Shown in pieces: positions 1 through 64,000 of a stretch of DNA of 64,000 nucleotides. Both the position numbers and the translations under genes were made by a program. Origin of the DNA: Entophlyctis helioformis (lineage: Eukaryota > Chytridiomycota > Chytridiomycetes > Chytridiales > Chytriomycetaceae). Every line of letters begins with the position of its first letter. The first letter of the stretch is position 1. Location: the NCBI GenBank assembly GCA_025526915.1, contig JAHLKH010000140.1, forward strand, positions 1-64,000, in the 5' to 3' direction. The notes under the pieces were generated by a model, which did no database searches, was not told where the DNA came from, and was given only the letters and a program-made list of their open reading frames with translations.

Positions 1-680
1 TGAATGGCGAGTGGCTCTTGCTTGGGCCTGTGGCAGTACAGCACAGATCGCTCAGTGCATGTGCGCTGTGCGGCTCGTTCATGGCCGTCTGTCCAGCACG
101 GCTCGTGCATGCCTCACCAACGTGGTACGGAGACCCCAATGTCTTGCGGTGCGGTGCAGTTGGGTACTGGGGCAGCACAGCAGCGCAGAGCAACGAGTAG
201 CAAAGCAGATGCAGATGCAGATGCTTGTCAGCCCACACCAGCCTAGGCCGTGCAGCAGAGCCAGCGCAGCTTGCTCACCGTCGTCGGCCTGTTGGTTGGG
301 ACCTGAATGGCGTTCCCCTTTGGCCTGTCGCTGTTGCCGCCCGCTGCTGCTGCTGATGCTGCTGCCGAGGATGCGTCTCGGTCCCGGTCTCTGTCTCGGT
401 TGCAGCCATGTAAGCCGGCGGCAACAGGCGCCGTGCAAGCAGCAGGGCAGGAGCACACCTTCCATAGCCTGACCCCACGCCCAGCCTGTGGCCAGTGCCA
501 GCGCTGCTCCAGCCAGGCCGATTGGCGGACATGGCTGCGATTGACAAATTTGGGGCAGGGCAGCGACGCCGTTGCACCAAGGGCGAGCGTTGTCCAGATC
601 CAGCCATACTCTGTGCCAGATGCACGACAGCCAGCCACGTGCTCGTCCTCTAGCTGTCTCTATCATGCCATTTCATTCTT
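1..680. other. Left-edge region without a supportable gene
   Basis: Short overlapping open frames occur on both strands here, but none shows a domain, a splice pattern or a convincing start. A small run of the hexamer agatgc sits near 206-225. The right part presumably holds the 3' UTR of the minus-strand hydrolase that ends at 681. I see nothing else. Confidence 0.5.
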
Positions 681-1935
681 TCATTTATGGTGGTGGTGGT
701 GGGGGTGGACGGCAGCTTCGCCCAGGAAGAACCGCACGGTCGAGTCCAAGAACGCGTCGGGCTTCTCGGCATGCACCCTGGCACCAGCCCAATGGCTGTC
801 AGTACGAGCAGGGCCGCCAGCAGTCGCGTCGAGCAGCAAGGCTTACCAGTGGCCGGCGCCCTCAATGGTATCGATGCGCACTTGAGGAAAGTAGCTGCGG
901 ATCGTGGGGTGCATGTGCGGCTCGACGTACTTTGAGTTGCCGCCAGCAATAAACAGTGTGGGCCGGTCAAACGTGTTGACGGACGGGTCAAAGTCAAAGG
1001 TCCACAGGCCGCGTAAGCCACGCGCAAGTGCCTCCAGGTTGACGCGGAACTTGTATGTGCCGTCCGGCTGGATCTTGAGGTTGGTCAGAATGAACTGGCG
1101 CACCGACAGTTCCTGGACACACGGCGTTGCACGCGTCAGCAAGGCTGCACGGGGCAAGAGCGTGGCGTGCAGAGCCGCCTTACGGGGATCGACTGCTTCA
1201 GGATAGCGTCGGCCTGTGTGGACGACTTGACGCCGGCCGCATCGACGCGCTGCATGGCCAGAATGTACTCCTTGAACACGTCCGTGTGTGTGGCGGTCTG
1301 TGCGACGGGAGCCATGTCCACGACGATCAGGTTGTCGATCCACTCGTTTCCAGGCGAGAGCGCCAGATGCATGGCCACCTTGCCGCCCCTGTCCAGCGCG
1401 ATCGTCAGCAGCGTGCACACGCCGAAGAGGGCAAGAGTCGGCAGAGTCGGCAGGATAGGCAGAGTCGGCAGGATAGGCAGGCAGGATAGGCAGGCAGGCT
1501 CACATGGAATGGCCCATGATGTTCGCCTTTGGCCAGCCCTGCGAGGCGACAAAGGCGGCCACGTCGGCGGCCATGGCGCTGTAGGTGTGGACGGGGTGGT
1601 GGGGCGACTCGCCGTGGTTGCGCAGGTCGAGGGCCGCGACGGTGGTGCCGAGCCTGTGCGAGAGGGCCTTTGACAGCGAGCGCCAGTTCTGCTTGGAGCC
1701 AAACAGGCCCGGCAGCAGCACCAGCGGCGCCAGGCGGCTCGAGGCAGCTGCGGCCGACGGGTGGGCGTCGTGCACAACGGCGTGCGAGAGCGGCAGGATC
1801 GGCGTCTGCTGCGGCTGTGCTGCAGACGAGGTGCTCGAGAAGGACGGCGCCGGGCGTGCTAGCAGAGCGCCGACGGCCCATGAGGCCGGAGGCCTGAGCC
1901 CGCGAGGCCCGAGCGGCTTGCAAGGCACGCAGCAT
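681..1935 (-). CDS. ABHD11-like mitochondrial alpha/beta hydrolase
   Basis: Alpha/beta hydrolase of the ABHD11 / yeast Imo32 group, probably an esterase of the mitochondrial matrix. Proposed exons: 1935-1929, 1858-1504, 1388-1184, 1112-847 and 777-681 (309 residues, all phases consistent). Visible family features are the oxyanion-loop start LVLLPGLFGSKQNWRSL, the nucleophile elbow GHSMGGK split exactly by an intron, an acidic strand (FDRPTLFIAGG) and the catalytic His in GHWVHAEKP, also split by an intron. The 3' end finishes in a short His run. The 5' end is the weak part: the hydrolase frame has no early Met, so I use ATG 1935 with a 70-nt intron (donor GTGCCT, acceptor TGCTAG). Read without that intron, the same ATG gives an Arg/Ala-rich presequence-like peptide in another frame. 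Function is inferred from the family. It is divergent from EAF7, with only 50 bp between start codons. Confidence 0.82.
1428..1500. repeat. Tandem short repeat in hydrolase intron
   Basis: Imperfect copies of ggcagagtcggcaggata (about 18 bp) and shorter ggcaggata units lie within the intron between the exons ending at 1504 and starting at 1388. It is non-coding and resembles other short-period repeats found in introns across this window. Confidence 0.8.
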
Positions 1936-1985
1936 GAGGTGCTTGTTGTTGGTGTTTGTGCGTTTGCGTGCGATCTCGCGGCACA

Positions 1986-3295
1986 ATGGACGACGCGGGC
2001 AGCAGCGAGGCCGACCTGCCGCTGTCGCCGCTGTCGCCGCTGCGCTCGCAGGGAGTCGCTCACGACGTGGCGCACGACTTGGCGCAGACGCCGACAACAG
2101 CAACGGCGCACGACGACCCTGGCAGCGACCACGGTCACGGCCACGGCCAGCAGCAGACGACCGTGTGGACGCCCGAGATGGAAGTGACGCTGTTCCAGGG
2201 CGTCGCCAAGTACAGGCCCATTGGTGCGTGCGTGCGTGCCTGCTGCCTCACTCGCTGCCTCACTCGCTGCCTCACTCGCTGCCTCACTCGCTGTCTCACG
2301 GGCTGTCTCACACGCCGTCCCACCGCCAGGCGTCCACAAGTACTTCCGCATCCTCAACGTGCAGCGCTTCATCAACAAGAACATGGGCACCGACATCTCC
2401 ATCGCCGAGCTGTGGCTTCAACTGCGCAAGTACTACAACCTCGAGAACCTGGACGCGCTGGTGCGTGCCCTCGCTGCCACTCGTCGTCTGCCACGCCGCG
2501 CTAACACGGCTGCACCGCCCACAGGCAGACGAGAGCGACGACGACGTGCAACACGACTCTCGGCTGCGTGGCATCTACCCGTTCACAGGCACGGTCGACT
2601 TTGAGCTGCCCGAGGACTTTGACGAGCTGATCGAGGAGCAGCGCAAGGCAGACACCGAGTCGGTGGCGTCGCTTCCGGACGTGCTGCAAAAGCCGGCTGG
2701 GTCCGAGAGCAGCGTGTCGGCAAAGAGCGAGCCGCTTGGCGGGGCGAGGATCGATGGCATTCTCCTCAACCACAGCCTCAGCCACAGCCACAGCCAGCAA
2801 CAGCACCAGCAACAGCAGCACCTTCAGGACGGACAGCCGCGTGCAGTGGTCGACCGCGACGCGACGCCGCGACCGGCAAAAGAGAGACTCGGCTCGCCTG
2901 CGCTGAGCAGCAGCGTGTACCACACATCGCCTGAGCCGCCAGACGACGCAGCGTTCCACGACTCCTCTCGCGGCGGTGGCGGTGGCGGTGGCGGCAACAG
3001 CAACAGCAGCAGTAGCAGCAGCATTGCCGTGGTGGCTGTGACGCCGGCGCCAAAGAAGCTCGGTCGGCCGCGGAAGAAGCCGCTGGAACCGACGGCTGCT
3101 AGCACTCCTGGTGGTCCTGGCGGCAGTGGAGCGACAGTATCAACGCCAACGTCTGCGCATGGATCAGCATCGGTATCGGGGTCGGGGCTCGGGCAGGACG
3201 GCAAAGGCGGTACACCCGAGCCCGGTGTGCGGCGATCAGCGCGCGTGCATCCCGCCCCCACACCAGCGTCGGCTGCAAAGAAACGCCGCAAGTGA
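1986..3295 (+). CDS. EAF7: Eaf7/CT20-family (MRGBP) NuA4 acetyltransferase subunit
   Basis: Chromatin-modification protein of the CT20 family, a subunit of the NuA4 histone acetyltransferase that pairs with Eaf3 in the TINTIN module. Exons 1986-2223, 2330-2460 and 2525-3295 join in phase (379 residues). The family core runs through all exons: WTPEMEVTLFQGVAKYRPIG, then VHKYFRILNVQRFI and ISIAELWLQLRKYYNLENLD, then the acidic DESDDD and the FELPEDFDELI segment, matching the winged-helix-like CT20 domain. The C-terminal half is disordered, with Gln, Gly and Ser runs and an AT-hook-like KKLGRPRKKP near the end, as often seen in DNA-associated proteins. A basic KKRRK is the last sequence before the stop. 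Start chosen at the first Met in frame with the core. Role is assigned by family, not tested. Confidence 0.9.
2243..2305. repeat. Tandem repeat in EAF7 intron 1
   Basis: About five copies of a 12-base unit close to ctcactcgctgc fill intron 1 of EAF7. The unit is a multiple of three, so the intron stays open in several frames, which creates spurious coding potential. Confidence 0.85.
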
Positions 3296-3579
3296 TCTCT
3301 GCCTCCCACCTCCTCTTTCCAGTATATATTGTCCATCCCAACAGACAGCAATTCGATTCATTCTGTTGTGCCTGGCAGCCAGAGTGTAATGGAACGGGAG
3401 CGGAAGGATGTTGGGGAAAGAGGGGGAATCACAAACGGGTGGATATTGATGGTGGTAAGGAAACGATACGGCAGGGCATACCAGCACACAGAAAACGTGG
3501 AGAGCAACGTCGCAATGCAGGACGGGATAAAGAAGGATAGCAGCGACCGAGAGCGAGTGAGACCATGCGAACGGCGAGA

Positions 3580-5023
3580 TCAGTGCTGCCCAGCAAACAC
3601 CTTGCCAAGCACGCCAGCCGTCTCCGCGTCCATGAAGCCGTCAACCTGAGCACCAAACCACGCGTTGGCGGCAGTGTCCAGAACGCTCCACTCAAAGGGC
3701 AGCAGCACAGTGTCGATCGCGTGCAGCACGCCATTGCCGGCAATGCCGTCCGCCTCAATCACATGCGACTCGCCATTGATCTCAACAACGTTGGTCTCTC
3801 CGTGATCGTCGTCGTCCGTCTTGACGGCAACCTCGAGCACCTTGCCCTTGAGCAGCGTCGGCAGCGTCGTGTTGCCCGTGGGCGACTCGATAATGTCCGG
3901 CGAGTACACCAGGGCCGGCGAGACGTGGTACTCGAGGATCTGCACAAGCTTCTCGCGGCCGGCCTCGCTGAACAGGTACGCAAGCCGGCGCAGTCCGAGC
4001 TTGGCAAACGCCTTGTTCGTCGGGGCAAACACGGTAATGGCAGGCGTCGTCTTGACGGCATCCGAGAGCTCGGCCCGCTTGAGCGCGAGCGTGAGTGCGG
4101 CAAACTCGAGCGGCAGGTGCGCAACCACCCAGAACGCGTTGGGCGGCGGGAACAGCAGACGGTCAATCACGTGCACGACGCCGTTCTTGGCGACAAGGTC
4201 CGTCTCCTCGACGTTCGAGTGCCAGTTGAGTCGGATGATGCCTTGTGTGTCCAGCCACACACCTGCATGTCAGCCGCCCCTCTATCCAACCACGCATACA
4301 CGCGTGTGTGCGTAGTTCAAGTCCGACATGCATTGGCAGACAGCGGAGAAACCTACCGTCGCGGGTGATCACACGGATCTTCTGCGGGCGGCCGCCAAGA
4401 CTCTCGGGGCTGTAGGCAGTCGTGAGCAGCGCGCCGTCGACCAGCTTGGCGGCAGGCACGGCAGGGTTGACGATGTGGTAGAGCAGAATCTCCGTGACGG
4501 CCTCGGACGGCGGCGTGTTGTGCAGCCGATCAAAAGCCTCGTCCGACGGCGCAAAGACGGTCAGATCCGCATTGGGGTCCGACAGGGCGGCGACAAACGC
4601 ATCGCGCTCGTTGACGAGCTTGGCAAGTGTCGACAGCGTCGAGTGCGATGCCACAAGTTCGAGAAGGTTCTTCGTGTCTGGCAGCACGCCGGGGGCTGCG
4701 GCCGCGTGGGTCGACGCAAAGAAGCCGGGCTTGGGGCGGACGGTGGGCGGGACGACGTCGAACGCAGGCATCGACGAGTGCGGCAGGACAAAGAGGGCGC
4801 CGGCCGACGCCGAGGCAGCGCCGCCGTCGAGCTGCTCGTCGACAAGGACGGTCGACGCATCCGCGGCGGCTTCCACGGAGCGGTGGAGCTCGGCGGCATG
4901 CGAGTGGCGGTGGAAGAGATGCACCGACTTGGCGGGGGCAGCGGCCGGCGGTCTGGGCACGGCGGCGGCGGCGACGAGGGCCGGGCCGCAGGCAAGGACG
5001 GCGAGGAGCGAGAGGGCCTTCAT
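3580..5023 (-). CDS. Secreted fasciclin (FAS1) domain protein
   Basis: Extracellular adhesion-type protein with two FAS1 domains. Exons 5023-4357 and 4262-3580 join with phase 1 (449 residues). The N-terminus MKALSLLAVLACGPALVAAA is a typical signal peptide. The first FAS1 shows the H1-like motif LTVFAPSDEAFDRL and the H2-like ILLYHIV. The second shows ITVFAPTNKAFAKLG, ILEYHVSP and a final GVLHAIDTVLLP, the usual end of FAS1. Fungal FAS1 proteins are often cell-wall or vacuolar. No GPI signal is evident, since the C-terminus ends in a polar stretch. The gene is convergent with EAF7. The promoter lies in the 580-bp gap shared with the next plus-strand gene. Confidence 0.9.
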
Positions 5024-5605
5024 GGGGAGGAGCGATTGGGCAGGGAGGGCAGAGTGGGCAGAGTGGGCAGAGTGGGCGTGCGGAGGATCGGGCAAGTGCG
5101 CGCAGGCATCGCTGTGAATCACATCGCATCGCTGGCATGCCCGCGGGGTCGCAGCGTTTCCTGCGCGACGGTCGCTCCAGTCGACGCGTCACGATACGTC
5201 ACGTGCGCGGCTGTTCCCTTGGATTGTTCCCCTCAGATCCAACTCGACAGTCGCTGATTGCGGGAACGCTAATTGGGCAATGGAGACCCGGACGGGCAGC
5301 TGGCCGGCGTCTGGCTCGGGCTCGGGCTCTCGCTCGGGCATGGGCACGGGCCCCGGTGCCAGTTCAAGTGGCGCGCAGCCAGCCTCGGCACCACAGGACA
5401 TCCCCGTACGCACTGGCCCACCACCCGCACCGCATGGTATGCCGTCTGCGTGTCCACTAACCCACCTGTGACACGGAATCGCACGCCCCGTCGCATTCCG
5501 TAGCCCCCGTCGTCCAGCGCAATCGCGGTCGCCATCAAAGCATCTGGGCGACATTCGCTCTCTGACAGCCAGCTCGAGCCTCAGCCATCGTTTCTAGAAT
5601 GGTCC
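5024..5605. other. Intergenic gap between divergent genes
   Basis: Probably a bidirectional promoter for the fasciclin gene and the plus-strand gene starting at 5606. It contains a gctcggg-rich stretch around 5315-5345. I see no RNA gene or conserved ORF. Confidence 0.5.
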
Positions 5606-8600
5606 ATGACGACGCAGCACACGGCGTCGCCGACATCGACAAACGGCAGCTTGGCCAGCGTCGCGAGTGGCAGTATGGGCGAAACCGATTCGGCCCAGCC
5701 ATCCGCAAGCGCTCCGGCAGCTTCAGAGCAGCAGCCGCAGACGCCCCACAGACGCACAGCGGCTGCGGACAAAAACACGACTCTGCTGCCAGTCTTCCAT
5801 CAATCCTCACAAAACGCGTCGCGATCCATGACACACGAGACGGTGCCATCTCAATCCGCTGAAACGCCTACACCTGCATCCGCGCCGCGCCAACCCACAT
5901 CGCCAGCAGCGCCAGCACCAGGTGGCCTGCGGCTCCGTCCAGCTGGCAGCGCAAGCACCCGCCGCGCGTCCATCTCTGGCGCGCTGCAATCCGCTGCTCA
6001 TGCAGGACCCCTCTCCGCGCCGCCCATCTCGTCGCTGCCCGGCCAGCCTTCGTATTTCGATTTTGGGCTCTCTGGGACACTCGCTCACGGAAGCGGCCCA
6101 GCCTCGACTGCCACTGCCACTGCTGCTGCTGCTGCTGCTGCTGCCGTCATCGACTACTCTGGCAGTCATCCGTCGCCGCGGCATTCGTTCCATGTGCCTA
6201 GCGGGCTTGCCGCTACGTCTGCAAATATCTCGGCTCCGTCTCATGGTCAGGGAGCGAATGGCGGTGGTGGCGGCGGTGGTGGTGATGGTGTCGGAATCCA
6301 AACTGCTGCATTTATGCCGCTGTCGGCGCGGTCGAGTGTGACGGTTACAGGACCGCGACGGGTTACAGCACCAGTGGCAGGGAGTGCTGGCGGAGGCACC
6401 GATCAACGAGGACACGACGACGAAGAGGAGCTCAACGGCGAGTTGTCGGATGCAGACTCGATCGCGGATCTGCAGAACGAGCTTGCGAACATGGCTTCAT
6501 TGCTCTCGTCGCGACGGAACACGAGGCTCAGCTCGCTGTCGGGCTCGGTGGCCGGCGGGGCGTCGCTGGCTGGCGGTGGCGGGTTCCTGTCGCCGTCGCC
6601 GTCGGGGATGGCGGGCGGACAGGGCGGAAACTCGCCTGTTGATTCGCTGGGATCGTCGACTGGACATTCGGCACACCGGCTGTCGGCCGATGCCTCCGTT
6701 GGGTCATTGGCGACGATCGCATCAGGCGACGGCGGGCTTGGAGCGTCACTCAACGCGTCGCGTCGCCGGCATAGCATTGCAGTGCATTCGCAGTTGGTGG
6801 GTAGCAGTAACGGTGGCGGTGGTACGGTGCAGCCACTTGGAGCGATGCAAGGGCTGGGACAGTTGCCACTCATCCCTGCTCGCCGCGCGTCGGGAATGGG
6901 CGGCACGGTGGCCGGCGCCATGATCGCTGGCAGTCAGGGCAGCATGCTGTCCGTGGCAAGCAGCGAGAACCCAAGCCGCCGCCCGAGCGTCGCCGTCTCG
7001 GCCAGCAGAGACGGGATCAACAGCCCAGACATGCCATCCAGCAAGCGCGGGAGTCTGGCGCAGGTGCACGTCGTCCAGTCCACAACCGCGCTTGCCAATG
7101 GCCACACCGCCACACAGCCGGGCAGTCAGGCAGGCGAAACAGGTGCGCACCGCCGCCCAAGCATCCTCCACAGCCGGCGCATGTCCCATCAGATCCACGG
7201 CGGCATCCCCTTCCCCGGCAGCAACAGTGGCGGCGGCGACGATCGCCCGCCCTCGCGACCCCCACTCGACGCCAAACAGCAACAGCGACTCCAGCGCCAG
7301 CTCACCAAAGAAGAAAACGCCAAGAAGGAGCAACGCGCGCGGCGGCTGTTTGAGTACATCGACCAGTGCGACCAAGAAGACCGCCAAGCCAAACGCGAGA
7401 TCATGGAGCAGGTCATTTACAAGCAGCATGCACTCATCGAGAACCGCTATGCGATGCTGGAGCGTCGGCGCGAGGCGAGCGACCGGCGGGTTCTCGAAGC
7501 ACGGAAACAGTTTCTTGATGAGGTGCGGCGTGACTGACTGACTGACTGACTGACTGACTGGGGTTGCTGTTCGCGATGGTTGCGATGATCGTGATGATGT
7601 GGGCTGACATTCGGTTATGCAGAGACGCAGGCGGCTGGAAAAGATCCACCGGCCCAAGAAGCACGCGCCGACGCAACAACAACAACAGCAGCAGACGGCA
7701 GCTGCAATGCAGCCGCTGTTCCAGCCGTTTGGCCAGTCCATGTCGGCCAGCAGCGATCAGTTGGCGGCATCGGGGAGCGTGCTGGGCGGCGGCCAGAGTG
7801 TTGGGCACGGTCGCGTATCTGTGGATATGGGTGTATCCATGAGCTCAAAGACGCTAATGCAGAGTCGGCCGAGTATTCGCAGTGTTGGTGGTGGCGGTGG
7901 CGGGCTGGTGCCCGGCCGTGCACACGGTGGCCGGCGACCTTCTGCCGTGATGCCAATGTCGGGTCGCTTAGGTTTGGGCGGCGGTGATCTGCACGAGTCA
8001 ACGGGACAGCTGTCGACAAGCTTAAGCCACGTGCAGCTGAACACCATAGGTGGTGGTGGTGGTGGTGGTGGTGGTGGCGGCGGCGGAGGGACCGTCAAAT
8101 CAAGCATGGAGCTGCTGATTGACGATCCCGAAGAAAAAGTGTTCCTGGACGAGTCGAGCGGTGTAGCGCACACGGACAAGCAGCCATCGTTGACCATCAT
8201 GCTGCCTCCAGGTACGCCCATCCACATTCGCTCGTCTTGCCTCACATTGCGCGCGTTCCTCGGCTGACACGACCGAATGAACAACAGGACATGTACAGGC
8301 AGAGCCGCCCAAGAAGCGCAAAGGGAAACAACTGTTCAAGAGCCGAGTGTATAGAGCTCAAGCCAACGACGTGCACGAGCTGCGTGTACAGTACGATACT
8401 AAACCGCCACCGCGTCGGCGGCGGTCACGACTAAAGTCCATGGCGTCGCCCACGCCGCTGGTATCCAAGTCGTTCATGGCGCCGCTCAGCGAAGGTGTGT
8501 GCGTGTGTGTCCACCTCACGTCATGTCGCTCAACACCAACCAACAGTCTAACAGATCCGCCCGTGACACGCGTTTAGAAGCGACAGAAGACACGGTGCCA

Positions 8601-11302
8601 AGATGGTCTGTGGCGGAGCCGATTCGGCTGCCAACGACTGTGAAGAAGGAGCGGACATTTGCCAACGAGCGCGAGTTCCAGGCGTTCAAGAGCAAGTACT
8701 CCAAATCCTACTCGCCCGAGCCGAGTCGTCACAACATTGTGAGTCCCCGCATGTCGTGTATGGTTGTGGAGTTGTGGGCTCTTCTCGCATGCGCGTGTAC
8801 GCATACGCAGACTGATACGAGGGGATGACATGCGGGGCCGCCACAGCCGACGACGTATGACCAGGTGAAAACCAAGACACATGCGCGGCTCAAGCTCAAG
8901 ACCAAGATGCTGGACGCGGTGGCCAAGAACCGCGACCGCATACGCAGCATGGCCGCAGGCGTTCCCAATGCGCATGGCGCGGTGTCGGCCATTTCGCGTG
9001 GATGGGAGGCCGGGTTCCTCCATGGACGCACCGAGGACGACCCGCTGTGGAGCGGCGGCGGCGTTGGTGGCAGCGGCGGAGGAGCAGGAGACGGCGAGGT
9101 TGGCGGCGCGGTGCCTGTCGTTGTTGCGGATGCCGTGGATGGCGGCGCTGGTGGCAGTCGGTCAACTGGCATGACCGGCTCGCGATCGCGCGCCAACAGC
9201 TTTGTCGATAGCAGCGGCGGTGGCAATAGTGCCAGTGGCGGCGGGACAAGTGGCGGGTTGACACCGCGGTCGCCAGGTGGCGCTGCTGACCGATCACGGC
9301 GGCCGTCCATCAACGCTGGAATGACAGCGCTGTCGCCGGGTGGACCAGGATCGTTGGCGGTCGTGCAGCCGGGAGGAAACGGCCCCAGCCCACCAGGTGC
9401 ACCTGGGACTCAATCGGCGATGCCCATGTTCCGTGCGCGGATGGCGAGCGTGTTCAATGCCGATGCGCCAGACCAGCTCCTACGACGCGAAAAGTCTGTA
9501 AAGTCCGAGGTTCCGTTGGTGCACACTGCGCTGGCCGTAAGCCCTTCCGACGCGCACTCGCGACGGCTGTCAAGTGTTGCGCCAGCTGCGGCTCCAGAGC
9601 CGCTGTCAGCATCTGGACTCGGCCTGTCCATCTCGATCTCGGTGCCAAGTGGTGGGAGCCTTATGCCGCCGTCACCAGGAGGCGGGCTGCTCTCGCCCGG
9701 ACCCAACGGCCAGATGGCGATCGGTCGTCCAAGCGTCAGTGGGCCGCGTAACAGCACAGCGTTGTTCCCTGTACCGACGCCAGCACCAGCACCAGCACCA
9801 GCAGGCGACATGGTGGCAGGTGGACTGAGCCCCGTGCTTGACGACGTGGACCACGAGAGGATCGAGGAGATGCAGCGGGTCGAGGCACAGATCCAGACGC
9901 TGAGCATGGCGAGCTTGGCATCCGGCCGACGCGGGAGTCTGTATAAAGGCGCAGGCAGCAGACGCGGAACATACATCCGGCGGCTGTCCACCAGCGCTGC
10001 GTCGGATACCACGGACGACGAACCCACGAGCGTGCACGGCGGGCGACGGAGCCGGCGTGGATCGCAAGAGTCGACTGACAGCATGGCGGAGACGCGAGGC
10101 AGGGGATGGAAAACGAGCCGCCCGCCGTCCGTCACTATGCCGGCGACGAGCGGCAAGCAAAGCCTCTTGTCGCGACGTGCCAAAGGAAGCATGGCAACGG
10201 GGCTGGCGCTGCCGCTTGTACCGCTCGCGATCAATGTCGACATTGACGCAAACGCCATTGCAGTCAACAGCAGCGACCGTGTCCCAGACGCGCCGGGCAC
10301 TGCGGGCGGGCCACGCCGCCACCTCGCGTCCAACCCCGCCACACCGCTCAGCACCACGCCAGCACCGCGGCTGCCGGCGATCCACGTGCCCGAGACCCCG
10401 CGCAGTGGCCGCACACCGCTCACGCCGTCTGCACCGCAGCTTGCACGCTACCTCGACTCGTCCATGGCGCTCGCTGCCTTTGACTCGTCATCGCGTCTTG
10501 GGTCGGTTGCAAGTATGGCCGATCATCTGCCGCCTACGAAAGCACGGACCCCGTGGCGCTGTCACCGCGGCCGTTGGCGGCCACAAGGCGGGGGGCGAGC
10601 GGAGAGCGCGTGTACACCAAAGCCACTGTGCCGTGGTCTCATTTGACAATATCGTCAGTCGCCGAGTTTGGACGGACAGTCATACCAAGCAAGTATGTGC
10701 GAGCATCCACTGTCACGGCAACGAGCGCGGATATGTGGGGCGGTCTTGACGGTGTTGATGGCCTTGACGGTGCTGACGGCCAGTACAGTCCAAGCGGATG
10801 TATGCCCACCGTGACGCGACCGTGCACCACTGCAACGGCTGCTGCAATAGGAGGTGCAGCCGTGGCTGCCGAGACACAGCCACCAACACGGCTCGGCACG
10901 GCGCATCTCTATGTTGACGCGACCGAGAATGCATGCGACGGCTCGCGCATCTCGACGTGGTTGCCGAGCGAGACGTCTGTGTATGGGTCGCGCAGACGCG
11001 GCCACTTCCGGCCATCGCAGCGGCTCGCACTGTCGGATGGACGGCTGGACAACCTGCCGATGCCCACAAGCCCGCCGACGGGCGACCAGCGAGACGCGAC
11101 ATTCAGGCGAGGCGAGAGTCGCGGCGACCCCGCATGGCCCAGCCGCCACAACAACAACAGCAGCAGCAGCAGCATGATCCCCCTCTCAGTACGCTTCTGG
11201 AACACTGGCGAGGCGGATCTGTGGAGTGATCAGCCTAGTACTGTTGCTGCTGATGCTGGCGGTGCCTCCCTCACAACAGCAACGGCCATTGAGGCAGTAT
11301 AA
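5606..11302 (+). CDS. Large low-complexity protein with coiled-coil segment, function unknown
   Basis: Not recognised. Exons 5606-7522, 7623-8211, 8288-8494, 8578-8738 and 8847-11302 join with good GT/AG sites and matching phases, giving about 1,760 residues rich in Ser, Gly, Ala and Arg. The most structured part ends exon 1: a charged predicted coiled coil running from about LQRQLTKEENAKKEQRARR to RRREASDRRVLEARKQF. The next exon carries poly-Gln and poly-Gly. Exon 3 has basic PPKKRKGKQ and RRRRSR patches resembling nuclear localisation signals. Exon 4 has a charged segment FANEREFQAFKSKYSKSYS that continues into VKTKTHARLKLKTKM. Within the last exon the frame changes between about 10484 and 10550. 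A 41-nt intron at 10502-10542 (donor GTCGGT, acceptor GAAAG) would restore it, as would a one-base sequence error. The many RRxS-like Ser sites suggest phosphorylation, but I assign no role. Confidence 0.7.
7529..7560. repeat. (TGAC)n run in intron
   Basis: About seven tandem tgac units lie just inside the first intron (7523-7622) of the large low-complexity gene. A similar tgac/tggc run occurs in a COP1 intron near 37286-37320. Confidence 0.9.
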
Positions 11303-11356
11303 AGCGTGCTCGTTTGTGGAACTGCCGCCATTCATTGAATGACGATTGGGATCTTG

Positions 11357-13416
11357 CTACCGCTCGTCCTGGAACCCTCTTTCTGGGCTTTGTGCGTCAC
11401 CAACCAACAAGGACAGACTATGGCTGGACGGCGTCGTTCTGTTGAAATGGGTTGTGAAACGGTTGTCAGCACACAGACGGTGCACCAGCATCACATGAAG
11501 AGCAATGAATACCTGGACAGGTGCAATGCCAAACCAAGGCGTGATGCCCTCCTTCTCCAGCAGATCAGACAGCAACGCTGACGGCTTGCCATTCGACTCG
11601 ATGCCATGCATAAACACATCACAAGCAGACTTGCTATCGTGCGGTCTTGCTCTGTACTGTCTCCAGTGCTCCAAAGTCTTGTTCAACTTTGCCTTGGCTC
11701 GAGCTGATGACGACTGGGCAATGCTGTCGTTTGTCATGTCAATGGTTTCGCTGACCGCTTTGTCCACCACCTTTGTGTAGAGATCGAGCAAATGCCGTGC
11801 GCGGTCCTCCAAGTCGATTGGAAGGCGTCTCGACAAGTACACGACCAAGTCCCATGCGGTCTGGAACTCAAACATGGGGTTTGCGTAATCGCACCCACTC
11901 ACACTGGCAAAGACAGCGAGGTCGAGCTCTCTCTTGAAGCCTGCTGCCTCCACGATCTTGGCCTGGCTGATCAGATCGTCGCTGTGGTTACCAAGACGAA
12001 GTGTGTACTTGCAGCCTGGTGTAAAGGGAACGGCTGCATTTGCAGATACGGCGATCGTATTCATTGCGCTTGCTGCTCTTGCAACGGGCACGCTGGCATC
12101 GAACTCGGCCTGTACGACACATGCTCGCACTCTAACAGGGAGCCGACTTGCCGAGACGAGATCAGTGAGCTGCGAATCGCCTGAAGCGGCCTGGGAGGCA
12201 TGCTCTTTGATGAGCGAGACTGCATCATCAAACGCGCGCTTGGCACGACCTTGAATGGGCTGGCCACCGTTGGTGACTTGGCGGGGAACACCCTGATCAT
12301 CCACCTGCTGAGGATCGCGGGACTCTGAGGACCGCCATGGATCAAAGTTCTTGACAGATTCTACAGCCTCGCGTACGAGATCCTTGAGAATACCGATCTG
12401 CTGTTGGATCTTGGAAGCAAGCTCGGAATCGGGTGCAATAAGATGCACCTTGCTCGCAAGACTCTCGAGAAAGTCGTGCTTGGCTTGGACCAAAAACTGG
12501 ACCAGTATGAGATAGACGAGACGCTTGTGCCGAGGTGCGAGGAAAAAGTGTTTACGGCGGACAGTGGTCATTTTCGCTTCCAGTTTTTCGGCCCGCTTCT
12601 TGACCGAGCGGCTTTGCTGGCCTTCCGGGTATTGTGTTCTTCAGATGGACAGGACAATGTTAGAAGTAAACACTGGCCCGTGCCATGCACAGACAGCACT
12701 TACACCAACGCCCTGAACTCATCCATGAGCCCTCTCATTGGCTCATAAGCAGAAATGGCCTTTCTTGACATGAACCTGACCTTGTCCTGCTTGGCATCCG
12801 ATGTGTCTCCATCAACAACCAGAACAACGTCTTGGAATCTGGCGAGCGAGCCGAGCAGCTCTATGGCAATCTCCCTGACTGGCTTGTACCAGAGATCCGG
12901 CCTGATGTTATAGCATTCCTTTTCAAACAACTTGTGGTGGATGGAGCCAAGGAAGTCGACGACAGCATGCCAGCTGTTGGCAGGGATGCCGTCAATGGCA
13001 CCACCATGCCACTTGATGGCTGTCGACTGCCGTCTTATCTCAAGCAGGGCTTTTGCTCCGTTTACCGACCAAGCGCCGTCGGTGGTTGTGTCAACAGATG
13101 TAGTGGCCGCCTTTGGAGTTGCGTTTGCGAAAGTGTCAGGCTTGCTGGCATTCAAGTCAACAGCAGCATGCTGACCTGGAGCAGCACTCACAGCGGTTTG
13201 GTGGTGGCCAGGAGCTGCTGCAGCTTGGTGGACAGCAGGCTCTCGCCGAACAGCTGTTTCTACCCAGCCACCAGCAGCCTTGGTAGCAGCAACAGCAGCA
13301 GTAGCAGCCGCATATCTTTGGTCACGAGTCTTTCCCATTATGCAGGTTTCGAGATCGACACGAACTAAATCATGTGGATGGTCGAGCCACATGGCGCGTT
13401 GCTGCTGTGCTCGCAT
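11357..13416 (-). CDS. Degenerate XPG/FEN1-like PIN-fold protein (island A)
   Basis: Two exons, 13416-12704 and 12638-11357, join in phase 2 and give 664 residues. The order of motifs follows the XPG/FEN1 5'-nuclease fold: an N-terminal strand (HAVVDFLGSIHHKLF), the strand VVLVVDG followed by AKQDKVRFMSRK, a helical arch-like spacer, AEFDASVPVA in the place of the YEAD-type motif, and SVSGCDYANP in the place of the GxDY motif. The TEDSDLL position reads VSANAAVPF, so the central catalytic Asp pair appears to be missing. I therefore expect a structural or pseudo-nuclease role, or loss of function. Start chosen at ATG 13416 because the first residues MRAQQQRAM, with the DNA around them, recur at 47027. 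It is divergent from the HNH protein across an array of CCAAT boxes. Confidence 0.7.
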
Positions 13417-13502
13417 CGCACAAGGGTTCTCTAGATTGACCAATCAGCGCGCGACTCTCAAGACAGCCAATCAGCGCATGATTCTCAGGCCATCCAATCA
13501 GC
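13390..13502. promoter_or_regulatory. Leader module plus three phased CCAAT boxes (island A)
   Basis: A 30-base core (13390-13419) and a 26-base core (13421-13446) match 47001-47030 and 47048-47073 almost exactly. CCAAT sits at 13440, 13467 and 13494, exactly 27 bp apart, within a degenerate 27-bp tandem unit containing ccaatcagcg. The array lies between the divergent starts of the XPG-like gene (13416) and the HNH gene (13571). It is a plausible bidirectional promoter bound by a CCAAT-binding (HAP/NF-Y) complex; the binding is inference. Confidence 0.65.
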
Positions 13503-13570
13503 GACCGTCTGCCAAAGAGTCTTGGCCAGCCACTTTGTCTCGCTCGCCACAACAATGAGCGACTCGCAGC

Positions 13571-14677
13571 ATGCTGGACCGTCTGGCACACAGGTGGGAA
13601 CTGCTTGCACTGCTTCTCGCCACCACCTGCATTGCTCTGCTGTCCATGCGCCTGCATGCTCACTCGCATCCACCTTTGACAGCCATGCAAGTGGACGCCA
13701 CACCACAAGACCTTGCCAGCATCAAAGCTCGGCTTGTGGCACTCTATGGCATCACCGACCCAGACGCCATCCCATCGCCTCTGCCGTTCAGTGAGTGGGC
13801 GACCAAGCCTGAGAGCAAGGTCAACAAGCTCGGCTTCTTGTGCGGCATTCTGCTGTATGGTGAAGACGCCCACAAGAGCGAGCTTCGCGGTCTGCTGCAG
13901 CATGACGAGACCTTCCACCAGAACGAGCAGGCGTTCATCAGCCGCATGTTCGACTACTACATTCGGCCGTTCCATCTGGCCTACAACTACGGCAGCGAGT
14001 GCAGGACGCCGTTAGCAGTCTCGCAAAGCGGATCGGCTGAAAGCTTGGATGGGAACAGCGCGGAGCCGACGCACTACAAGCTCAAGAAGTTGCTGCAGGC
14101 TCGCGATGGCGGGTGTCTGTTCTGCTGGCGGCATTCACCCTGTGCAGCCAGCCACATCATCACGCAGCAGAGTGCGCACGGCATTGATGCAGCATTAACA
14201 CGAGCAGGGCTGCGCTGGATGCACCAAGTGCAGAACGGCCTGCTGCTTTGCCTCAACTGTCGTGGTGACTTTGGCAGGTTTAGAGTGTATGTTGATGAGG
14301 TGGGCGGCGACCTGGTCGTCGCATTTGCAGTCACGTCTCATGAGCAGCAGCGCAGATTGCGGACGGACCCAATGCGTCCACTCTTGGCCTTCCGCAGATC
14401 CGTGCAAGATGATTGGGAGGTTGCAGATCACAGGACTCAACCTGAACACGATCAAGTGCCACACATCCGGTTCCTGACGGACGATCCAGCATCTCGGCCC
14501 AACAGAACAGCTCTGGAGTTCCACAAGGCGGCGTGCCTCATCTGGAAAATGGCTGGCGCAGGCTATCCAGACGAGGAGTACTGCGACTTTGATGACCATC
14601 ATAGCGACCATGGCATGCAGATTGGCATGAACGACTTGCAAAAGGAGCGTCTTCAGCGATACTTTGACTCTGTGTGA
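13571..14677 (+). CDS. HNH-type endonuclease-like protein (island A)
   Basis: Single-exon ORF of 368 residues. The central part resembles the HNH_2 layout common in fungal proteins: ARDGGCLFCWRHSPCAASHI, where the AxHI strand carries the first His, then QNGLLLCLNCRGDFGRFRVY, with the Asn of HNH. The position where the family normally has the final His (in an LHxLFD-like stretch) reads CRGDF, so activity is doubtful. The cysteines CLFC and CLNC could form a zinc site. The N-terminus from ATG 13571 includes a hydrophobic run (LLALLLATTCIALL) that is odd for a nuclease. ATG 13685 (MQVDATPQDL) is an alternative start. It shares a divergent CCAAT-rich promoter with the XPG-like gene. The family call is by eye; the boundaries of the domain are approximate. 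Confidence 0.6.
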   Translation: MLDRLAHRWELLALLLATTCIALLSMRLHAHSHPPLTAMQVDATPQDLASIKARLVALYGITDPDAIPSPLPFSEWATKPESKVNKLGFLCGILLYGEDAHKSELRGLLQHDETFHQNEQAFISRMFDYYIRPFHLAYNYGSECRTPLAVSQSGSAESLDGNSAEPTHYKLKKLLQARDGGCLFCWRHSPCAASHIITQQSAHGIDAALTRAGLRWMHQVQNGLLLCLNCRGDFGRFRVYVDEVGGDLVVAFAVTSHEQQRRLRTDPMRPLLAFRRSVQDDWEVADHRTQPEHDQVPHIRFLTDDPASRPNRTALEFHKAACLIWKMAGAGYPDEEYCDFDDHHSDHGMQIGMNDLQKERLQRYFDSV

Positions 14678-15028
14678 TCATGGCAGAGGGCATGCAATGA
14701 AGAAGCATGTCTTTTCCTTTCTGGCAGTGGATGCTGTTGATCTCAGTCGCCTGCGGGCTATGGAGAAGCTCGTCCTGTCAATCAGTCCATTGACATGTCT
14801 CACGATCGTCTATGCTTCTCTTCATTGCACTCGCTGGCATGCCGACGAGTCAGCTGGGATGATGGAATGCACGACATCGTACATTGGATGCACGACATGC
14901 TGATCATCCATGTTAGGAAAGAATCCTTTGGGCCTGCTGGTGTGCCAATCAGCCCACAACTCGCAAGATCGACCAACCAGACCCACCAATGCAAGTCAAT
15001 GAATAGCAGAAGTAAAAGTCATATTCAT
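14678..15028. other. Convergent intergenic gap in island A
   Basis: Lies between the HNH gene and the minus-strand orphan. Sequence is less GC-rich than the housekeeping regions and rich in tgcatg-like words. I see no gene or RNA here; it probably holds two 3' UTRs. Confidence 0.5.
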
Positions 15029-16053
15029 TCAGGATGAGATCCAGGACTGAAGAGCGCTTCGCAGATCGGAGGCGCTAGTGTTGTGCCAGTTGACTTGGGG
15101 GATGTCGAAGTCGGTTCGGTACCAGTGGGCGAGTTGAAGGCAATGAAACCTGGTCATGCCGAAAATCTGGGTCTTCGTCCTTGGAAAGAGCCCCTGCGGT
15201 GGCATCATGCCAACTGCCGCCTGGGGCTCATTGGCTGGCACCCAGCCTTGCATTGTGAGGATCGGAAAGTCGTCGTCGCCCCACTCCTCCTTGGCAAGTG
15301 GCAGGAGTGGCATGTCGTTATCCATACTCCAATTGAAGCGCCGCCGCCTTGCATTCCACGCCCTCGTATTCCATGTGTGAGTGAAGAGGTTCTGCTGTTG
15401 TTGCTGAAACTGCAGCTGCTGAAACTGCTGCAGCATCTGCTCCTGGAACTGCTCCTGGAACTGCTGCTGCTCCTCCTGGAACTGCTGAAGTTGAAGCTGA
15501 ACGTTGCGGATCGCCTCAGCAACCTGGCCGACGTCGGCAATGACACCATTGGCAACCGCTTGAAGAGCAGACGCAAGGTAGTGTCAGCCCAAGACAGTCG
15601 ACAATACCCATGAGGTGCATGGCACAATGATGCATACCATACTGCGTCTCGATGCGCTTCGAACGCATCAACGACTGAGTCATCTCGTTGTTCGTCACAA
15701 GTCCTGATTCTGAGCAAAAAAATCAAAAATATTTAGGGTCAAAATGCACTCTGCTATATAACCAAAAGTGATCTCCAAAAATACCCACCATGGGCAGCCC
15801 GTATGTACGAGAGCCACCTGTCCTCTCGAGCGATCATGGCTGTATCCACAACATCGTTGTTGTGGATGGCAACCAGCCCTCGCTGGTCACGAAGGGCTGG
15901 TTGCCAAGCATGTATGGTCAGCATCATGAGTATGCTGACCTGGGCTATGAACAACCAGTGCATCCCACCTTGAACTCTGGCATCGCCAAAGTCCACCAGT
16001 GGGATCACCACCACTGGTTGCTGGGGTTGCTGCTGCTCGTTGTCTCCTTGCAT
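15029..16053 (-). CDS. Orphan three-exon gene with Gln-rich coiled coil (island A)
   Basis: Not recognised. Exons 16053-15789, 15709-15638 and 15558-15029 join with phases 1 and 1 into 288 residues. The middle intron is AT-rich with a strong acceptor (a T run then GCTCAG). The N-terminus is QQQPQQ-rich, followed by VVVIPLVDFGDARV. The third exon opens with a heptad-like Gln-rich coiled coil (VAEAIRNVQLQLQQFQ and repeated QFQEQ), then a more globular tail containing PLLPLAKEEW, MPPQGLFPRTKTQIFGMTRF and LAHWYRTDFDIPQVNW. The C-terminal layout suggests a small interaction domain, but I cannot name a family. ATG 16053 is the first Met giving a plausible protein; an upstream extension is possible. 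Its base composition is like the rest of island A. Confidence 0.6.
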
Positions 16054-16822
16054 GCTGGGATGGGTCGTCTTTTGGCAGAGGCATATGCTTGCCTTTATAC
16101 ACTTTCTTGGCAGGCATGCAGGCATGTAGGCAGGCAGTCGTTGTGCGAACGGCTGCCCTCGTGTTCTGAGCACACATCAGGGCAGGCGGCAGGTGTGCTG
16201 CATCCTGCCCATGTGCATCATCTATTGAATGCCAATGTGCATCATCCATAATCGTGTAATTGAATGCCAGACTGCCGAATGCAGCATGCCAGGCACAGCA
16301 ATAGTGCAGCGCCACCCAATGCATGCTTCATTCACAACTCGATTCGTGTGTTGCAAGGCGGCACAAGTGCATCTGTCCGTCGTCCATCTCGCCTCAACGA
16401 TTGAGCATTCGTGTCTCATGGGCAGAATATATTGCAAGAAGAATGTGTGGGTGGAAGAAAAGAAGAGCTGGGGTCGGCAATCGCGCAGGACATTGACTGT
16501 TGGATGGGCGAAAAGGGGGGCCGCAGACAAGTGTGATGAAGACGATATCGGACCGCAGGCCGTGACGGTAATCAGAAGAATTGGTGTGTGTGGTTGGTTG
16601 GGTTTCGGTTCCCTGGGACCATCGACGCCGATCCGTGAGACATGCGAGAAAGCGGGCGGGAAATAATGCAGATGCGGCAACAATGAAAAGGCGAAAGATG
16701 CTGGCGAAAACGTCAAGAGCGACGGCGGCGGTAGGGGGACTGGTACACGCAGAGAAGCGGAGATGGCGGACGGACGGACGGACAGGTGGATGGATGGATG
16801 GACAGAAAAGCGTGCGGCGGCA
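16054..16822. other. Intergenic gap on the right of island A
   Basis: About 770 bp between the orphan gene and the 3' end of the PWWP/Tudor-like gene. It contains a ggacggac/ggatggat run near 16770-16800. Open frames exist but show no domain and no splice support. Confidence 0.5.
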
Positions 16823-18805
16823 TCAGGACTGCGGCGACTGCGGCGATGTTTCTGATGGCGACGGCGACTGCAGCGCGTTGGTGGACTGCGCATGACGGTC
16901 GAGCCAGCGACGTTTCTTGCACATGGTGTATGCAGCCGGAGACGGGCACAGTGTCCGCCCAGACGCCGAGCGGATCGACACGGACACGGTGGCCGACATG
17001 GCCCAGCGCGTGTTGCTGTTGCTGCCGCTGGCAGTGTCGCCCTGCTGCCTGCTTGCAAGAGTCTCTTCTGCCCTTGCAGACAAAAGACGCGGCAGAGATG
17101 CGGTTGTTGCATTGGCTGCCGCAGATGCGCTCGACATGAACGTGACCGAGCTCGAGTCCGACTCGCACTCTGTGACGGATCTGTCAGGCGAGGGCAGCGA
17201 TGTGCGCATGATCAAGTCAGACACGGAGGTGACGGCATGCCGTTGCTGTGCGTGTGTGTGCGCATCAATGTGAGGCTGCTGGGCAGCAACGACGGGCACG
17301 GGCGGCGGACTGAGGGTGGCAGCCGAGCGAGCAGAGGACGAGGATGTGGATATGGACGAGGAGGAGGATGTGGAGGGCGAGGCGTAAGGGTGATGAGACT
17401 GCGAGTGGTTGCTGTTGTAGTGTGCCGACATTGCGACGTCGGTCGGCGACGGCATATGCTGCTGGATCGAGGAAGCGGCCGGGGCGGGTGCCGACGCTGA
17501 CGCTGATGCAGATGCAGGTGCAGATGACGAGGATAGTCTGCGAGAGGATGCCGCCAAGTGGCCAGACTCGAGTTTGATCTGCGGGGTGGGAGGCAAGGCA
17601 GGGCAGAGTCAGCACACAGCCAGGCATACAGCCCGGCAGCGGCCAGGCGAGCGGCCAAGGCGAGAGAGACCACGCACCTTTTTCGTTGGCGGCGAGGTGG
17701 ATGCGGTGGGCGAGCCGGTCTTGTGAGCTGATTTGCGGGCCTTTGCCGAGTTGGTTGTGGATGCGGTGGTGGTGGATGTGGTGGATGCGGTGGATGCAGA
17801 CGACGGGGCCGAGGGGGCCGAGGGGGCCAGCGGCAGCAGCTCGGGGTCGGCGAGGCAGAGCGAGAGCGAGCGGGTGCGCTTCTCGCGGGGGGCGGTGTTG
17901 AGCCACGAGAAGTAGGGCGGGAACGAGCCGGTCTCCCAGTACAGCGTGGCCAGCACGACGGCCTTGTCCTTGCGGAAGGCGTCGGCGCTGGGGCCGGCCA
18001 CGTACGAGGTGTAGGGCGCCTGGAAGGGGCACAGCGGCAGCGTGTCAGACTCGGCCACGACGGAGCTGCAGCGGCGGCGGTGGTGGTGTGTGTGTTAGCA
18101 GGTGTCTCACACGGGTGTCTCGCCGCAGCAGCAGGCAGCAAGAGGCAGCAAGAGGCAGCAGGGCGGCGAGGGGGCCACGGCACTCACAACGAGCCGTCCT
18201 CAAAGTAGCACACGAGACACTGGCCGGGGCCGGGCTGGTCCACGTCCGACTCGACCGAGCGGCGGAACAGCTCGAGCTCGTGGGGCGGCACGACCTGCGG
18301 GTGCCGTCGTCGTGGGTGTGGTCATTGCGCCGTTGTGGTCGTCGTCGTCGTCGTCGTCGTCAGCATAACAGCAGCAAAACAGGCGGCGAGACGGCAAGAG
18401 CAAGAGACGCACCATGGCCGGCCACCAGTACGGGGCGTGGGCGTCGTCGGGGTCGACAAACACCAGCGACCGGGCGGGCGGCACGCGGTTGGGGTTGGCG
18501 GGCGGCACCGTGAACTGCGCCAGCGCCTCGAGCTCGCCCTTGGTCCAGCTCTTGCTGCCGTTGGTGTTGCTGTTGGCGCTGCCGTTGGTGTTACCGTTGC
18601 TGTTGTTGCGGCCGTTCTGGCTGCCGGCGTTTGTCTTGGCGTGGGCTGCCGTCTTGCTGGCCGCCGCCTTGTGCTTGCCGCTGCTCGCAGACACCTGCCG
18701 GGCAGGTGCGGCTGTGGCCATGGGCGTATGCGTATGCGCGGGCGTGGGCGTCGAGGCAGCGGCAGCAGCAGCAGCAGCGGCCGTTGCAGCAGGAGTCAAT
18801 GTCAT
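16823..18805 (-). CDS. Putative PWWP/Tudor-like chromatin reader
   Basis: Four exons, 18805-18413, 18294-18188, 18065-17678 and 17578-16823, join in phase (547 residues). After an Ala/Thr/Asn-rich N-terminus the conserved-looking core reads SLVFVDPDDAHAPYWWPAM, VVPPHELELFRR, GQCLVCYFEDGSFSVV and then LPLCPFQAPYTSYV. The YWWPAM followed by a FEDGS-type turn is reminiscent of PWWP/Tudor barrel proteins, which read histone or DNA marks. This is a pattern match, not a confirmed domain. The C-terminal 250 residues are Ser-rich and disordered. ATG 18805 is used; the frame stays open upstream to an ATG at 19078 that would overlap the start of the divergent kinase gene, so the true N-terminus is uncertain. 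Confidence 0.55.
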
Positions 18806-19076
18806 GGTGGGCCGGGTGTCGGCGACCGACGCAGCAGTCGTTGTGGCAGTTGCAGTCGCAGCAGTTGCAGCAGCAGCAGCACTAGCGTTGGCCTCGGCTA
18901 GTGCTGGCGCAGGCGTGGGCGTGGGCGTGGCAAGCGACGTTGTGGCCGTTGTGGGGCGTTGCGGGCGTTGCGAGCGTTGCAGTCGTTGTGGGCGCTGTAG
19001 GCGCTGTGGGCGGGAACAGGCGAGGGACGGGGCCGTTTGTCGTTTTGAGCAAAACAGATTTCGGTCGCCGCCGCCC

Positions 19077-20082
19077 ATGCAGTCGCTAGTGCGCGGCATT
19101 GAAAGTCGCCTGCGCAGCCTGCGCGACATGCGCGACGTGCGCGACCTCGGCGACGTCAGAGACCGCCCACCCCCGCGGCTGCTCGTGTCACTTGTCGGCG
19201 TGCCCGGGGCCGGCAAGACCACGCTGGCACGCAGGCTGCTGGCCGCCCTCTGTGCGCGCGCGCCAGACAGCGCCGTCGTTGTGCCCATGGACGGCTTCCA
19301 TCTGCCACGCTCGGCGTACGCTGCCTTGCATGCCCATCCATACCCCCATGCCCATACCCCCTTGCCCCCTTGCCCTTGCTTGCCCATATCCATACCCATG
19401 CCAATGCTCCGTCGCTGCTTACACGGCCCGACCCCGCAGCCTCGACGCAATGCCAGATCCGGCCGCGGCCCACCGCCGACGCGGCGCTCCCTTCACCTTT
19501 GACCCCGCGGCTCTGCTCGGCGTGGTCCGCGCCATCCGCTCGCAGCAGCCGGGCGGCCCGTCGGTCTGGGCACCCTCGTTCGACCACAGCGTCGGCGACC
19601 CGATCCCCCACGACATCCAAGTCAAACCCAGGTCAGCCCAGGTGGCTCTTGACCCTCTCTCTCTCACGCACCTCCTTCCCTTGATCGCTGACTGGTCTCA
19701 TGCCAATGGTGCCGACAATGACGGTGGTCGCAGCCATGAGGTTCTCATCTTCGAGGGTCTGTACCTGCATCTGCGCGATGACCCGTGGTGCCTCATCCGG
19801 CCCCTCATGGACCTGACAGTCAGCCTCGACATCCCGCTGGACGTGGCAACGGATCGGCTGGCCGCTCGCCACCTGGCCACGGGGCTTGGTAAGCCTCGCA
19901 TGCGGCGATCCCAACGTGCACACACGCTGACATGCACACGGACATGCACATGGACAGTCGAGTCGCTGGAAGAGGGCAGGCGGCGCGCAATCGACAACGA
20001 TAGAGTGAACGCAGTGTATATTATGGAGACTTCGGTGCCGGCTGAGCTGGTCATTGACTACCGCGATCTGCTGGGCGAATGA
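19077..20082 (+). CDS. P-loop kinase of the Yfh7/uridine kinase-like family
   Basis: Small ATP-dependent kinase of the PRK/URK superfamily, closest in layout to yeast Yfh7 and bacterial YggC-type proteins. Exons 19077-19315, 19440-19631, 19734-19888 and 19958-20082 join in phase (236 residues). The Walker A is SLVGVPGAGKTTLARRL; the substrate strand is VVPMDGFHLPRSALDAMPDP; next come RRRGAPFTFDP, APSFDHSVGDP and the strand VLIFEGLYLHL, then RHLATGL and a late NDRVNAVYI motif. These are the characteristic blocks of the family. The phosphate acceptor is not known for Yfh7, so I do not name a substrate. Probably cytosolic or mitochondrial; there is no clear transit peptide, though the N-terminus is Arg-rich. 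Confidence 0.85.
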
Positions 20083-20137
20083 CTAAACCGAGCTGTTCAT
20101 TGGGAGTGCAGACGGATGTGTGGTGCGGTGTGCGAGG

Positions 20138-20601
20138 CTATTTCGTGGGCTGTGCCTTTGTTTGCGTCTGGCGTCTGCGTCTCTGTCTGTGGTGGGTCAA
20201 ACGACGCGACCTGGTTGTTGAGACGCGCAGTGGGAGTGGGCAAGATGCCAGACACGAGAGAGAGAGTGAGTGCGTGTGAGTGAGTGCGTGCGAGAGAGAG
20301 TGATATAGAAGACGTACACGGGCTTCAAAGGTCGCCATGCTGCGCTCGATACGCTCCAGCCTCGTGTCAAGAGACGCCATCTTGTCGCGAGCGTGTCCCT
20401 CTGTGTTGGCAGGCACGGCCGGTCAGCATGGCACGGCACGAGAGCATAGACGGCAGACGGCAGACACACGGACGCACCAAAGCGCTGCAGGAACTCGGTC
20501 AGGTCGACAATGCCCCGCGATATCGTGTGTATAAAGTCGCGGGCCTCCCAGTCCGCCTTGAGGACACCGCTCATCTCGCTGCCATGCGCCGCTGATGCCA
20601 T
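20138..20601 (-). CDS. BRK1: BRK1/HSPC300-like WAVE complex subunit
   Basis: Small subunit of the SCAR/WAVE complex, which activates Arp2/3 for branched actin. Exon 1 (20601-20478) encodes VLKADWEARDFIHTIS, then DLTEFLQRF. After an intron, exon 2 from 20400 encodes RDKMASLDTRLERIERSMAT followed by FEAR. This matches BRK1, where an N-terminal helix with DWANREYI-like sequence is followed by the [21 protein letters not shown]-type coiled coil and a total length near 75. The ending is uncertain: the frame stays open to the stop at 20138 (128 residues), but a GTACGT donor at 20317 just after FEAR suggests a third exon and a shorter tail. Only 32 bp separate its start codon from that of the divergent UBX gene. 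Confidence 0.85.
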
Positions 20602-20633
20602 GTTGCGACCTTGGCCGTCAACTCGCAAACAGA

Positions 20634-23063
20634 ATGTCTTCGAACGTGATCGTTGAGCTGGATGGCTCGCCGCTCAAGAAGGCGACCATCAAGACCACGC
20701 CTGCCATGTCGCTCAAGACCGTGCTGGTGCAGACGTGCGAGAAGCTCTCGCTGCCCAACCCCGACGCCTACATCCTCAAGTGCGTCGCTTGGCCTCGTGG
20801 GCTGCGGACCCTGGTCTTGGCCGGCAGATGGATCGGTGGACGGAGATTGATGCTAACGCTTGTTGCGCCGTGTGGTGCCGTGTGCACAGGTCCAAGAAAC
20901 AGACCCTGGACCTGTCGCTGTCGGTGCGCTTTGCCAACCTGGCGCAAGGCGCTCGGCTGACGCTGTGCAAGCGGTCGTCTGATGCAGGTACCTCGCACTG
21001 GATCAACCCTGGCTTGCCAGCTTGCCATCTGGTCAGCCAGTCCCGCCAGCCAGTCCAGTCGCTGACCATCCCGCATGGACACCAGGCGGCCCGCCCGTAT
21101 CGGCGGTTGTCAATGTGGCTTTGCAGCTGGACGACGGCGGCCGGCTCACGGACAGGTTCTCGCCGTCCAAGACGCTGTGGCAGATTCTCGAGCACTTTGA
21201 GCAAGTGGCTCCGCCGTCCACAACGGCCACGACAGGCGGCAGTGCGCCGGCTGCGCTGAACCTCACGCGCAGAACAGGCGTGCCGCCCGTGTCGGGCAAG
21301 GGAGCGATGCTGGCGTTCAAGAGCATCGTGTCGACCAAGCCGGCCGTGTACATGATGCCCGTCTGCGTGTTCATGAACCAGGAGGTGTGCATTGCCAGAC
21401 TGCGAGTCTGCATTCAGTTCACGACCGACCGATCGAGCTAACGACAGATGCTGCTGGTGTGTTGCTAGTACTCGACGATCGAGAAGCTCAAGTCGATGAC
21501 GCTGGGCGATGCGGGGCTGGAGAGCGGCAGCGGTGTCATCCGGCTGCTGTTCAGATACATGAACGAGCCCATTGATGCGTTCATGGCCGAGATTCAGGCG
21601 GCTGCTCCTGCCCGCCCTGTTGCGACTCCTGCTGCGGCTGTCGAGCAGCCGATGCGTCCATCGCCCGCGTCGACGCCTACGCCCGTGGCCACGCCTACTG
21701 CGGCGGCACCGAAGCCGGCACCTTCTCCTGTTCCCACTCCGACACCCGCTGTGGAGCCTGTTCAGCCTGCTCAGCCTGTGTCTGCACCTGCACCTGCACC
21801 TGCACCTGCACCTGCACCTGCCCCGATCCCCACACCTGCAGCAGGCGTGGCACCTCAAGCAGCTACTGCACCTGCAACTGCTGCAACATCACGCTCAGCA
21901 GCACCAACAACAGCACCAACGGCAGCAGCCGCGATTGCACCACAGACGACCCCAGAGGCCATGGATGTGAATGCGACGGATGCCAAGACTGAGCAGATTG
22001 TCGAGCACAATGTGCGCATCTTTCTGCCGCCACCAGCGGACATGCCGACACGCAAGAGTGAGTTGCCCGATGGAGCCTCCACGTGCACTTGGGATGAGAC
22101 GCGTGTGGACTGACGCAGCAAGCAATGCGATGCCGCACGGTGCAGTCGAGTTACCGGACTCGTTCTTCCAGCTGACGCCGCACGAGGTCAAGGCGCTTGT
22201 GGCGGCGCAGCAGTCCAAGTCGCGCAAGGCGTCCGAGGCACCGCTGATGACGCGGTCGATGCGCGAGCGCGAAGAAGAGGCCAAGCGGCAAAAGTACCCA
22301 AAGACGCTGCTGCGTGTGCGGTTCCCGGACCGCATGACGCTTCAGGCGGCGTTTTGGTCTGGAGCACCCCGTAAGAGCCTGCAGTCTGTCTGTCAAAGTG
22401 TTGGCTGGATGGTGCCAGAGGGAGGAGACTGACGCGTTGGGGGCGTTGGTATCTGTGACTGCGAATGCAGTCAGCGAGGCGTACGCGCTCGTCAAAAAGC
22501 ATCTGCGCGAGCCAGGACGGGCGTTTGTGCTGTACGTGACGCCGCCGCACCGGAACCTTAAGGCGAGCGAGACGTTCTGGGCGGCGCAGCTGGCCCCGGC
22601 GTCGCTCGTGTACTTTGGCTGGGCCGACGAGCCGGGGGTAGAGACACCCGAAGGTCCTGTTCTTGGCACGGCGGCGTTTGGGATTGCGGAAGCGTTTCCG
22701 GTGTCGGATGTCGACGATGTTGTGGCTCGGCAGCCGGGCCATGGCGACAAGGCGGCAGCGGCGGCCGAGGCACGGTCGGCGGCCGAGTCAGCGAGGGCAG
22801 CAGCAGCGGCAGCAGCCGCAGCGACAGTGGGCGAGAGTGGAGAGGGCGAGAGCGACGCACAGATTGCGATGGAGCTCGAGCGCGAGCGGCAGCGGCAGCG
22901 CCACAATGCGGCTGTTTTGGGCGGACAGGCGGGCGGCGCGGATGCGCAGATGGACGACGCGGAGCTGTACGGCGAGGGCAGCGGGAGCGGGAGCGGCAGC
23001 GGGGCCGGAGGAGGCGGCAAGGCCAAGTTTCCAAAGTGGTTCCGTCCGACGTCTGGCCGCTGA
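20634..23063 (+). CDS. TUG/ASPL/Ubx4-like UBX-domain protein
   Basis: Cofactor of the p97/Cdc48 AAA ATPase family. Exons 20634-20779, 20890-20987, 21086-21384, 21469-22057, 22119-22356 and 22421-23063 keep phase (670 residues). The N-terminus (VIVELDGSPLKKATIKTTPA, then SLKTVLVQTCEKLSL and KKQTLDLSLSVRFANLAQGA) is a TUG-UBL1-type ubiquitin-like fold. A second ubiquitin-like segment follows (VALQLDDGGRLTDRFSPSKT). After a Pro/Ala/Thr-rich linker comes ELPDSFFQLTPHEVKAL and an RxREEEAKRQK helix, then the UBX domain (LLRVRFPDRMTLQAAFW, VTPPHRNLK, LAPASLVYFGWAD). The intron inside the UBX domain uses a weak GTCTGG donor, chosen because it keeps phase and the Trp. A long Ala/Glu helix follows, and the protein ends FPKWFRPTSGR. 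Confidence 0.87.
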
Positions 23064-24069
23064 CGGAGCGGGAGCGTCGGGCCATGTGGGAATAAACGCC
23101 AGTTGTTTGACGGTCGTTTGGTCGGTCGGTCGGTCAGATTGTGGCGGCGTCAGGCGGCGTAAAGCGGCGTAAAGCGGCGTGGCTGTGCACACACACGCAC
23201 ACGTGAAATCGGCGACTTTGAAGCGGAGGCGTTGCACGGGCGGAAGATTGGTTGCCAACTTGCCCTCGTCAGCAACGACGACGGCCAGCCAGCCAGCGAC
23301 AAAGCCAGCCGACTACGAAGCCAGCCGACTACGAAGCCAGCCAGCTACAACGACGCACATGGCCGATCCGTCGCAGTCGCCGCTGTCGTTTCTGGCGTCC
23401 GTGGTGTCGGCCCAGCCGCCCACGCCGACCACGCAGACGCACGCCAAGGGCCTGCCCGTCGGCCTGCCCGTCAGCCAGCCGAGTGGAGCGCCGGGCGGAG
23501 CGCTTTCTCTCTCGGGGACGCTGCCGGCGACGCACGGTGCGTGTCTGCTGGAGCTGCACGAGTGCCTGCATGAGTGCCTGTGTGTGGCGGCGACTAGATG
23601 GCCAGGTGTGGTGCACGGCCGCACGGCTGCACGGCTGCACGCACAGGCAGCCTTCCAGCAGCCTTCCAGGAGCCTTCAGCCTTCAAGCCAGCAACGAAGC
23701 CAGCCAGCCAGCGGCGCCTCCTCATTTGCCGCCTGGTGCACACTCCGCCTGGTGCACGCACACGCACGCACGCACTGGTGCACACATCCACGCAGCCCGC
23801 CACAGCCGGCGTGGAGTGTGCACCGTCAGCGTGTGCACCGCACTGCACTGCGCCATCCACGCCACGCACCCTTGCACTGACACGCCCGCCTGCCGTCTCC
23901 ACCTTGCCCAGATCGCACCTCCCACGCCAACCACCACCACCACCGCCTGCACGCCTCCCATCGCCAAGGCATCCGCCATCTGCGCCGCTCGTCTTCCTCG
24001 CCAAGGCCGTCTACTGCACACTCGGACGCAGACGCAGACGCAGACGCAGACGCCAACACCGACACCGAC
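23064..24069 (+). other. Gap with a possible short 5' exon
   Basis: From 23359 to about 23536 there is an ATG-initiated stretch (MADPSQSPLSFLASVVSA, Thr/Pro-rich) ending at a good GTGCGT donor. It could be a 5' exon of the following gene, but I find no acceptor that joins it in phase to ATG 24070, so I leave it unassigned. The rest holds short repeats: two to three copies of gccagccgactacgaa at 23285-23350, a gtcggtcg run near 23112, and gacgca hexamers at 24022-24050. Confidence 0.4.
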
Positions 24070-24673
24070 ATGGCCGACGCCGTTCACTCGGTGCACGCCG
24101 CCCCCAGCAGCGCCGTCGCCAACAGGCTCGTCTTTGTGACGACGCCGTCCGATGCCTCGCTCGCCCTGTACTGGCTGCCCGCCTCGCTGGCACCGCCCCC
24201 GCCCTCGTCCTCGCCCTCGTCCTCGCCCTCGCCCGCCCCCTTCCTCAACCTCTCCGAGCTCGACGTCCTGCTGGGCTTCCCCGTCGGCCACATCGCCGCC
24301 CTCTCGCCGCATCTGGCCTCGCATCCGTCGACCTCCGCGGCCGTCGTCTCGCTGCCTGCGTCCGCGTCGGTGGCGGCTGCATCGACGGCATCCGCAGCAT
24401 CGACGGCGGCATCGACGGCGGCCCCGCCCTCGCCCGCGCACGACGTCTACGTGCGGCCCGACGTGCTGCTCCACGTCGCAAAGAGCCTCGAGGCCAGCCC
24501 CGCCCACTCGGACTTTGTGCGCAGCCTCGCCGACATCTCGCGCGACTCGGTGCTGTCCGGCAAGGCCGGCGCCGACCTCGTTGCCCTGGGCATCGTGCCG
24601 CATCTCTCGCCCGTCCCCGTGTCGCGCCTGCGCATCGTGGAGACGCTGCTCAATCCATCCCTGCCGTCGCTGC

Positions 24674-24704
<31 letters not shown>

Positions 24705-26644
24705 TGCGGCCGCGGCCGCTGGTGCACAGCTGCCCACTGCGGCGGATCTGCCGTCGTCATCGTCTGGCCAACATCATACGCACCACTCTCACCACCACTC
24801 TCACCACCACTCTCAACAACAACAACAACATCAGCAGCAGATGGACAGGCCCAAGGATAGAAAGCGGCCGGCTGACCAACTGTCGTCGCCCTCGGCTGCG
24901 CTCCATTCCAAGCCGCCGCTCCGCATCGTCACCCATGCTGCCTCTACCGGATCGCTGCGCTCCAACATGGGTGTCAGCGAGTCGGACCTGTCTCGCTCTG
25001 CGACCGCCGCCAACGCCGCCACGGTCGCTACTCCCTCGTCGAGCCGGCCGTCCAAGCTGCGCAAACGCCTGTCCATCGACACGGCGTTCCCAGAGCGATC
25101 GTCGCAGGATGCCTTGGTCATGGACCAGGCGATACGGCTCAAGCAGCAGCAAGAGGCCATCATCGAAGCCCGAAAGAGTGGGTTCCTTGCACGCATCGGC
25201 TGCCATGCATGTGCTCGCCATCGTCTGACTGTTGATATTGCATGCATCCACAGAGTCGTCCCAGCAACAACAGCCGCAACAGTCCCGACAACAGCCGCAG
25301 CAGTCCCAACAACAACAGCAGTCGGCATTCTCGCGTCCAGTGGGCCGTATCCGCGCTCCCGTCGCACGCGCCGACATGCCCAGCGCTTGGGCGTCCATCG
25401 ACCATCTCGTATCCCCGCGCGGCGAGTTTCCCAACCGCGAGCTGCCCCTGCCGCGCAACTTTACCCACGAGATCCGTTCCATACATCCGTTTGGCAACAA
25501 CAGCGGTGCCGGCATAGACGCGGGCAACTCGTCGTCGCTGTCGTCATCGTCGCTCCGATCCCACGGCCAGCATGGCGGCCATGGCGGCATGGACGGCTTG
25601 AACCACCATGGCAACAGCAACACTATCGATAACAACAACGACACCTCTAATCACTCGATGCATACCAAGCACATGCTGCCGCCCATGCCTGCCACCGCAC
25701 ATCCGAGCGCGCCTGGTGCCATTCGCGGCTTCTTTCCCCCACCAGCCAGCCAACAGCAGCAGCAACAACAGCAGATGCATTCCAGCTCGTCGTCGGTTTC
25801 GTCCAAGGCTGGACAACGCGGATCCAAGACGGGCATGCATGGCGGCGGATCGGCCCACAACCGGCCGCTCAAGATCTCGACGGCCCTGGCCACCAACTCT
25901 GGGCCACTGCCGCAGCACGGCGTCTCTGCGTCAGCAGCAGCAACGGGCGGCAACAGCAGCAGCACCACCAGCAACAGCACAAAGTCTGCTTCTGCCGGCA
26001 ACCTGCTGTCAACGGGCCAACCGTACACAGCCAACGGCCCGTCGTCTGGGCAGCCGCCGTCAGCGTTTCCGCCGCCGGCCATGTCACGCCAGGCGTTTCT
26101 GGGTGTGTTCGAGGCCATGTACGACCAGCACGAGACGCAGCTGCGGCTGCAAGCGACGCTCAAGGACCAGATCCGCAAATCGTCGACGCTCCTGCAGACG
26201 CTGCAGTCGTCGGGGCAGATGATCGAGGGCCTTGTGCGGCTGCATTTCCGCGAGATGCAGGTCGTGTACGGCGAAAAGTTTGGCACGGCGCTGACGGACC
26301 TGAACCGCCGGCTGGTGGGGATCGAGAACCGGCTGGGGATCCATGCGTCGGGCAGTGGTGGTGGTGGTGGTGCCGGTGCCGGTAGCGTAGGTGCTGTGGA
26401 GGACAGCGCGAATGCTGGCGGGACTGGCGTGGAAGACAGCACGAATGCCGGCGACCTGGATGAGGGCGAGAGTGCTGCGGGCGGCGGGCTGACCTCGATG
26501 GCCACCAGCAAGGGCGGCGACGCGGCAGACGACGACGGCCGTGGTGCACACGCAAGAGGCGGGCTGGACGCCGAGCTCGACGGCCTGCGGTCGCGAGTCG
26601 ATGCCGCCGAGCGGCAAGCGCGTTCGTTTGTTCCCTCAGACTGA
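24070..26644 (+). CDS. Conserved-looking fungal protein with C-terminal helical domain, function unknown
   Basis: Exons 24070-25177 and 25254-26644 join in phase 1 (832 residues). The N-terminal part (RLVFVTTPSDASLALYWLPA, LLGFPVGHIAAL, DVYVRPDVLLHVAKSL, then DFVRSLADISRDSVLSGKAG) looks folded and alpha-rich. The middle is His- and Gln-rich with a basic RPKDRKRP patch. A short motif RPVGRIRAP precedes SAWASIDHLVSP, and a C-terminal helical segment follows (FLGVFEAMYDQHETQLRLQA, then LKDQIRKSSTLLQTLQSSGQ, MIEGLVRLHFREMQ and ALTDLNRRLVGIENRLGI), which reads as a conserved coiled coil. I have the impression of a widespread fungal family but cannot name it or its role. The next gene's ATG is only 55 bp beyond the stop, which is unusually tight. 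Confidence 0.7.
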
Positions 26645-26699
26645 TCTGCATAAATCGGCACCGAAACTTTTTCTTCATTTTGCCCATAAATAGAAATTG

Positions 26700-29600
26700 A
26701 TGCAGGAGGACACCAGCCCGCTGGCATCGCCCGTCAGTGCACCCACATCGCCCACCGACGCCGTTGCGTCTATGGAGCCCATGGAGGCCCTCGAGGCCCT
26801 GGCGCCAATGGCAGGCAAGCTCGGCCTCGAGCAGCCGCTGCTGCCGCCATCGTCCCGCCTCACGTTCAACTTTGACGACCTGATGCTGTCGTCGCTGGCT
26901 GCCGCACCGCTGCTTGCACCCACCGCCGAGGAGGACAGCGACAGCGGCGCCAATGGCAGCGCCGGCGACGAGCACGTGTTGACGCCCGCGACGGCCATCC
27001 CGCTTTCGCCTGGAGCGGCCTCGCTCGGCGACGGCTGGCTGCTGGACCTGGACCAGGCGCTCCCGGCCGCAGCCGTCACGGCCATTGAGCTCACCACCAC
27101 CACCACCACGACCACGACCACCACCAAGACCACCACGGCCGATGATGCCGACGACGCCGTGCACCACGATGTTGTCGATGACGAATCCACCGGCTCTGGC
27201 GGTGCGCAGATGGCTGCCGACGACGGCACGCCCGCATCGCCTGTCGAGGCGGCCGACGCCGACACGACGTTCAGCGACTACGAGGACGCCCACGACGGCG
27301 AGGACGGCGAGGACGCCAGCACCCCCACCGACGCTGCTGCCCCTGCTGCTGCCCCTGCCGACGACAAGCAGCTGTGGTTCAGCAGCGGCGAGTCAGGTGA
27401 TGTGCACCACGAGAGCGGCACTGGCGACGCTGCCGACGCCGCAGAGGAGCCCGCGAACGCCACTTTTGAGCAGCACGGCGACGCTGCCGATGCCGATGCC
27501 GACGACAACGGCAGCGACGCCAACGACGACAACGACGACGACAGCGACGACGACGACGACGAGTCCATCGACAGCCCGGGGCTGTTCCCGGTGCAGTTCA
27601 TCCCGCCGGCCAAGCTGCACGACATCCTGGGCAGCCTCGACGACGAGCGCCTCGACTCGGACGAAGAGCCGCACGCGCAGCTGGTGCACTTTGTCGAGCA
27701 GACGGCGGCGGCGACCGCGCAGGACCTCGACGACCTGCTGGACGAGACCGCCGCGGCCGTCGAGTCGCGCCGCCCGCTGTCGGCCCAGTTCCTGTACGAG
27801 CACCGCCCGGCGCACCTCGACTTTGTGCACACGGCGCCGTCGTCGCTCAGCGAGACGCCCTCGGGCTCGCGCTTCCTCCTCGACGACTTTGGCCTGCCCG
27901 ACCCGGCCGCGTCGTTTGTGTCCGTGTCCAACGCCGTGTCGCACCGGCTCTCGCAGGTCGGCCTCGCGTCGGCCGCGGCCGCAGACTTTTACAGCCTGAG
28001 CTACTCGGCCAACCCGTCGGCCGTCGCAGACAGCGAGCCGATGCCGCTGTCGATGCCGCTACGGCGTCTGTCGACCGACATCGCGTCGTACCCCGAGCCC
28101 CTCGACGGCTCGCCCGACGTGGTCGACCTCAACCAGCAGTTCTACCAGAGCCAGTCGGCCGCATCCGGCAGCATCCACGGCGACTACGACGAGGCCCTTG
28201 CGTTCACGTACGCGGGCGAGCCGGCCGGTCTGGACGGCATTGCCTTTGACGACCTGTACCCGCCGTCTGCGGCCAACGCCATCTCGACGTTTGACGACCT
28301 GTACCCGGCTGTGCTGCGCGACGATGGCGTCGACTCGGAGATTGACGACATGGGCGTGAGTGCTGATCGTGGCCTTGACCTTGACGTGGACCTTGACGTG
28401 GACGGGCTCCTGACGGCCATGATCGACGAGATGCAGGGCGCTGGCAATGACGACGACGACGACGACAACAACGAAGCGCAGCAGGACCAGGCACACGGCT
28501 CCGAGTATGAGCAGTACCGCCAGTACCAGGAGATCCAGGCGCAGTACGAGATCCTGCAGCAGCAGTTTGCTGCCCAGTTTAGCAGCCCGGTCGTTGTCGA
28601 GCGTGGCGGCGTGCAGTTTGGCCAAGACTTTGACGGCGAGACGGTTCAAGTCGTTGAGGCGCTCCAGGTACGCGTGGTGTGCTGCTGACTTGTATACTGT
28701 TGTCGTGGCGTGTGCTGACGACGCGTGTTTTTGATGGGCTGGTGGCTTGGTGGGCTGTGCAGTACGGAGACGTTGAACGCCACGCCGAGATCGAGACGGC
28801 CTCTGTCGTGGAGCTTGTCGAGGCCGTCGAGATCGAGACTGTCGCCACCACGATCGAGGAGACTGTCGAGGTTGAGCAGCACGTCGAGACCATCGAGAAG
28901 CACGTCGAGATCGAGACCATCACCACCACGGTTGACGAGACCGTCGAGGTTGAGCAGCATGTGGAGATCGCTGAGATCGAGACTGCCACCGCCACTGTCG
29001 AGGAGACTGTCGAGGTTGAGCAGCATGTCGAGACCATCGAGCAGCACGTCGAGATCGAGACCACCACCACCACTGTCGAGGAGACTGTCGAGGTTGAGCA
29101 GCACGTCGAGATCACTGAGATCGAGACCACCACCGCCACTGTCGAGGAGACCGTCGAGGTTGAGCAGCATGTCGAAACCACTGAGATCGAGACTGCCACC
29201 ACCACGGTTGACGAGACTGTCGAGGTTGAGCAGCATGTCGAGATCGCTGAGATCGAGACTGCCACCGCCACTGTCGAGGAGACTGTCGAGGTTGAGCAGC
29301 ACGTCGAGACCATCGAGAAGCACGTCGAGATCGAGACCATCACCACCACGGTTGACGAGACCGTCGAGGTTGAGCAGCATGTGGAGATCGCTGAGATCGA
29401 GACTGCCACCGCCACTGTCGAGGAGACTGTCGAGGTTGAGCAGCATGTCGAGACCATCGAGCAGCACGTCGAGATCGAGACCACCACCACCACTGTCGAG
29501 GAGACTGTCGAGGTTGAGCAGCACGTCGAGACCACTGAGATCGAGACTGCCACCACCACGATCGAGGAGACTGTCGAGGTTGAGCAGCACGTCGAGACCA

Positions 29601-32600
29601 TCGAGAAGCACGTCGAGATCGAGACCACCACCACCACGGTTGACGAGACCGTCGAGGTTGAGCAGCATGTGGAGATCGCTGAGATCGAGACTGCCACCGC
29701 CACTGTCGAGGAGACTGTCGAGGTTGAGCAGCATGTCGAGACCATCGAGCAGCACGTCGAGATCGAGACCACCACCACCACTGTCGAGGAGACTGTCGAG
29801 GTTGAGCAGCACGTCGAGATCACTGAGATCGAGACCACCACCGCCACTGTCGAGGAGACCGTCGAGGTTGAGCAGCATGTCGAAACCACTGAGATCGAGA
29901 CTGCCACCACCACGGTTGACGAGACTGTCGAGGTTGAGCAGCATGTCGAGACCATCGAGCAGCACGTCGAGATCGAGACCACCACCACCACGGTTGACGA
30001 GACCGTCGAGGTTGAGCAGCATGTCGAGATCACTGAGATCGAGACCACCACCGCCACTGTCGAGGAGACTGTCGAGGTTGAGCAGCACGTCGAAACCATC
30101 GAGCAGCACGTCGAGATCGAGACCACCACCACCACTGTCGAGGAGACTGTCGAGGTTGAGCAGCACGTCGAGATCACTGAGATCGAGACCACCACCGCCA
30201 CTGTCGAGGAGACTGTCGAGGTTGAGCAGCATGTCGAGACCATCGAGCAGCACGTCGAGATCGAGACCACCACCACCACGGTTGACGAGACTGTCGAGGT
30301 TGAGCAGCACGTCGAGATCACTGAGATCGAGACCACCACCGCCACTGTCGAGGAGACCGTCGAGGTTGAGCAGCATGTCGAGACCATCGAGCAGCACGTC
30401 GAGATCGAGACCACCACCACCACTGTCGAGGAGACCGTCGAGGTTGAGCAGCACGTCGAAACCATCGAGCAGCACGTCGAGATCGAGACCACCACCACCA
30501 CTGTCGAGGAGACTGTCGAGGTTGAGCAGCACGTCGAGATCACTGAGATCGAGACCACCACCGCCACTGTCGAGGAGACTGTCGAGGTTGAGCAGCATGT
30601 CGAGACCATCGAGCAGCACGTCGAGATCGAGACCACCACCACCACGGTTGACGAGACTGTCGAGGTTGAGCAGCACGTCGAGATCACTGAGATCGAGACC
30701 ACCACCGCCACTGTCGAGGAGACCGTCGAGGTTGAGCAGCATGTCGAGACCATCGAGCAGCACGTCGAGATCGAGACCACCACCACCACTGTCGAGGAGA
30801 CCGTCGAGGTTGAGCAGCATGTCGAGACCATCGAGCAGCACGTCGAGATCGAGACCACCACCACCACTGTCGAGGAGACCGTCGAGGTTGAGCAGCACGT
30901 CGAAACCATCGAGCAGCACGTCGAGATCGAGACCACCACCACCACGGTTGACGAGACTGTCGAGGTTGAGCAGCACGTCGAGACCATCGAGAAGCACGTC
31001 GAGATCGAGACCACCACCACCACGGTTGACGAGACCGTCGAGGTTGAGCAGCATGTCGAGATCACTGAGATCGAGACCACCACCGCCACTGTCGAGGAGA
31101 CTGTCGAGGTTGAGCAGCACGTCGAGATCGAGACTGCCACCACAACGATTGACGAGACCATCGAGTTTGAACAGCACGTCAAGATCACTGAGCAGAATGT
31201 GGAAACCATCGAGAAGCACGTCGAGACCACCGAGATCAAGACTGCCACCATTGTCGCTGCCGTTCGTGCACCATCGCCTATTCATGATGGCGTGTTTGAC
31301 GATTGGGAGGTTGTTGAGAAGCAGATCCACGTGCAGGACTACGAAACAGATGACGAGCACGTGGCTGCAGTGCAGTCGCCTGCCCAGGTCCTTCTCCCTG
31401 CTGCTGTGTGGGAGCGCATCTTCCTCCATGTGAGCAAGAGAGACCCTGCCAGCCTTCGCATCCTGCCCCTCTGCTGCAAAACGTTCCGCGATGTGTGCCG
31501 CGAGCCCTCTCTTCGCGCTTGCCTCCTCATCCATGAGTAAGTCTGTCCACGTCTCTGGCCTTGCACTCCAAATCGCGACTTGAACTGACGCGCGTCTGTC
31601 TTACGCCAATCAGCCACAGCCCCCAGCTGGTCATCCACCACATCTACACCACTGAGCCGCAGATGCTCACCTTTGAGCTTGCAGAGGCACTCCTTCGCCA
31701 GGGTGCGCTCCTGCCCAAGTTCTTGATCGAGACAGCCTACAGAGCCCATGCCAACAAGTCTGTTGTGCTGCCCGCTGGCACCGCCGAGTTCTTTGTCGCA
31801 CATGGCTTCCGCGCGTATGGCGACAAGCTGCGCATTCGTGGTGTCGACCCTGTCGGTGAGTGTCGTTGCGAACATTGCCATATGGATCGGCTGCGTCATG
31901 CTCACGTTTTGCTGCATACACGCAGATATCGAGGCTGCTGACCCCGACGAGGCTGCCGCCTCCCACGGCTGGCTGGACGACCCTGCCGAGCTGATCGTGT
32001 CGCTTGCTCGCCAGCCGCCCGACATGGACCGTCTTGCCGTCGTCGTCAATGAGCACCTGTATGTGCCCGCCCTCAACGCCAAGGCGCAGCAAGACTCGTT
32101 TGACCTCGGCGTCCTTTGGGACAGCTTGGCCAACCTCGCCAACTACGACCCCGTGATGCTGCATCACCTTGCCACCCATGCCGGGCGTGTCCTTTGAGAC
32201 GGCCAACGATGGCATCCTCCTGCGCGTGCTCCGCGACACCGAGTGGAGCATCGACACCGTCGCCTACATCCTCGCGCTCGGCTTTGTCATCACGCGCGCT
32301 GTCGCCGTCCCTCTGCTCATGGACACGCGCATCATGACACCCGACTTTGCCGGTGTGCGTGCGCTGCTCAAGGAGTACTTCCCGCACGACAAGCTTGTGG
32401 CCATGGTCGAGGACGCGCTCTACGAGCTGCTTTGCCAGAACCGCCGCGCGTCGATCCGCATTGTGGATTTCCTCATTGCCGAGTTCAAGGTCCCCGAGTC
32501 CACGATCGGCCGTGCACTTCTCGCCCACCCGTACGACATTCGCGAGATGCGCCTCAAGCGTCGCTACGTGCTGCCCATGGCCACGACGTTTGGCCTGGTG

Positions 32601-34079
32601 CACGGCGGCATGAGCGACGCCGTCTGGCCTGTCCTGGTTGCGCGCTTCGGCCTCGACCACGTGTTTGTCGAGTCGTGTCTCATTGATCTGCTGGTGGGCG
32701 GCACCGTGCGTGTGGCGAGCAACCCCAACGAGGTGGTCACGCCGCCTCCTGGCCGCCAGCTGTCCACGTCCAAGCAGCCCAACCGCATGCTGTTCTCGTG
32801 GATGCTCCGCCAGCGTCCGCCCGCACTTGATGAGGAAACCGAGGCGCTCTCGCGTGACTCGCTGGCTGCGCTCTACGACATGGGCGTGCCGATTCGCCCG
32901 GCCACGTTTGCGCCGGTCGCCTACATGATCTTTGCCACTCGCAAGGTGTCGCCGCGCTTCCTGGACTACATGACGCGCATCGAGCGTGGCCTGCTGCGCA
33001 TGACCTCCTCCAAGCACCTTGCGATGCCAGGCTCGTTCCCGCACGGCTCCAGCGACAGCTACGACCAGCTGTTCAATGTCGCCGAGTGGATGGCCACGTT
33101 CCGAGAGTTTGTGCTCGACGACCCTGCGTGGCTCGCCATCATGCCGGTCGAGACTGCCGCCAGCCACGCCGGCACCAACAGCAACCACAGCGTGACCATG
33201 TCGGCGGCTGGATCGGTTGCAGGCGACGATGACGCCGCTTCGTCCGTCGCGTCCATGGCGTCGCCGTCGGTGCGGTCGTCCATCTCGGTGCCATTTGCTG
33301 CCGCCAACTCGAGCGCTGCCGCCATGTCGACCGCCCCCAACCACCGCACGAGCTTCAGCAACCTGCAGGCTGGCCAGATCGGCATCACGCGCTCGACCAT
33401 CAACGCGTCGTCGTCGTCCATCTTCTCGTCCAAGGGCCTGTTCCAGTCGCTCACCGAGACCGTGCGCATGATGGACCCGCGCGACGGCCAGTGGAAGGAG
33501 CTCCGACGCTTCTACTACGCTCTCAAGGAGCTGGTTGCTCTTGCCGAGCACGTCCAGGAGGCCGCCAGCACCCAGGACTGGGTTCTCAGCAGCAGCGCCA
33601 GCAGCCTTGCCGAGCCCATGCTCCAGATGGACGATGTCGTTGACATGCAGAGCCCTGCCGTCCAATCCGAACAGCTCTCGCAAGCCGAGACGGCAGACCT
33701 CGCCCCTGCGTCGAGCGAGCCCGTGTTTGATGGCGAGGATGTCGATGTCGATGCCGTCCACCGTCCCGACCTTGCCGTCACCACCATCGAGTCGGCCACC
33801 ACGGCCATCCGCCTGACCGCGTCGACGGTCACGGGGCCGTTCCATATCTGGAAAAAGGACGTCGAGAAGGCCCTTGCTGCCGCGGCTGCCGCGTCTGCCG
33901 GACCGCCGCACGACGACCGCATGCGATCCATGTCGGCCGGATCGCCCCATCTTGGCCGATCGTCGCTGCACTATGACGGTCTGGCCGGCGAGCGGCCTGC
34001 CGGATGGACGATCGCTGCCATGGGTGCTGTCAGCTCCACCTCGTCGTGGGTGCGCAGCTGGTTCTCGCACAACAAGTAG
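26700..34079 (+). CDS. Giant F-box protein with about 800-residue periodic repeat
   Basis: Exons 26700-28667, 28763-31536, 31614-31855 and from 31926 join in phase. The first 656 residues are acidic and disordered. Exon 2 is almost entirely a Val/Glu/Thr repeat, then at its end an F-box-like segment: LLPAAVWERIFLHV, LRILPLCCKTFRDVCREPSL. F-box proteins act as substrate adaptors of SCF ubiquitin ligases. The C-terminal 700 residues are helical and repeat-like (LTFELAEALLRQGALLPKFL, ILLRVLRDTEWSIDTVAYIL, ALLKEYFPHDKLVAMVEDAL), perhaps an ARM-like scaffold. Near 32183-32198 the frame changes: either one extra base (THAG then VSFETANDG reads smoothly if a C is dropped) or a 46-nt intron at 32153-32198 that keeps phase (about 2,363 residues). 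The stop at 34077 ends an FSHNK tail. Confidence 0.75.
28826..31250 (+). repeat. Coding tandem repeat, interleaved 66- and 78-bp units
   Basis: Two unit types alternate irregularly: a 22-residue unit (VEITEIETTTATVEE then TVEVEQH) and a 26-residue unit (VETIEQHVEIETTTTT then VEETVEVEQH). Copies are near identical at DNA level, indicating recent expansion or homogenisation. Because unit length is a multiple of three and lacks stops in several frames, very long open frames also exist on the minus strand and in another plus frame; these are by-products. The protein pattern of alternating V/I and E/T with fixed His spacing suggests an extended, beta-prone or amphipathic fibre. Confidence 0.93.
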
Positions 34080-34498
34080 TTCATCCATTCATTCCTCCAC
34101 ACACCACCCTTTCTTCCTTCTTTTTGCCTCTGGGCTCTTACATCCGCGTCGGTCGGACCACTGCCCCAACATACAAGCCCTGCCACCCACTACACGTCAA
34201 TGAAGTTGAATGGTTCCTTTGCATTCTGGCTGTGTACTGGGCGAGCCTGCATGGCGAGCCTGCATGGCAAGCTGCATGCCACATGGAAACGCGGGATCGC
34301 GGCATGGTAGTTTGCTTGTGCAACCGGCTGCTTCGGCCATGGCGTAGTCTGCTATCAATGGCCTGCTGCTTCATGGCCTTTCAGACCGAGACAGCCAAGC
34401 TGTTGGCAGGGATCTTGGCAGGTGCGCATCCATCTGTGCGATGGCGGACACGCCAGTTGCCGTTTGTGCAGCGAAGCCGACTTGGCCACGATCTCGAC
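34080..34498. other. Intergenic gap and likely COP1 promoter
   Basis: About 420 bp between the F-box gene and COP1. It begins with a T/C-rich stretch (34110-34130) typical of a 3' UTR, followed by several short ATG-containing stretches. I see no further gene. Confidence 0.5.
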
Positions 34499-37400
34499 AT
34501 GAACAGCCGCGAGCACGACGGAGCGCCGGACGGGCACAGGGCGGCAGCCACAGCGGCAGCATCCCTGGAAGCACGGACAGCACGGGCAGGCGAGCCCGCC
34601 ACCAACTGGCAAGTCCGGCATGCGTCTGCTGCCAGATGCTTGCCACCACGCCAGGCTGACCGCTGAGTGGGCAACAGCCACATCTGTCTGGACGTCATCC
34701 GGCACGCCTACATGGCAAAGTGCGGCCACAGCTTCTGGTGCGTGCGCCTCGCCTGCTGCCGCTTGCCTCGCCGCTTGCCTCGCCGCTTGCCTCGCTTCTC
34801 GCTGACTTGCGCACATGCCCGCCGCACAGCTTCGAGTGCATCCAGCAGCATCTGGACTCGCACGCTCCCCAATCGAGCAGCTCGCAGGACAGGGACGCTG
34901 CTGTCGACGCCCAGGCCCCCTGCCCCATCTGCAGAACCCCGCTGGACCGCAGCCAGGTCTTTCCAAACTTCATGTGTGCGTCGGTGGCGTGCCCGCTGCA
35001 TGCCGGCTGCATGTGCTGCCCCGACAACGCATGCGCTCTTGGCTGACTCGCGCCGTCCACAATGGCCGCTGCCCCAGTGAACGACCTGCTGTCGAACGTC
35101 GCAGGCAAGGCTGGCCCGGACAGCGCCGCCAGACCCAGCGGCTCTGTGTCGGGACGCAAGACGCTGGTCGTGCCAGGCACCGCGGCGGATCTGCCGGCAG
35201 AGATGAGCATTGCAGACATTGACGCCATTGTGTCGACGCTGCTCGCACACAAGCAGAAGCTCAAGCGCGGCGACCAGGTTGTGGAGCTCAAACTGCTGGA
35301 CGAGTTCCTGCAGCAAACATTGCACGAGAAGCAGTTGATCCAGGAGCAGTTGACTCGGCAGCTGGCGTGTCTGTCGCGCGACATTGACACGGTGCGGCGT
35401 GTGTTTGCGCGCGTCGCTGTCGATGCCGGCGCCAAGGATGCCACTGTGGGCGAGGCCGAGTGCGGTGAGAGCGAGGGCGACCAAGGAGATCTGGACGTTG
35501 GCGTGCCTGTGACGCAAACTGGGCACGGCACAGCTCAAGCAAGCCAAGGCACTGGGTACCAGTCTCGCAATTCGGCAGCAGCAGCAGCCAAAGCAGCAGC
35601 AGCCCAGGTCCCAGAAGCACCCGAGCAGGACGGGCGGCCAGCCAAGAGCATGCGCCATTTGGGCAGCACGTCTGCTGTTGGCGACATGTCCGCACCAACT
35701 GTCTTGTCAACAACGTCAGCTGCAGCTGCTGTAGCAGGCCAGGATGGACCGGCAGTCACTGCAGTCTTTTCGTCTCGAGTAGACAGCACAGAGCCTTTAG
35801 AGAGCCATACCTACACAGATGCCACACTCCACAAACGCACGCATTCGGTGAGCGTTTGCTTGTAGCCGAACCATGGCAAGAAAACGTGGACTGACTCGCA
35901 ATGGCTGGATAGGAAATGGCCTCAGGCCAAGCGACACAACACAACTTGCACAGCCAAGAGCAGAGCAGCTTGGCAGCCAAGATCCAGTCCGCACCGAAAA
36001 AGACGCAAGTCAACATCTCGTCGTTACCTGGCATTGAAAAGGCCGAGGAACGGCTGCCTCTTCTCAAGGCACACATGGCAGACCTGCAAGGATTCTACTT
36101 TGGTAAGCGGCTTGGAAATGGTGAGTTGGAGTCGACAGGTCGACACGCGCGAAACGGACGCCGGCATTTGATTGTTTCTGCCACTGACAACAAGCACCAC
36201 CCGGCTCGGCCACACGCCACAGCCAAGAGTGCAGAAGCAGACGTGAAAGACGCCCATCATCCAGCCACGGACCTTCCCGAGTCTCTTGCCAGATTCTCGT
36301 CGTCGCTTGGCAAGTTTACGCGATACTCACGGTTCCGCACACTGGCCACACTCTTCTACGGCGACAACATGCTGCCGAGCGTGTCGTCGATTGTGTCCTC
36401 GATCGAGTTTGACAAGGACGACGAGTTTTTTGCCACGGCCGGAGTCAGCAAGAAGATCAAGATTTACGAGTACGCGACCGTGGTTGTCGACCCACGAGAG
36501 CTGGCCAGCTCTGCCGGGTTCGTGACCAAGGGACGCAGAGAACCCTATGCGCACAACCGGCCTCGGATACAGCCGCGTTCCCACCGAGCAGCCGCATCAC
36601 AAGGCGTGCAGCAGCAAGTCGAGTCGGCTGTATTGCAGATTTCGTCGCAGATGATGCAGCAGCAACAGCAAACAGGGCATTTTGCGTCACTGGATCGATC
36701 GCTTGTCAGAGCCGCCATGGATGCAGCCATTTATGGTGTGCAACTTGGTGGCATGGGCAGCGGGAGCGGGATACTGAGCAGTATCCTTGGCCGCGGAGGA
36801 GTGTCGCAACACAATTTTGCGAGCTCAATGGCAGGGAATGCGTCAGGGACAGGCTCGGGACGCGGGGCGTCTGCATCGGCTGGTGATCCGTCCATACCGC
36901 GTGCATCCGATCAAGTTGCCGGCGCAGACGCTGACGACGGCGATGTTGGCGATGGAGCGGACGAGCTTGACGAGGATGTGGATCCACGCCTTGAGCATGT
37001 TCCCAAGTTCCCTGTTCGCGAGATGACGACCAAGTCCAAGGTCAGCTGCCTGTCGTTCAATTCGTACGTCAAGTCGTATCTGCTTGCATCAGACTACGAC
37101 GGCATTGTCGGGCTGTGGGACACTGCGACTGGCACGAGCATCACGTTGTTCAAGGAGCACGAGAAGCGTGTGTGGTCGGTTGATTTCAGTCTGGCAGACC
37201 CCATGCGGATTGCAAGTGGCGGCGATGACATGAAGGGTATGCGAGCTGATGATTCACGTCTGGATGCATGGGCGTACGGCGGTGGCTGACTGACTGACTG
37301 GCTGGCTGGCTGGCTGGCTGGTGCGGATACAGTCAAGCTCTGGTCGGTCAATCAGCGACACTCGTTTGCGACGATTGACGCCAAGTCGAACGTGTGCTCG

Positions 37401-38150
37401 GTCAAGTTCCATCCAACCTTCACCAACCACGTCGCGATAGGATCAGCGGACCACCACGCGCACTACTACGATCTTCGCAATCTGAGTGCGCCGGTGCATG
37501 TGTTCAAGGGCCACCGCAAGGCCGTGTCGTATGTCAAGTTCCTCAACAACCATGAAATGGTGACGGCATCAACCGACTGCACCTTGCGGCTCTGGTCGTT
37601 ACGCGATGGCGTGACAGGCACGGCGGGCAAGAGCGGCGTGCTGCCTGGAAACAAGCCAGACATGAGCGGCATTCTGGAGGCAGGCAGCCAGTTTGGATGG
37701 ATCGGCGATGACGCGCTGCAAGGAGGCCAGGATGGCGAGAACAGCAACTGCATCCGATCCTTCTCGGGGCACTCGAACGAGAAGAACTTTGTTGGGCTGG
37801 CGATCAACTGCGACTCTGAGTTTCTGGCGTGTGGCAGCGAGACGAACGAGATGTTTACATACTACCACCAGCTGTCGCGGCCAGTGCTCAAGCACTCGTT
37901 TGGCACCACCATGGATCGCATCACGGTAAGATGCAAGTGCATGCATGGCGTGTGGTGACTGCGCTGACACGTGAACATGCCGCTGCTGCCGCTGTTGTTG
38001 TCTTCGTTGCTGGCGTGTCAGGGCGAGATGCTGCCGCAGACGGACCCGGTGCAGTTTGTGAGCTCGGTGTGCTGGAAGCGCAAGACGGGCAATGTGCTCG
38101 CGGCAGCCAACTCGCAGGGGCAGATCAGGGTGCTGGAGCTTGTCGAATGA
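34499..38150 (+). CDS. COP1: COP1-type RING/coiled-coil/WD40 E3 ubiquitin ligase
   Basis: Exons 34499-34608, 34678-34737, 34830-34975, 35078-35847, 35913-37236, 37333-37925 and 38022-38150 keep phase throughout (1,043 residues). The RING is spread over three exons: CHICLDVIRHAYMAKCGHSF, CFECIQQHL, and CPICRTPLDRSQVFPNF running into LNDLLSNV, which is the COP1 pattern. A coiled coil follows (LAHKQKLKRGDQVVELKLLD, EFLQQTLHEKQLIQEQLTRQ). The WD40 propeller carries COP1 hallmarks: KVSCLSFNSYVKSYLLASDY, then DGIVGLWD, EHEKRVWSVDFSLADP, NVCSVKFHP, GSADHHAHYYDLRN, GHRKAVSYVKF, NEKNFVGLAINC, GSETNEMFTYYHQLS, and AANSQGQIRVLELVE at the end. The first intron appears to be GC/AG (donor gcaagt at 34609). 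In plants and animals COP1 degrades transcription factors, usually in the nucleus; the substrate here is unknown. Confidence 0.93.
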
Positions 38151-38392
38151 ACGAGGGGTGGGCAATAGGGCGAGGGAATACCGGCAAACCGCCGGCAAAT
38201 GGCCCGACATTCATCCAATTACCAAGCGTTTTGGAATTGGATTCGACCCGAGAGGCGACGAATGCAAGCCCACATATCACGTGATTGAAGGTTCGAGTCA
38301 GCAAAGAACATGCGACGACAGGCGGGCGAGGCACATCCAACCAGGGGCTTACCTTGCACCATTGTTTGAACAATGATGTGATAAGTGACCCG
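38151..38392 (-). other. 3' flank of the Fanzor gene with hairpins; possible guide-RNA region
   Basis: Convergent gap between COP1 and the Fanzor stop. It contains a long near-palindrome at 38215-38240 (ccaattaccaa pairing with ttggaattgg, one bulge, small loop), a ccggc/gccgg pair near 38181-38195, and cattgtt-tg-aacaatg at 38360-38375. In TnpB and Fanzor systems the guide RNA is usually encoded at the 3' side of the nuclease gene, so this is the first place to look. The structure could equally be a terminator or incidental. Confidence 0.3.
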
Positions 38393-41300
38393 TTAGGTCG
38401 ATTGGGAGGTGCCCCGATTCAAAGTGTTGGTGGTTGTGCTGGAAGTCAGAGCACGTGGAGTGGCACTTGACTTGCTGGCACGCTGTCTGCGTGTTGGACG
38501 CTGCTGGACGACAGGCGGATCTGGTGCTGGAGGCTGCTGGACGACAGGAGGATCGACTGGCGTGTGCATCAAATAGAGCGGCCGGTGTCCAAAGAGCAGA
38601 TGCCACAGTGCGACCATCCCGATGTTGGTGGCTCCAAGCACATCGCGGTGGTAGACAGTCTTGCATGGTATGCACTCGTAGCGTCGCAGGTTGGTGCGGT
38701 TCTTGTCTGGGATCCGCTGCTTGCACTGCGGGCACATCTGGCTGGTCAGGTTCTCGTTGCAGCGGTAGATCTGTGTGTGTGTCAGTTGGTGCACAGATGG
38801 ATGGATGGATGGATGGACAGCGTGGCATCAGACGCACATAGGCATATCCAGACGACCGCAGATGCCTGATGAGAAACTTCTCAAACACAGCATGCCGGCC
38901 ACCTTGGCCTGTAAAGTCGATGCCAAATGCCCAGACAACGGGAATGTCCTTCTCTGGGTTGCTGACAGGGAGGCCTTGAGACGCAGCTGATGCGCGCTCT
39001 CCAGTCTTCGATCCTGCCAGCTTCATGATGCCCTCAAGAGCGTTTCCGCGAATAGACATGCTGTTGCTGCGCTTGGTGAACCGCTTGGCCTTGACCTTCT
39101 GTGGAATGCCATGCCATGCCATGCCATCCAGTGCAATCAGCATGGCGATCAAGCAGCATGGCGGTCATGTCAATGGGCATCCAGAAACAGAGAAAACGTA
39201 CCCGTGCATTCAGGAATGGCGAGCAGTACGCACGGCAGCGCAGATCCCAAAAGGCTCTCTCGCCTGCTGTGGCGTTTGGATCGGCATGCTTTGCTGTCTT
39301 GAATGCAATGGCCGCCTGGATGTCGGCTGCCTTGGCATATCGATTGTTGAGCCTGGCACAGGAGGCAGTTGCTGTGAGTTGATCAGGTCAAGAGTGCCCG
39401 TGGCAGAGTCATTGCATGCATACCACCGCTGAAGGCTGTGCTCGGCTCGTGCCATGCCAGAGGAGAGCACGTAGTTGGACTCGAGGGTATAGGTGAAGGT
39501 TGCCAGATCGACCAGCATGCTGGACGCGCCATACATGTACCGCTCGCCCCAATCAATGCCGACAATACGCACAAACCGGTAGCCCTTGTTGGTGAACAAC
39601 TTGTTGGCTTTGACAATGTTGAGCAATCGCTGAGAGGCGTAGAAGCTGAGCTTGCCCTGTCATGCCATGACATGAGTGAGGAATGTGCAATGCATGTGCA
39701 CCAAAGCGCGAGGTTGGCATGCAAGTGGCTTACAGGATTGGGCGCTTTTGGCTTGGCGGCTGATGGGTCGGCAGGATCGGCGGCTGTGGATGGCATGTCA
39801 GTCGGTGTGGACAACAAGTGTGCGTCTGGATTGGCACAGCAACTCACATTCGCCATCCAAGTGATCATGCCCATCATGCCCATCGTCATCATCATCATCA
39901 TCATCATCATCAGGCATGCCATCAGCAAGCCACGGCTGCTCGCCTAAAGATGCCATGTTGGAGCATGCAGATCAAGGCGGCAGTCAGAACCAATGTGTGC
40001 ACCAAAGCATTCAAGCACGCCACATACTGCGAGGCGACTCTGGACGGTCTGTGCGATAGTCCAGCGCCAGCTGAAAGATGCTGTATCCATCGGTCTTGAT
40101 GCTGCCCACCGCGGTCGGTTTGCTTGGAATTGCAGGAGGAAGACCATCGATCACGGCGTCTATAAACTCCTGGCGCTCCTTGCCAACCAGACCCTCGTGC
40201 TCAGCCAGTTGCATCGCATCAGCAATGACTGCGTCATTTGCTTGGGCCTGCTCAAACACCTCCTTGTCGGCCTCGTCTGGCGTCTGATAGCGGCCTTTCT
40301 TGGGGCGGAGGCCGGGAAGGAGTATGTTGAGGATACAGAGCTCCTTGCTATTGCTGAACGCCTTCTTGATTGTCGTGTTGGATGACGCGAGGCCCAAGCT
40401 GGCTTTTTGGTAGTCTTGGATAAAAGTGCAGTGTCAGCATCATATCATGTAGACATGGCATAAACAAGTGCGACCTACTGAGTACAGCAAGGAGCTGCAG
40501 TCGCAAGTATGCCAAAGCAGCACTTTGCTTGCCACGGATGCGATCATCACTACTCCCCATCACCGCCCAAAAGAGCGTTGTCTCGGTGATGAGGATGAAT
40601 GGGTCGCGGCTGGCTGCTTGCGGGCACAGCTTGTTTGTCGTGCCAGCAAGCTTGGACAGCTCGTAAAAGATCACGATCTCTGACCGAGACACATCAGGCA
40701 CCAGCGTCTTGAGCTCGTGCAGCTCTTGCGGGACTGTATCAATACCGCTGTCCTCAGTGGCCGAGGAAGAGCTGGATGCCACGTCCTTGGTGGTGGCTGC
40801 CTTCCTGCCCCGTCGCTTCTTGGGCCTGCCGCCCTTGTTGGCTGACGAAGAGGTGGACCGGCCCCGCTTGAGACTTGAGGTGGGAGGAGCAGTGTCCAAA
40901 GTGGCCAGCGGTGTGGCGTCCTCGATCGCCGGTGGTGTAGCGTCCTTGGCAGCCTTCGTAGCAGCAGCCTTGGCGGCCTTGGCAGCCTTGGCGGTCTTGA
41001 AAAGTGCCGCAATCCACACTCTCACGTCCTCAATGGATGCACTGGGCATCATCTTGAGGGCTGCAGTGACGGCCAGCTCAGACTGGCTAGAGATGTAGTG
41101 CCGCGCGAGCATGCCACACACATCCCTGGCCAGATTGCTGTAAATGTCACTCCTTGCATTCGCGCAAAGGCTGCCATCAAGCCTGTAGGGCAAGACAGCC
41201 TCCATAGTGCCCGCATGCACAGCGTCTGCCGTCTGCGCACTTGTGTGCATCAAGGCCGACAGCTCTGCATCTGCCTGCATCACGGCTGACAGGATCGCGT

Positions 41301-44300
41301 CGGCCTGGATTGTCACCGTCTGCTGCGTCGCGTCCATCATGTCGGCATCCATCATGGCTGCTCGCATCGTGTCCATCTGTGCAATGTCCATCATGGCTGC
41401 TTGCCGCGCGTCTTTCTGGAACGTGTCGCTGTGTGCCGTGGCCGCCTGCTGCATTGCATCAATCAGTAGCGTGTCCTTCAGCATTGTGCACGTCTGCATC
41501 ATGTCCATCCGTACCGTGTCATCCTGCAGTTTGGCTGCGTTGGTTTGCAGCACCCTCCGCGTCCAGGTGCGATGGATCGTCATTTGCATGACTGTTACGA
41601 TCCAGGAGTGGATGGCATGCTTTGTTGCTTGTGGCTGCACCATCATGCTGTCCGCCAGGACATAGCCAAGATGGCGCAGCAGCATGTCCACAGCGCCGCC
41701 TCCACCTGATATACTGCTGGTGAGGGCTGTAAGCAGCTCATTTGCTGATGGAACTGCTGCTGCTGGTGGTGGTGGTGGCGGTTGGACGGCTGAAGATGAA
41801 GCGCCGGTGCTGCTGGCTGCTGTCGGCTGATTGTGCACATCATGCTCGTCCTGGATGCATGGGTCGTCAGGCTGCACAGGCAGCTCGTGCTCATCGTGCT
41901 CGTTCTGCTCGTCCTGCTCGTTCTGCTCGTCCTGCTCGTTCTGCTCGTCCTGATCGTCCTGATTGTCGAGGTCGCCATGCATGTTGGGTTGCTTGGCAAT
42001 CTTGGCAGTATCAAAGGCGCAGATCTTGAGAGCCGTGTCACTCTCAAGAGTCACCAAGCTGCCATAGCGAGGGATGTTTGTGTCGCTGCTGTGCGGGCCG
42101 GTGCCGTACATGTGCCAAACAATGATGCCCTGCTTGTGAACGCATCCACCTGACAAGAGCGTCGCGCTCTCGTCCTCATCAAAGTCCTCCGGGTTGACAT
42201 AGTAATACTGCGTCAGCTTGCCTTGGCTTGCCTCCAGGACACAGTACTCCAGAGGCAGAGGCGCGTCTGCATCCAGCTTGACCAGATCCGCGACCATGGC
42301 GCCGATCAAGGCAAGGGCAGCACGCCACAAGCCGGCCGTGAAATAGTAGACTGTGAGGGTGGTGTCGTGGCTGATTGAACTGGGTGTCTGCTCGGCGAGT
42401 GGTGTCTTGGTTTGGGGCCCAAAAAACTTGGTGTTTGCGAGATCGCATGACTGCATCTCCTGCATACCACACAAGTCAGCATCCACAAAGCCAAGCAAAC
42501 AGAGCAGCATGCCGATCAAACCCCATACCGCCATTTTGACAATCTGCTCAGGGCGGCTGTGTGCATTGCCTTTAGGTCTTGGCTGTCCTTTGGGATGGGT
42601 GGCCGCGGCAAGTGTCATGACTGGCATCGCAATCATGCGGCCGAGCTTTGCAAGCTTCTGACGAGTTGCCACTCGACTGCCAGCAACCCATCTGTGGCAT
42701 GACACACGTGTCAGCAAGCACATTCAAGGCACATGACATGCCATATGTCGCGTACGCCTTCTTCTTGCCAACAGTTCCCGCCTTGCGAGCATGCAGGCCT
42801 GACTTCTTCTTGTTCTCTCTGATGATCTCCTGTAGTGTGGCCTTCTCTTTTTTCTTGGCACGCTCCTTTGTGTGTGCAGCCCGCTTGGCTGCCGTGAATT
42901 GGAATGGCGCCTGTGACGGTTGGATGCAGCATCAGGCGGCCATTCCAAGTGCACCAAACACAGCCACGATCGCCAATGGTGCACCAAACTCACCGTTGTC
43001 TCAGTGTCGGCAAGATCGCCAACGGGAAAGGTCTTGGAGCATGCCAGTGCTGCGAAAATGTTGTTGGACAACTGTGGTGGCTTGGGTGGCGGTGGAGGAG
43101 GGCCAACCTGTGGAGTGGGATGGTGAGCAATCGCGCCAAATCATTCCATGCACATGCAGTCAGTGGAAGTCGAGACGCACTGCACTTTGCTCAATGATGG
43201 ACTGCAGCAGAGTGACGGCCTTTTGGCGCTGATTGATGAGTGTCGGCGGTTTGGCGTTTTCTGGATGTGGACCTATGGGGTGCTCCAGGAAATACAGCCA
43301 GGCTGAGGCCTTGTCATGGATAGCAGCAACAATGGATCGCGGTGCAACTCGCGTGGTCATCCTGCCGTGGTACTTGACTTTCTGCGTCTCTGTGTCCAGT
43401 ACTATGCATTCAACACAAATGGATCTGTGAGTGGATGCTGTTGAATCATTTCAATGCAATCAACACCTACTGGGAGTGGATGTATGCCGGTGGGATGCGC
43501 ATGGCGGATTGGCAATCTTGTCCAGCTGCGTCTGCATTCTCATTGCTGCGTTCTGTCCAGAAGCAATGGATCAAGTCAGCCGCATTCAAAATCAGCAAAT
43601 GCACGTGGTGCAAGAGCAACAGCATGCATTCAAGCCATGCAAACATACCAATGCGCGATAGATTGGCTCATCTGCTGGGAGGAGCTCAAAAATGCCATCT
43701 GCTCCAAGAAACTGCTCGCTGGCAATCTGCAGCAGCTGGGCACTCGCTGCTTTGCAGATGGCCGCCAGGATGTCGCGACGCATGACAGCATCGTAGCTGC
43801 TCGCAAGGCGGTTGACTGTGCACCTGATGATGGTGTCGAGTGCCACATGGCAACCCTTCACCTCAATGAAGGCAGCATCCAACCGCCTGCTGCCAACAGT
43901 GCTGCTGACAAGCTGCTCGACCCTGCCACGTGTCAGGTGGACAAGCTGGACGCCGTTCTCAGCCTGCTGCTGCTGCTGCGCAGTATGGCTCAAGCAGCAT
44001 CCATCCATCAAGCACCTGCACAATAACAAGATCGCAGCATCAGAAACAGAAACTCAGTGTCAGTTTTGCCAGAAACGCCACAGATTCCATGCATTCATAC
44101 TTCATTCCAACAGATGGAGTCGTGTTGACATCCATGTGGTTGGTGTGGTCGGCTTGAGGCTCAGATCTGTGCAAGGCATTCAAACGCGTCAATGCCATAT
44201 GTCCATGACATCCTTCAAGAATAAACATACCTCGCGACGATCGGCGCTGTGATTGCACCAGCAGAGGCCCCAACCTCATTCCGGTTGACAAAGACTTCAA

Positions 44301-45707
44301 ATGCGTTCTTGAATGCCTGCACAAGGCTCTCATCACCATTCTTGACCAGCTCCTCGATGTACGCGTCCCTGACGCCGTCCATGAACGCCTTGGCCTCATT
44401 AGGAGTCTCGAGGATCGCGCAGAGGTCAGCCGCCTTGATGTTGAGCTGTTTGGCCTTGGCATCAAACCGCGCATTGACAAACTTGACCGCGGCGGCGATT
44501 CCTGGCAGGGAATGCAAGCAGAATCGCGCATGTAGACAAAGAATGGCATGTGAGTGATGGCAGATACTACAATACAGGCGCGGCAACTCACCATGGCCAG
44601 GGCGGCCAAAATAATCTGTCCTGGACAGTGCAGCGACCAGCTGGCATGCTCCAGCAAAGTTGCGCACGCCCAAGACAGATGCCATGGTGGCAAGCCCACC
44701 ATGGTTGTAGGATCGCATCTGCACAAGCTGCCCATGCTCCAAGTGCGTCAAAATGACCGCACAGTGCCCAGCACAATGTGCCACCAGATCAGAGTCATTG
44801 GCAATGACAATGATCGGCTGGTCACTGTCACAGAATACAGACTGTGAGCCATCAACTACAGCAGAAGAATGCAAGGCGATCTAACCTGGACTTGCGAACA
44901 CGGCAGGCAATGCACACGTCTGCCTCATAGTCGCATGGGCAGACTGTGCACGCCTCCTTGGATCCAGCCAGCTCTGAGAGAGCCTCATAGATCGCCTTCT
45001 TATCGGCGATTGTAAGGCAGAAGAAGCGGTGGAGGGCGTGCTTCTCTGTCCTTGATGGCCAACAGCAGACAATGGTCAGTAAGGCAACCAGACAGTACAC
45101 AGCGGCGATCTTACTTTGAAAGTGAACCAGAGTGGCGACCTTCCTGACGCTGGAAGGTGTCCGCAGAACCTTGGCTGCCGCATGCAGCATGTTGTTGGTG
45201 CGGCTGTTATGGACCAGCTTGAGGCCCAGGTCGCCAAGCTGGCCATCCACATGGAAGCGGATGGTGTGGCCGCCGCCAAGGGATGCCATGAACTGCTCAA
45301 AGGCCGGCTGGATGATGGCTTTCCAGCCGGCCTTGGAGCCTGGCTGGCTGATGGCGGCTGTTGCGACTAATGCTGGGTGAAAGATGCTCAAGAAGTCGAT
45401 GTGCAGCATCCCGCTGATGAACTGGGTGGTTGCGGCTGTTGTTGTTGCGGCTGTTGTTGTTGCAGCTGTTGCAGTCTGCTGTTGCAGCGGCGGCTGTTGC
45501 AGAGGTGGCTGTTGTGGCAGCATGCTGTGGAGCACACGCTGCACAGCATGGCCAAAAGTCTTGCCGGTGTGGTCGCAGACGGCACGGCGTAGCTTGAAGG
45601 CTCTCAGCAGGCCTACAAAAGTCATGCTGGTGCTGCTGGTGCGTGGGGTGTCTGTATCTGTGTTTACGAGAAAAGAATCGGAGCGTCTGGCGGAGTTGAA
45701 CTTTCAT
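38393..45707 (-). CDS. XPG/FEN1-like nuclease fused to Fanzor (TnpB-like RNA-guided nuclease)
   Basis: Nineteen exons: 45707-45668, 45612-45115, 45045-44886, 44824-44592, 44501-44231, 44166-44101, 44015-43649, 43552-43471, 43389-43181, 43107-42994, 42910-42756, 42691-40479, 40414-40028, 39943-39848, 39783-39734, 39656-39424, 39352-39202, 39098-38838, 38770-38393. All phases agree and the sum is 5,964 nt (1,987 residues). Residues 1-420 match XPG/FEN1: HIDFLSIFH (D86), HVDG (D136), CPCDYEADVCIA (E220, D222), IANDSDLVAH (D243, D245), SRTDYFGRPGHG (D303). A Gln-rich and basic linker follows, then a long disordered region with DEQNEQ repeats and an NLS-like KKRRGRK patch near 1350. The C-terminus is Fanzor: IKTDGYSIFQLALDY, RuvC-I GIDWGERYMYG (D1682), FGIDFTG, ENLTSQMCPQC (E1868), YECIPC, and RuvC-III VYHRDVLGATNI (D1905). 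Two separate genes cannot be excluded without RNA data. Confidence 0.82.
41878..41958 (-). repeat. Short coding repeat in the Fanzor fusion
   Basis: Alternating gctcgtcct and gctcgttct units encode a D/E/Q/N-rich run (DEQNEQ repeated). Located in the disordered region of exon 12, between the XPG and RuvC parts. Such runs are prone to length change. Confidence 0.9.
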
Positions 45708-45863
45708 TGCTGACACAGACAGAGAGCGAGTCGATAGAGAGCGAGCAGTCTGGCACTCGCCGCCTACTGTCCAACAGCCATAAGGGAGCAGCGAGCACAG
45801 CCAACAGCCAGGCGTTCAAGATGTGGTCGTGTGTTGCTGGCACAGTCATTGATGTGATGCCAC

Positions 45864-47027
45864 TCAGTGCGCAGCTCGACATGCACTGTGCAGCATCACT
45901 CTGCGTGTCATGAGCTGCATTGCAAAGAGCCTCTCTCCGCGTGTCGTCTTCTCAGTCAATGTCCCATTGCATCCAACAAGCGTCCTGATATGCATCTGCA
46001 TTGTGACCCAGTGCGATGCAGTTGGTGTTGGCTGACTGGCCAGCTGGTCCATGGACAGGTTGGTCGTTGACGCACTGCCTGCATCGCCCCTCTGCTCTGG
46101 ATCGTCCTCGTCAACAAACACAGTGCATGCAAGACTGGGATCGTCAGGACCGTCGCCATCATCATCGTCGTTGTGGTTGTTGAATGAATGGAGGATGCAT
46201 GGTCTGTCTGGCCACTCCAGTTGCTGCTCAGTGGATCGCATCCAAGATGCCATCGCACCAAGTGCAATGTGGCCAGACACGCCTGCCAGCACTCGCGTCC
46301 TCCTCACCAATCTCGCCTGGATCAGTGTCGTCGAGTGTGCTGCTCATCGAGTGTGCTGCCACTGCCTTGTTTGGCATCCAAGTCGGCATGCCAATCCAGC
46401 TATCCAGCAAGCAGTTCCTGCAGCCAACTCCAAGGATTGATCCATTGAGCACGTCTCAGTGGCTGCTCATCACTGCTGCTGCATCCCATGTCGCAGTCGG
46501 AAAGCACCAGACAGCTTGGTCCTGCGATGCCAATGCTCTCGCTGTCCTCTTGAACAACAACCAGATCGCCCTGTTCACAGCCGTCTTGCCAACGTCTCTT
46601 GTTGCTGTTTGGACCCATGAGACATGCACACAGTCAGTGCCAAGACCACACAGACACGGCCGTCAGACTGCTGTACCATCGACGTCGATGGGCAATGGAG
46701 CATGCCTGGACAGACAGCGAGTCAACGCACCTGCTTGCCTGTCTGCAGCCTGCCTTCTGTCCGCCCGCCTTGTTGGGCACGCTTCTCAGACGGCCACGAC
46801 CACGCTGCTCTGCTGGACTGCCTGCTGCATGGCCTGCTGCATGCCACTTTGAGCAGTGCCTCTCGCAGTCTCCCCTGAAGGACTTGTCCAGCAAGCGAGT
46901 GCTGTCCCATATCCGTGCTGACGCCTGCGTTGCCGTTGTCGTTTGGCTCGTTGTCGCTTGTGTGCAGTTGGGCGGCAAGTGCAGCAGCGTCTGGATCTGG
47001 CATGGCGCGTTGCTGCTGTGCTCGCAT
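45864..47027 (-). CDS. Unresolved minus-strand coding region upstream of the XPG-Fanzor gene
   Basis: Begins with MRAQQQRAM at 47027, the same nine residues and flanking DNA as the XPG-like gene of island A, then continues PDPDAAALAAQLHTSD and on to GRLREALLKVACSRPC, with a GTGCGT donor near 46725. Further down the same strand are protein-like stretches: KRRWQDGCEQGDLVVVQEDS ending PWSWLQELLAG (46618-46400), and an acidic segment HNDDDDGDGPDDPSLACTVF then VDEDDPEQRGDAGS (within 46253-45864). I could not find introns joining these in phase. It may be a short accessory gene, a decayed gene, or 5' coding sequence of the fusion. No domain is recognised. Confidence 0.35.
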
Positions 47028-47144
47028 CGCGCAGTGTCTGCACTGTGCAAGGGCTCTCTAGATCGACCAATCACAGCGATCCCACCAAGATCGACCAATC
47101 ACAGCGATTCCACCAGGATTGACCAATCACAGCGATTCCACCAG
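47001..47144. promoter_or_regulatory. Leader module plus three phased CCAAT boxes (island B)
   Basis: Cores at 47001-47030 and 47048-47073 match the island A leader, separated here by an extra 17 bases. A 28-bp tandem repeat starts at 47061, 47089 and 47117, each copy carrying gaccaatcacagcgat. CCAAT lies at 47067, 47095 and 47123. It sits between the minus-strand start at 47027 and the plus-strand carrier start at 47271, so it may drive both. Confidence 0.65.
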
Positions 47145-47270
47145 GGGTAATGGTATGAGAACCGGGCCAAAACTTGAGCTCGTGACTGCGAGGCGCTTTG
47201 ACACACACACGCAGGCACACACACATACGAGAGCAGCACCTCGGCAACGGCATCCACCGCATCTACTCCA

Positions 47271-48761
47271 ATGACCGCCCAGCAGCACGGCGAGCACGGC
47301 GAGGCGAGCCAGAATCGCCCAACGGCTGAGCAGACTGGCGGCCTGGCGCAGCAGCAACAACCGCAACCGCAACCGCAACCACAACCACAGCCGCTGTCGC
47401 TGCCGCTGCCGCATACCCACCACCACGAGCTGTCGCCGTCGCTGCCAGAGAATGCCGCCGCAGCATCTGCAGCACTCGCACTTGCCGTCGCCGAGCCCGA
47501 CCCCATCTCCCTGCAGCACACGCCTGCCGTGCAGCCAGCCGCGCCGGCACCGCAGCGTGTGCACGACAAGCAGTCGGGCTCCTACATCGTGCGCACTCTG
47601 TTTGCGGGCGGCATCGCCGGCTGTGCGGCCAAGACGACCATTGCCCCGCTCGACCGAGTCAAGATCCTGTTCCAGACCTCCAACCCGCACTACACCAAGT
47701 ACACGGGATCGTTCTCGGGCACGCTGCGCGCCATGGCCAAGATCCATGGCTCGGACGGCATCATGGGCCTGTTCCAGGGCCATTCGGCGACGCTGATGCG
47801 CATCTTTCCGTATGCGGCGATCAAGTTTATGGTGTATGAGCAGATCAAGGGGTTCATGATGCCGCGCAAGGGCGACGAGACGTCGTTTCGCAAGTTTATG
47901 GCGGGGTCGCTTGCTGGTATGTGATGGCTGTGTTGGCTGTGTTGGCCGGTTGCGCGGCTGCACGATTGGCGTGGCGTGATAAGTCGGTACTGACCGGCGT
48001 GTGTTGTCGGAATGGCAGGATGCTCGTCGGTTGCGGTATCGTACCCGCTGGATCTGCTGCGTGTGCGCTTAGCGTTCGAGGTTCGGTTGAGCCGGCCGCC
48101 TGCCGGTTTGGTTGAGACCATCAAGGCGATCTACTCTGAGCCGCGTACACTTGTTCCAGCATCGGCGTCAGCGTCAGGTGCTGCTGCTGCTGCTTCGACA
48201 ACTGAATCCACGGCAGTGGCAGGGCCGCCAGGCGGCATCCGCAACTTTTACCGAGGATTCATGCCGACCATGTACGGCATGATTCCGTATGCAGGCGTCT
48301 CATTCTTGACCTACGAGACGCTCAAGAGCTGGGTGTCCAACCACTTCATGTCGTACACGCTCGTCAACGGCGAGGCGATTGCACGTCAGCGCCAGGCCCA
48401 TCACGATGCGCATTCGAACGACGTTGGGTTCCACCCGGACCACCACGACGAGGGCGTCGGCCACATCAAGCCGCAGCTCAAGGCGTGGTCCAACCTGACC
48501 ATTGGCGGTCTCTCTGGCATTGCGGCGCAGACGTGCTCGTACCCGTTTGAAGTCATCCGGCGGCATATGCAAGTGGCCGGCAAGTCTACGACGGGTGCCA
48601 AGCACGCGACGACTCTGGCGACGATTGCGGATATCTACGGGCGGCGTGGGTTCTCTGGCTTCTGGGTCGGCCTGTCGATTGGATACATCAAGGTCGTTCC
48701 CATGTTTGCCGTGTCGTTTTATGTATATGAGTGGATGAAGATTCTGCTTGAGATCGACTGA
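47271..48761 (+). CDS. LEU5: Mitochondrial carrier, Leu5/SLC25A16/SLC25A42-like (CoA transporter)
   Basis: Inner-membrane solute carrier. Exons 47271-47916 and 48019-48761 join in phase 1 (462 residues). Three carrier repeats are visible: LFAGGIAGCAAKTTIAPLDR (PxD motif APLDRVK), AVSYPLDLLRVRL, and TCSYPFEVIRRHMQV, each followed by the expected acidic/aromatic helix and Gly-rich turn. AKTTIAPLDRVKILFQTSNP is typical of the Leu5/SLC25A16/42 branch, which imports coenzyme A into mitochondria. The first 100 residues are a Gln/Pro-rich extension (about 17 QP steps) not present in yeast Leu5. Two loop insertions (Ala/Ser-rich near residue 265 and His-rich near 340) are also extra. The transported substrate is inferred from the family. 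Confidence 0.88.
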
Positions 48762-49617
48762 TGGGGTGAAGCGCGGTGCCTCTGGACTGTCCAATAAACG
48801 ACCAAGGCGAGCTGTTTATTGATCGCATAGTCCCACGCGACGCGTTGCAAAGCGAGACGCATCTGCCCATTCAAGGGCCAGCGTATTGGGGAATGGATGC
48901 CCATGTCGAGTGTGCATGGCATTCCCTCTGTGGCTGCATGATTCACATCGTTTGACCATTCAGCAAATGCATGTCCTCTTATGCAAAACAGAATGAACCT
49001 TGTCTGGGACTCAGATAGCCGACCTCAAAACCGTTGAAAACTGTGCACTGGCCGCCTGGCCACTTTCAGTGGTTACAGCTGCCATGGCACGGACGCAAAG
49101 GCCGCACCAACCGCCGCTGTACTGATAGCTCAGCAGATCCCTCTCTCGATGCCAGCCAGGACATCCAAGAAGAGAGCTGCCAAGCCTGACAGCAACGAAG
49201 CTAGCAGCAACAGAAGCAGACGGATCAGAACATTGCCGGCCAAGCATCAGCCGAGATGCTTCTCGATGCGGCACACTACATGGACCTCGGACTGCCACTC
49301 CCTGGCACCAATGGCGGCTGCCGCACGAGCAGTCAGTCATATGAGCTGCTGCTGTCGGCTGTCAGTAGCGACAGGAGAAATCGTCTCATTGACATGGACT
49401 GCAGCACATGAACATCACCTGCCGTGAACCCATCTGGGCAGGAATTGCTGTTTATGAACTGCAACAGACTGCTGCCCGCTTGTCAGTGACAATCCATAAT
49501 GGTGTTGCAATCTAATGCATACATGCAGACACGGCATGCAGGGCGAGTCGACATCCAACCGCACGTCAAAGGATTAAGAGAGTATATTTAGAGAATGGCT
49601 GGCGGATAGCCGCCGCG
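48762..49617. other. Gap with a small hypothetical ORF
   Basis: Mostly without a recognisable gene. An ATG at 49149 opens a 92-residue frame to 49427, beginning MPARTSKKRAAKPDSNEASS, basic at the N-terminus with many Cys and His later; it might be a remnant of an accessory gene, since the sequence style resembles islands A and B. I see no splice signal or domain that would support it. Confidence 0.35.
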
Positions 49618-50827
49618 TCAATCGGCAATGGCAACGACATGCTTGGTACTCCGCCCACTGCATGTCAGCCATACAAACCGCCACGTGATGGCGTGCACCG
49701 TATGGCACACGGCCAGCACCCAGCCGGCAAACACGGTGACCCGCAACCGTGGGCCGCCGTCGCCGAAATCAAAGACGGCGTGGTCGGTGCCCCAGTGGGC
49801 CTGCAACAGGACGATGCAGCAGTAGCTGAGCACGAGGATACACGACGTCATGATGGCCATGGCGATGGCGAGGAAGGTGTCGTGGTAGAGCGTGATGAGC
49901 GGGTGGATCGGGGTTTCAACGACATTGTACGCGTCCGAACACCGCGTGCAGGCAAACACTGGCTTGCGGGTCGGTGCTGGTCGGCGCGGACGCGGGACCG
50001 TCATGGACGATCGGCCGCTGGGTTGTGAGTCGTGTCGGACAAGGGGTGCGCCGGACTCGATGTCGAACTGGGCCGGTTGCGAGCGGTAGGCGGACTGCAC
50101 AAGCACCATAAAGGCCGTGGCTGACGTTGTGAGGAAGGAGATGAGGGCGTGGAGAGGCAGTGGCACGAACGTGATGACGGGCGGCCGGGTCGGGAGGCTG
50201 GTGATGTATCGGTCGATGCATGTTCTGCGGGTGTGGTCGCAGGCGTGGGCGAGTGTGGGGGGCACTGGGGGTGTCAGTCCATGGGATATACAGCGACGAG
50301 CGGGTGCAAGCCCAGCGAGCCAACAGGCAGACAGCCAGCAAGACCACGACAGGCTGTTGCACGCACTGGTGGATCCATTGAAGGTCGCGGTCCTTGCAGC
50401 CTTGGCAGACGCGAATCAGCGGGTCGCTGTCGGTGTCGCTGGTTTCCCAACACGCCCAGCAGCAGCCCTTTCCCGTGGACAGGTCGCAGTCGTCGTGGTC
50501 ATTGACGCCGTCCAAGGCTTGGCCGGCGTCTGTTTGTCCATCTCCTGTTGCTGTTGTTGTTGCTGCTGCTGCAGTGTTACGTGTGGTGGCGTTGCCCGAG
50601 GTGGCACTGGCGCAGACACGAAGCGACCCATGGCTGCTTGTTGTTGGGCATCGCTCGTGGTGCGCCGGCTGCCGGACAGACAGCGACCGCAGCACTCCGC
50701 TCTGCGTGCAGGGGGCGGCGCTGGGGCGAGCAGCGCATGAGGACGAGGTGACGGTCATGAGGAGCGGCGTGCGTTCGTCTGCGGAGTCGTCTGCGATGTG
50801 GATGGCGTCAATGTCGCTCTCGGCCAT
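49618..50827 (-). CDS. RING-CH (MARCH-like) membrane E3 ligase candidate
   Basis: Exons 50827-50367 and 50224-49618 join in phase 2 (355 residues). After a Ser/Thr/Ala-rich N-terminus comes CCWACWETSDTDSDPLIRVC, QGCKDRDLQWIHQTCIDRYI, which fits the first part of a RING-CH (C-x2-C, C-x2-C, H-x2-C). The last C-x2-C pair, FACTRCSDAYNV, comes about 85 residues later, after a hydrophobic stretch (LHALISFLTTSATAFMVLV) and a basic linker, so the zinc domain looks interrupted. Two more likely membrane helices follow (FLAIAMAIMTSCILVLSYCC and VFAGWVLAVCHTVHAITW). MARCH-type enzymes ubiquitinate membrane proteins in the secretory pathway. Substrate unknown. Confidence 0.7.
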
Positions 50828-51062
50828 GCGACGCAGGAGCTGCCGGCCTCGGGTCTGCGGGGAGTGCCGCCAAGTTATAGGGCGACGGGTGGCCCAGATC
50901 TGGGCTTCTGCTGCCCTATTGCGCCGTCTGCAATGTCTTGATCATTCGAGCATGCCCGCCGTTCAACTCCGACGTGTCCGCTTTTGATTTTCGCCCTTGG
51001 CCGCCATCACAACAACACCACCAACAACAACAACAACAACAGCGACAACCGCTCACTCCCAG

Positions 51063-51698
51063 ATGCGCCTCCGCCGGCATTTCTCCCTGTTGGCAGCCGC
51101 CGTCTTTGCGACGCTGCTGCTGCTGCTGGCCTACACCGCACTGCAGCCCGCAGACCCGGCCGCAACGCAGCTGTCGCCAACAGCCGCCAGACTGGCCTCG
51201 CCCGTCGATGCCGCCGACCTCGCACAGCAGGCATCGACATGGACAGCCCCGTCGCTGCCGCCCGCTGCGACCGTCGACGGCTTCATCCGCCGGCTGCAGC
51301 GCAAGAAGCTGTCTGCCCAGCCACCCAACACCAGCGACACCAACGACACCTCAAGCAGCGATGCCAACGATGCCAACGTTGCCAACGACAAGCTCGTCTT
51401 CACCATCGAGCACTGCAACTCGTGCGGCATGTTCGCCATGGCCGCCAAGGCGCTGCAGACGCTGCTGCTCAAAGTGTATGGCGAGGACGGCGTCGTCGTG
51501 GCCGTCAACCAGCCGCCCATGACGCCGAGGTTCCGCTCGTTTGAGGTGGTGCTGCGGCTGCCTCGTGGCCGTGACGTGCTCGTGTGGACCGCCCTCGGCA
51601 ACCGTTCGAATCCGGCGCATCGGTTTCCAACGGATCTGCTGTTCCTGGCTGCGTTGGACCGTGCGCTAACGGCCGAGTATCAGGCGGCCGAGCAATGA
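51063..51698 (+). CDS. Rdx (SelT/SelW/SelH-like) thioredoxin-fold protein
   Basis: Single-exon gene, 211 residues. An N-terminal signal anchor (FSLLAAAVFATLLLLLAY) precedes a luminal-type linker and the Rdx domain: LVFTIEHCNSCGMFAMAAKA, then RFRSFEVVLRL, DVLVWTAL and AHRFPTD. The CxxC redox motif is plain Cys-Asn-Ser-Cys rather than the Sec-containing form of animal SelW/SelT. The layout (strand, CxxC, helix, FEV strand, FPxD) is that of the family. A membrane anchor suggests the endoplasmic reticulum, as for SelT. Reaction unknown; a redox role is inferred. The Asn/Asp/Thr linker (NTSDTNDTSSSD) contains possible N-glycosylation sites. Confidence 0.78.
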   Translation: MRLRRHFSLLAAAVFATLLLLLAYTALQPADPAATQLSPTAARLASPVDAADLAQQASTWTAPSLPPAATVDGFIRRLQRKKLSAQPPNTSDTNDTSSSDANDANVANDKLVFTIEHCNSCGMFAMAAKALQTLLLKVYGEDGVVVAVNQPPMTPRFRSFEVVLRLPRGRDVLVWTALGNRSNPAHRFPTDLLFLAALDRALTAEYQAAEQ

Positions 51699-52034
51699 AT
51701 GTGTATGGATAGGTGTGTGCACCATTGTACTTGGGGACAGCTGGACGCACTTGGCAAGCTGCCCGAAACAACAGCAGCGCGGCCACATGAATGCAAACCA
51801 GCAACTGTAAAACGTATGTTGATTGGGCATGTTCAGGCAATCAAGAGAAACATATGGAGCGACGGACGCTGGTCTTGACGCAAGCTGCGCGGGAATGCTG
51901 CTCTGGGCTTGAGCTGGCTGGGTTGCGGGGGGAATTTGGGTGGTGGGGGGCGGACCATTGTACAGGGAGATGAGAGACACGGGGAAGAAAAGAGTCGACA
52001 GGGAAAGAGGGAGAGTCGGAACGGTGTATCTACA
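51699..52034. other. Convergent intergenic gap
   Basis: Space between the Rdx gene and the F-box/LRR gene, presumably two 3' UTRs. Contains a GGGGGAATTTGGGTGGTGGG-like purine stretch near 51935. Nothing else is apparent. Confidence 0.5.
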
Positions 52035-54785
52035 CTACAGCACAGACTCTTCGAGACGAACGAGCTCGTCTGACGGGAATCTGCGTTTGAGTTCGTTGAG
52101 GAATGCGCGGCGAGAGAGCTCGGCCTGCGACAGAACAACGCGTGGCGGGCGACGCGATCGGGGCGGCAGGGGCGATGGCGAGGATGGCACGCTCATGCTG
52201 GCCATCGACGATGCGCTGCTCGACGACACTGACATGGATCCCATGGACGGCGACGACGAGCCTGATGCAGACGAGCCCGATGCAGACAGGGCAGCCGCCA
52301 AGATGGTTGGGGACGGCGCGATATCGTCCATGTTGTCGAGCTGAGTGGTGCTGCCGCTGCCAAGCGAGCTGATGTGCGCAATCGATCCAGAACTGGTGGC
52401 AGACGAGATCGAGCTGCTCAGGACAGAGCGCGATGGCCGCATAGGCGCAAGCGACGACGTCGTCTCCCATCCACCAGGACCCTCCAACTTGAGCACGGAC
52501 AGATGCGGGCAGTTGTCCACGAGTGCACGCAGAGCTGCCTCGCTGACGTTGCGGCAGCCGCGAATATCGAGCTTCTCGAGGTTGGGGCAGTGGCGAGCCA
52601 TGGCCTCGACCGTTGCATCCGTCATCACGCCACCAAACCAGGCAATGGACAGCACGCGAAGACGCGGGCCGCTCGTGGTGATCAGGCGAACCAGCGTCGA
52701 CTCGGCGCACATGTAGCCCGCCAGGATAGCCGTGTGCAGCCTGACTGCATTGTCAGCAAGGGCCGCCAGGACAGCATCGCCGCCGCTTGTGAAGCTGAGA
52801 TCAATCGACTCGAGTTGTCTGCATTGGCGCGCAAGGAACGTCAGGGCAGCAGGCGTTGCGGCCTTTTGGCAACCGCGCACGTCCAGAACGCGCAGGTCTG
52901 GCGCGTGGCTAGCAATGTGGAAGACAGCCGCCTCGGTCAGGTTGGCCCAGCCGTAGAGGAGCACTTGGACGTTTGGGCATCGCTCGCAAAGCGCGGCGAC
53001 CGAGGCATCATCGTCCGAGCCAGCAAGGCGAATGTGGCGCAGCTTGGGTCCGACGTTGCCCGTGACCAGACGCACCAGACGGTTGCGGCCCGTGTCACCG
53101 TCGAACCCAACGTCGATCTGGATGGTCGCCAGACGGGCAACGACCGACGCGAGGGGTGCGAGGCTCGAGTCGCAGACATCAATCCATCGGCCCAGGTGGC
53201 CAGCGACAATCAGGGTATCCATGTATGGGGACGCCGTGGCCAGATGCTGGAGAGTGAAGATGTCAAGCGACTCGCACCAGAGACGGACGAGGCGCAGATG
53301 GCGGCAGCACGAGCCAAACGTGCGCAGGGCAGTCGTGTGCGACGGCTCGTGCAGACGCACGCGGCCAAGATCCAACTTGCGGATGAGCGAGCCATCGCCA
53401 AACGTGGTGTGACTGTATAGCTCGCGTTCGGCAAAGCCGGCCGTGTGGGTGCTGGGCAGCAGCTGCTCAACGTGGCGAGGAATGCAGGCGTGTGCAAGCT
53501 TCATGACGGCCGCCTCTGTGGCGAGATAGGGCTGCTCCCAGAGAGACCCGAGCGAGTATCTGTGCCAGTGACGGTTGACGAGGCACGCAGACAGGATCGT
53601 GAGCTGTGCCTCGCGCGGCGAGTCGGTCGAGGTGCGCACAAAGCCAAGGACGATGTTGAGCAGTTCAGGCAAGAAGCGGGAAGCGGTCTGGGATGGCACA
53701 CGGCGCTCCTTCTTGGCAGCAACGCTCTGCAACACCGCCGCCGATGCCGTGAAGAGATTGGCCTCGCTGGCACGCGTTTCAAAGCCAATCTGGGCCACAG
53801 GCATGTCGGAAAAGCAGGCCGCGGGGGCAGCCATCGAGTCGTGGTCGTCAAACGACATGATCATGGGATGGCCGTCGTCCGACTCGGACTCGTCCTGGCT
53901 CAAGACGCTGTAGATGGTCGAAGCGCTGCCGCGGCGCGAGCAGGCGCAGCAAGCGGCCGTCTTCATGTCTGGGCTGAGAGCGGATCTCGCGCAGCAGGCT
54001 GTCGACGAGTGCGAGACGCCTGACGACGAGCAAGGCGAACAGGGCTCGTTGATGATGCGGGTGGCAACAGGCGACGGGTCTTCCCACGAGGCGTAGCCCT
54101 CATCGGCAGGCGAGCTGCTCGCGGAGAGAGTGCTGCCATGTTTGGATTTGCCGATGCTGCCGATGCTGCCGTTGTTGTTGCTGCAGTGGATGTTCGTGGC
54201 CGATGCAGGCGACATGTTGACGGATGGCGACACGCGAAAGGGCAAAGGCGCGATGGGCACGGGTGGATTCTTGGCGGGAGCATTGGCAGGAGCATTGGCA
54301 GATGCAGCCTTTGAGATGGCCAAGCGGGGAACAGCCAGAGGATCCGAGGCAGAGAGAGGGGCAGGAGGGTATGAAGGGCCGGAGGACACGGCGACGGGTG
54401 GCGCAGTCATGGGCGAGGTAGGAGGCGCAGCAGTCATGGGAGGGGCAGCCGAGCGCGACAGCACAGGGGCCGACGGAAGGCGAGGCACAGGGCCGACGGT
54501 GGCAAAATGGGGGCCAGATTTGAACGTGGCGGGCGGAGCGAGAAGAGGAGCAGCAGAAGCCGTAGAAGCAGGCGACGCGGCCAGGGCGGCCGAGTACAAG
54601 ACGCGCGGGAGCGAGGCAGAAGAGGAAGACGAGGAGGACGAGGAAGACGGCACGGGGCAAGACGAGGAGGGGCAGACGGCACACGAGGCGGAAACGGCCG
54701 AGCCAGACGAGAGGCGGCCGTTTCCGCCCACTGCACTCTCCTCGGGGTCGTGAGCGCGGGCGGTGGATGGCGGGAAGGGCGGCAT
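52035..54785 (-). CDS. F-box/leucine-rich repeat protein (Amn1/Grr1-like architecture)
   Basis: Single-exon gene of 916 residues. The first 370 residues are Ser/Pro/Ala-rich and disordered. An F-box-like segment follows: RFLPELLNIVLGFVRT, ILSACLVNRHWHRYSLGSLW. Then come about nine LRRs of the Cys-containing F-box class, for example LRHIRLAGSDDDASVAALCE, CPNVQVLLYGWANLTEAAVF, LRVLDVRGCQKAATPAALTF, LESIDLSFTSGGDAVLAALA and CPNLEKLDIRGCRNVSEAAL. This architecture is used by SCF substrate adaptors such as Grr1 and FBXL proteins. The C-terminus is Ser/Met-rich and ends ELVRLEESVL. A cluster of Cys and Ser near residue 245 (PCSPCSSSGVSHSSTACCAR) may be a regulatory patch. Start at 54785 is the first Met; the real one could be further in. 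Confidence 0.85.
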   Translation of the reverse strand: MPPFPPSTARAHDPEESAVGGNGRLSSGSAVSASCAVCPSSSCPVPSSSSSSSSSSASLPRVLYSAALAASPASTASAAPLLAPPATFKSGPHFATVGPVPRLPSAPVLSRSAAPPMTAAPPTSPMTAPPVAVSSGPSYPPAPLSASDPLAVPRLAISKAASANAPANAPAKNPPVPIAPLPFRVSPSVNMSPASATNIHCSNNNGSIGSIGKSKHGSTLSASSSPADEGYASWEDPSPVATRIINEPCSPCSSSGVSHSSTACCARSALSPDMKTAACCACSRRGSASTIYSVLSQDESESDDGHPMIMSFDDHDSMAAPAACFSDMPVAQIGFETRASEANLFTASAAVLQSVAAKKERRVPSQTASRFLPELLNIVLGFVRTSTDSPREAQLTILSACLVNRHWHRYSLGSLWEQPYLATEAAVMKLAHACIPRHVEQLLPSTHTAGFAERELYSHTTFGDGSLIRKLDLGRVRLHEPSHTTALRTFGSCCRHLRLVRLWCESLDIFTLQHLATASPYMDTLIVAGHLGRWIDVCDSSLAPLASVVARLATIQIDVGFDGDTGRNRLVRLVTGNVGPKLRHIRLAGSDDDASVAALCERCPNVQVLLYGWANLTEAAVFHIASHAPDLRVLDVRGCQKAATPAALTFLARQCRQLESIDLSFTSGGDAVLAALADNAVRLHTAILAGYMCAESTLVRLITTSGPRLRVLSIAWFGGVMTDATVEAMARHCPNLEKLDIRGCRNVSEAALRALVDNCPHLSVLKLEGPGGWETTSSLAPMRPSRSVLSSSISSATSSGSIAHISSLGSGSTTQLDNMDDIAPSPTILAAALSASGSSASGSSSPSMGSMSVSSSSASSMASMSVPSSPSPLPPRSRRPPRVVLSQAELSRRAFLNELKRRFPSDELVRLEESVL

Positions 54786-55462
54786 TGCTGTGGTTGTGGT
54801 TGTTGGTGGTTGTAGGTGGCGGTAGGTGGTTGTTGGTGGTTGTAGAAGGTGGTTGTGCTGTGAGAAAGAGTGTTGTAAGAGTTAGAAGAGCATCAGACGA
54901 GACAAGAAGAGCATCAGATCAGACCAGACCAGACACAATGCATCCATCATCCAGTCTGGATCCATTATGCATCATCCACAGTGCATCATCCATCTGTCAT
55001 GCGTGCATTATGCAGTCCATTCCGACGTGGGCACGGGATCGCGTGTGTGTGCGTGTGTGCAGATGCGACTGCTGGCAGATGGCGCCATCGAGAGGGACTG
55101 GATGCGCCATCTGTCTGCCGTGCAAGTGGCGCAGTGCTGGGCAGCTGGACAGCTGGGCAGACTGAACAGATCTGGCAAGCCAGGACAGCCGCAAGTGACA
55201 GCCGCAAGAGACAGCCGCAAGAGACAGGCACGAGAGACAGCAGACCCACTCGGCATCGCCTCATCGCTTTGGAACGCCCGCGAACGCCGCAGAAGCTTAA
55301 AAAGCAAAATGCCGAGTGGAGCAGCCATCGCCAGGGTGCCTGCCATGCCTGCCTCGTCTGTCGAGGTGTCTGTCGTGCCTGCATGGTGCATGGGCTGCTC
55401 GCCTGTTGTGCCTCGCCTCGCCTCGCCTCTGCGCACTGGTCAAGGGTTGCCAGCAACAGCCC

Positions 55463-55503
55463 ATTCCCATTCCCATTCCCATTCCCATTCCCATTCCCAT
55501 TCC
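55463..55503. repeat. (CCCATT)n hexamer array
   Basis: About seven perfect tandem hexamers. One base away from some telomere-like hexamers but too short and internal to be a telomere; treated as a microsatellite. Confidence 0.9.
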
Positions 55504-56018
55504 CGCACGGTCGCACACGCTCACATGGACACGCACTCGCACCCGCACACACACGTCAAGCGATGGCACCGGCGAATGGCACCAGCGAATGGCGAATGGC
55601 TGCGTCTGTCTCACCTGGACTGCCTTTGCGGGGAGTGCGCGTGTGAGTGCGTGTGAGTGAGTGTGTGCGTGAGTGCTTGCGTAGGTGGGTGCTGCGAGGT
55701 GTCGGCCGCCGGGCTGCGAGTCAGTGAGATGAGTCGATGAGATGGAAAGCCTGGCCACCGTGCCTCGCCTCAGAAGTGGTGGCGACCGCGCTGCCCAGCA
55801 AAGCTTATTCTTGCGCACGCGACCAAGGACTTTTTCATGCAGCCTTGGGCGGGCGGGCGGGCGTGTGCATCGGCGCTGGCATCGGCATTGGCATTGGTAC
55901 TGGCATCGGCTGAGCATTGGCAACTCCATCAACTGGCTGCTGTTCAAGTCAGACGTGCGGGGTGGCTCCACTCCACAAACCAGACACGCGCCAGACAGGC
56001 AGACAGACAGACATGCCT

Positions 56019-56019
56019 G

Positions 56020-56071
<52 letters not shown>
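56019..56071. repeat. (CA)n microsatellite
   Basis: Roughly 25 perfect CA dinucleotides just downstream of the CK2 beta stop codon. A second, interrupted CA array lies at 58465-58530. Confidence 0.95.
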
Positions 56072-56074
<3 letters not shown>

Positions 56075-56097
56075 TTCCATGAGTCAATCTTGTTCAT

Positions 56098-58008
56098 TCA
56101 GCGGCTGTCGGCCGGCGTCGGCGTGTGCCGTCCAACCTTTCGTCGGTCGCTTCCTGCCATGCCAACGCCGCCTGCGGGCGACGGCGTCCCCTTGCGATGC
56201 CCCTGCAACTGTGCACTCGCCTGATGGCTCCGTCCGCGTCGCTCGGCAGACTCGCCTCGTGCACTGCCATTGCCAGCCCCATTGCCATTCCCATGTGCAT
56301 GTCCATGGCCGCTCTGCCCAAGGCTCCCGTCGTCCTCATTGCCGGCCTCTTCATCCTCGTCCATGAGTCCCGTCTCGTCCAGCGATCCGTGGCGCGGCAA
56401 CATGCCCGCTGGCCCCCCATGCATGGCCGCGGCCATCAACGCTGCGCTCGACTCTCCCCCTGTCAGGCTGACGCTGCCCCGGCCAGTCGCAGACAGACGG
56501 CCCTTGGGAAGACTCGCAATCACGCGCGACGATCGGCTGGACCCAGACGACGCTGCAACAACACTCCTTTGCCCATCCGCACCGCTGCCGTCCTGATCGG
56601 TGCCTTCGCGACGGCTCGCAGACGCCAAGCTGAAGGTGTGCGCCTGGCGGAACCAGCCCCTCCTTCCACCGCAGCCATCCCATCCGCGGCCCAACCTTGG
56701 CTCGCTCAGACACCCTAAACCCAAACACCCGCGGCGTGAACATCCAGTAGTCTGGCAGTGGCCCGTCGCGGTTGTATCCGCTCGAGGACCCGCGCCGCAT
56801 CATGTCCCGTTTGCTTGCCCGTTCCTGGCGGCGGATCGGATCGTCATCGTCGTCATCGTCTTCGTCGTCATCATCATTCTCAGAGTCAAACGAGTCTTCC
56901 GAGTCCTCAAACGAGTCCTTGTCCGAGTCGTTGGTGTCGTCGGACTCGTCATAGTCGTCTTCGACCAGTGCCGCAGACCGTGCTCGTTCCAGCATGGCCC
57001 GCTCTGGATTCCGCGTGTCGACCCGGCGGCCGTCGCCAGAAAAGGAAAAGACAGCCGGCACGAGATGCGGCAGTGTGAGGAAGAGCAGCGACGCGAACGT
57101 GGTGCCAAAGCTGGCGCCGTCAATGTTGTGGAACCGGGCCTGCCCGTCAACGTATGGTCAGTGCCGCGCATCTGCAAAAGACCGTCCGTCCATGTGCAAC
57201 GCATGATAGGATGAGTACCTTTTTGGGATGGTACAGATCGGTGCATCGTGGGCAGTACATCTTGACGGGCTCGACGCCAGGGATATCCGACTGTCCCGAC
57301 GGCACGACGCCGCATCCGCCGCATCCGGCGCGCGGACACCGTCCAAACTCCAGATGCTCGTACCGCTGGCCCATGACTTGCAGACCTTGCTTGGTGAGAA
57401 GAAAGCGGGCGTGGATGAGGCCGTAGAGGATCTCTGCAGACGCCTCGACCATGCGCAGATGCGATGCAGACTTTGGGCCATTCCGCTGCCGCTACCGCTG
57501 CCTGTGCCGTTGGCATGAACGCTGCCGGTGCTTGCCATTGAGCCAGAGTTGGCCATGGCCAAAGCGGTCATGTTTCCGTTTGCGCCAGGTCCGCTGCTGC
57601 CGCTGCCACTGTCTCTGAGGTGCAGGTCTGGATCGTCCTGCTGGTGAAGACTGTGGTGTTGCTGCTGCTGTTGCTGCTGGATCTGGCCGCCATGCATGCG
57701 CGAGTCTCTGTCGGACGCGTCCGAGTCCGAGGTGTCGACTTCCAGGTCCAGGATCATGTCGAGAGCCTCGTCATAGAGCGGCACCAGCGTGCTCAGGCCA
57801 GCCAGGTTAAAGTCATCTTCGATGTACTCTTCGGGCACCTCGAGAAAGAAGTCGTGTTCTGTCGGATGGGATGGGATAGGATGGATGAGCCAGCAAGCAA
57901 GTTTGGCAAGTGTGTGGGATATGCGGGGATACGACGAGACGGAGACGTACCGGGCAGCGAGCAGTACCAGGTGATCCACGAGACTTCGGACGACGAGGTG
58001 TCGGTCAT
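56098..58008 (-). CDS. CKB1: Casein kinase II regulatory (beta) subunit
   Basis: Regulatory subunit of the CK2 tetramer. Exons 58008-57951, 57858-57521, 57470-57219, 57139-56714 and 56643-56098 keep phase (539 residues). Family blocks are clear: [16 protein letters not shown] at the N-terminus, [49 protein letters not shown], then the zinc-binding CPRAGCGGC...YCPRCTDLY (four Cys), [15 protein letters not shown], and late PRVFGFR. Compared with animal CK2 beta (about 215 residues) there are three additions: a Gln/Ser/Gly-rich insert (about residues 50-130), a strongly acidic run (DDYDESDD onward) between the core and PRVFGFR, and a 180-residue Ser-rich tail. The intron at 57520-57471 has a weak donor (GTTCAT) and is chosen because it restores frame. 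Confidence 0.9.
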
Positions 58009-58762
58009 GGAGTCACTCGAGCCCGAGTACAGTTCTGTCGAGCCTGCTCTCGCAGCCGTTCAGATGGTCAGTCCGTGCGTTGGTCAGACAGACAGGCAGA
58101 CAGACAGGCTCGCTCACAGGATTCGTCCATGGCCGTCCATGGCCGTGGTGCATGGCGTGAGCGGTAAACGGCCCAAACGCCACCACCACGGCGAGCACGG
58201 GCCGAGGCAAGGGTGCGTGTGCAAGGGGCGAGCCGTTCAAGGCCAGAGGGCCAGCCAGAGGGCCAGGCAGAGGGCCAGGCAGAGGGCCAGAGCGTGGGCA
58301 GGGGAAACAGCAGCAGTGTCAGCAACAGTGTCAGCAGCAGTGTCAGCCAGGCAGCCAGCCTGTGGACATCCAGCCAGCCAACAGACTCGCACAAGGCGGC
58401 TGGCGTGGGCGGTGGAGGGCAGCGTGCGAGGGCAGGCTGCCTACGATACAGAGGGGCATGCCATGCACACACACACACACGCACACACACACAAACACAC
58501 ATAAGCACACACATAAGCACACAAACGCACCTGCTTCCATGGCGTGCGGCCCTCGTGTCTTGCCTAGTCCTGTGCCTTGGTGTGCCTTGGTTGTGCCTTG
58601 TGGTTGTGCCTTATCGAGCTGACTTGGCTGACTTGGCTTTCCCTCGAACCCGCGCGAGATCTCTTGCCAAAGTCACTCGAACAACCACTTGACCGACCAC
58701 TTGAACAACAACAACCACCCCAACCACACACACACAGTTGAACAGCACCAACCAAGCCAGCC
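58009..58762. other. Divergent gap between CK2 beta and CDC5
   Basis: About 750 bp with low-complexity runs: gacaggca repeats near 58090, gagggccagg repeats at 58246-58290, CA-rich sequence at 58465-58530. Likely two promoters; no gene seen. A pyrimidine-poor caaccaccc stretch precedes the CDC5 ATG. Confidence 0.5.
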
Positions 58763-61638
<2,876 letters not shown>

Positions 61639-61771
61639 TGAATTCAATCCTACGAATCCCCCTCGCGCAATGAATCCATGCTGTCCTCTCTTGTTGCCTC
61701 TATCGTGTGGTGGTGTGTGGCATGTGTGTTTGGAGGAGAGTTTATTTGCAGGTGGTTGCATTGGGCGAGCA

Positions 61772-62861
61772 TCATCCAGATCCACCAGGTGCCACACCGG
61801 TGGCATCAGCCGCGGCCGACCCGGACGTCATAAACTCTGGCTTGAGCTCGTACATGCCATTGTACGGGCCGCGCTTGTTGAGCACACACAGCTCGTTGAG
61901 CACCTCCTTGAGCCACGACTGCGGCTGCTGCGTGCGGTCGACAAGGCCCTTGAAGTTCCAGTACTTGTACTCGGCAAACAGCGCAAACAGCGTGTCCAGC
62001 AGCTCGTTTCTCGGCATTCTCTCGCGCTTGTCCAGCGTCCCTGTGCCCTTTTTCTTCTGCTCGCGGGTGTGCACCACCACCACCACCATGGCAAGCGTGA
62101 GCCGACCAAGCGATCGATCGATCATAGACAGACACAGACAGACAGAGAAAGGCACGGACCTGGAAGCCCTCGAGCGACGCGTTCCACGAATCGCCCGACG
62201 AGGCCAGCAGCCGCTTCGACTCTGCCGAGCGGTCGTCCATGCGCTTGACGACGCGGCTTGACGTGGACGCGTCGTTTGTGCGACGCTTCATGATGCGCTG
62301 GTACTCGTCGTCGATGATGGGCATGACGGTGGCCTCGTGCTGCACGGTGCCGACCACGCCCACGGCCTTGCCCATGGCGCTCTCGCTGAACACGTACACG
62401 TTCTGCGGGTGCATGTTGGTGAACTCGAGGTTGTAGTTCTTGGGCACCGTGGCCGACCACGGCGTTTCGGGAACGTGCAGCGTGGCCTTGCTCCTGGACA
62501 GTGTGACGAGACGAGGCGAGACGTCAGTGTGTGTATGTGAGTGTGTGTGTGGTTGCGACACGGCAGGCACGCTCGCTCACATGGCCTTGTTGACCTTGAG
62601 CGTGCCCAGCTGCGAGCCCGGGTTGCGCGCGCCCACGTCGTTCCACTTGTCGGCCAGGAACTTGGGCACCTTGACGAGCCAGACCCGGGTCGTGTGCGCA
62701 TCGACCTTGAACTCGGTGTCCTCGTCCTCGTCGTCGGCCAGGTCGTCGTTGCCAATGTCCTCGAGGTCGTCCAGGTCGTCGGCCGCGGCCCGCCCCCGCT
62801 TGACGCCGCGGCCGCCGCGCTCGTCGTCGGCACCGTCGCTGTCGCTGTCGCCGCCGTACAT
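61772..62861 (-). CDS. TFG2: Transcription factor IIF beta subunit (RAP30/Tfg2)
   Basis: General RNA polymerase II factor. Exons 62861-62581, 62493-62160 and 62059-61772 join in phase (300 residues). The N-terminal dimerisation part reads TRVWLVKVPKFLADKWNDVG, GSQLGTLKVNKAM, and after the intron YNLEFTNMHPQNVYVFSESA and KAVGVVGTVQHEATVMPIID. The C-terminal winged helix is RMPRNELLDTLFALFAEYKY, WNFKGLVDRTQQPQSWLKEV, LNELCVLNKRGPYNGMYELK, PEF, the diagnostic TFIIF beta end. An acidic stretch (DDLDDLEDIGNDDLADDEDE) sits before the first domain. It shares a short divergent promoter with TBCE: 63 bp separate the two start codons. Confidence 0.94.
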
Positions 62862-62924
62862 GCCGCGCTGGCGAGTGCGCGGGCAAGTGCAGGCGGGCTG
62901 AGCATCTTGCCTGCGTCGTTCAAC

Positions 62925-64000
62925 ATGCTGGTGGCGACGAGCACAACGACGGCGAGCATGTCGAACAGCACAACAACAACTACAACAGCGACGACAAGCT
63001 GGGTCGGCAGGCGCATCGACGTCGACGGCCACACGGCCACCGTGCGCTACCACGGCGCCATCGCCGGCAAGCCCGGCAGCTGGCTCGGCGTCGAGTGGGA
63101 CGACCCGCAGCGCGGCCGCCACTCGGGCACGTTCGCCGGCGTCGCCTACTTCTCGGCCCGCTGCCCGGGCGCCGGCTCGTTCGTGGCCGCGTCCAAGCCG
63201 GGCATCGACCCGGGCCGCTCGTTCCTGGCCGCGCTGCACGAAAAGTACCTGGACGGCGCCCCCACCGCCGACTCGACGCTCGTGCTCGGCAGCAGCGACG
63301 GCGCCGTCACCGTCGAGACCGTCGGCTGGGACAAGATCCGCCGCAAGCAGAGCCGCCTCGAGAGCCTGCGCGAGGTCGGCCTGGCCGGCATGCGCATCGC
63401 CGTCGCCGCCGCCGCTTCGGACATGCCGGACGTGTCGGACGTGTCCGACAGGGACACCAAGACTGATGCCAACGCCAACGCCGACGCGGTCGGCAGGCAG
63501 ATTGCCCGGCTGTGTGCGTCCATGGTCGATCTGGATCTGTCGCGCAACCTGCTGGCGTCGTGGTCCGACCTGGCGAGGCTGGCGCACTACCTGCCGCGCG
63601 TCGAGACGCTGCGTCTGTCGGCCAACCGCATGGCGCTGCCATCCGCCGTCTCGTCCGACGGCGCTGTGCACCAGGCGGCGCTCGAGCCCGCCGGCGCGTT
63701 CAGCCGCGTGCGCCAAGTGACGCTCATGTCGACCATGATGTCGTGGCCCGAGATCCAGTGCATCGAGCCGTGGTTCACGGCGCTCGAAGAGCTGCACGTG
63801 GGCTTCAACCACATTGCCAGCATCCCTGCGCCCGTGACTGGGTTTGCCAACCTGCGCGTTCTCAACCTCGAGTCCAACGGGCTGGCCGACTGGACCGACC
63901 TCGTGCACTTGGGCTCTCTCCCGCAGCTGGCGAGTCTCAACGTCTCCAACAACCAGCTGGCCAACGTGCTGCCCAACACACCCGGCTCGTTTGCCTCGCT
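62925..64000 (+). CDS. TBCE: Tubulin-folding cofactor E (TBCE), partial
   Basis: Runs off the right edge with no stop (358 complete codons here). The N-terminus has a CAP-Gly domain: RRIDVDGHTATVRYHGAIAG, KPGSWLGVEWDDPQRGRHSG, TFAGVAYFSARCPGAGSFVA, which includes the conserved WLGVEWDDP and a GTFxGVxYF block. Leucine-rich repeats follow: MVDLDLSRNLLASWSDLARL, LPRVETLRLSANRM, LEELHVGFNHIASIPAPVTG, NLRVLNLESNGLADWTDLVH, LASLNVSNNQLANVLP. CAP-Gly followed by LRRs is the TBCE order; the ubiquitin-like domain expected at the C-terminus is outside the window. TBCE binds alpha-tubulin during heterodimer assembly. ATG 62925 or 62958 may be the start. The opposite strand is also open for over 400 codons here, which is a shadow of GC-rich coding sequence. 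Confidence 0.92.
   Translation, partial: MLVATSTTTASMSNSTTTTTTATTSWVGRRIDVDGHTATVRYHGAIAGKPGSWLGVEWDDPQRGRHSGTFAGVAYFSARCPGAGSFVAASKPGIDPGRSFLAALHEKYLDGAPTADSTLVLGSSDGAVTVETVGWDKIRRKQSRLESLREVGLAGMRIAVAAAASDMPDVSDVSDRDTKTDANANADAVGRQIARLCASMVDLDLSRNLLASWSDLARLAHYLPRVETLRLSANRMALPSAVSSDGAVHQAALEPAGAFSRVRQVTLMSTMMSWPEIQCIEPWFTALEELHVGFNHIASIPAPVTGFANLRVLNLESNGLADWTDLVHLGSLPQLASLNVSNNQLANVLPNTPGSFAS

Follow-up and report, generated by a model that had tools for sequence, protein, structure and literature searches.

A high-copy transposon of the chytrid Entophlyctis helioformis with a gene predicted to join an XPG/FEN-type nuclease to a Fanzor

The benefit that Fanzors, the eukaryotic relatives of TnpB and kin of the CRISPR nucleases, bring to the elements carrying them is an open question. 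A locus of the chytrid Entophlyctis helioformis raises another, namely whether a Fanzor can be encoded in one gene with a nuclease of a different family, and what that second nuclease would do. The window, i.e., the whole stretch of DNA analysed here, comprises 64,000 nucleotides (contig JAHLKH010000140.1, positions 1 to 64,000), and an earlier note made from its letters had described a single complete gene uniting a FEN1-like nuclease with a Fanzor.

Positions 38201-47168 are one copy of a ~9-kb (about 8.97 kb) DNA transposon with the gene on its minus strand, and similarity to 20 further copies stops at both boundaries. The terminal inverted repeat 3' of the gene (38201-38226) is a family 26-mer identified by genome search, and the one 5' of the gene (47146-47168) matches it imperfectly. 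At three or fewer mismatches, the 26-mer occurs 171 times in the genome (reversed control, 0), and the other end has 53 genomic matches, several of which are pieces of one copy. Flush 8-bp target duplications were found for six of the 20 elements with both ends read, the remainder having near-match duplications (five), weak ones (two) or none (seven); for the window copy, no target-site duplication was found. The element and its copy number are supported by sequence comparison, and the ends, the 8-bp duplications and the number of 3' ends count in favour of the explanation preferred below. Furthermore, the XPG and RuvC exons have 150 scored genomic matches each, which rules out reading the locus as a lone gene; the earlier note had missed this transposon context, and the copy that it took for one complete gene is a frameshifted member of a repeat family.

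No sound Pfam match to a transposase of the element's own was obtained in its XPG, middle, Fanzor or upstream parts. The upstream region (45626-47145) is common to subfamilies and holds no convincing second gene; open reading frames at 45.9-47.1 kb were tried in this role and rejected, as indels disrupt their frame. The stretch at 45956-46303 is the only one upstream with a clear third-position excess (23, 22, 49). Elsewhere in the genome, no MULE transposase was found, and a search for hAT transposases carries no weight, as its control matched nowhere. Remnants of KDZ transposases are present, and KDZ elements make 8-bp target duplications. Conceivably, the XPG part helps the element itself to move, processing flaps, hairpins or 5' ends that arise when a transposase, perhaps provided in trans, excises and inserts it. 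The inverted-repeat ends and 8-bp duplications suggest such a cut-and-paste transposase and the KDZ remnants would suit it, but no transposase for the partner step was recognised in the element and a covalent tie to a guided nuclease would be unnecessary, and we regard this explanation as unlikely.

The gene was modelled from intron phases and comparison with diverged loci as 18 exons running from 45625 to 38393 on the minus strand, encoding an XPG part, a middle region of ~900 residues and a Fanzor1-like part. Within the XPG part, exon 1 (45115-45625) carries the first two metal ligands (codons 45397-45395 and 45247-45245), exon 2 (44886-45050) the YEAD ligands (44926-44924 and 44920-44918), exon 3 (44592-44824) the NDSD ligands (44796-44794 and 44790-44788) together with the last ligand (44616-44614), and exon 4 (44231-44501) the end of the part. 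The middle region follows in exons 5 (43649-44015), 6 (43471-43552), 7 (43181-43401), 8 (42994-43107) and the lysine-rich 9 (42756-42910). Exon 10 (42529-42691; phase 2 in, 0 out) forms the joint of the two halves, and the long exon 11 (40479-42459) holds more of the middle region and the beginning of the Fanzor N-terminal part, to which exon 12 (40028-40414) also belongs. After an acidic linker of variable length (exon 13, 39848-39943) and a short linker exon (exon 14, 39734-39783), RuvC I with its catalytic D (codon 39554-39552) lies in exon 15 (39424-39656), further RuvC sequence in exons 16 (39202-39352) and 17 (38838-39098), and the catalytic E (38755-38753), zinc ribbon, RuvC III D (38644-38642), variable tail and stop in exon 18 (38393-38770). 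Exon 14 has 50 nt in the window and 26 nt in loci L026, L028 and L031, a change of 24 nt that therefore keeps the frame. The segment 39847-39784, considered as coding, turned out to be an intron.

The coding sequence of this model measures 5,819 nt and is indivisible by three because of a one-nucleotide lesion in exon 1, where 1 nt is missing between 45161 and 45160 relative to 6/6 other aligned copies. The frame gets past the lesion only with the 64-nt intron 45114-45051 retained as coding, and the residue position and phase of this intron recur in 15 of 18 loci. The 19 exons of exactly 5,964 nt proposed previously probably masked the lesion by keeping the intron (a retention that we infer, as no exon list accompanied them), and neither that length as the true coding sequence nor the description of the nuclease parts as complete-looking is confirmed for this copy. 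What stood up is the linkage of both parts by GT/AG exons with matching phases, exons 2-18 giving 1,769 codons free of stops when joined. For the first ATG, 45625 is more likely than 45707 on sequence comparison, because the acceptor needed by an upstream exon is missing in L026 and L028 and the deposited models P0003, P0005 and P0009 begin with MTFVGLL. A start at 45707 was rejected on the former ground, with the deposited model P0001, which begins at the upstream ATG, as counter-evidence.

The other copies show how consistently the two parts occur together. An XPG match lies upstream on the same strand for 98 of the 150 RuvC matches, with a spacing of 4.6-7.8 kb in 83 of these 98 pairs; other arrangements account for 3 and 6 pairs. 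None of 18 aligned loci has an in-frame stop between the XPG and Fanzor parts, and four of them, from diverged subfamilies, are free of frameshifts from residue 78 to residue 1895, counts to which the caveat applies that a spliced aligner is able to bypass lesions through false introns. Intron residues and phases are common to subfamilies that are 48-61% identical, and the exon 9/10/11 junctions (712/2 and 766/0) are each present in 17/18 loci. The pN/pS of the XPG part is below 1 in all eight pairs tried (0.21-0.61). Homologues with the parts always in separate genes, named in the earlier note as what would speak against a fusion, did not emerge, the same-strand pairs and the absence of stops pointing in the opposite direction. 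These comparisons support the joining of an XPG/FEN-type nuclease and a Fanzor in one gene, with the fusion holding at the level of the gene model, and likewise support one reading frame with constraint on both sets of catalytic residues.

The two parts could nevertheless be made as two proteins, with transcripts or translation stopping after the XPG-middle part and the Fanzor starting inside exon 11, at a Met behind the conserved acceptor. The second codon of exon 11 is Met in 10/12 loci (11/12 counting the window), and exon 10, which is alike in L030-L033 and L098, diverges in L026, L028 and L029. Deposited protein models also end early: nine were found (187-520 aa), and not one extends over both parts, an outcome between neutral and unfavourable for the fusion. 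However, the exon 9-10-11 phases are compatible (2, then 0) at the widely conserved junctions, L031 has DL instead of the exon 11 Met, and no stop separates the parts, making separate products quite improbable. Decay of the whole family, leaving a fused gene with no present function, would accord with the frameshifts in 14/18 loci, window included, and with the divergence between the window and L028, where dS is 0.17 in the RuvC part versus 1.36 in XPG; by this measure the RuvC part is homogenised between subfamilies. Such decay is nonetheless very unlikely given that the open loci come from diverged subfamilies, that most aligned stretches of close copies are >90% identical and that catalytic residues are retained.

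The predicted nuclease identity of the XPG part was approached through its residues, profiles and fold. Its seven acidic ligands, separated by 50, 86, 2, 21, 2 and 58 residues in the first row of alignment A1, are invariant in 7/7 rows, in agreement with the FEN1-like spacing noted earlier. All seven are present in 15/18 loci; L014, L016 and L029 fail to align in exon 1, and L014 is additionally gapped at two exon-3 ligands. The XPG_I_2 profile matched five of seven members (best E 0.0024), the member shown scoring 15.7 bits where the cut-off is 24.2, and PF00867 matched host genes only and none of the transposon copies. With A1 as query, a PDB sequence search returned no XPG match and PHROGs nothing convincing, and hhalign against host FEN1/EXO1 gave a probability of 3.6% and E 0.012 with the ligands in register. 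The first 16 Foldseek matches of a structure model (pLDDT 42.6) are 5' nucleases, EXO1 first, none reaching E 0.001; a single-sequence fold of P0001 (pLDDT 38.8) was useless. The XPG part is similar to EXO1, FEN1, T5 FEN and T4 RNase H of the Rad2/XPG family in its seven ligands, their order and spacing, and its first structural matches, but it is too diverged for the family profiles and, in contrast to these enzymes, is transposon-encoded and joined to another nuclease.

The Fanzor part is more readily recognised. The catalytic D and E before the zinc ribbon and D after it, positioned according to the relevant part of PMC11423790, are found in 18/18 loci, as are the four zinc-ribbon cysteines, and the PF07282 zinc ribbon is matched in 6/6 members (best E 2.8e-11), with the window above the cut-off; the RuvC and zinc-ribbon motifs reported in the earlier note are thereby confirmed. 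PDB sequence searches matched no solved Fanzor with profile A2 (WED/REC comparison) and nothing relevant with the further query A7; the middle region has no recognised fold. A protein search with the Fanzor part retained 0/7,994 candidates and was perhaps flooded by repetitive words, so that this negative does not speak against an occurrence elsewhere.

Across 27 copies, the final ~146 nt of the element show strong conservation. This conservation would fit an XPG part that acts as a 5'-3' exoribonuclease, trimming the element transcript into the guide RNA of the Fanzor, and XRN1, XRN2 and Rat1, which have the same fold, occur among the structural matches. The best of these matches are, however, DNA nucleases (EXO1, T4 RNase H and T5 FEN), and no guide RNA was seen at the 3' end, where the fold has 0 pairs with compensatory base changes; RNA trimming is accordingly a doubtful role. 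Separately, a candidate guide RNA in the form of an intron reaching into the flank was considered: a donor-like AAG|GTRAG is present in 27/27 copies, with 2 AG in the 3,925 nt behind it. However, AG-free stretches of 150 nt occur elsewhere too, numbering 96 on one strand of the window and 595 on the other, out of 63,851 each.

The best explanation, to which we give about an even chance, is a mildly decayed copy of a chytrid transposon that is present in high copy number and encodes one polypeptide of ~1,900 residues, in which a FEN/EXO1-type 5' nuclease, the middle region and a Fanzor1-like nuclease are combined and the 5' nuclease processes the ends that the Fanzor cuts. Handling of these ends is the most likely task of the tethered 5' nuclease; we infer it, together with expression, a guide RNA, both nuclease activities and coupling to repair. 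RNA from the 3' end of the element would guide the Fanzor part, which would cut, for example, the donor site left empty or an allele lacking the element. At this break, 5' ends and flaps would then be trimmed or resected by the tethered 5' nuclease, which could tip repair away from plain rejoining of the ends and towards annealing and homologous repair, and the element would therefore be kept or copied in.

Several known systems share features with this gene. Fungal Fanzor1 elements are DNA transposons that have inverted repeats and are flanked by short target duplications, and a number of them lack a recognised transposase (Bao and Jurka 2013, PMC3627910; SpuFz1, PMC10432273), and they have the RuvC D-E-D and zinc ribbon in common with the present element; in the cited parts of those papers none is joined to an XPG/FEN nuclease, and its length and unrecognised middle region also set the present protein apart. 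Similarly, PpFz1 is a Fanzor with an added domain, but its RuvC insertion (FRI) domain binds cyclophilin, according to the part of PMC11423790 concerned, whereas here a nuclease is predicted at the N-terminus. By analogy, the preferred explanation is favoured by engineered enzymes in which a FEN/EXO1-type 5' nuclease is tethered to an RNA-guided nuclease, as described in parts of the reports on T5 exonuclease attached to the N-terminus of ErCas12a (PMC8945719) and on an EXO1-Cas9 editor that raises homologous repair (PMC11107001). Those fusions are man-made, whereas the one predicted for the element is natural, with a long middle region and putative nuclease activities. In the open-licence PMC literature, no description of a Fanzor-XPG fusion was found, in line with the earlier note, and none of Fanzor together with Chytridiomycota; one review mentions both Fanzor and FEN1 (PMC12719977).

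A more far-reaching proposal, which we put forward tentatively and think improbable, is that the element encodes a natural RNA-guided nuclease whose built-in EXO1/FEN-type 5' nuclease steers repair of its own cuts, the transposon spreading or persisting by guided cutting and homologous copying and depending hardly or not at all on a classical transposase of its own. If true, this would be nature's counterpart of the 5'-exonuclease fusions engineered to alter repair outcome, and genome-editing enzymes could draw on its evolved linkers and domain orders. For the question of how Fanzors benefit their elements, the retention of a second nuclease in frame, even between subfamilies as little as 48% identical, indicates what may follow cutting, and this role after the cut is testable in a culturable chytrid.

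As judged from genomic sequence, the gene belongs to a transposon that carries one reading frame and two conserved catalytic centres. Comparison with 20 further loci and their ends places the element at 38201-47168, bounded by imperfect inverted repeats and with the gene on its minus strand. Of 25 elements whose ends were inspected, 20 could be read on both sides: six have a flush 8-bp target duplication, five a near match, two a weak one and seven none; the window copy has no target duplication at its ends. With up to 3 mismatches allowed, the genome contains 171 occurrences of a family 26-mer taken from the 3' end, compared with 0 for the reversed control. The element occupies the space between a likely WD-repeat gene (up to 38150) and a likely mitochondrial carrier gene (from ~47202, plus strand), both named by eye, and its right end lies ~100 bases ahead of the likely carrier-gene start. 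KDZ transposase matches were also seen in the genome (G000:C334:6404-7253, C271:9823-10062, C396:222-449), with internal stops in three of four matches, and it is possible that KDZ copies supply the transposase in trans.

Built from the diverged loci L029-L033 and from intron phases, the gene model of the window copy has 18 exons running from 45625 to 38393, with GT-AG boundaries throughout. An earlier note had read 38393..45707 as one protein joining an XPG/FEN1-type nuclease to a Fanzor in an exact 5,964-nt frame. In the present model, exons 2-18 give 1,769 stop-free codons. Exon 1 lacks 1 nt between 45161 and 45160 relative to all six copies in the alignment, and to cross this lesion in frame the 64-nt intron 45114-45051 has to be counted as coding, as the single frame of the note probably did. 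Splicing of that intron is matched by 15 of 18 loci (residue/phase 176/2). The deposited protein model P0005 has the same start and splicing up to exon 3, then reads into intron 3.

Using a purpose-written spliced aligner, the protein was placed on 18 loci including the window, the 17 others sharing 48 to 95% identity with the reference. Six introns (521/0, 622/0, 660/0, 1604/0, 1682/2, 1819/0) keep the same residue and phase in all 18 loci and five (712/2, 766/0, 1427/1, 1556/1, 1732/0) in 17, followed by 1588/1 in 15, 549/1 in 14 (four further loci within five residues) and 399/2 in 12 (six further loci within five residues). Between residues 78 and 1895, no in-frame stop was found in any of the 18 spliced alignments, in which false introns can mask lesions. 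Over the same interval L017, L024, L033 and L098 are frameshift-free and the remaining 14 loci have at least one frameshift (the window has one); extra intron-sized gaps, which may be insertions, were needed in L017 (222 and 270 nt) and L024 (158 nt). Residues before 78 and after 1895 are variable and badly aligned in diverged loci. Exon 10, the joint of the two halves, is similar in the window type, L030, L031, L032, L033 and L098, and unlike in L028 and L029.

In the Fanzor part, PF07282 is above its cut-off in the window and matches all six members of the profile A2; TnpB models also match all six, below cut-off in the member shown. The first catalytic D, the E just ahead of the zinc ribbon, the D after it and all four ribbon cysteines are conserved in 18/18 loci, and the D-E-D positions are those described for Fanzor in PMC11423790. 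A sequence search for a solved Fanzor structure returned none.

At least 150 genomic matches were scored for the RuvC exon (best 150 of 279 candidates) and for the third XPG exon (best 150 of 160), some being fragments of a single copy. Of the 150 RuvC matches listed, 98 are preceded on their own strand by an XPG match no more than 20 kb away, at a distance of 4.6-7.8 kb in 83 of the 98; the same 20-kb limit gives three pairs with XPG downstream and six on opposite strands. The 52 listed RuvC matches without an XPG partner are no proof of separate elements, since a partner may lie outside the best 150 XPG matches or past a contig end. By tblastn, at least 80% of the XPG part is present in 11 of 20 loci fetched by RuvC similarity and less in L010, L012, L014, L019, L020, L021, L023, L025 and L027, the fetched stretch or contig ending early in some; L027 has Fanzor sequence alone across 9.9 kb. 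Past the window, its own contig holds another partial RuvC-exon match (G000:C140:70111-70347, 87%). At locus L076 (G000:C2, near 291,300), the family's Fanzor zinc-ribbon sequence lies directly behind a host FEN1-like gene on the opposite strand. A protein search found nine proteins of this XPG family, all from Entophlyctis helioformis (Chytridiomycota, Chytriomycetaceae), and no match with the Fanzor query, the latter perhaps owing to limitations of the search.

Across eight locus pairs, pN/pS is 0.21-0.61 in the XPG part, and 0.20-1.08 and 0.46-0.74 in the first and second parts of the middle region; the two Fanzor parts have 0.35-0.58 and 0.44-0.58. Synonymous sites are almost saturated where the loci are distant, and the 1.08, obtained for L028 paired with L026, rests on a pS of 0.06. 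Between the window and L028, dS is 1.36 in XPG and 0.17 in the RuvC part, while most 100-nt blocks of the upstream 1.5 kb are >90% identical, with L026 and L028 spanning 76-98%. The subfamilies thus have both element ends in common, through exchange or conversion, and differ in an XPG-middle block that has diverged. Intron 13 (39847-39784, 64 nt) sits in the homogenised 3' block and is closer between subfamilies than its upstream exons.

In the window copy (38201-38345, minus strand), as in 26 others compared with it, the gene is followed by a donor-like AAG|GTRAG (27/27 copies), with an invariant TGCTGAC ~100 nt from the element end. The stretch to the end is nearly AG-free (2 AG in 3,925 nt over the 27 copies) and resembles an intron whose acceptor would lie in flanking host DNA. 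No compensatory base pairs were found in this 3' end.

In the open-licence PMC literature, no paper was found on Fanzor together with XPG or with Chytridiomycota; one review contains both Fanzor and FEN1 (PMC12719977). Fungal Fanzor1 elements, including those of Allomyces and Spizellomyces, were listed by Bao and Jurka (PMC3627910), where, in the passages covered, the nucleases named are separate proteins, unlike in the predicted fusion described here. A protein is presumably made from the fused gene. Going by the enzyme families and by engineered fusions, the Fanzor part would be guided by RNA from the conserved 3' end of the element, and the XPG part would cut 5' flaps or resect ends. With T5 exonuclease fused N-terminally to ErCas12a, editing was efficient without heatshock, and the authors doubted that exonuclease action alone explains the effect (PMC8945719). 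An EXO1-based Cas9 editor is described as raising homologous repair and lowering end joining (PMC11107001). By analogy, coupling of XPG and Fanzor in this family may alter repair.
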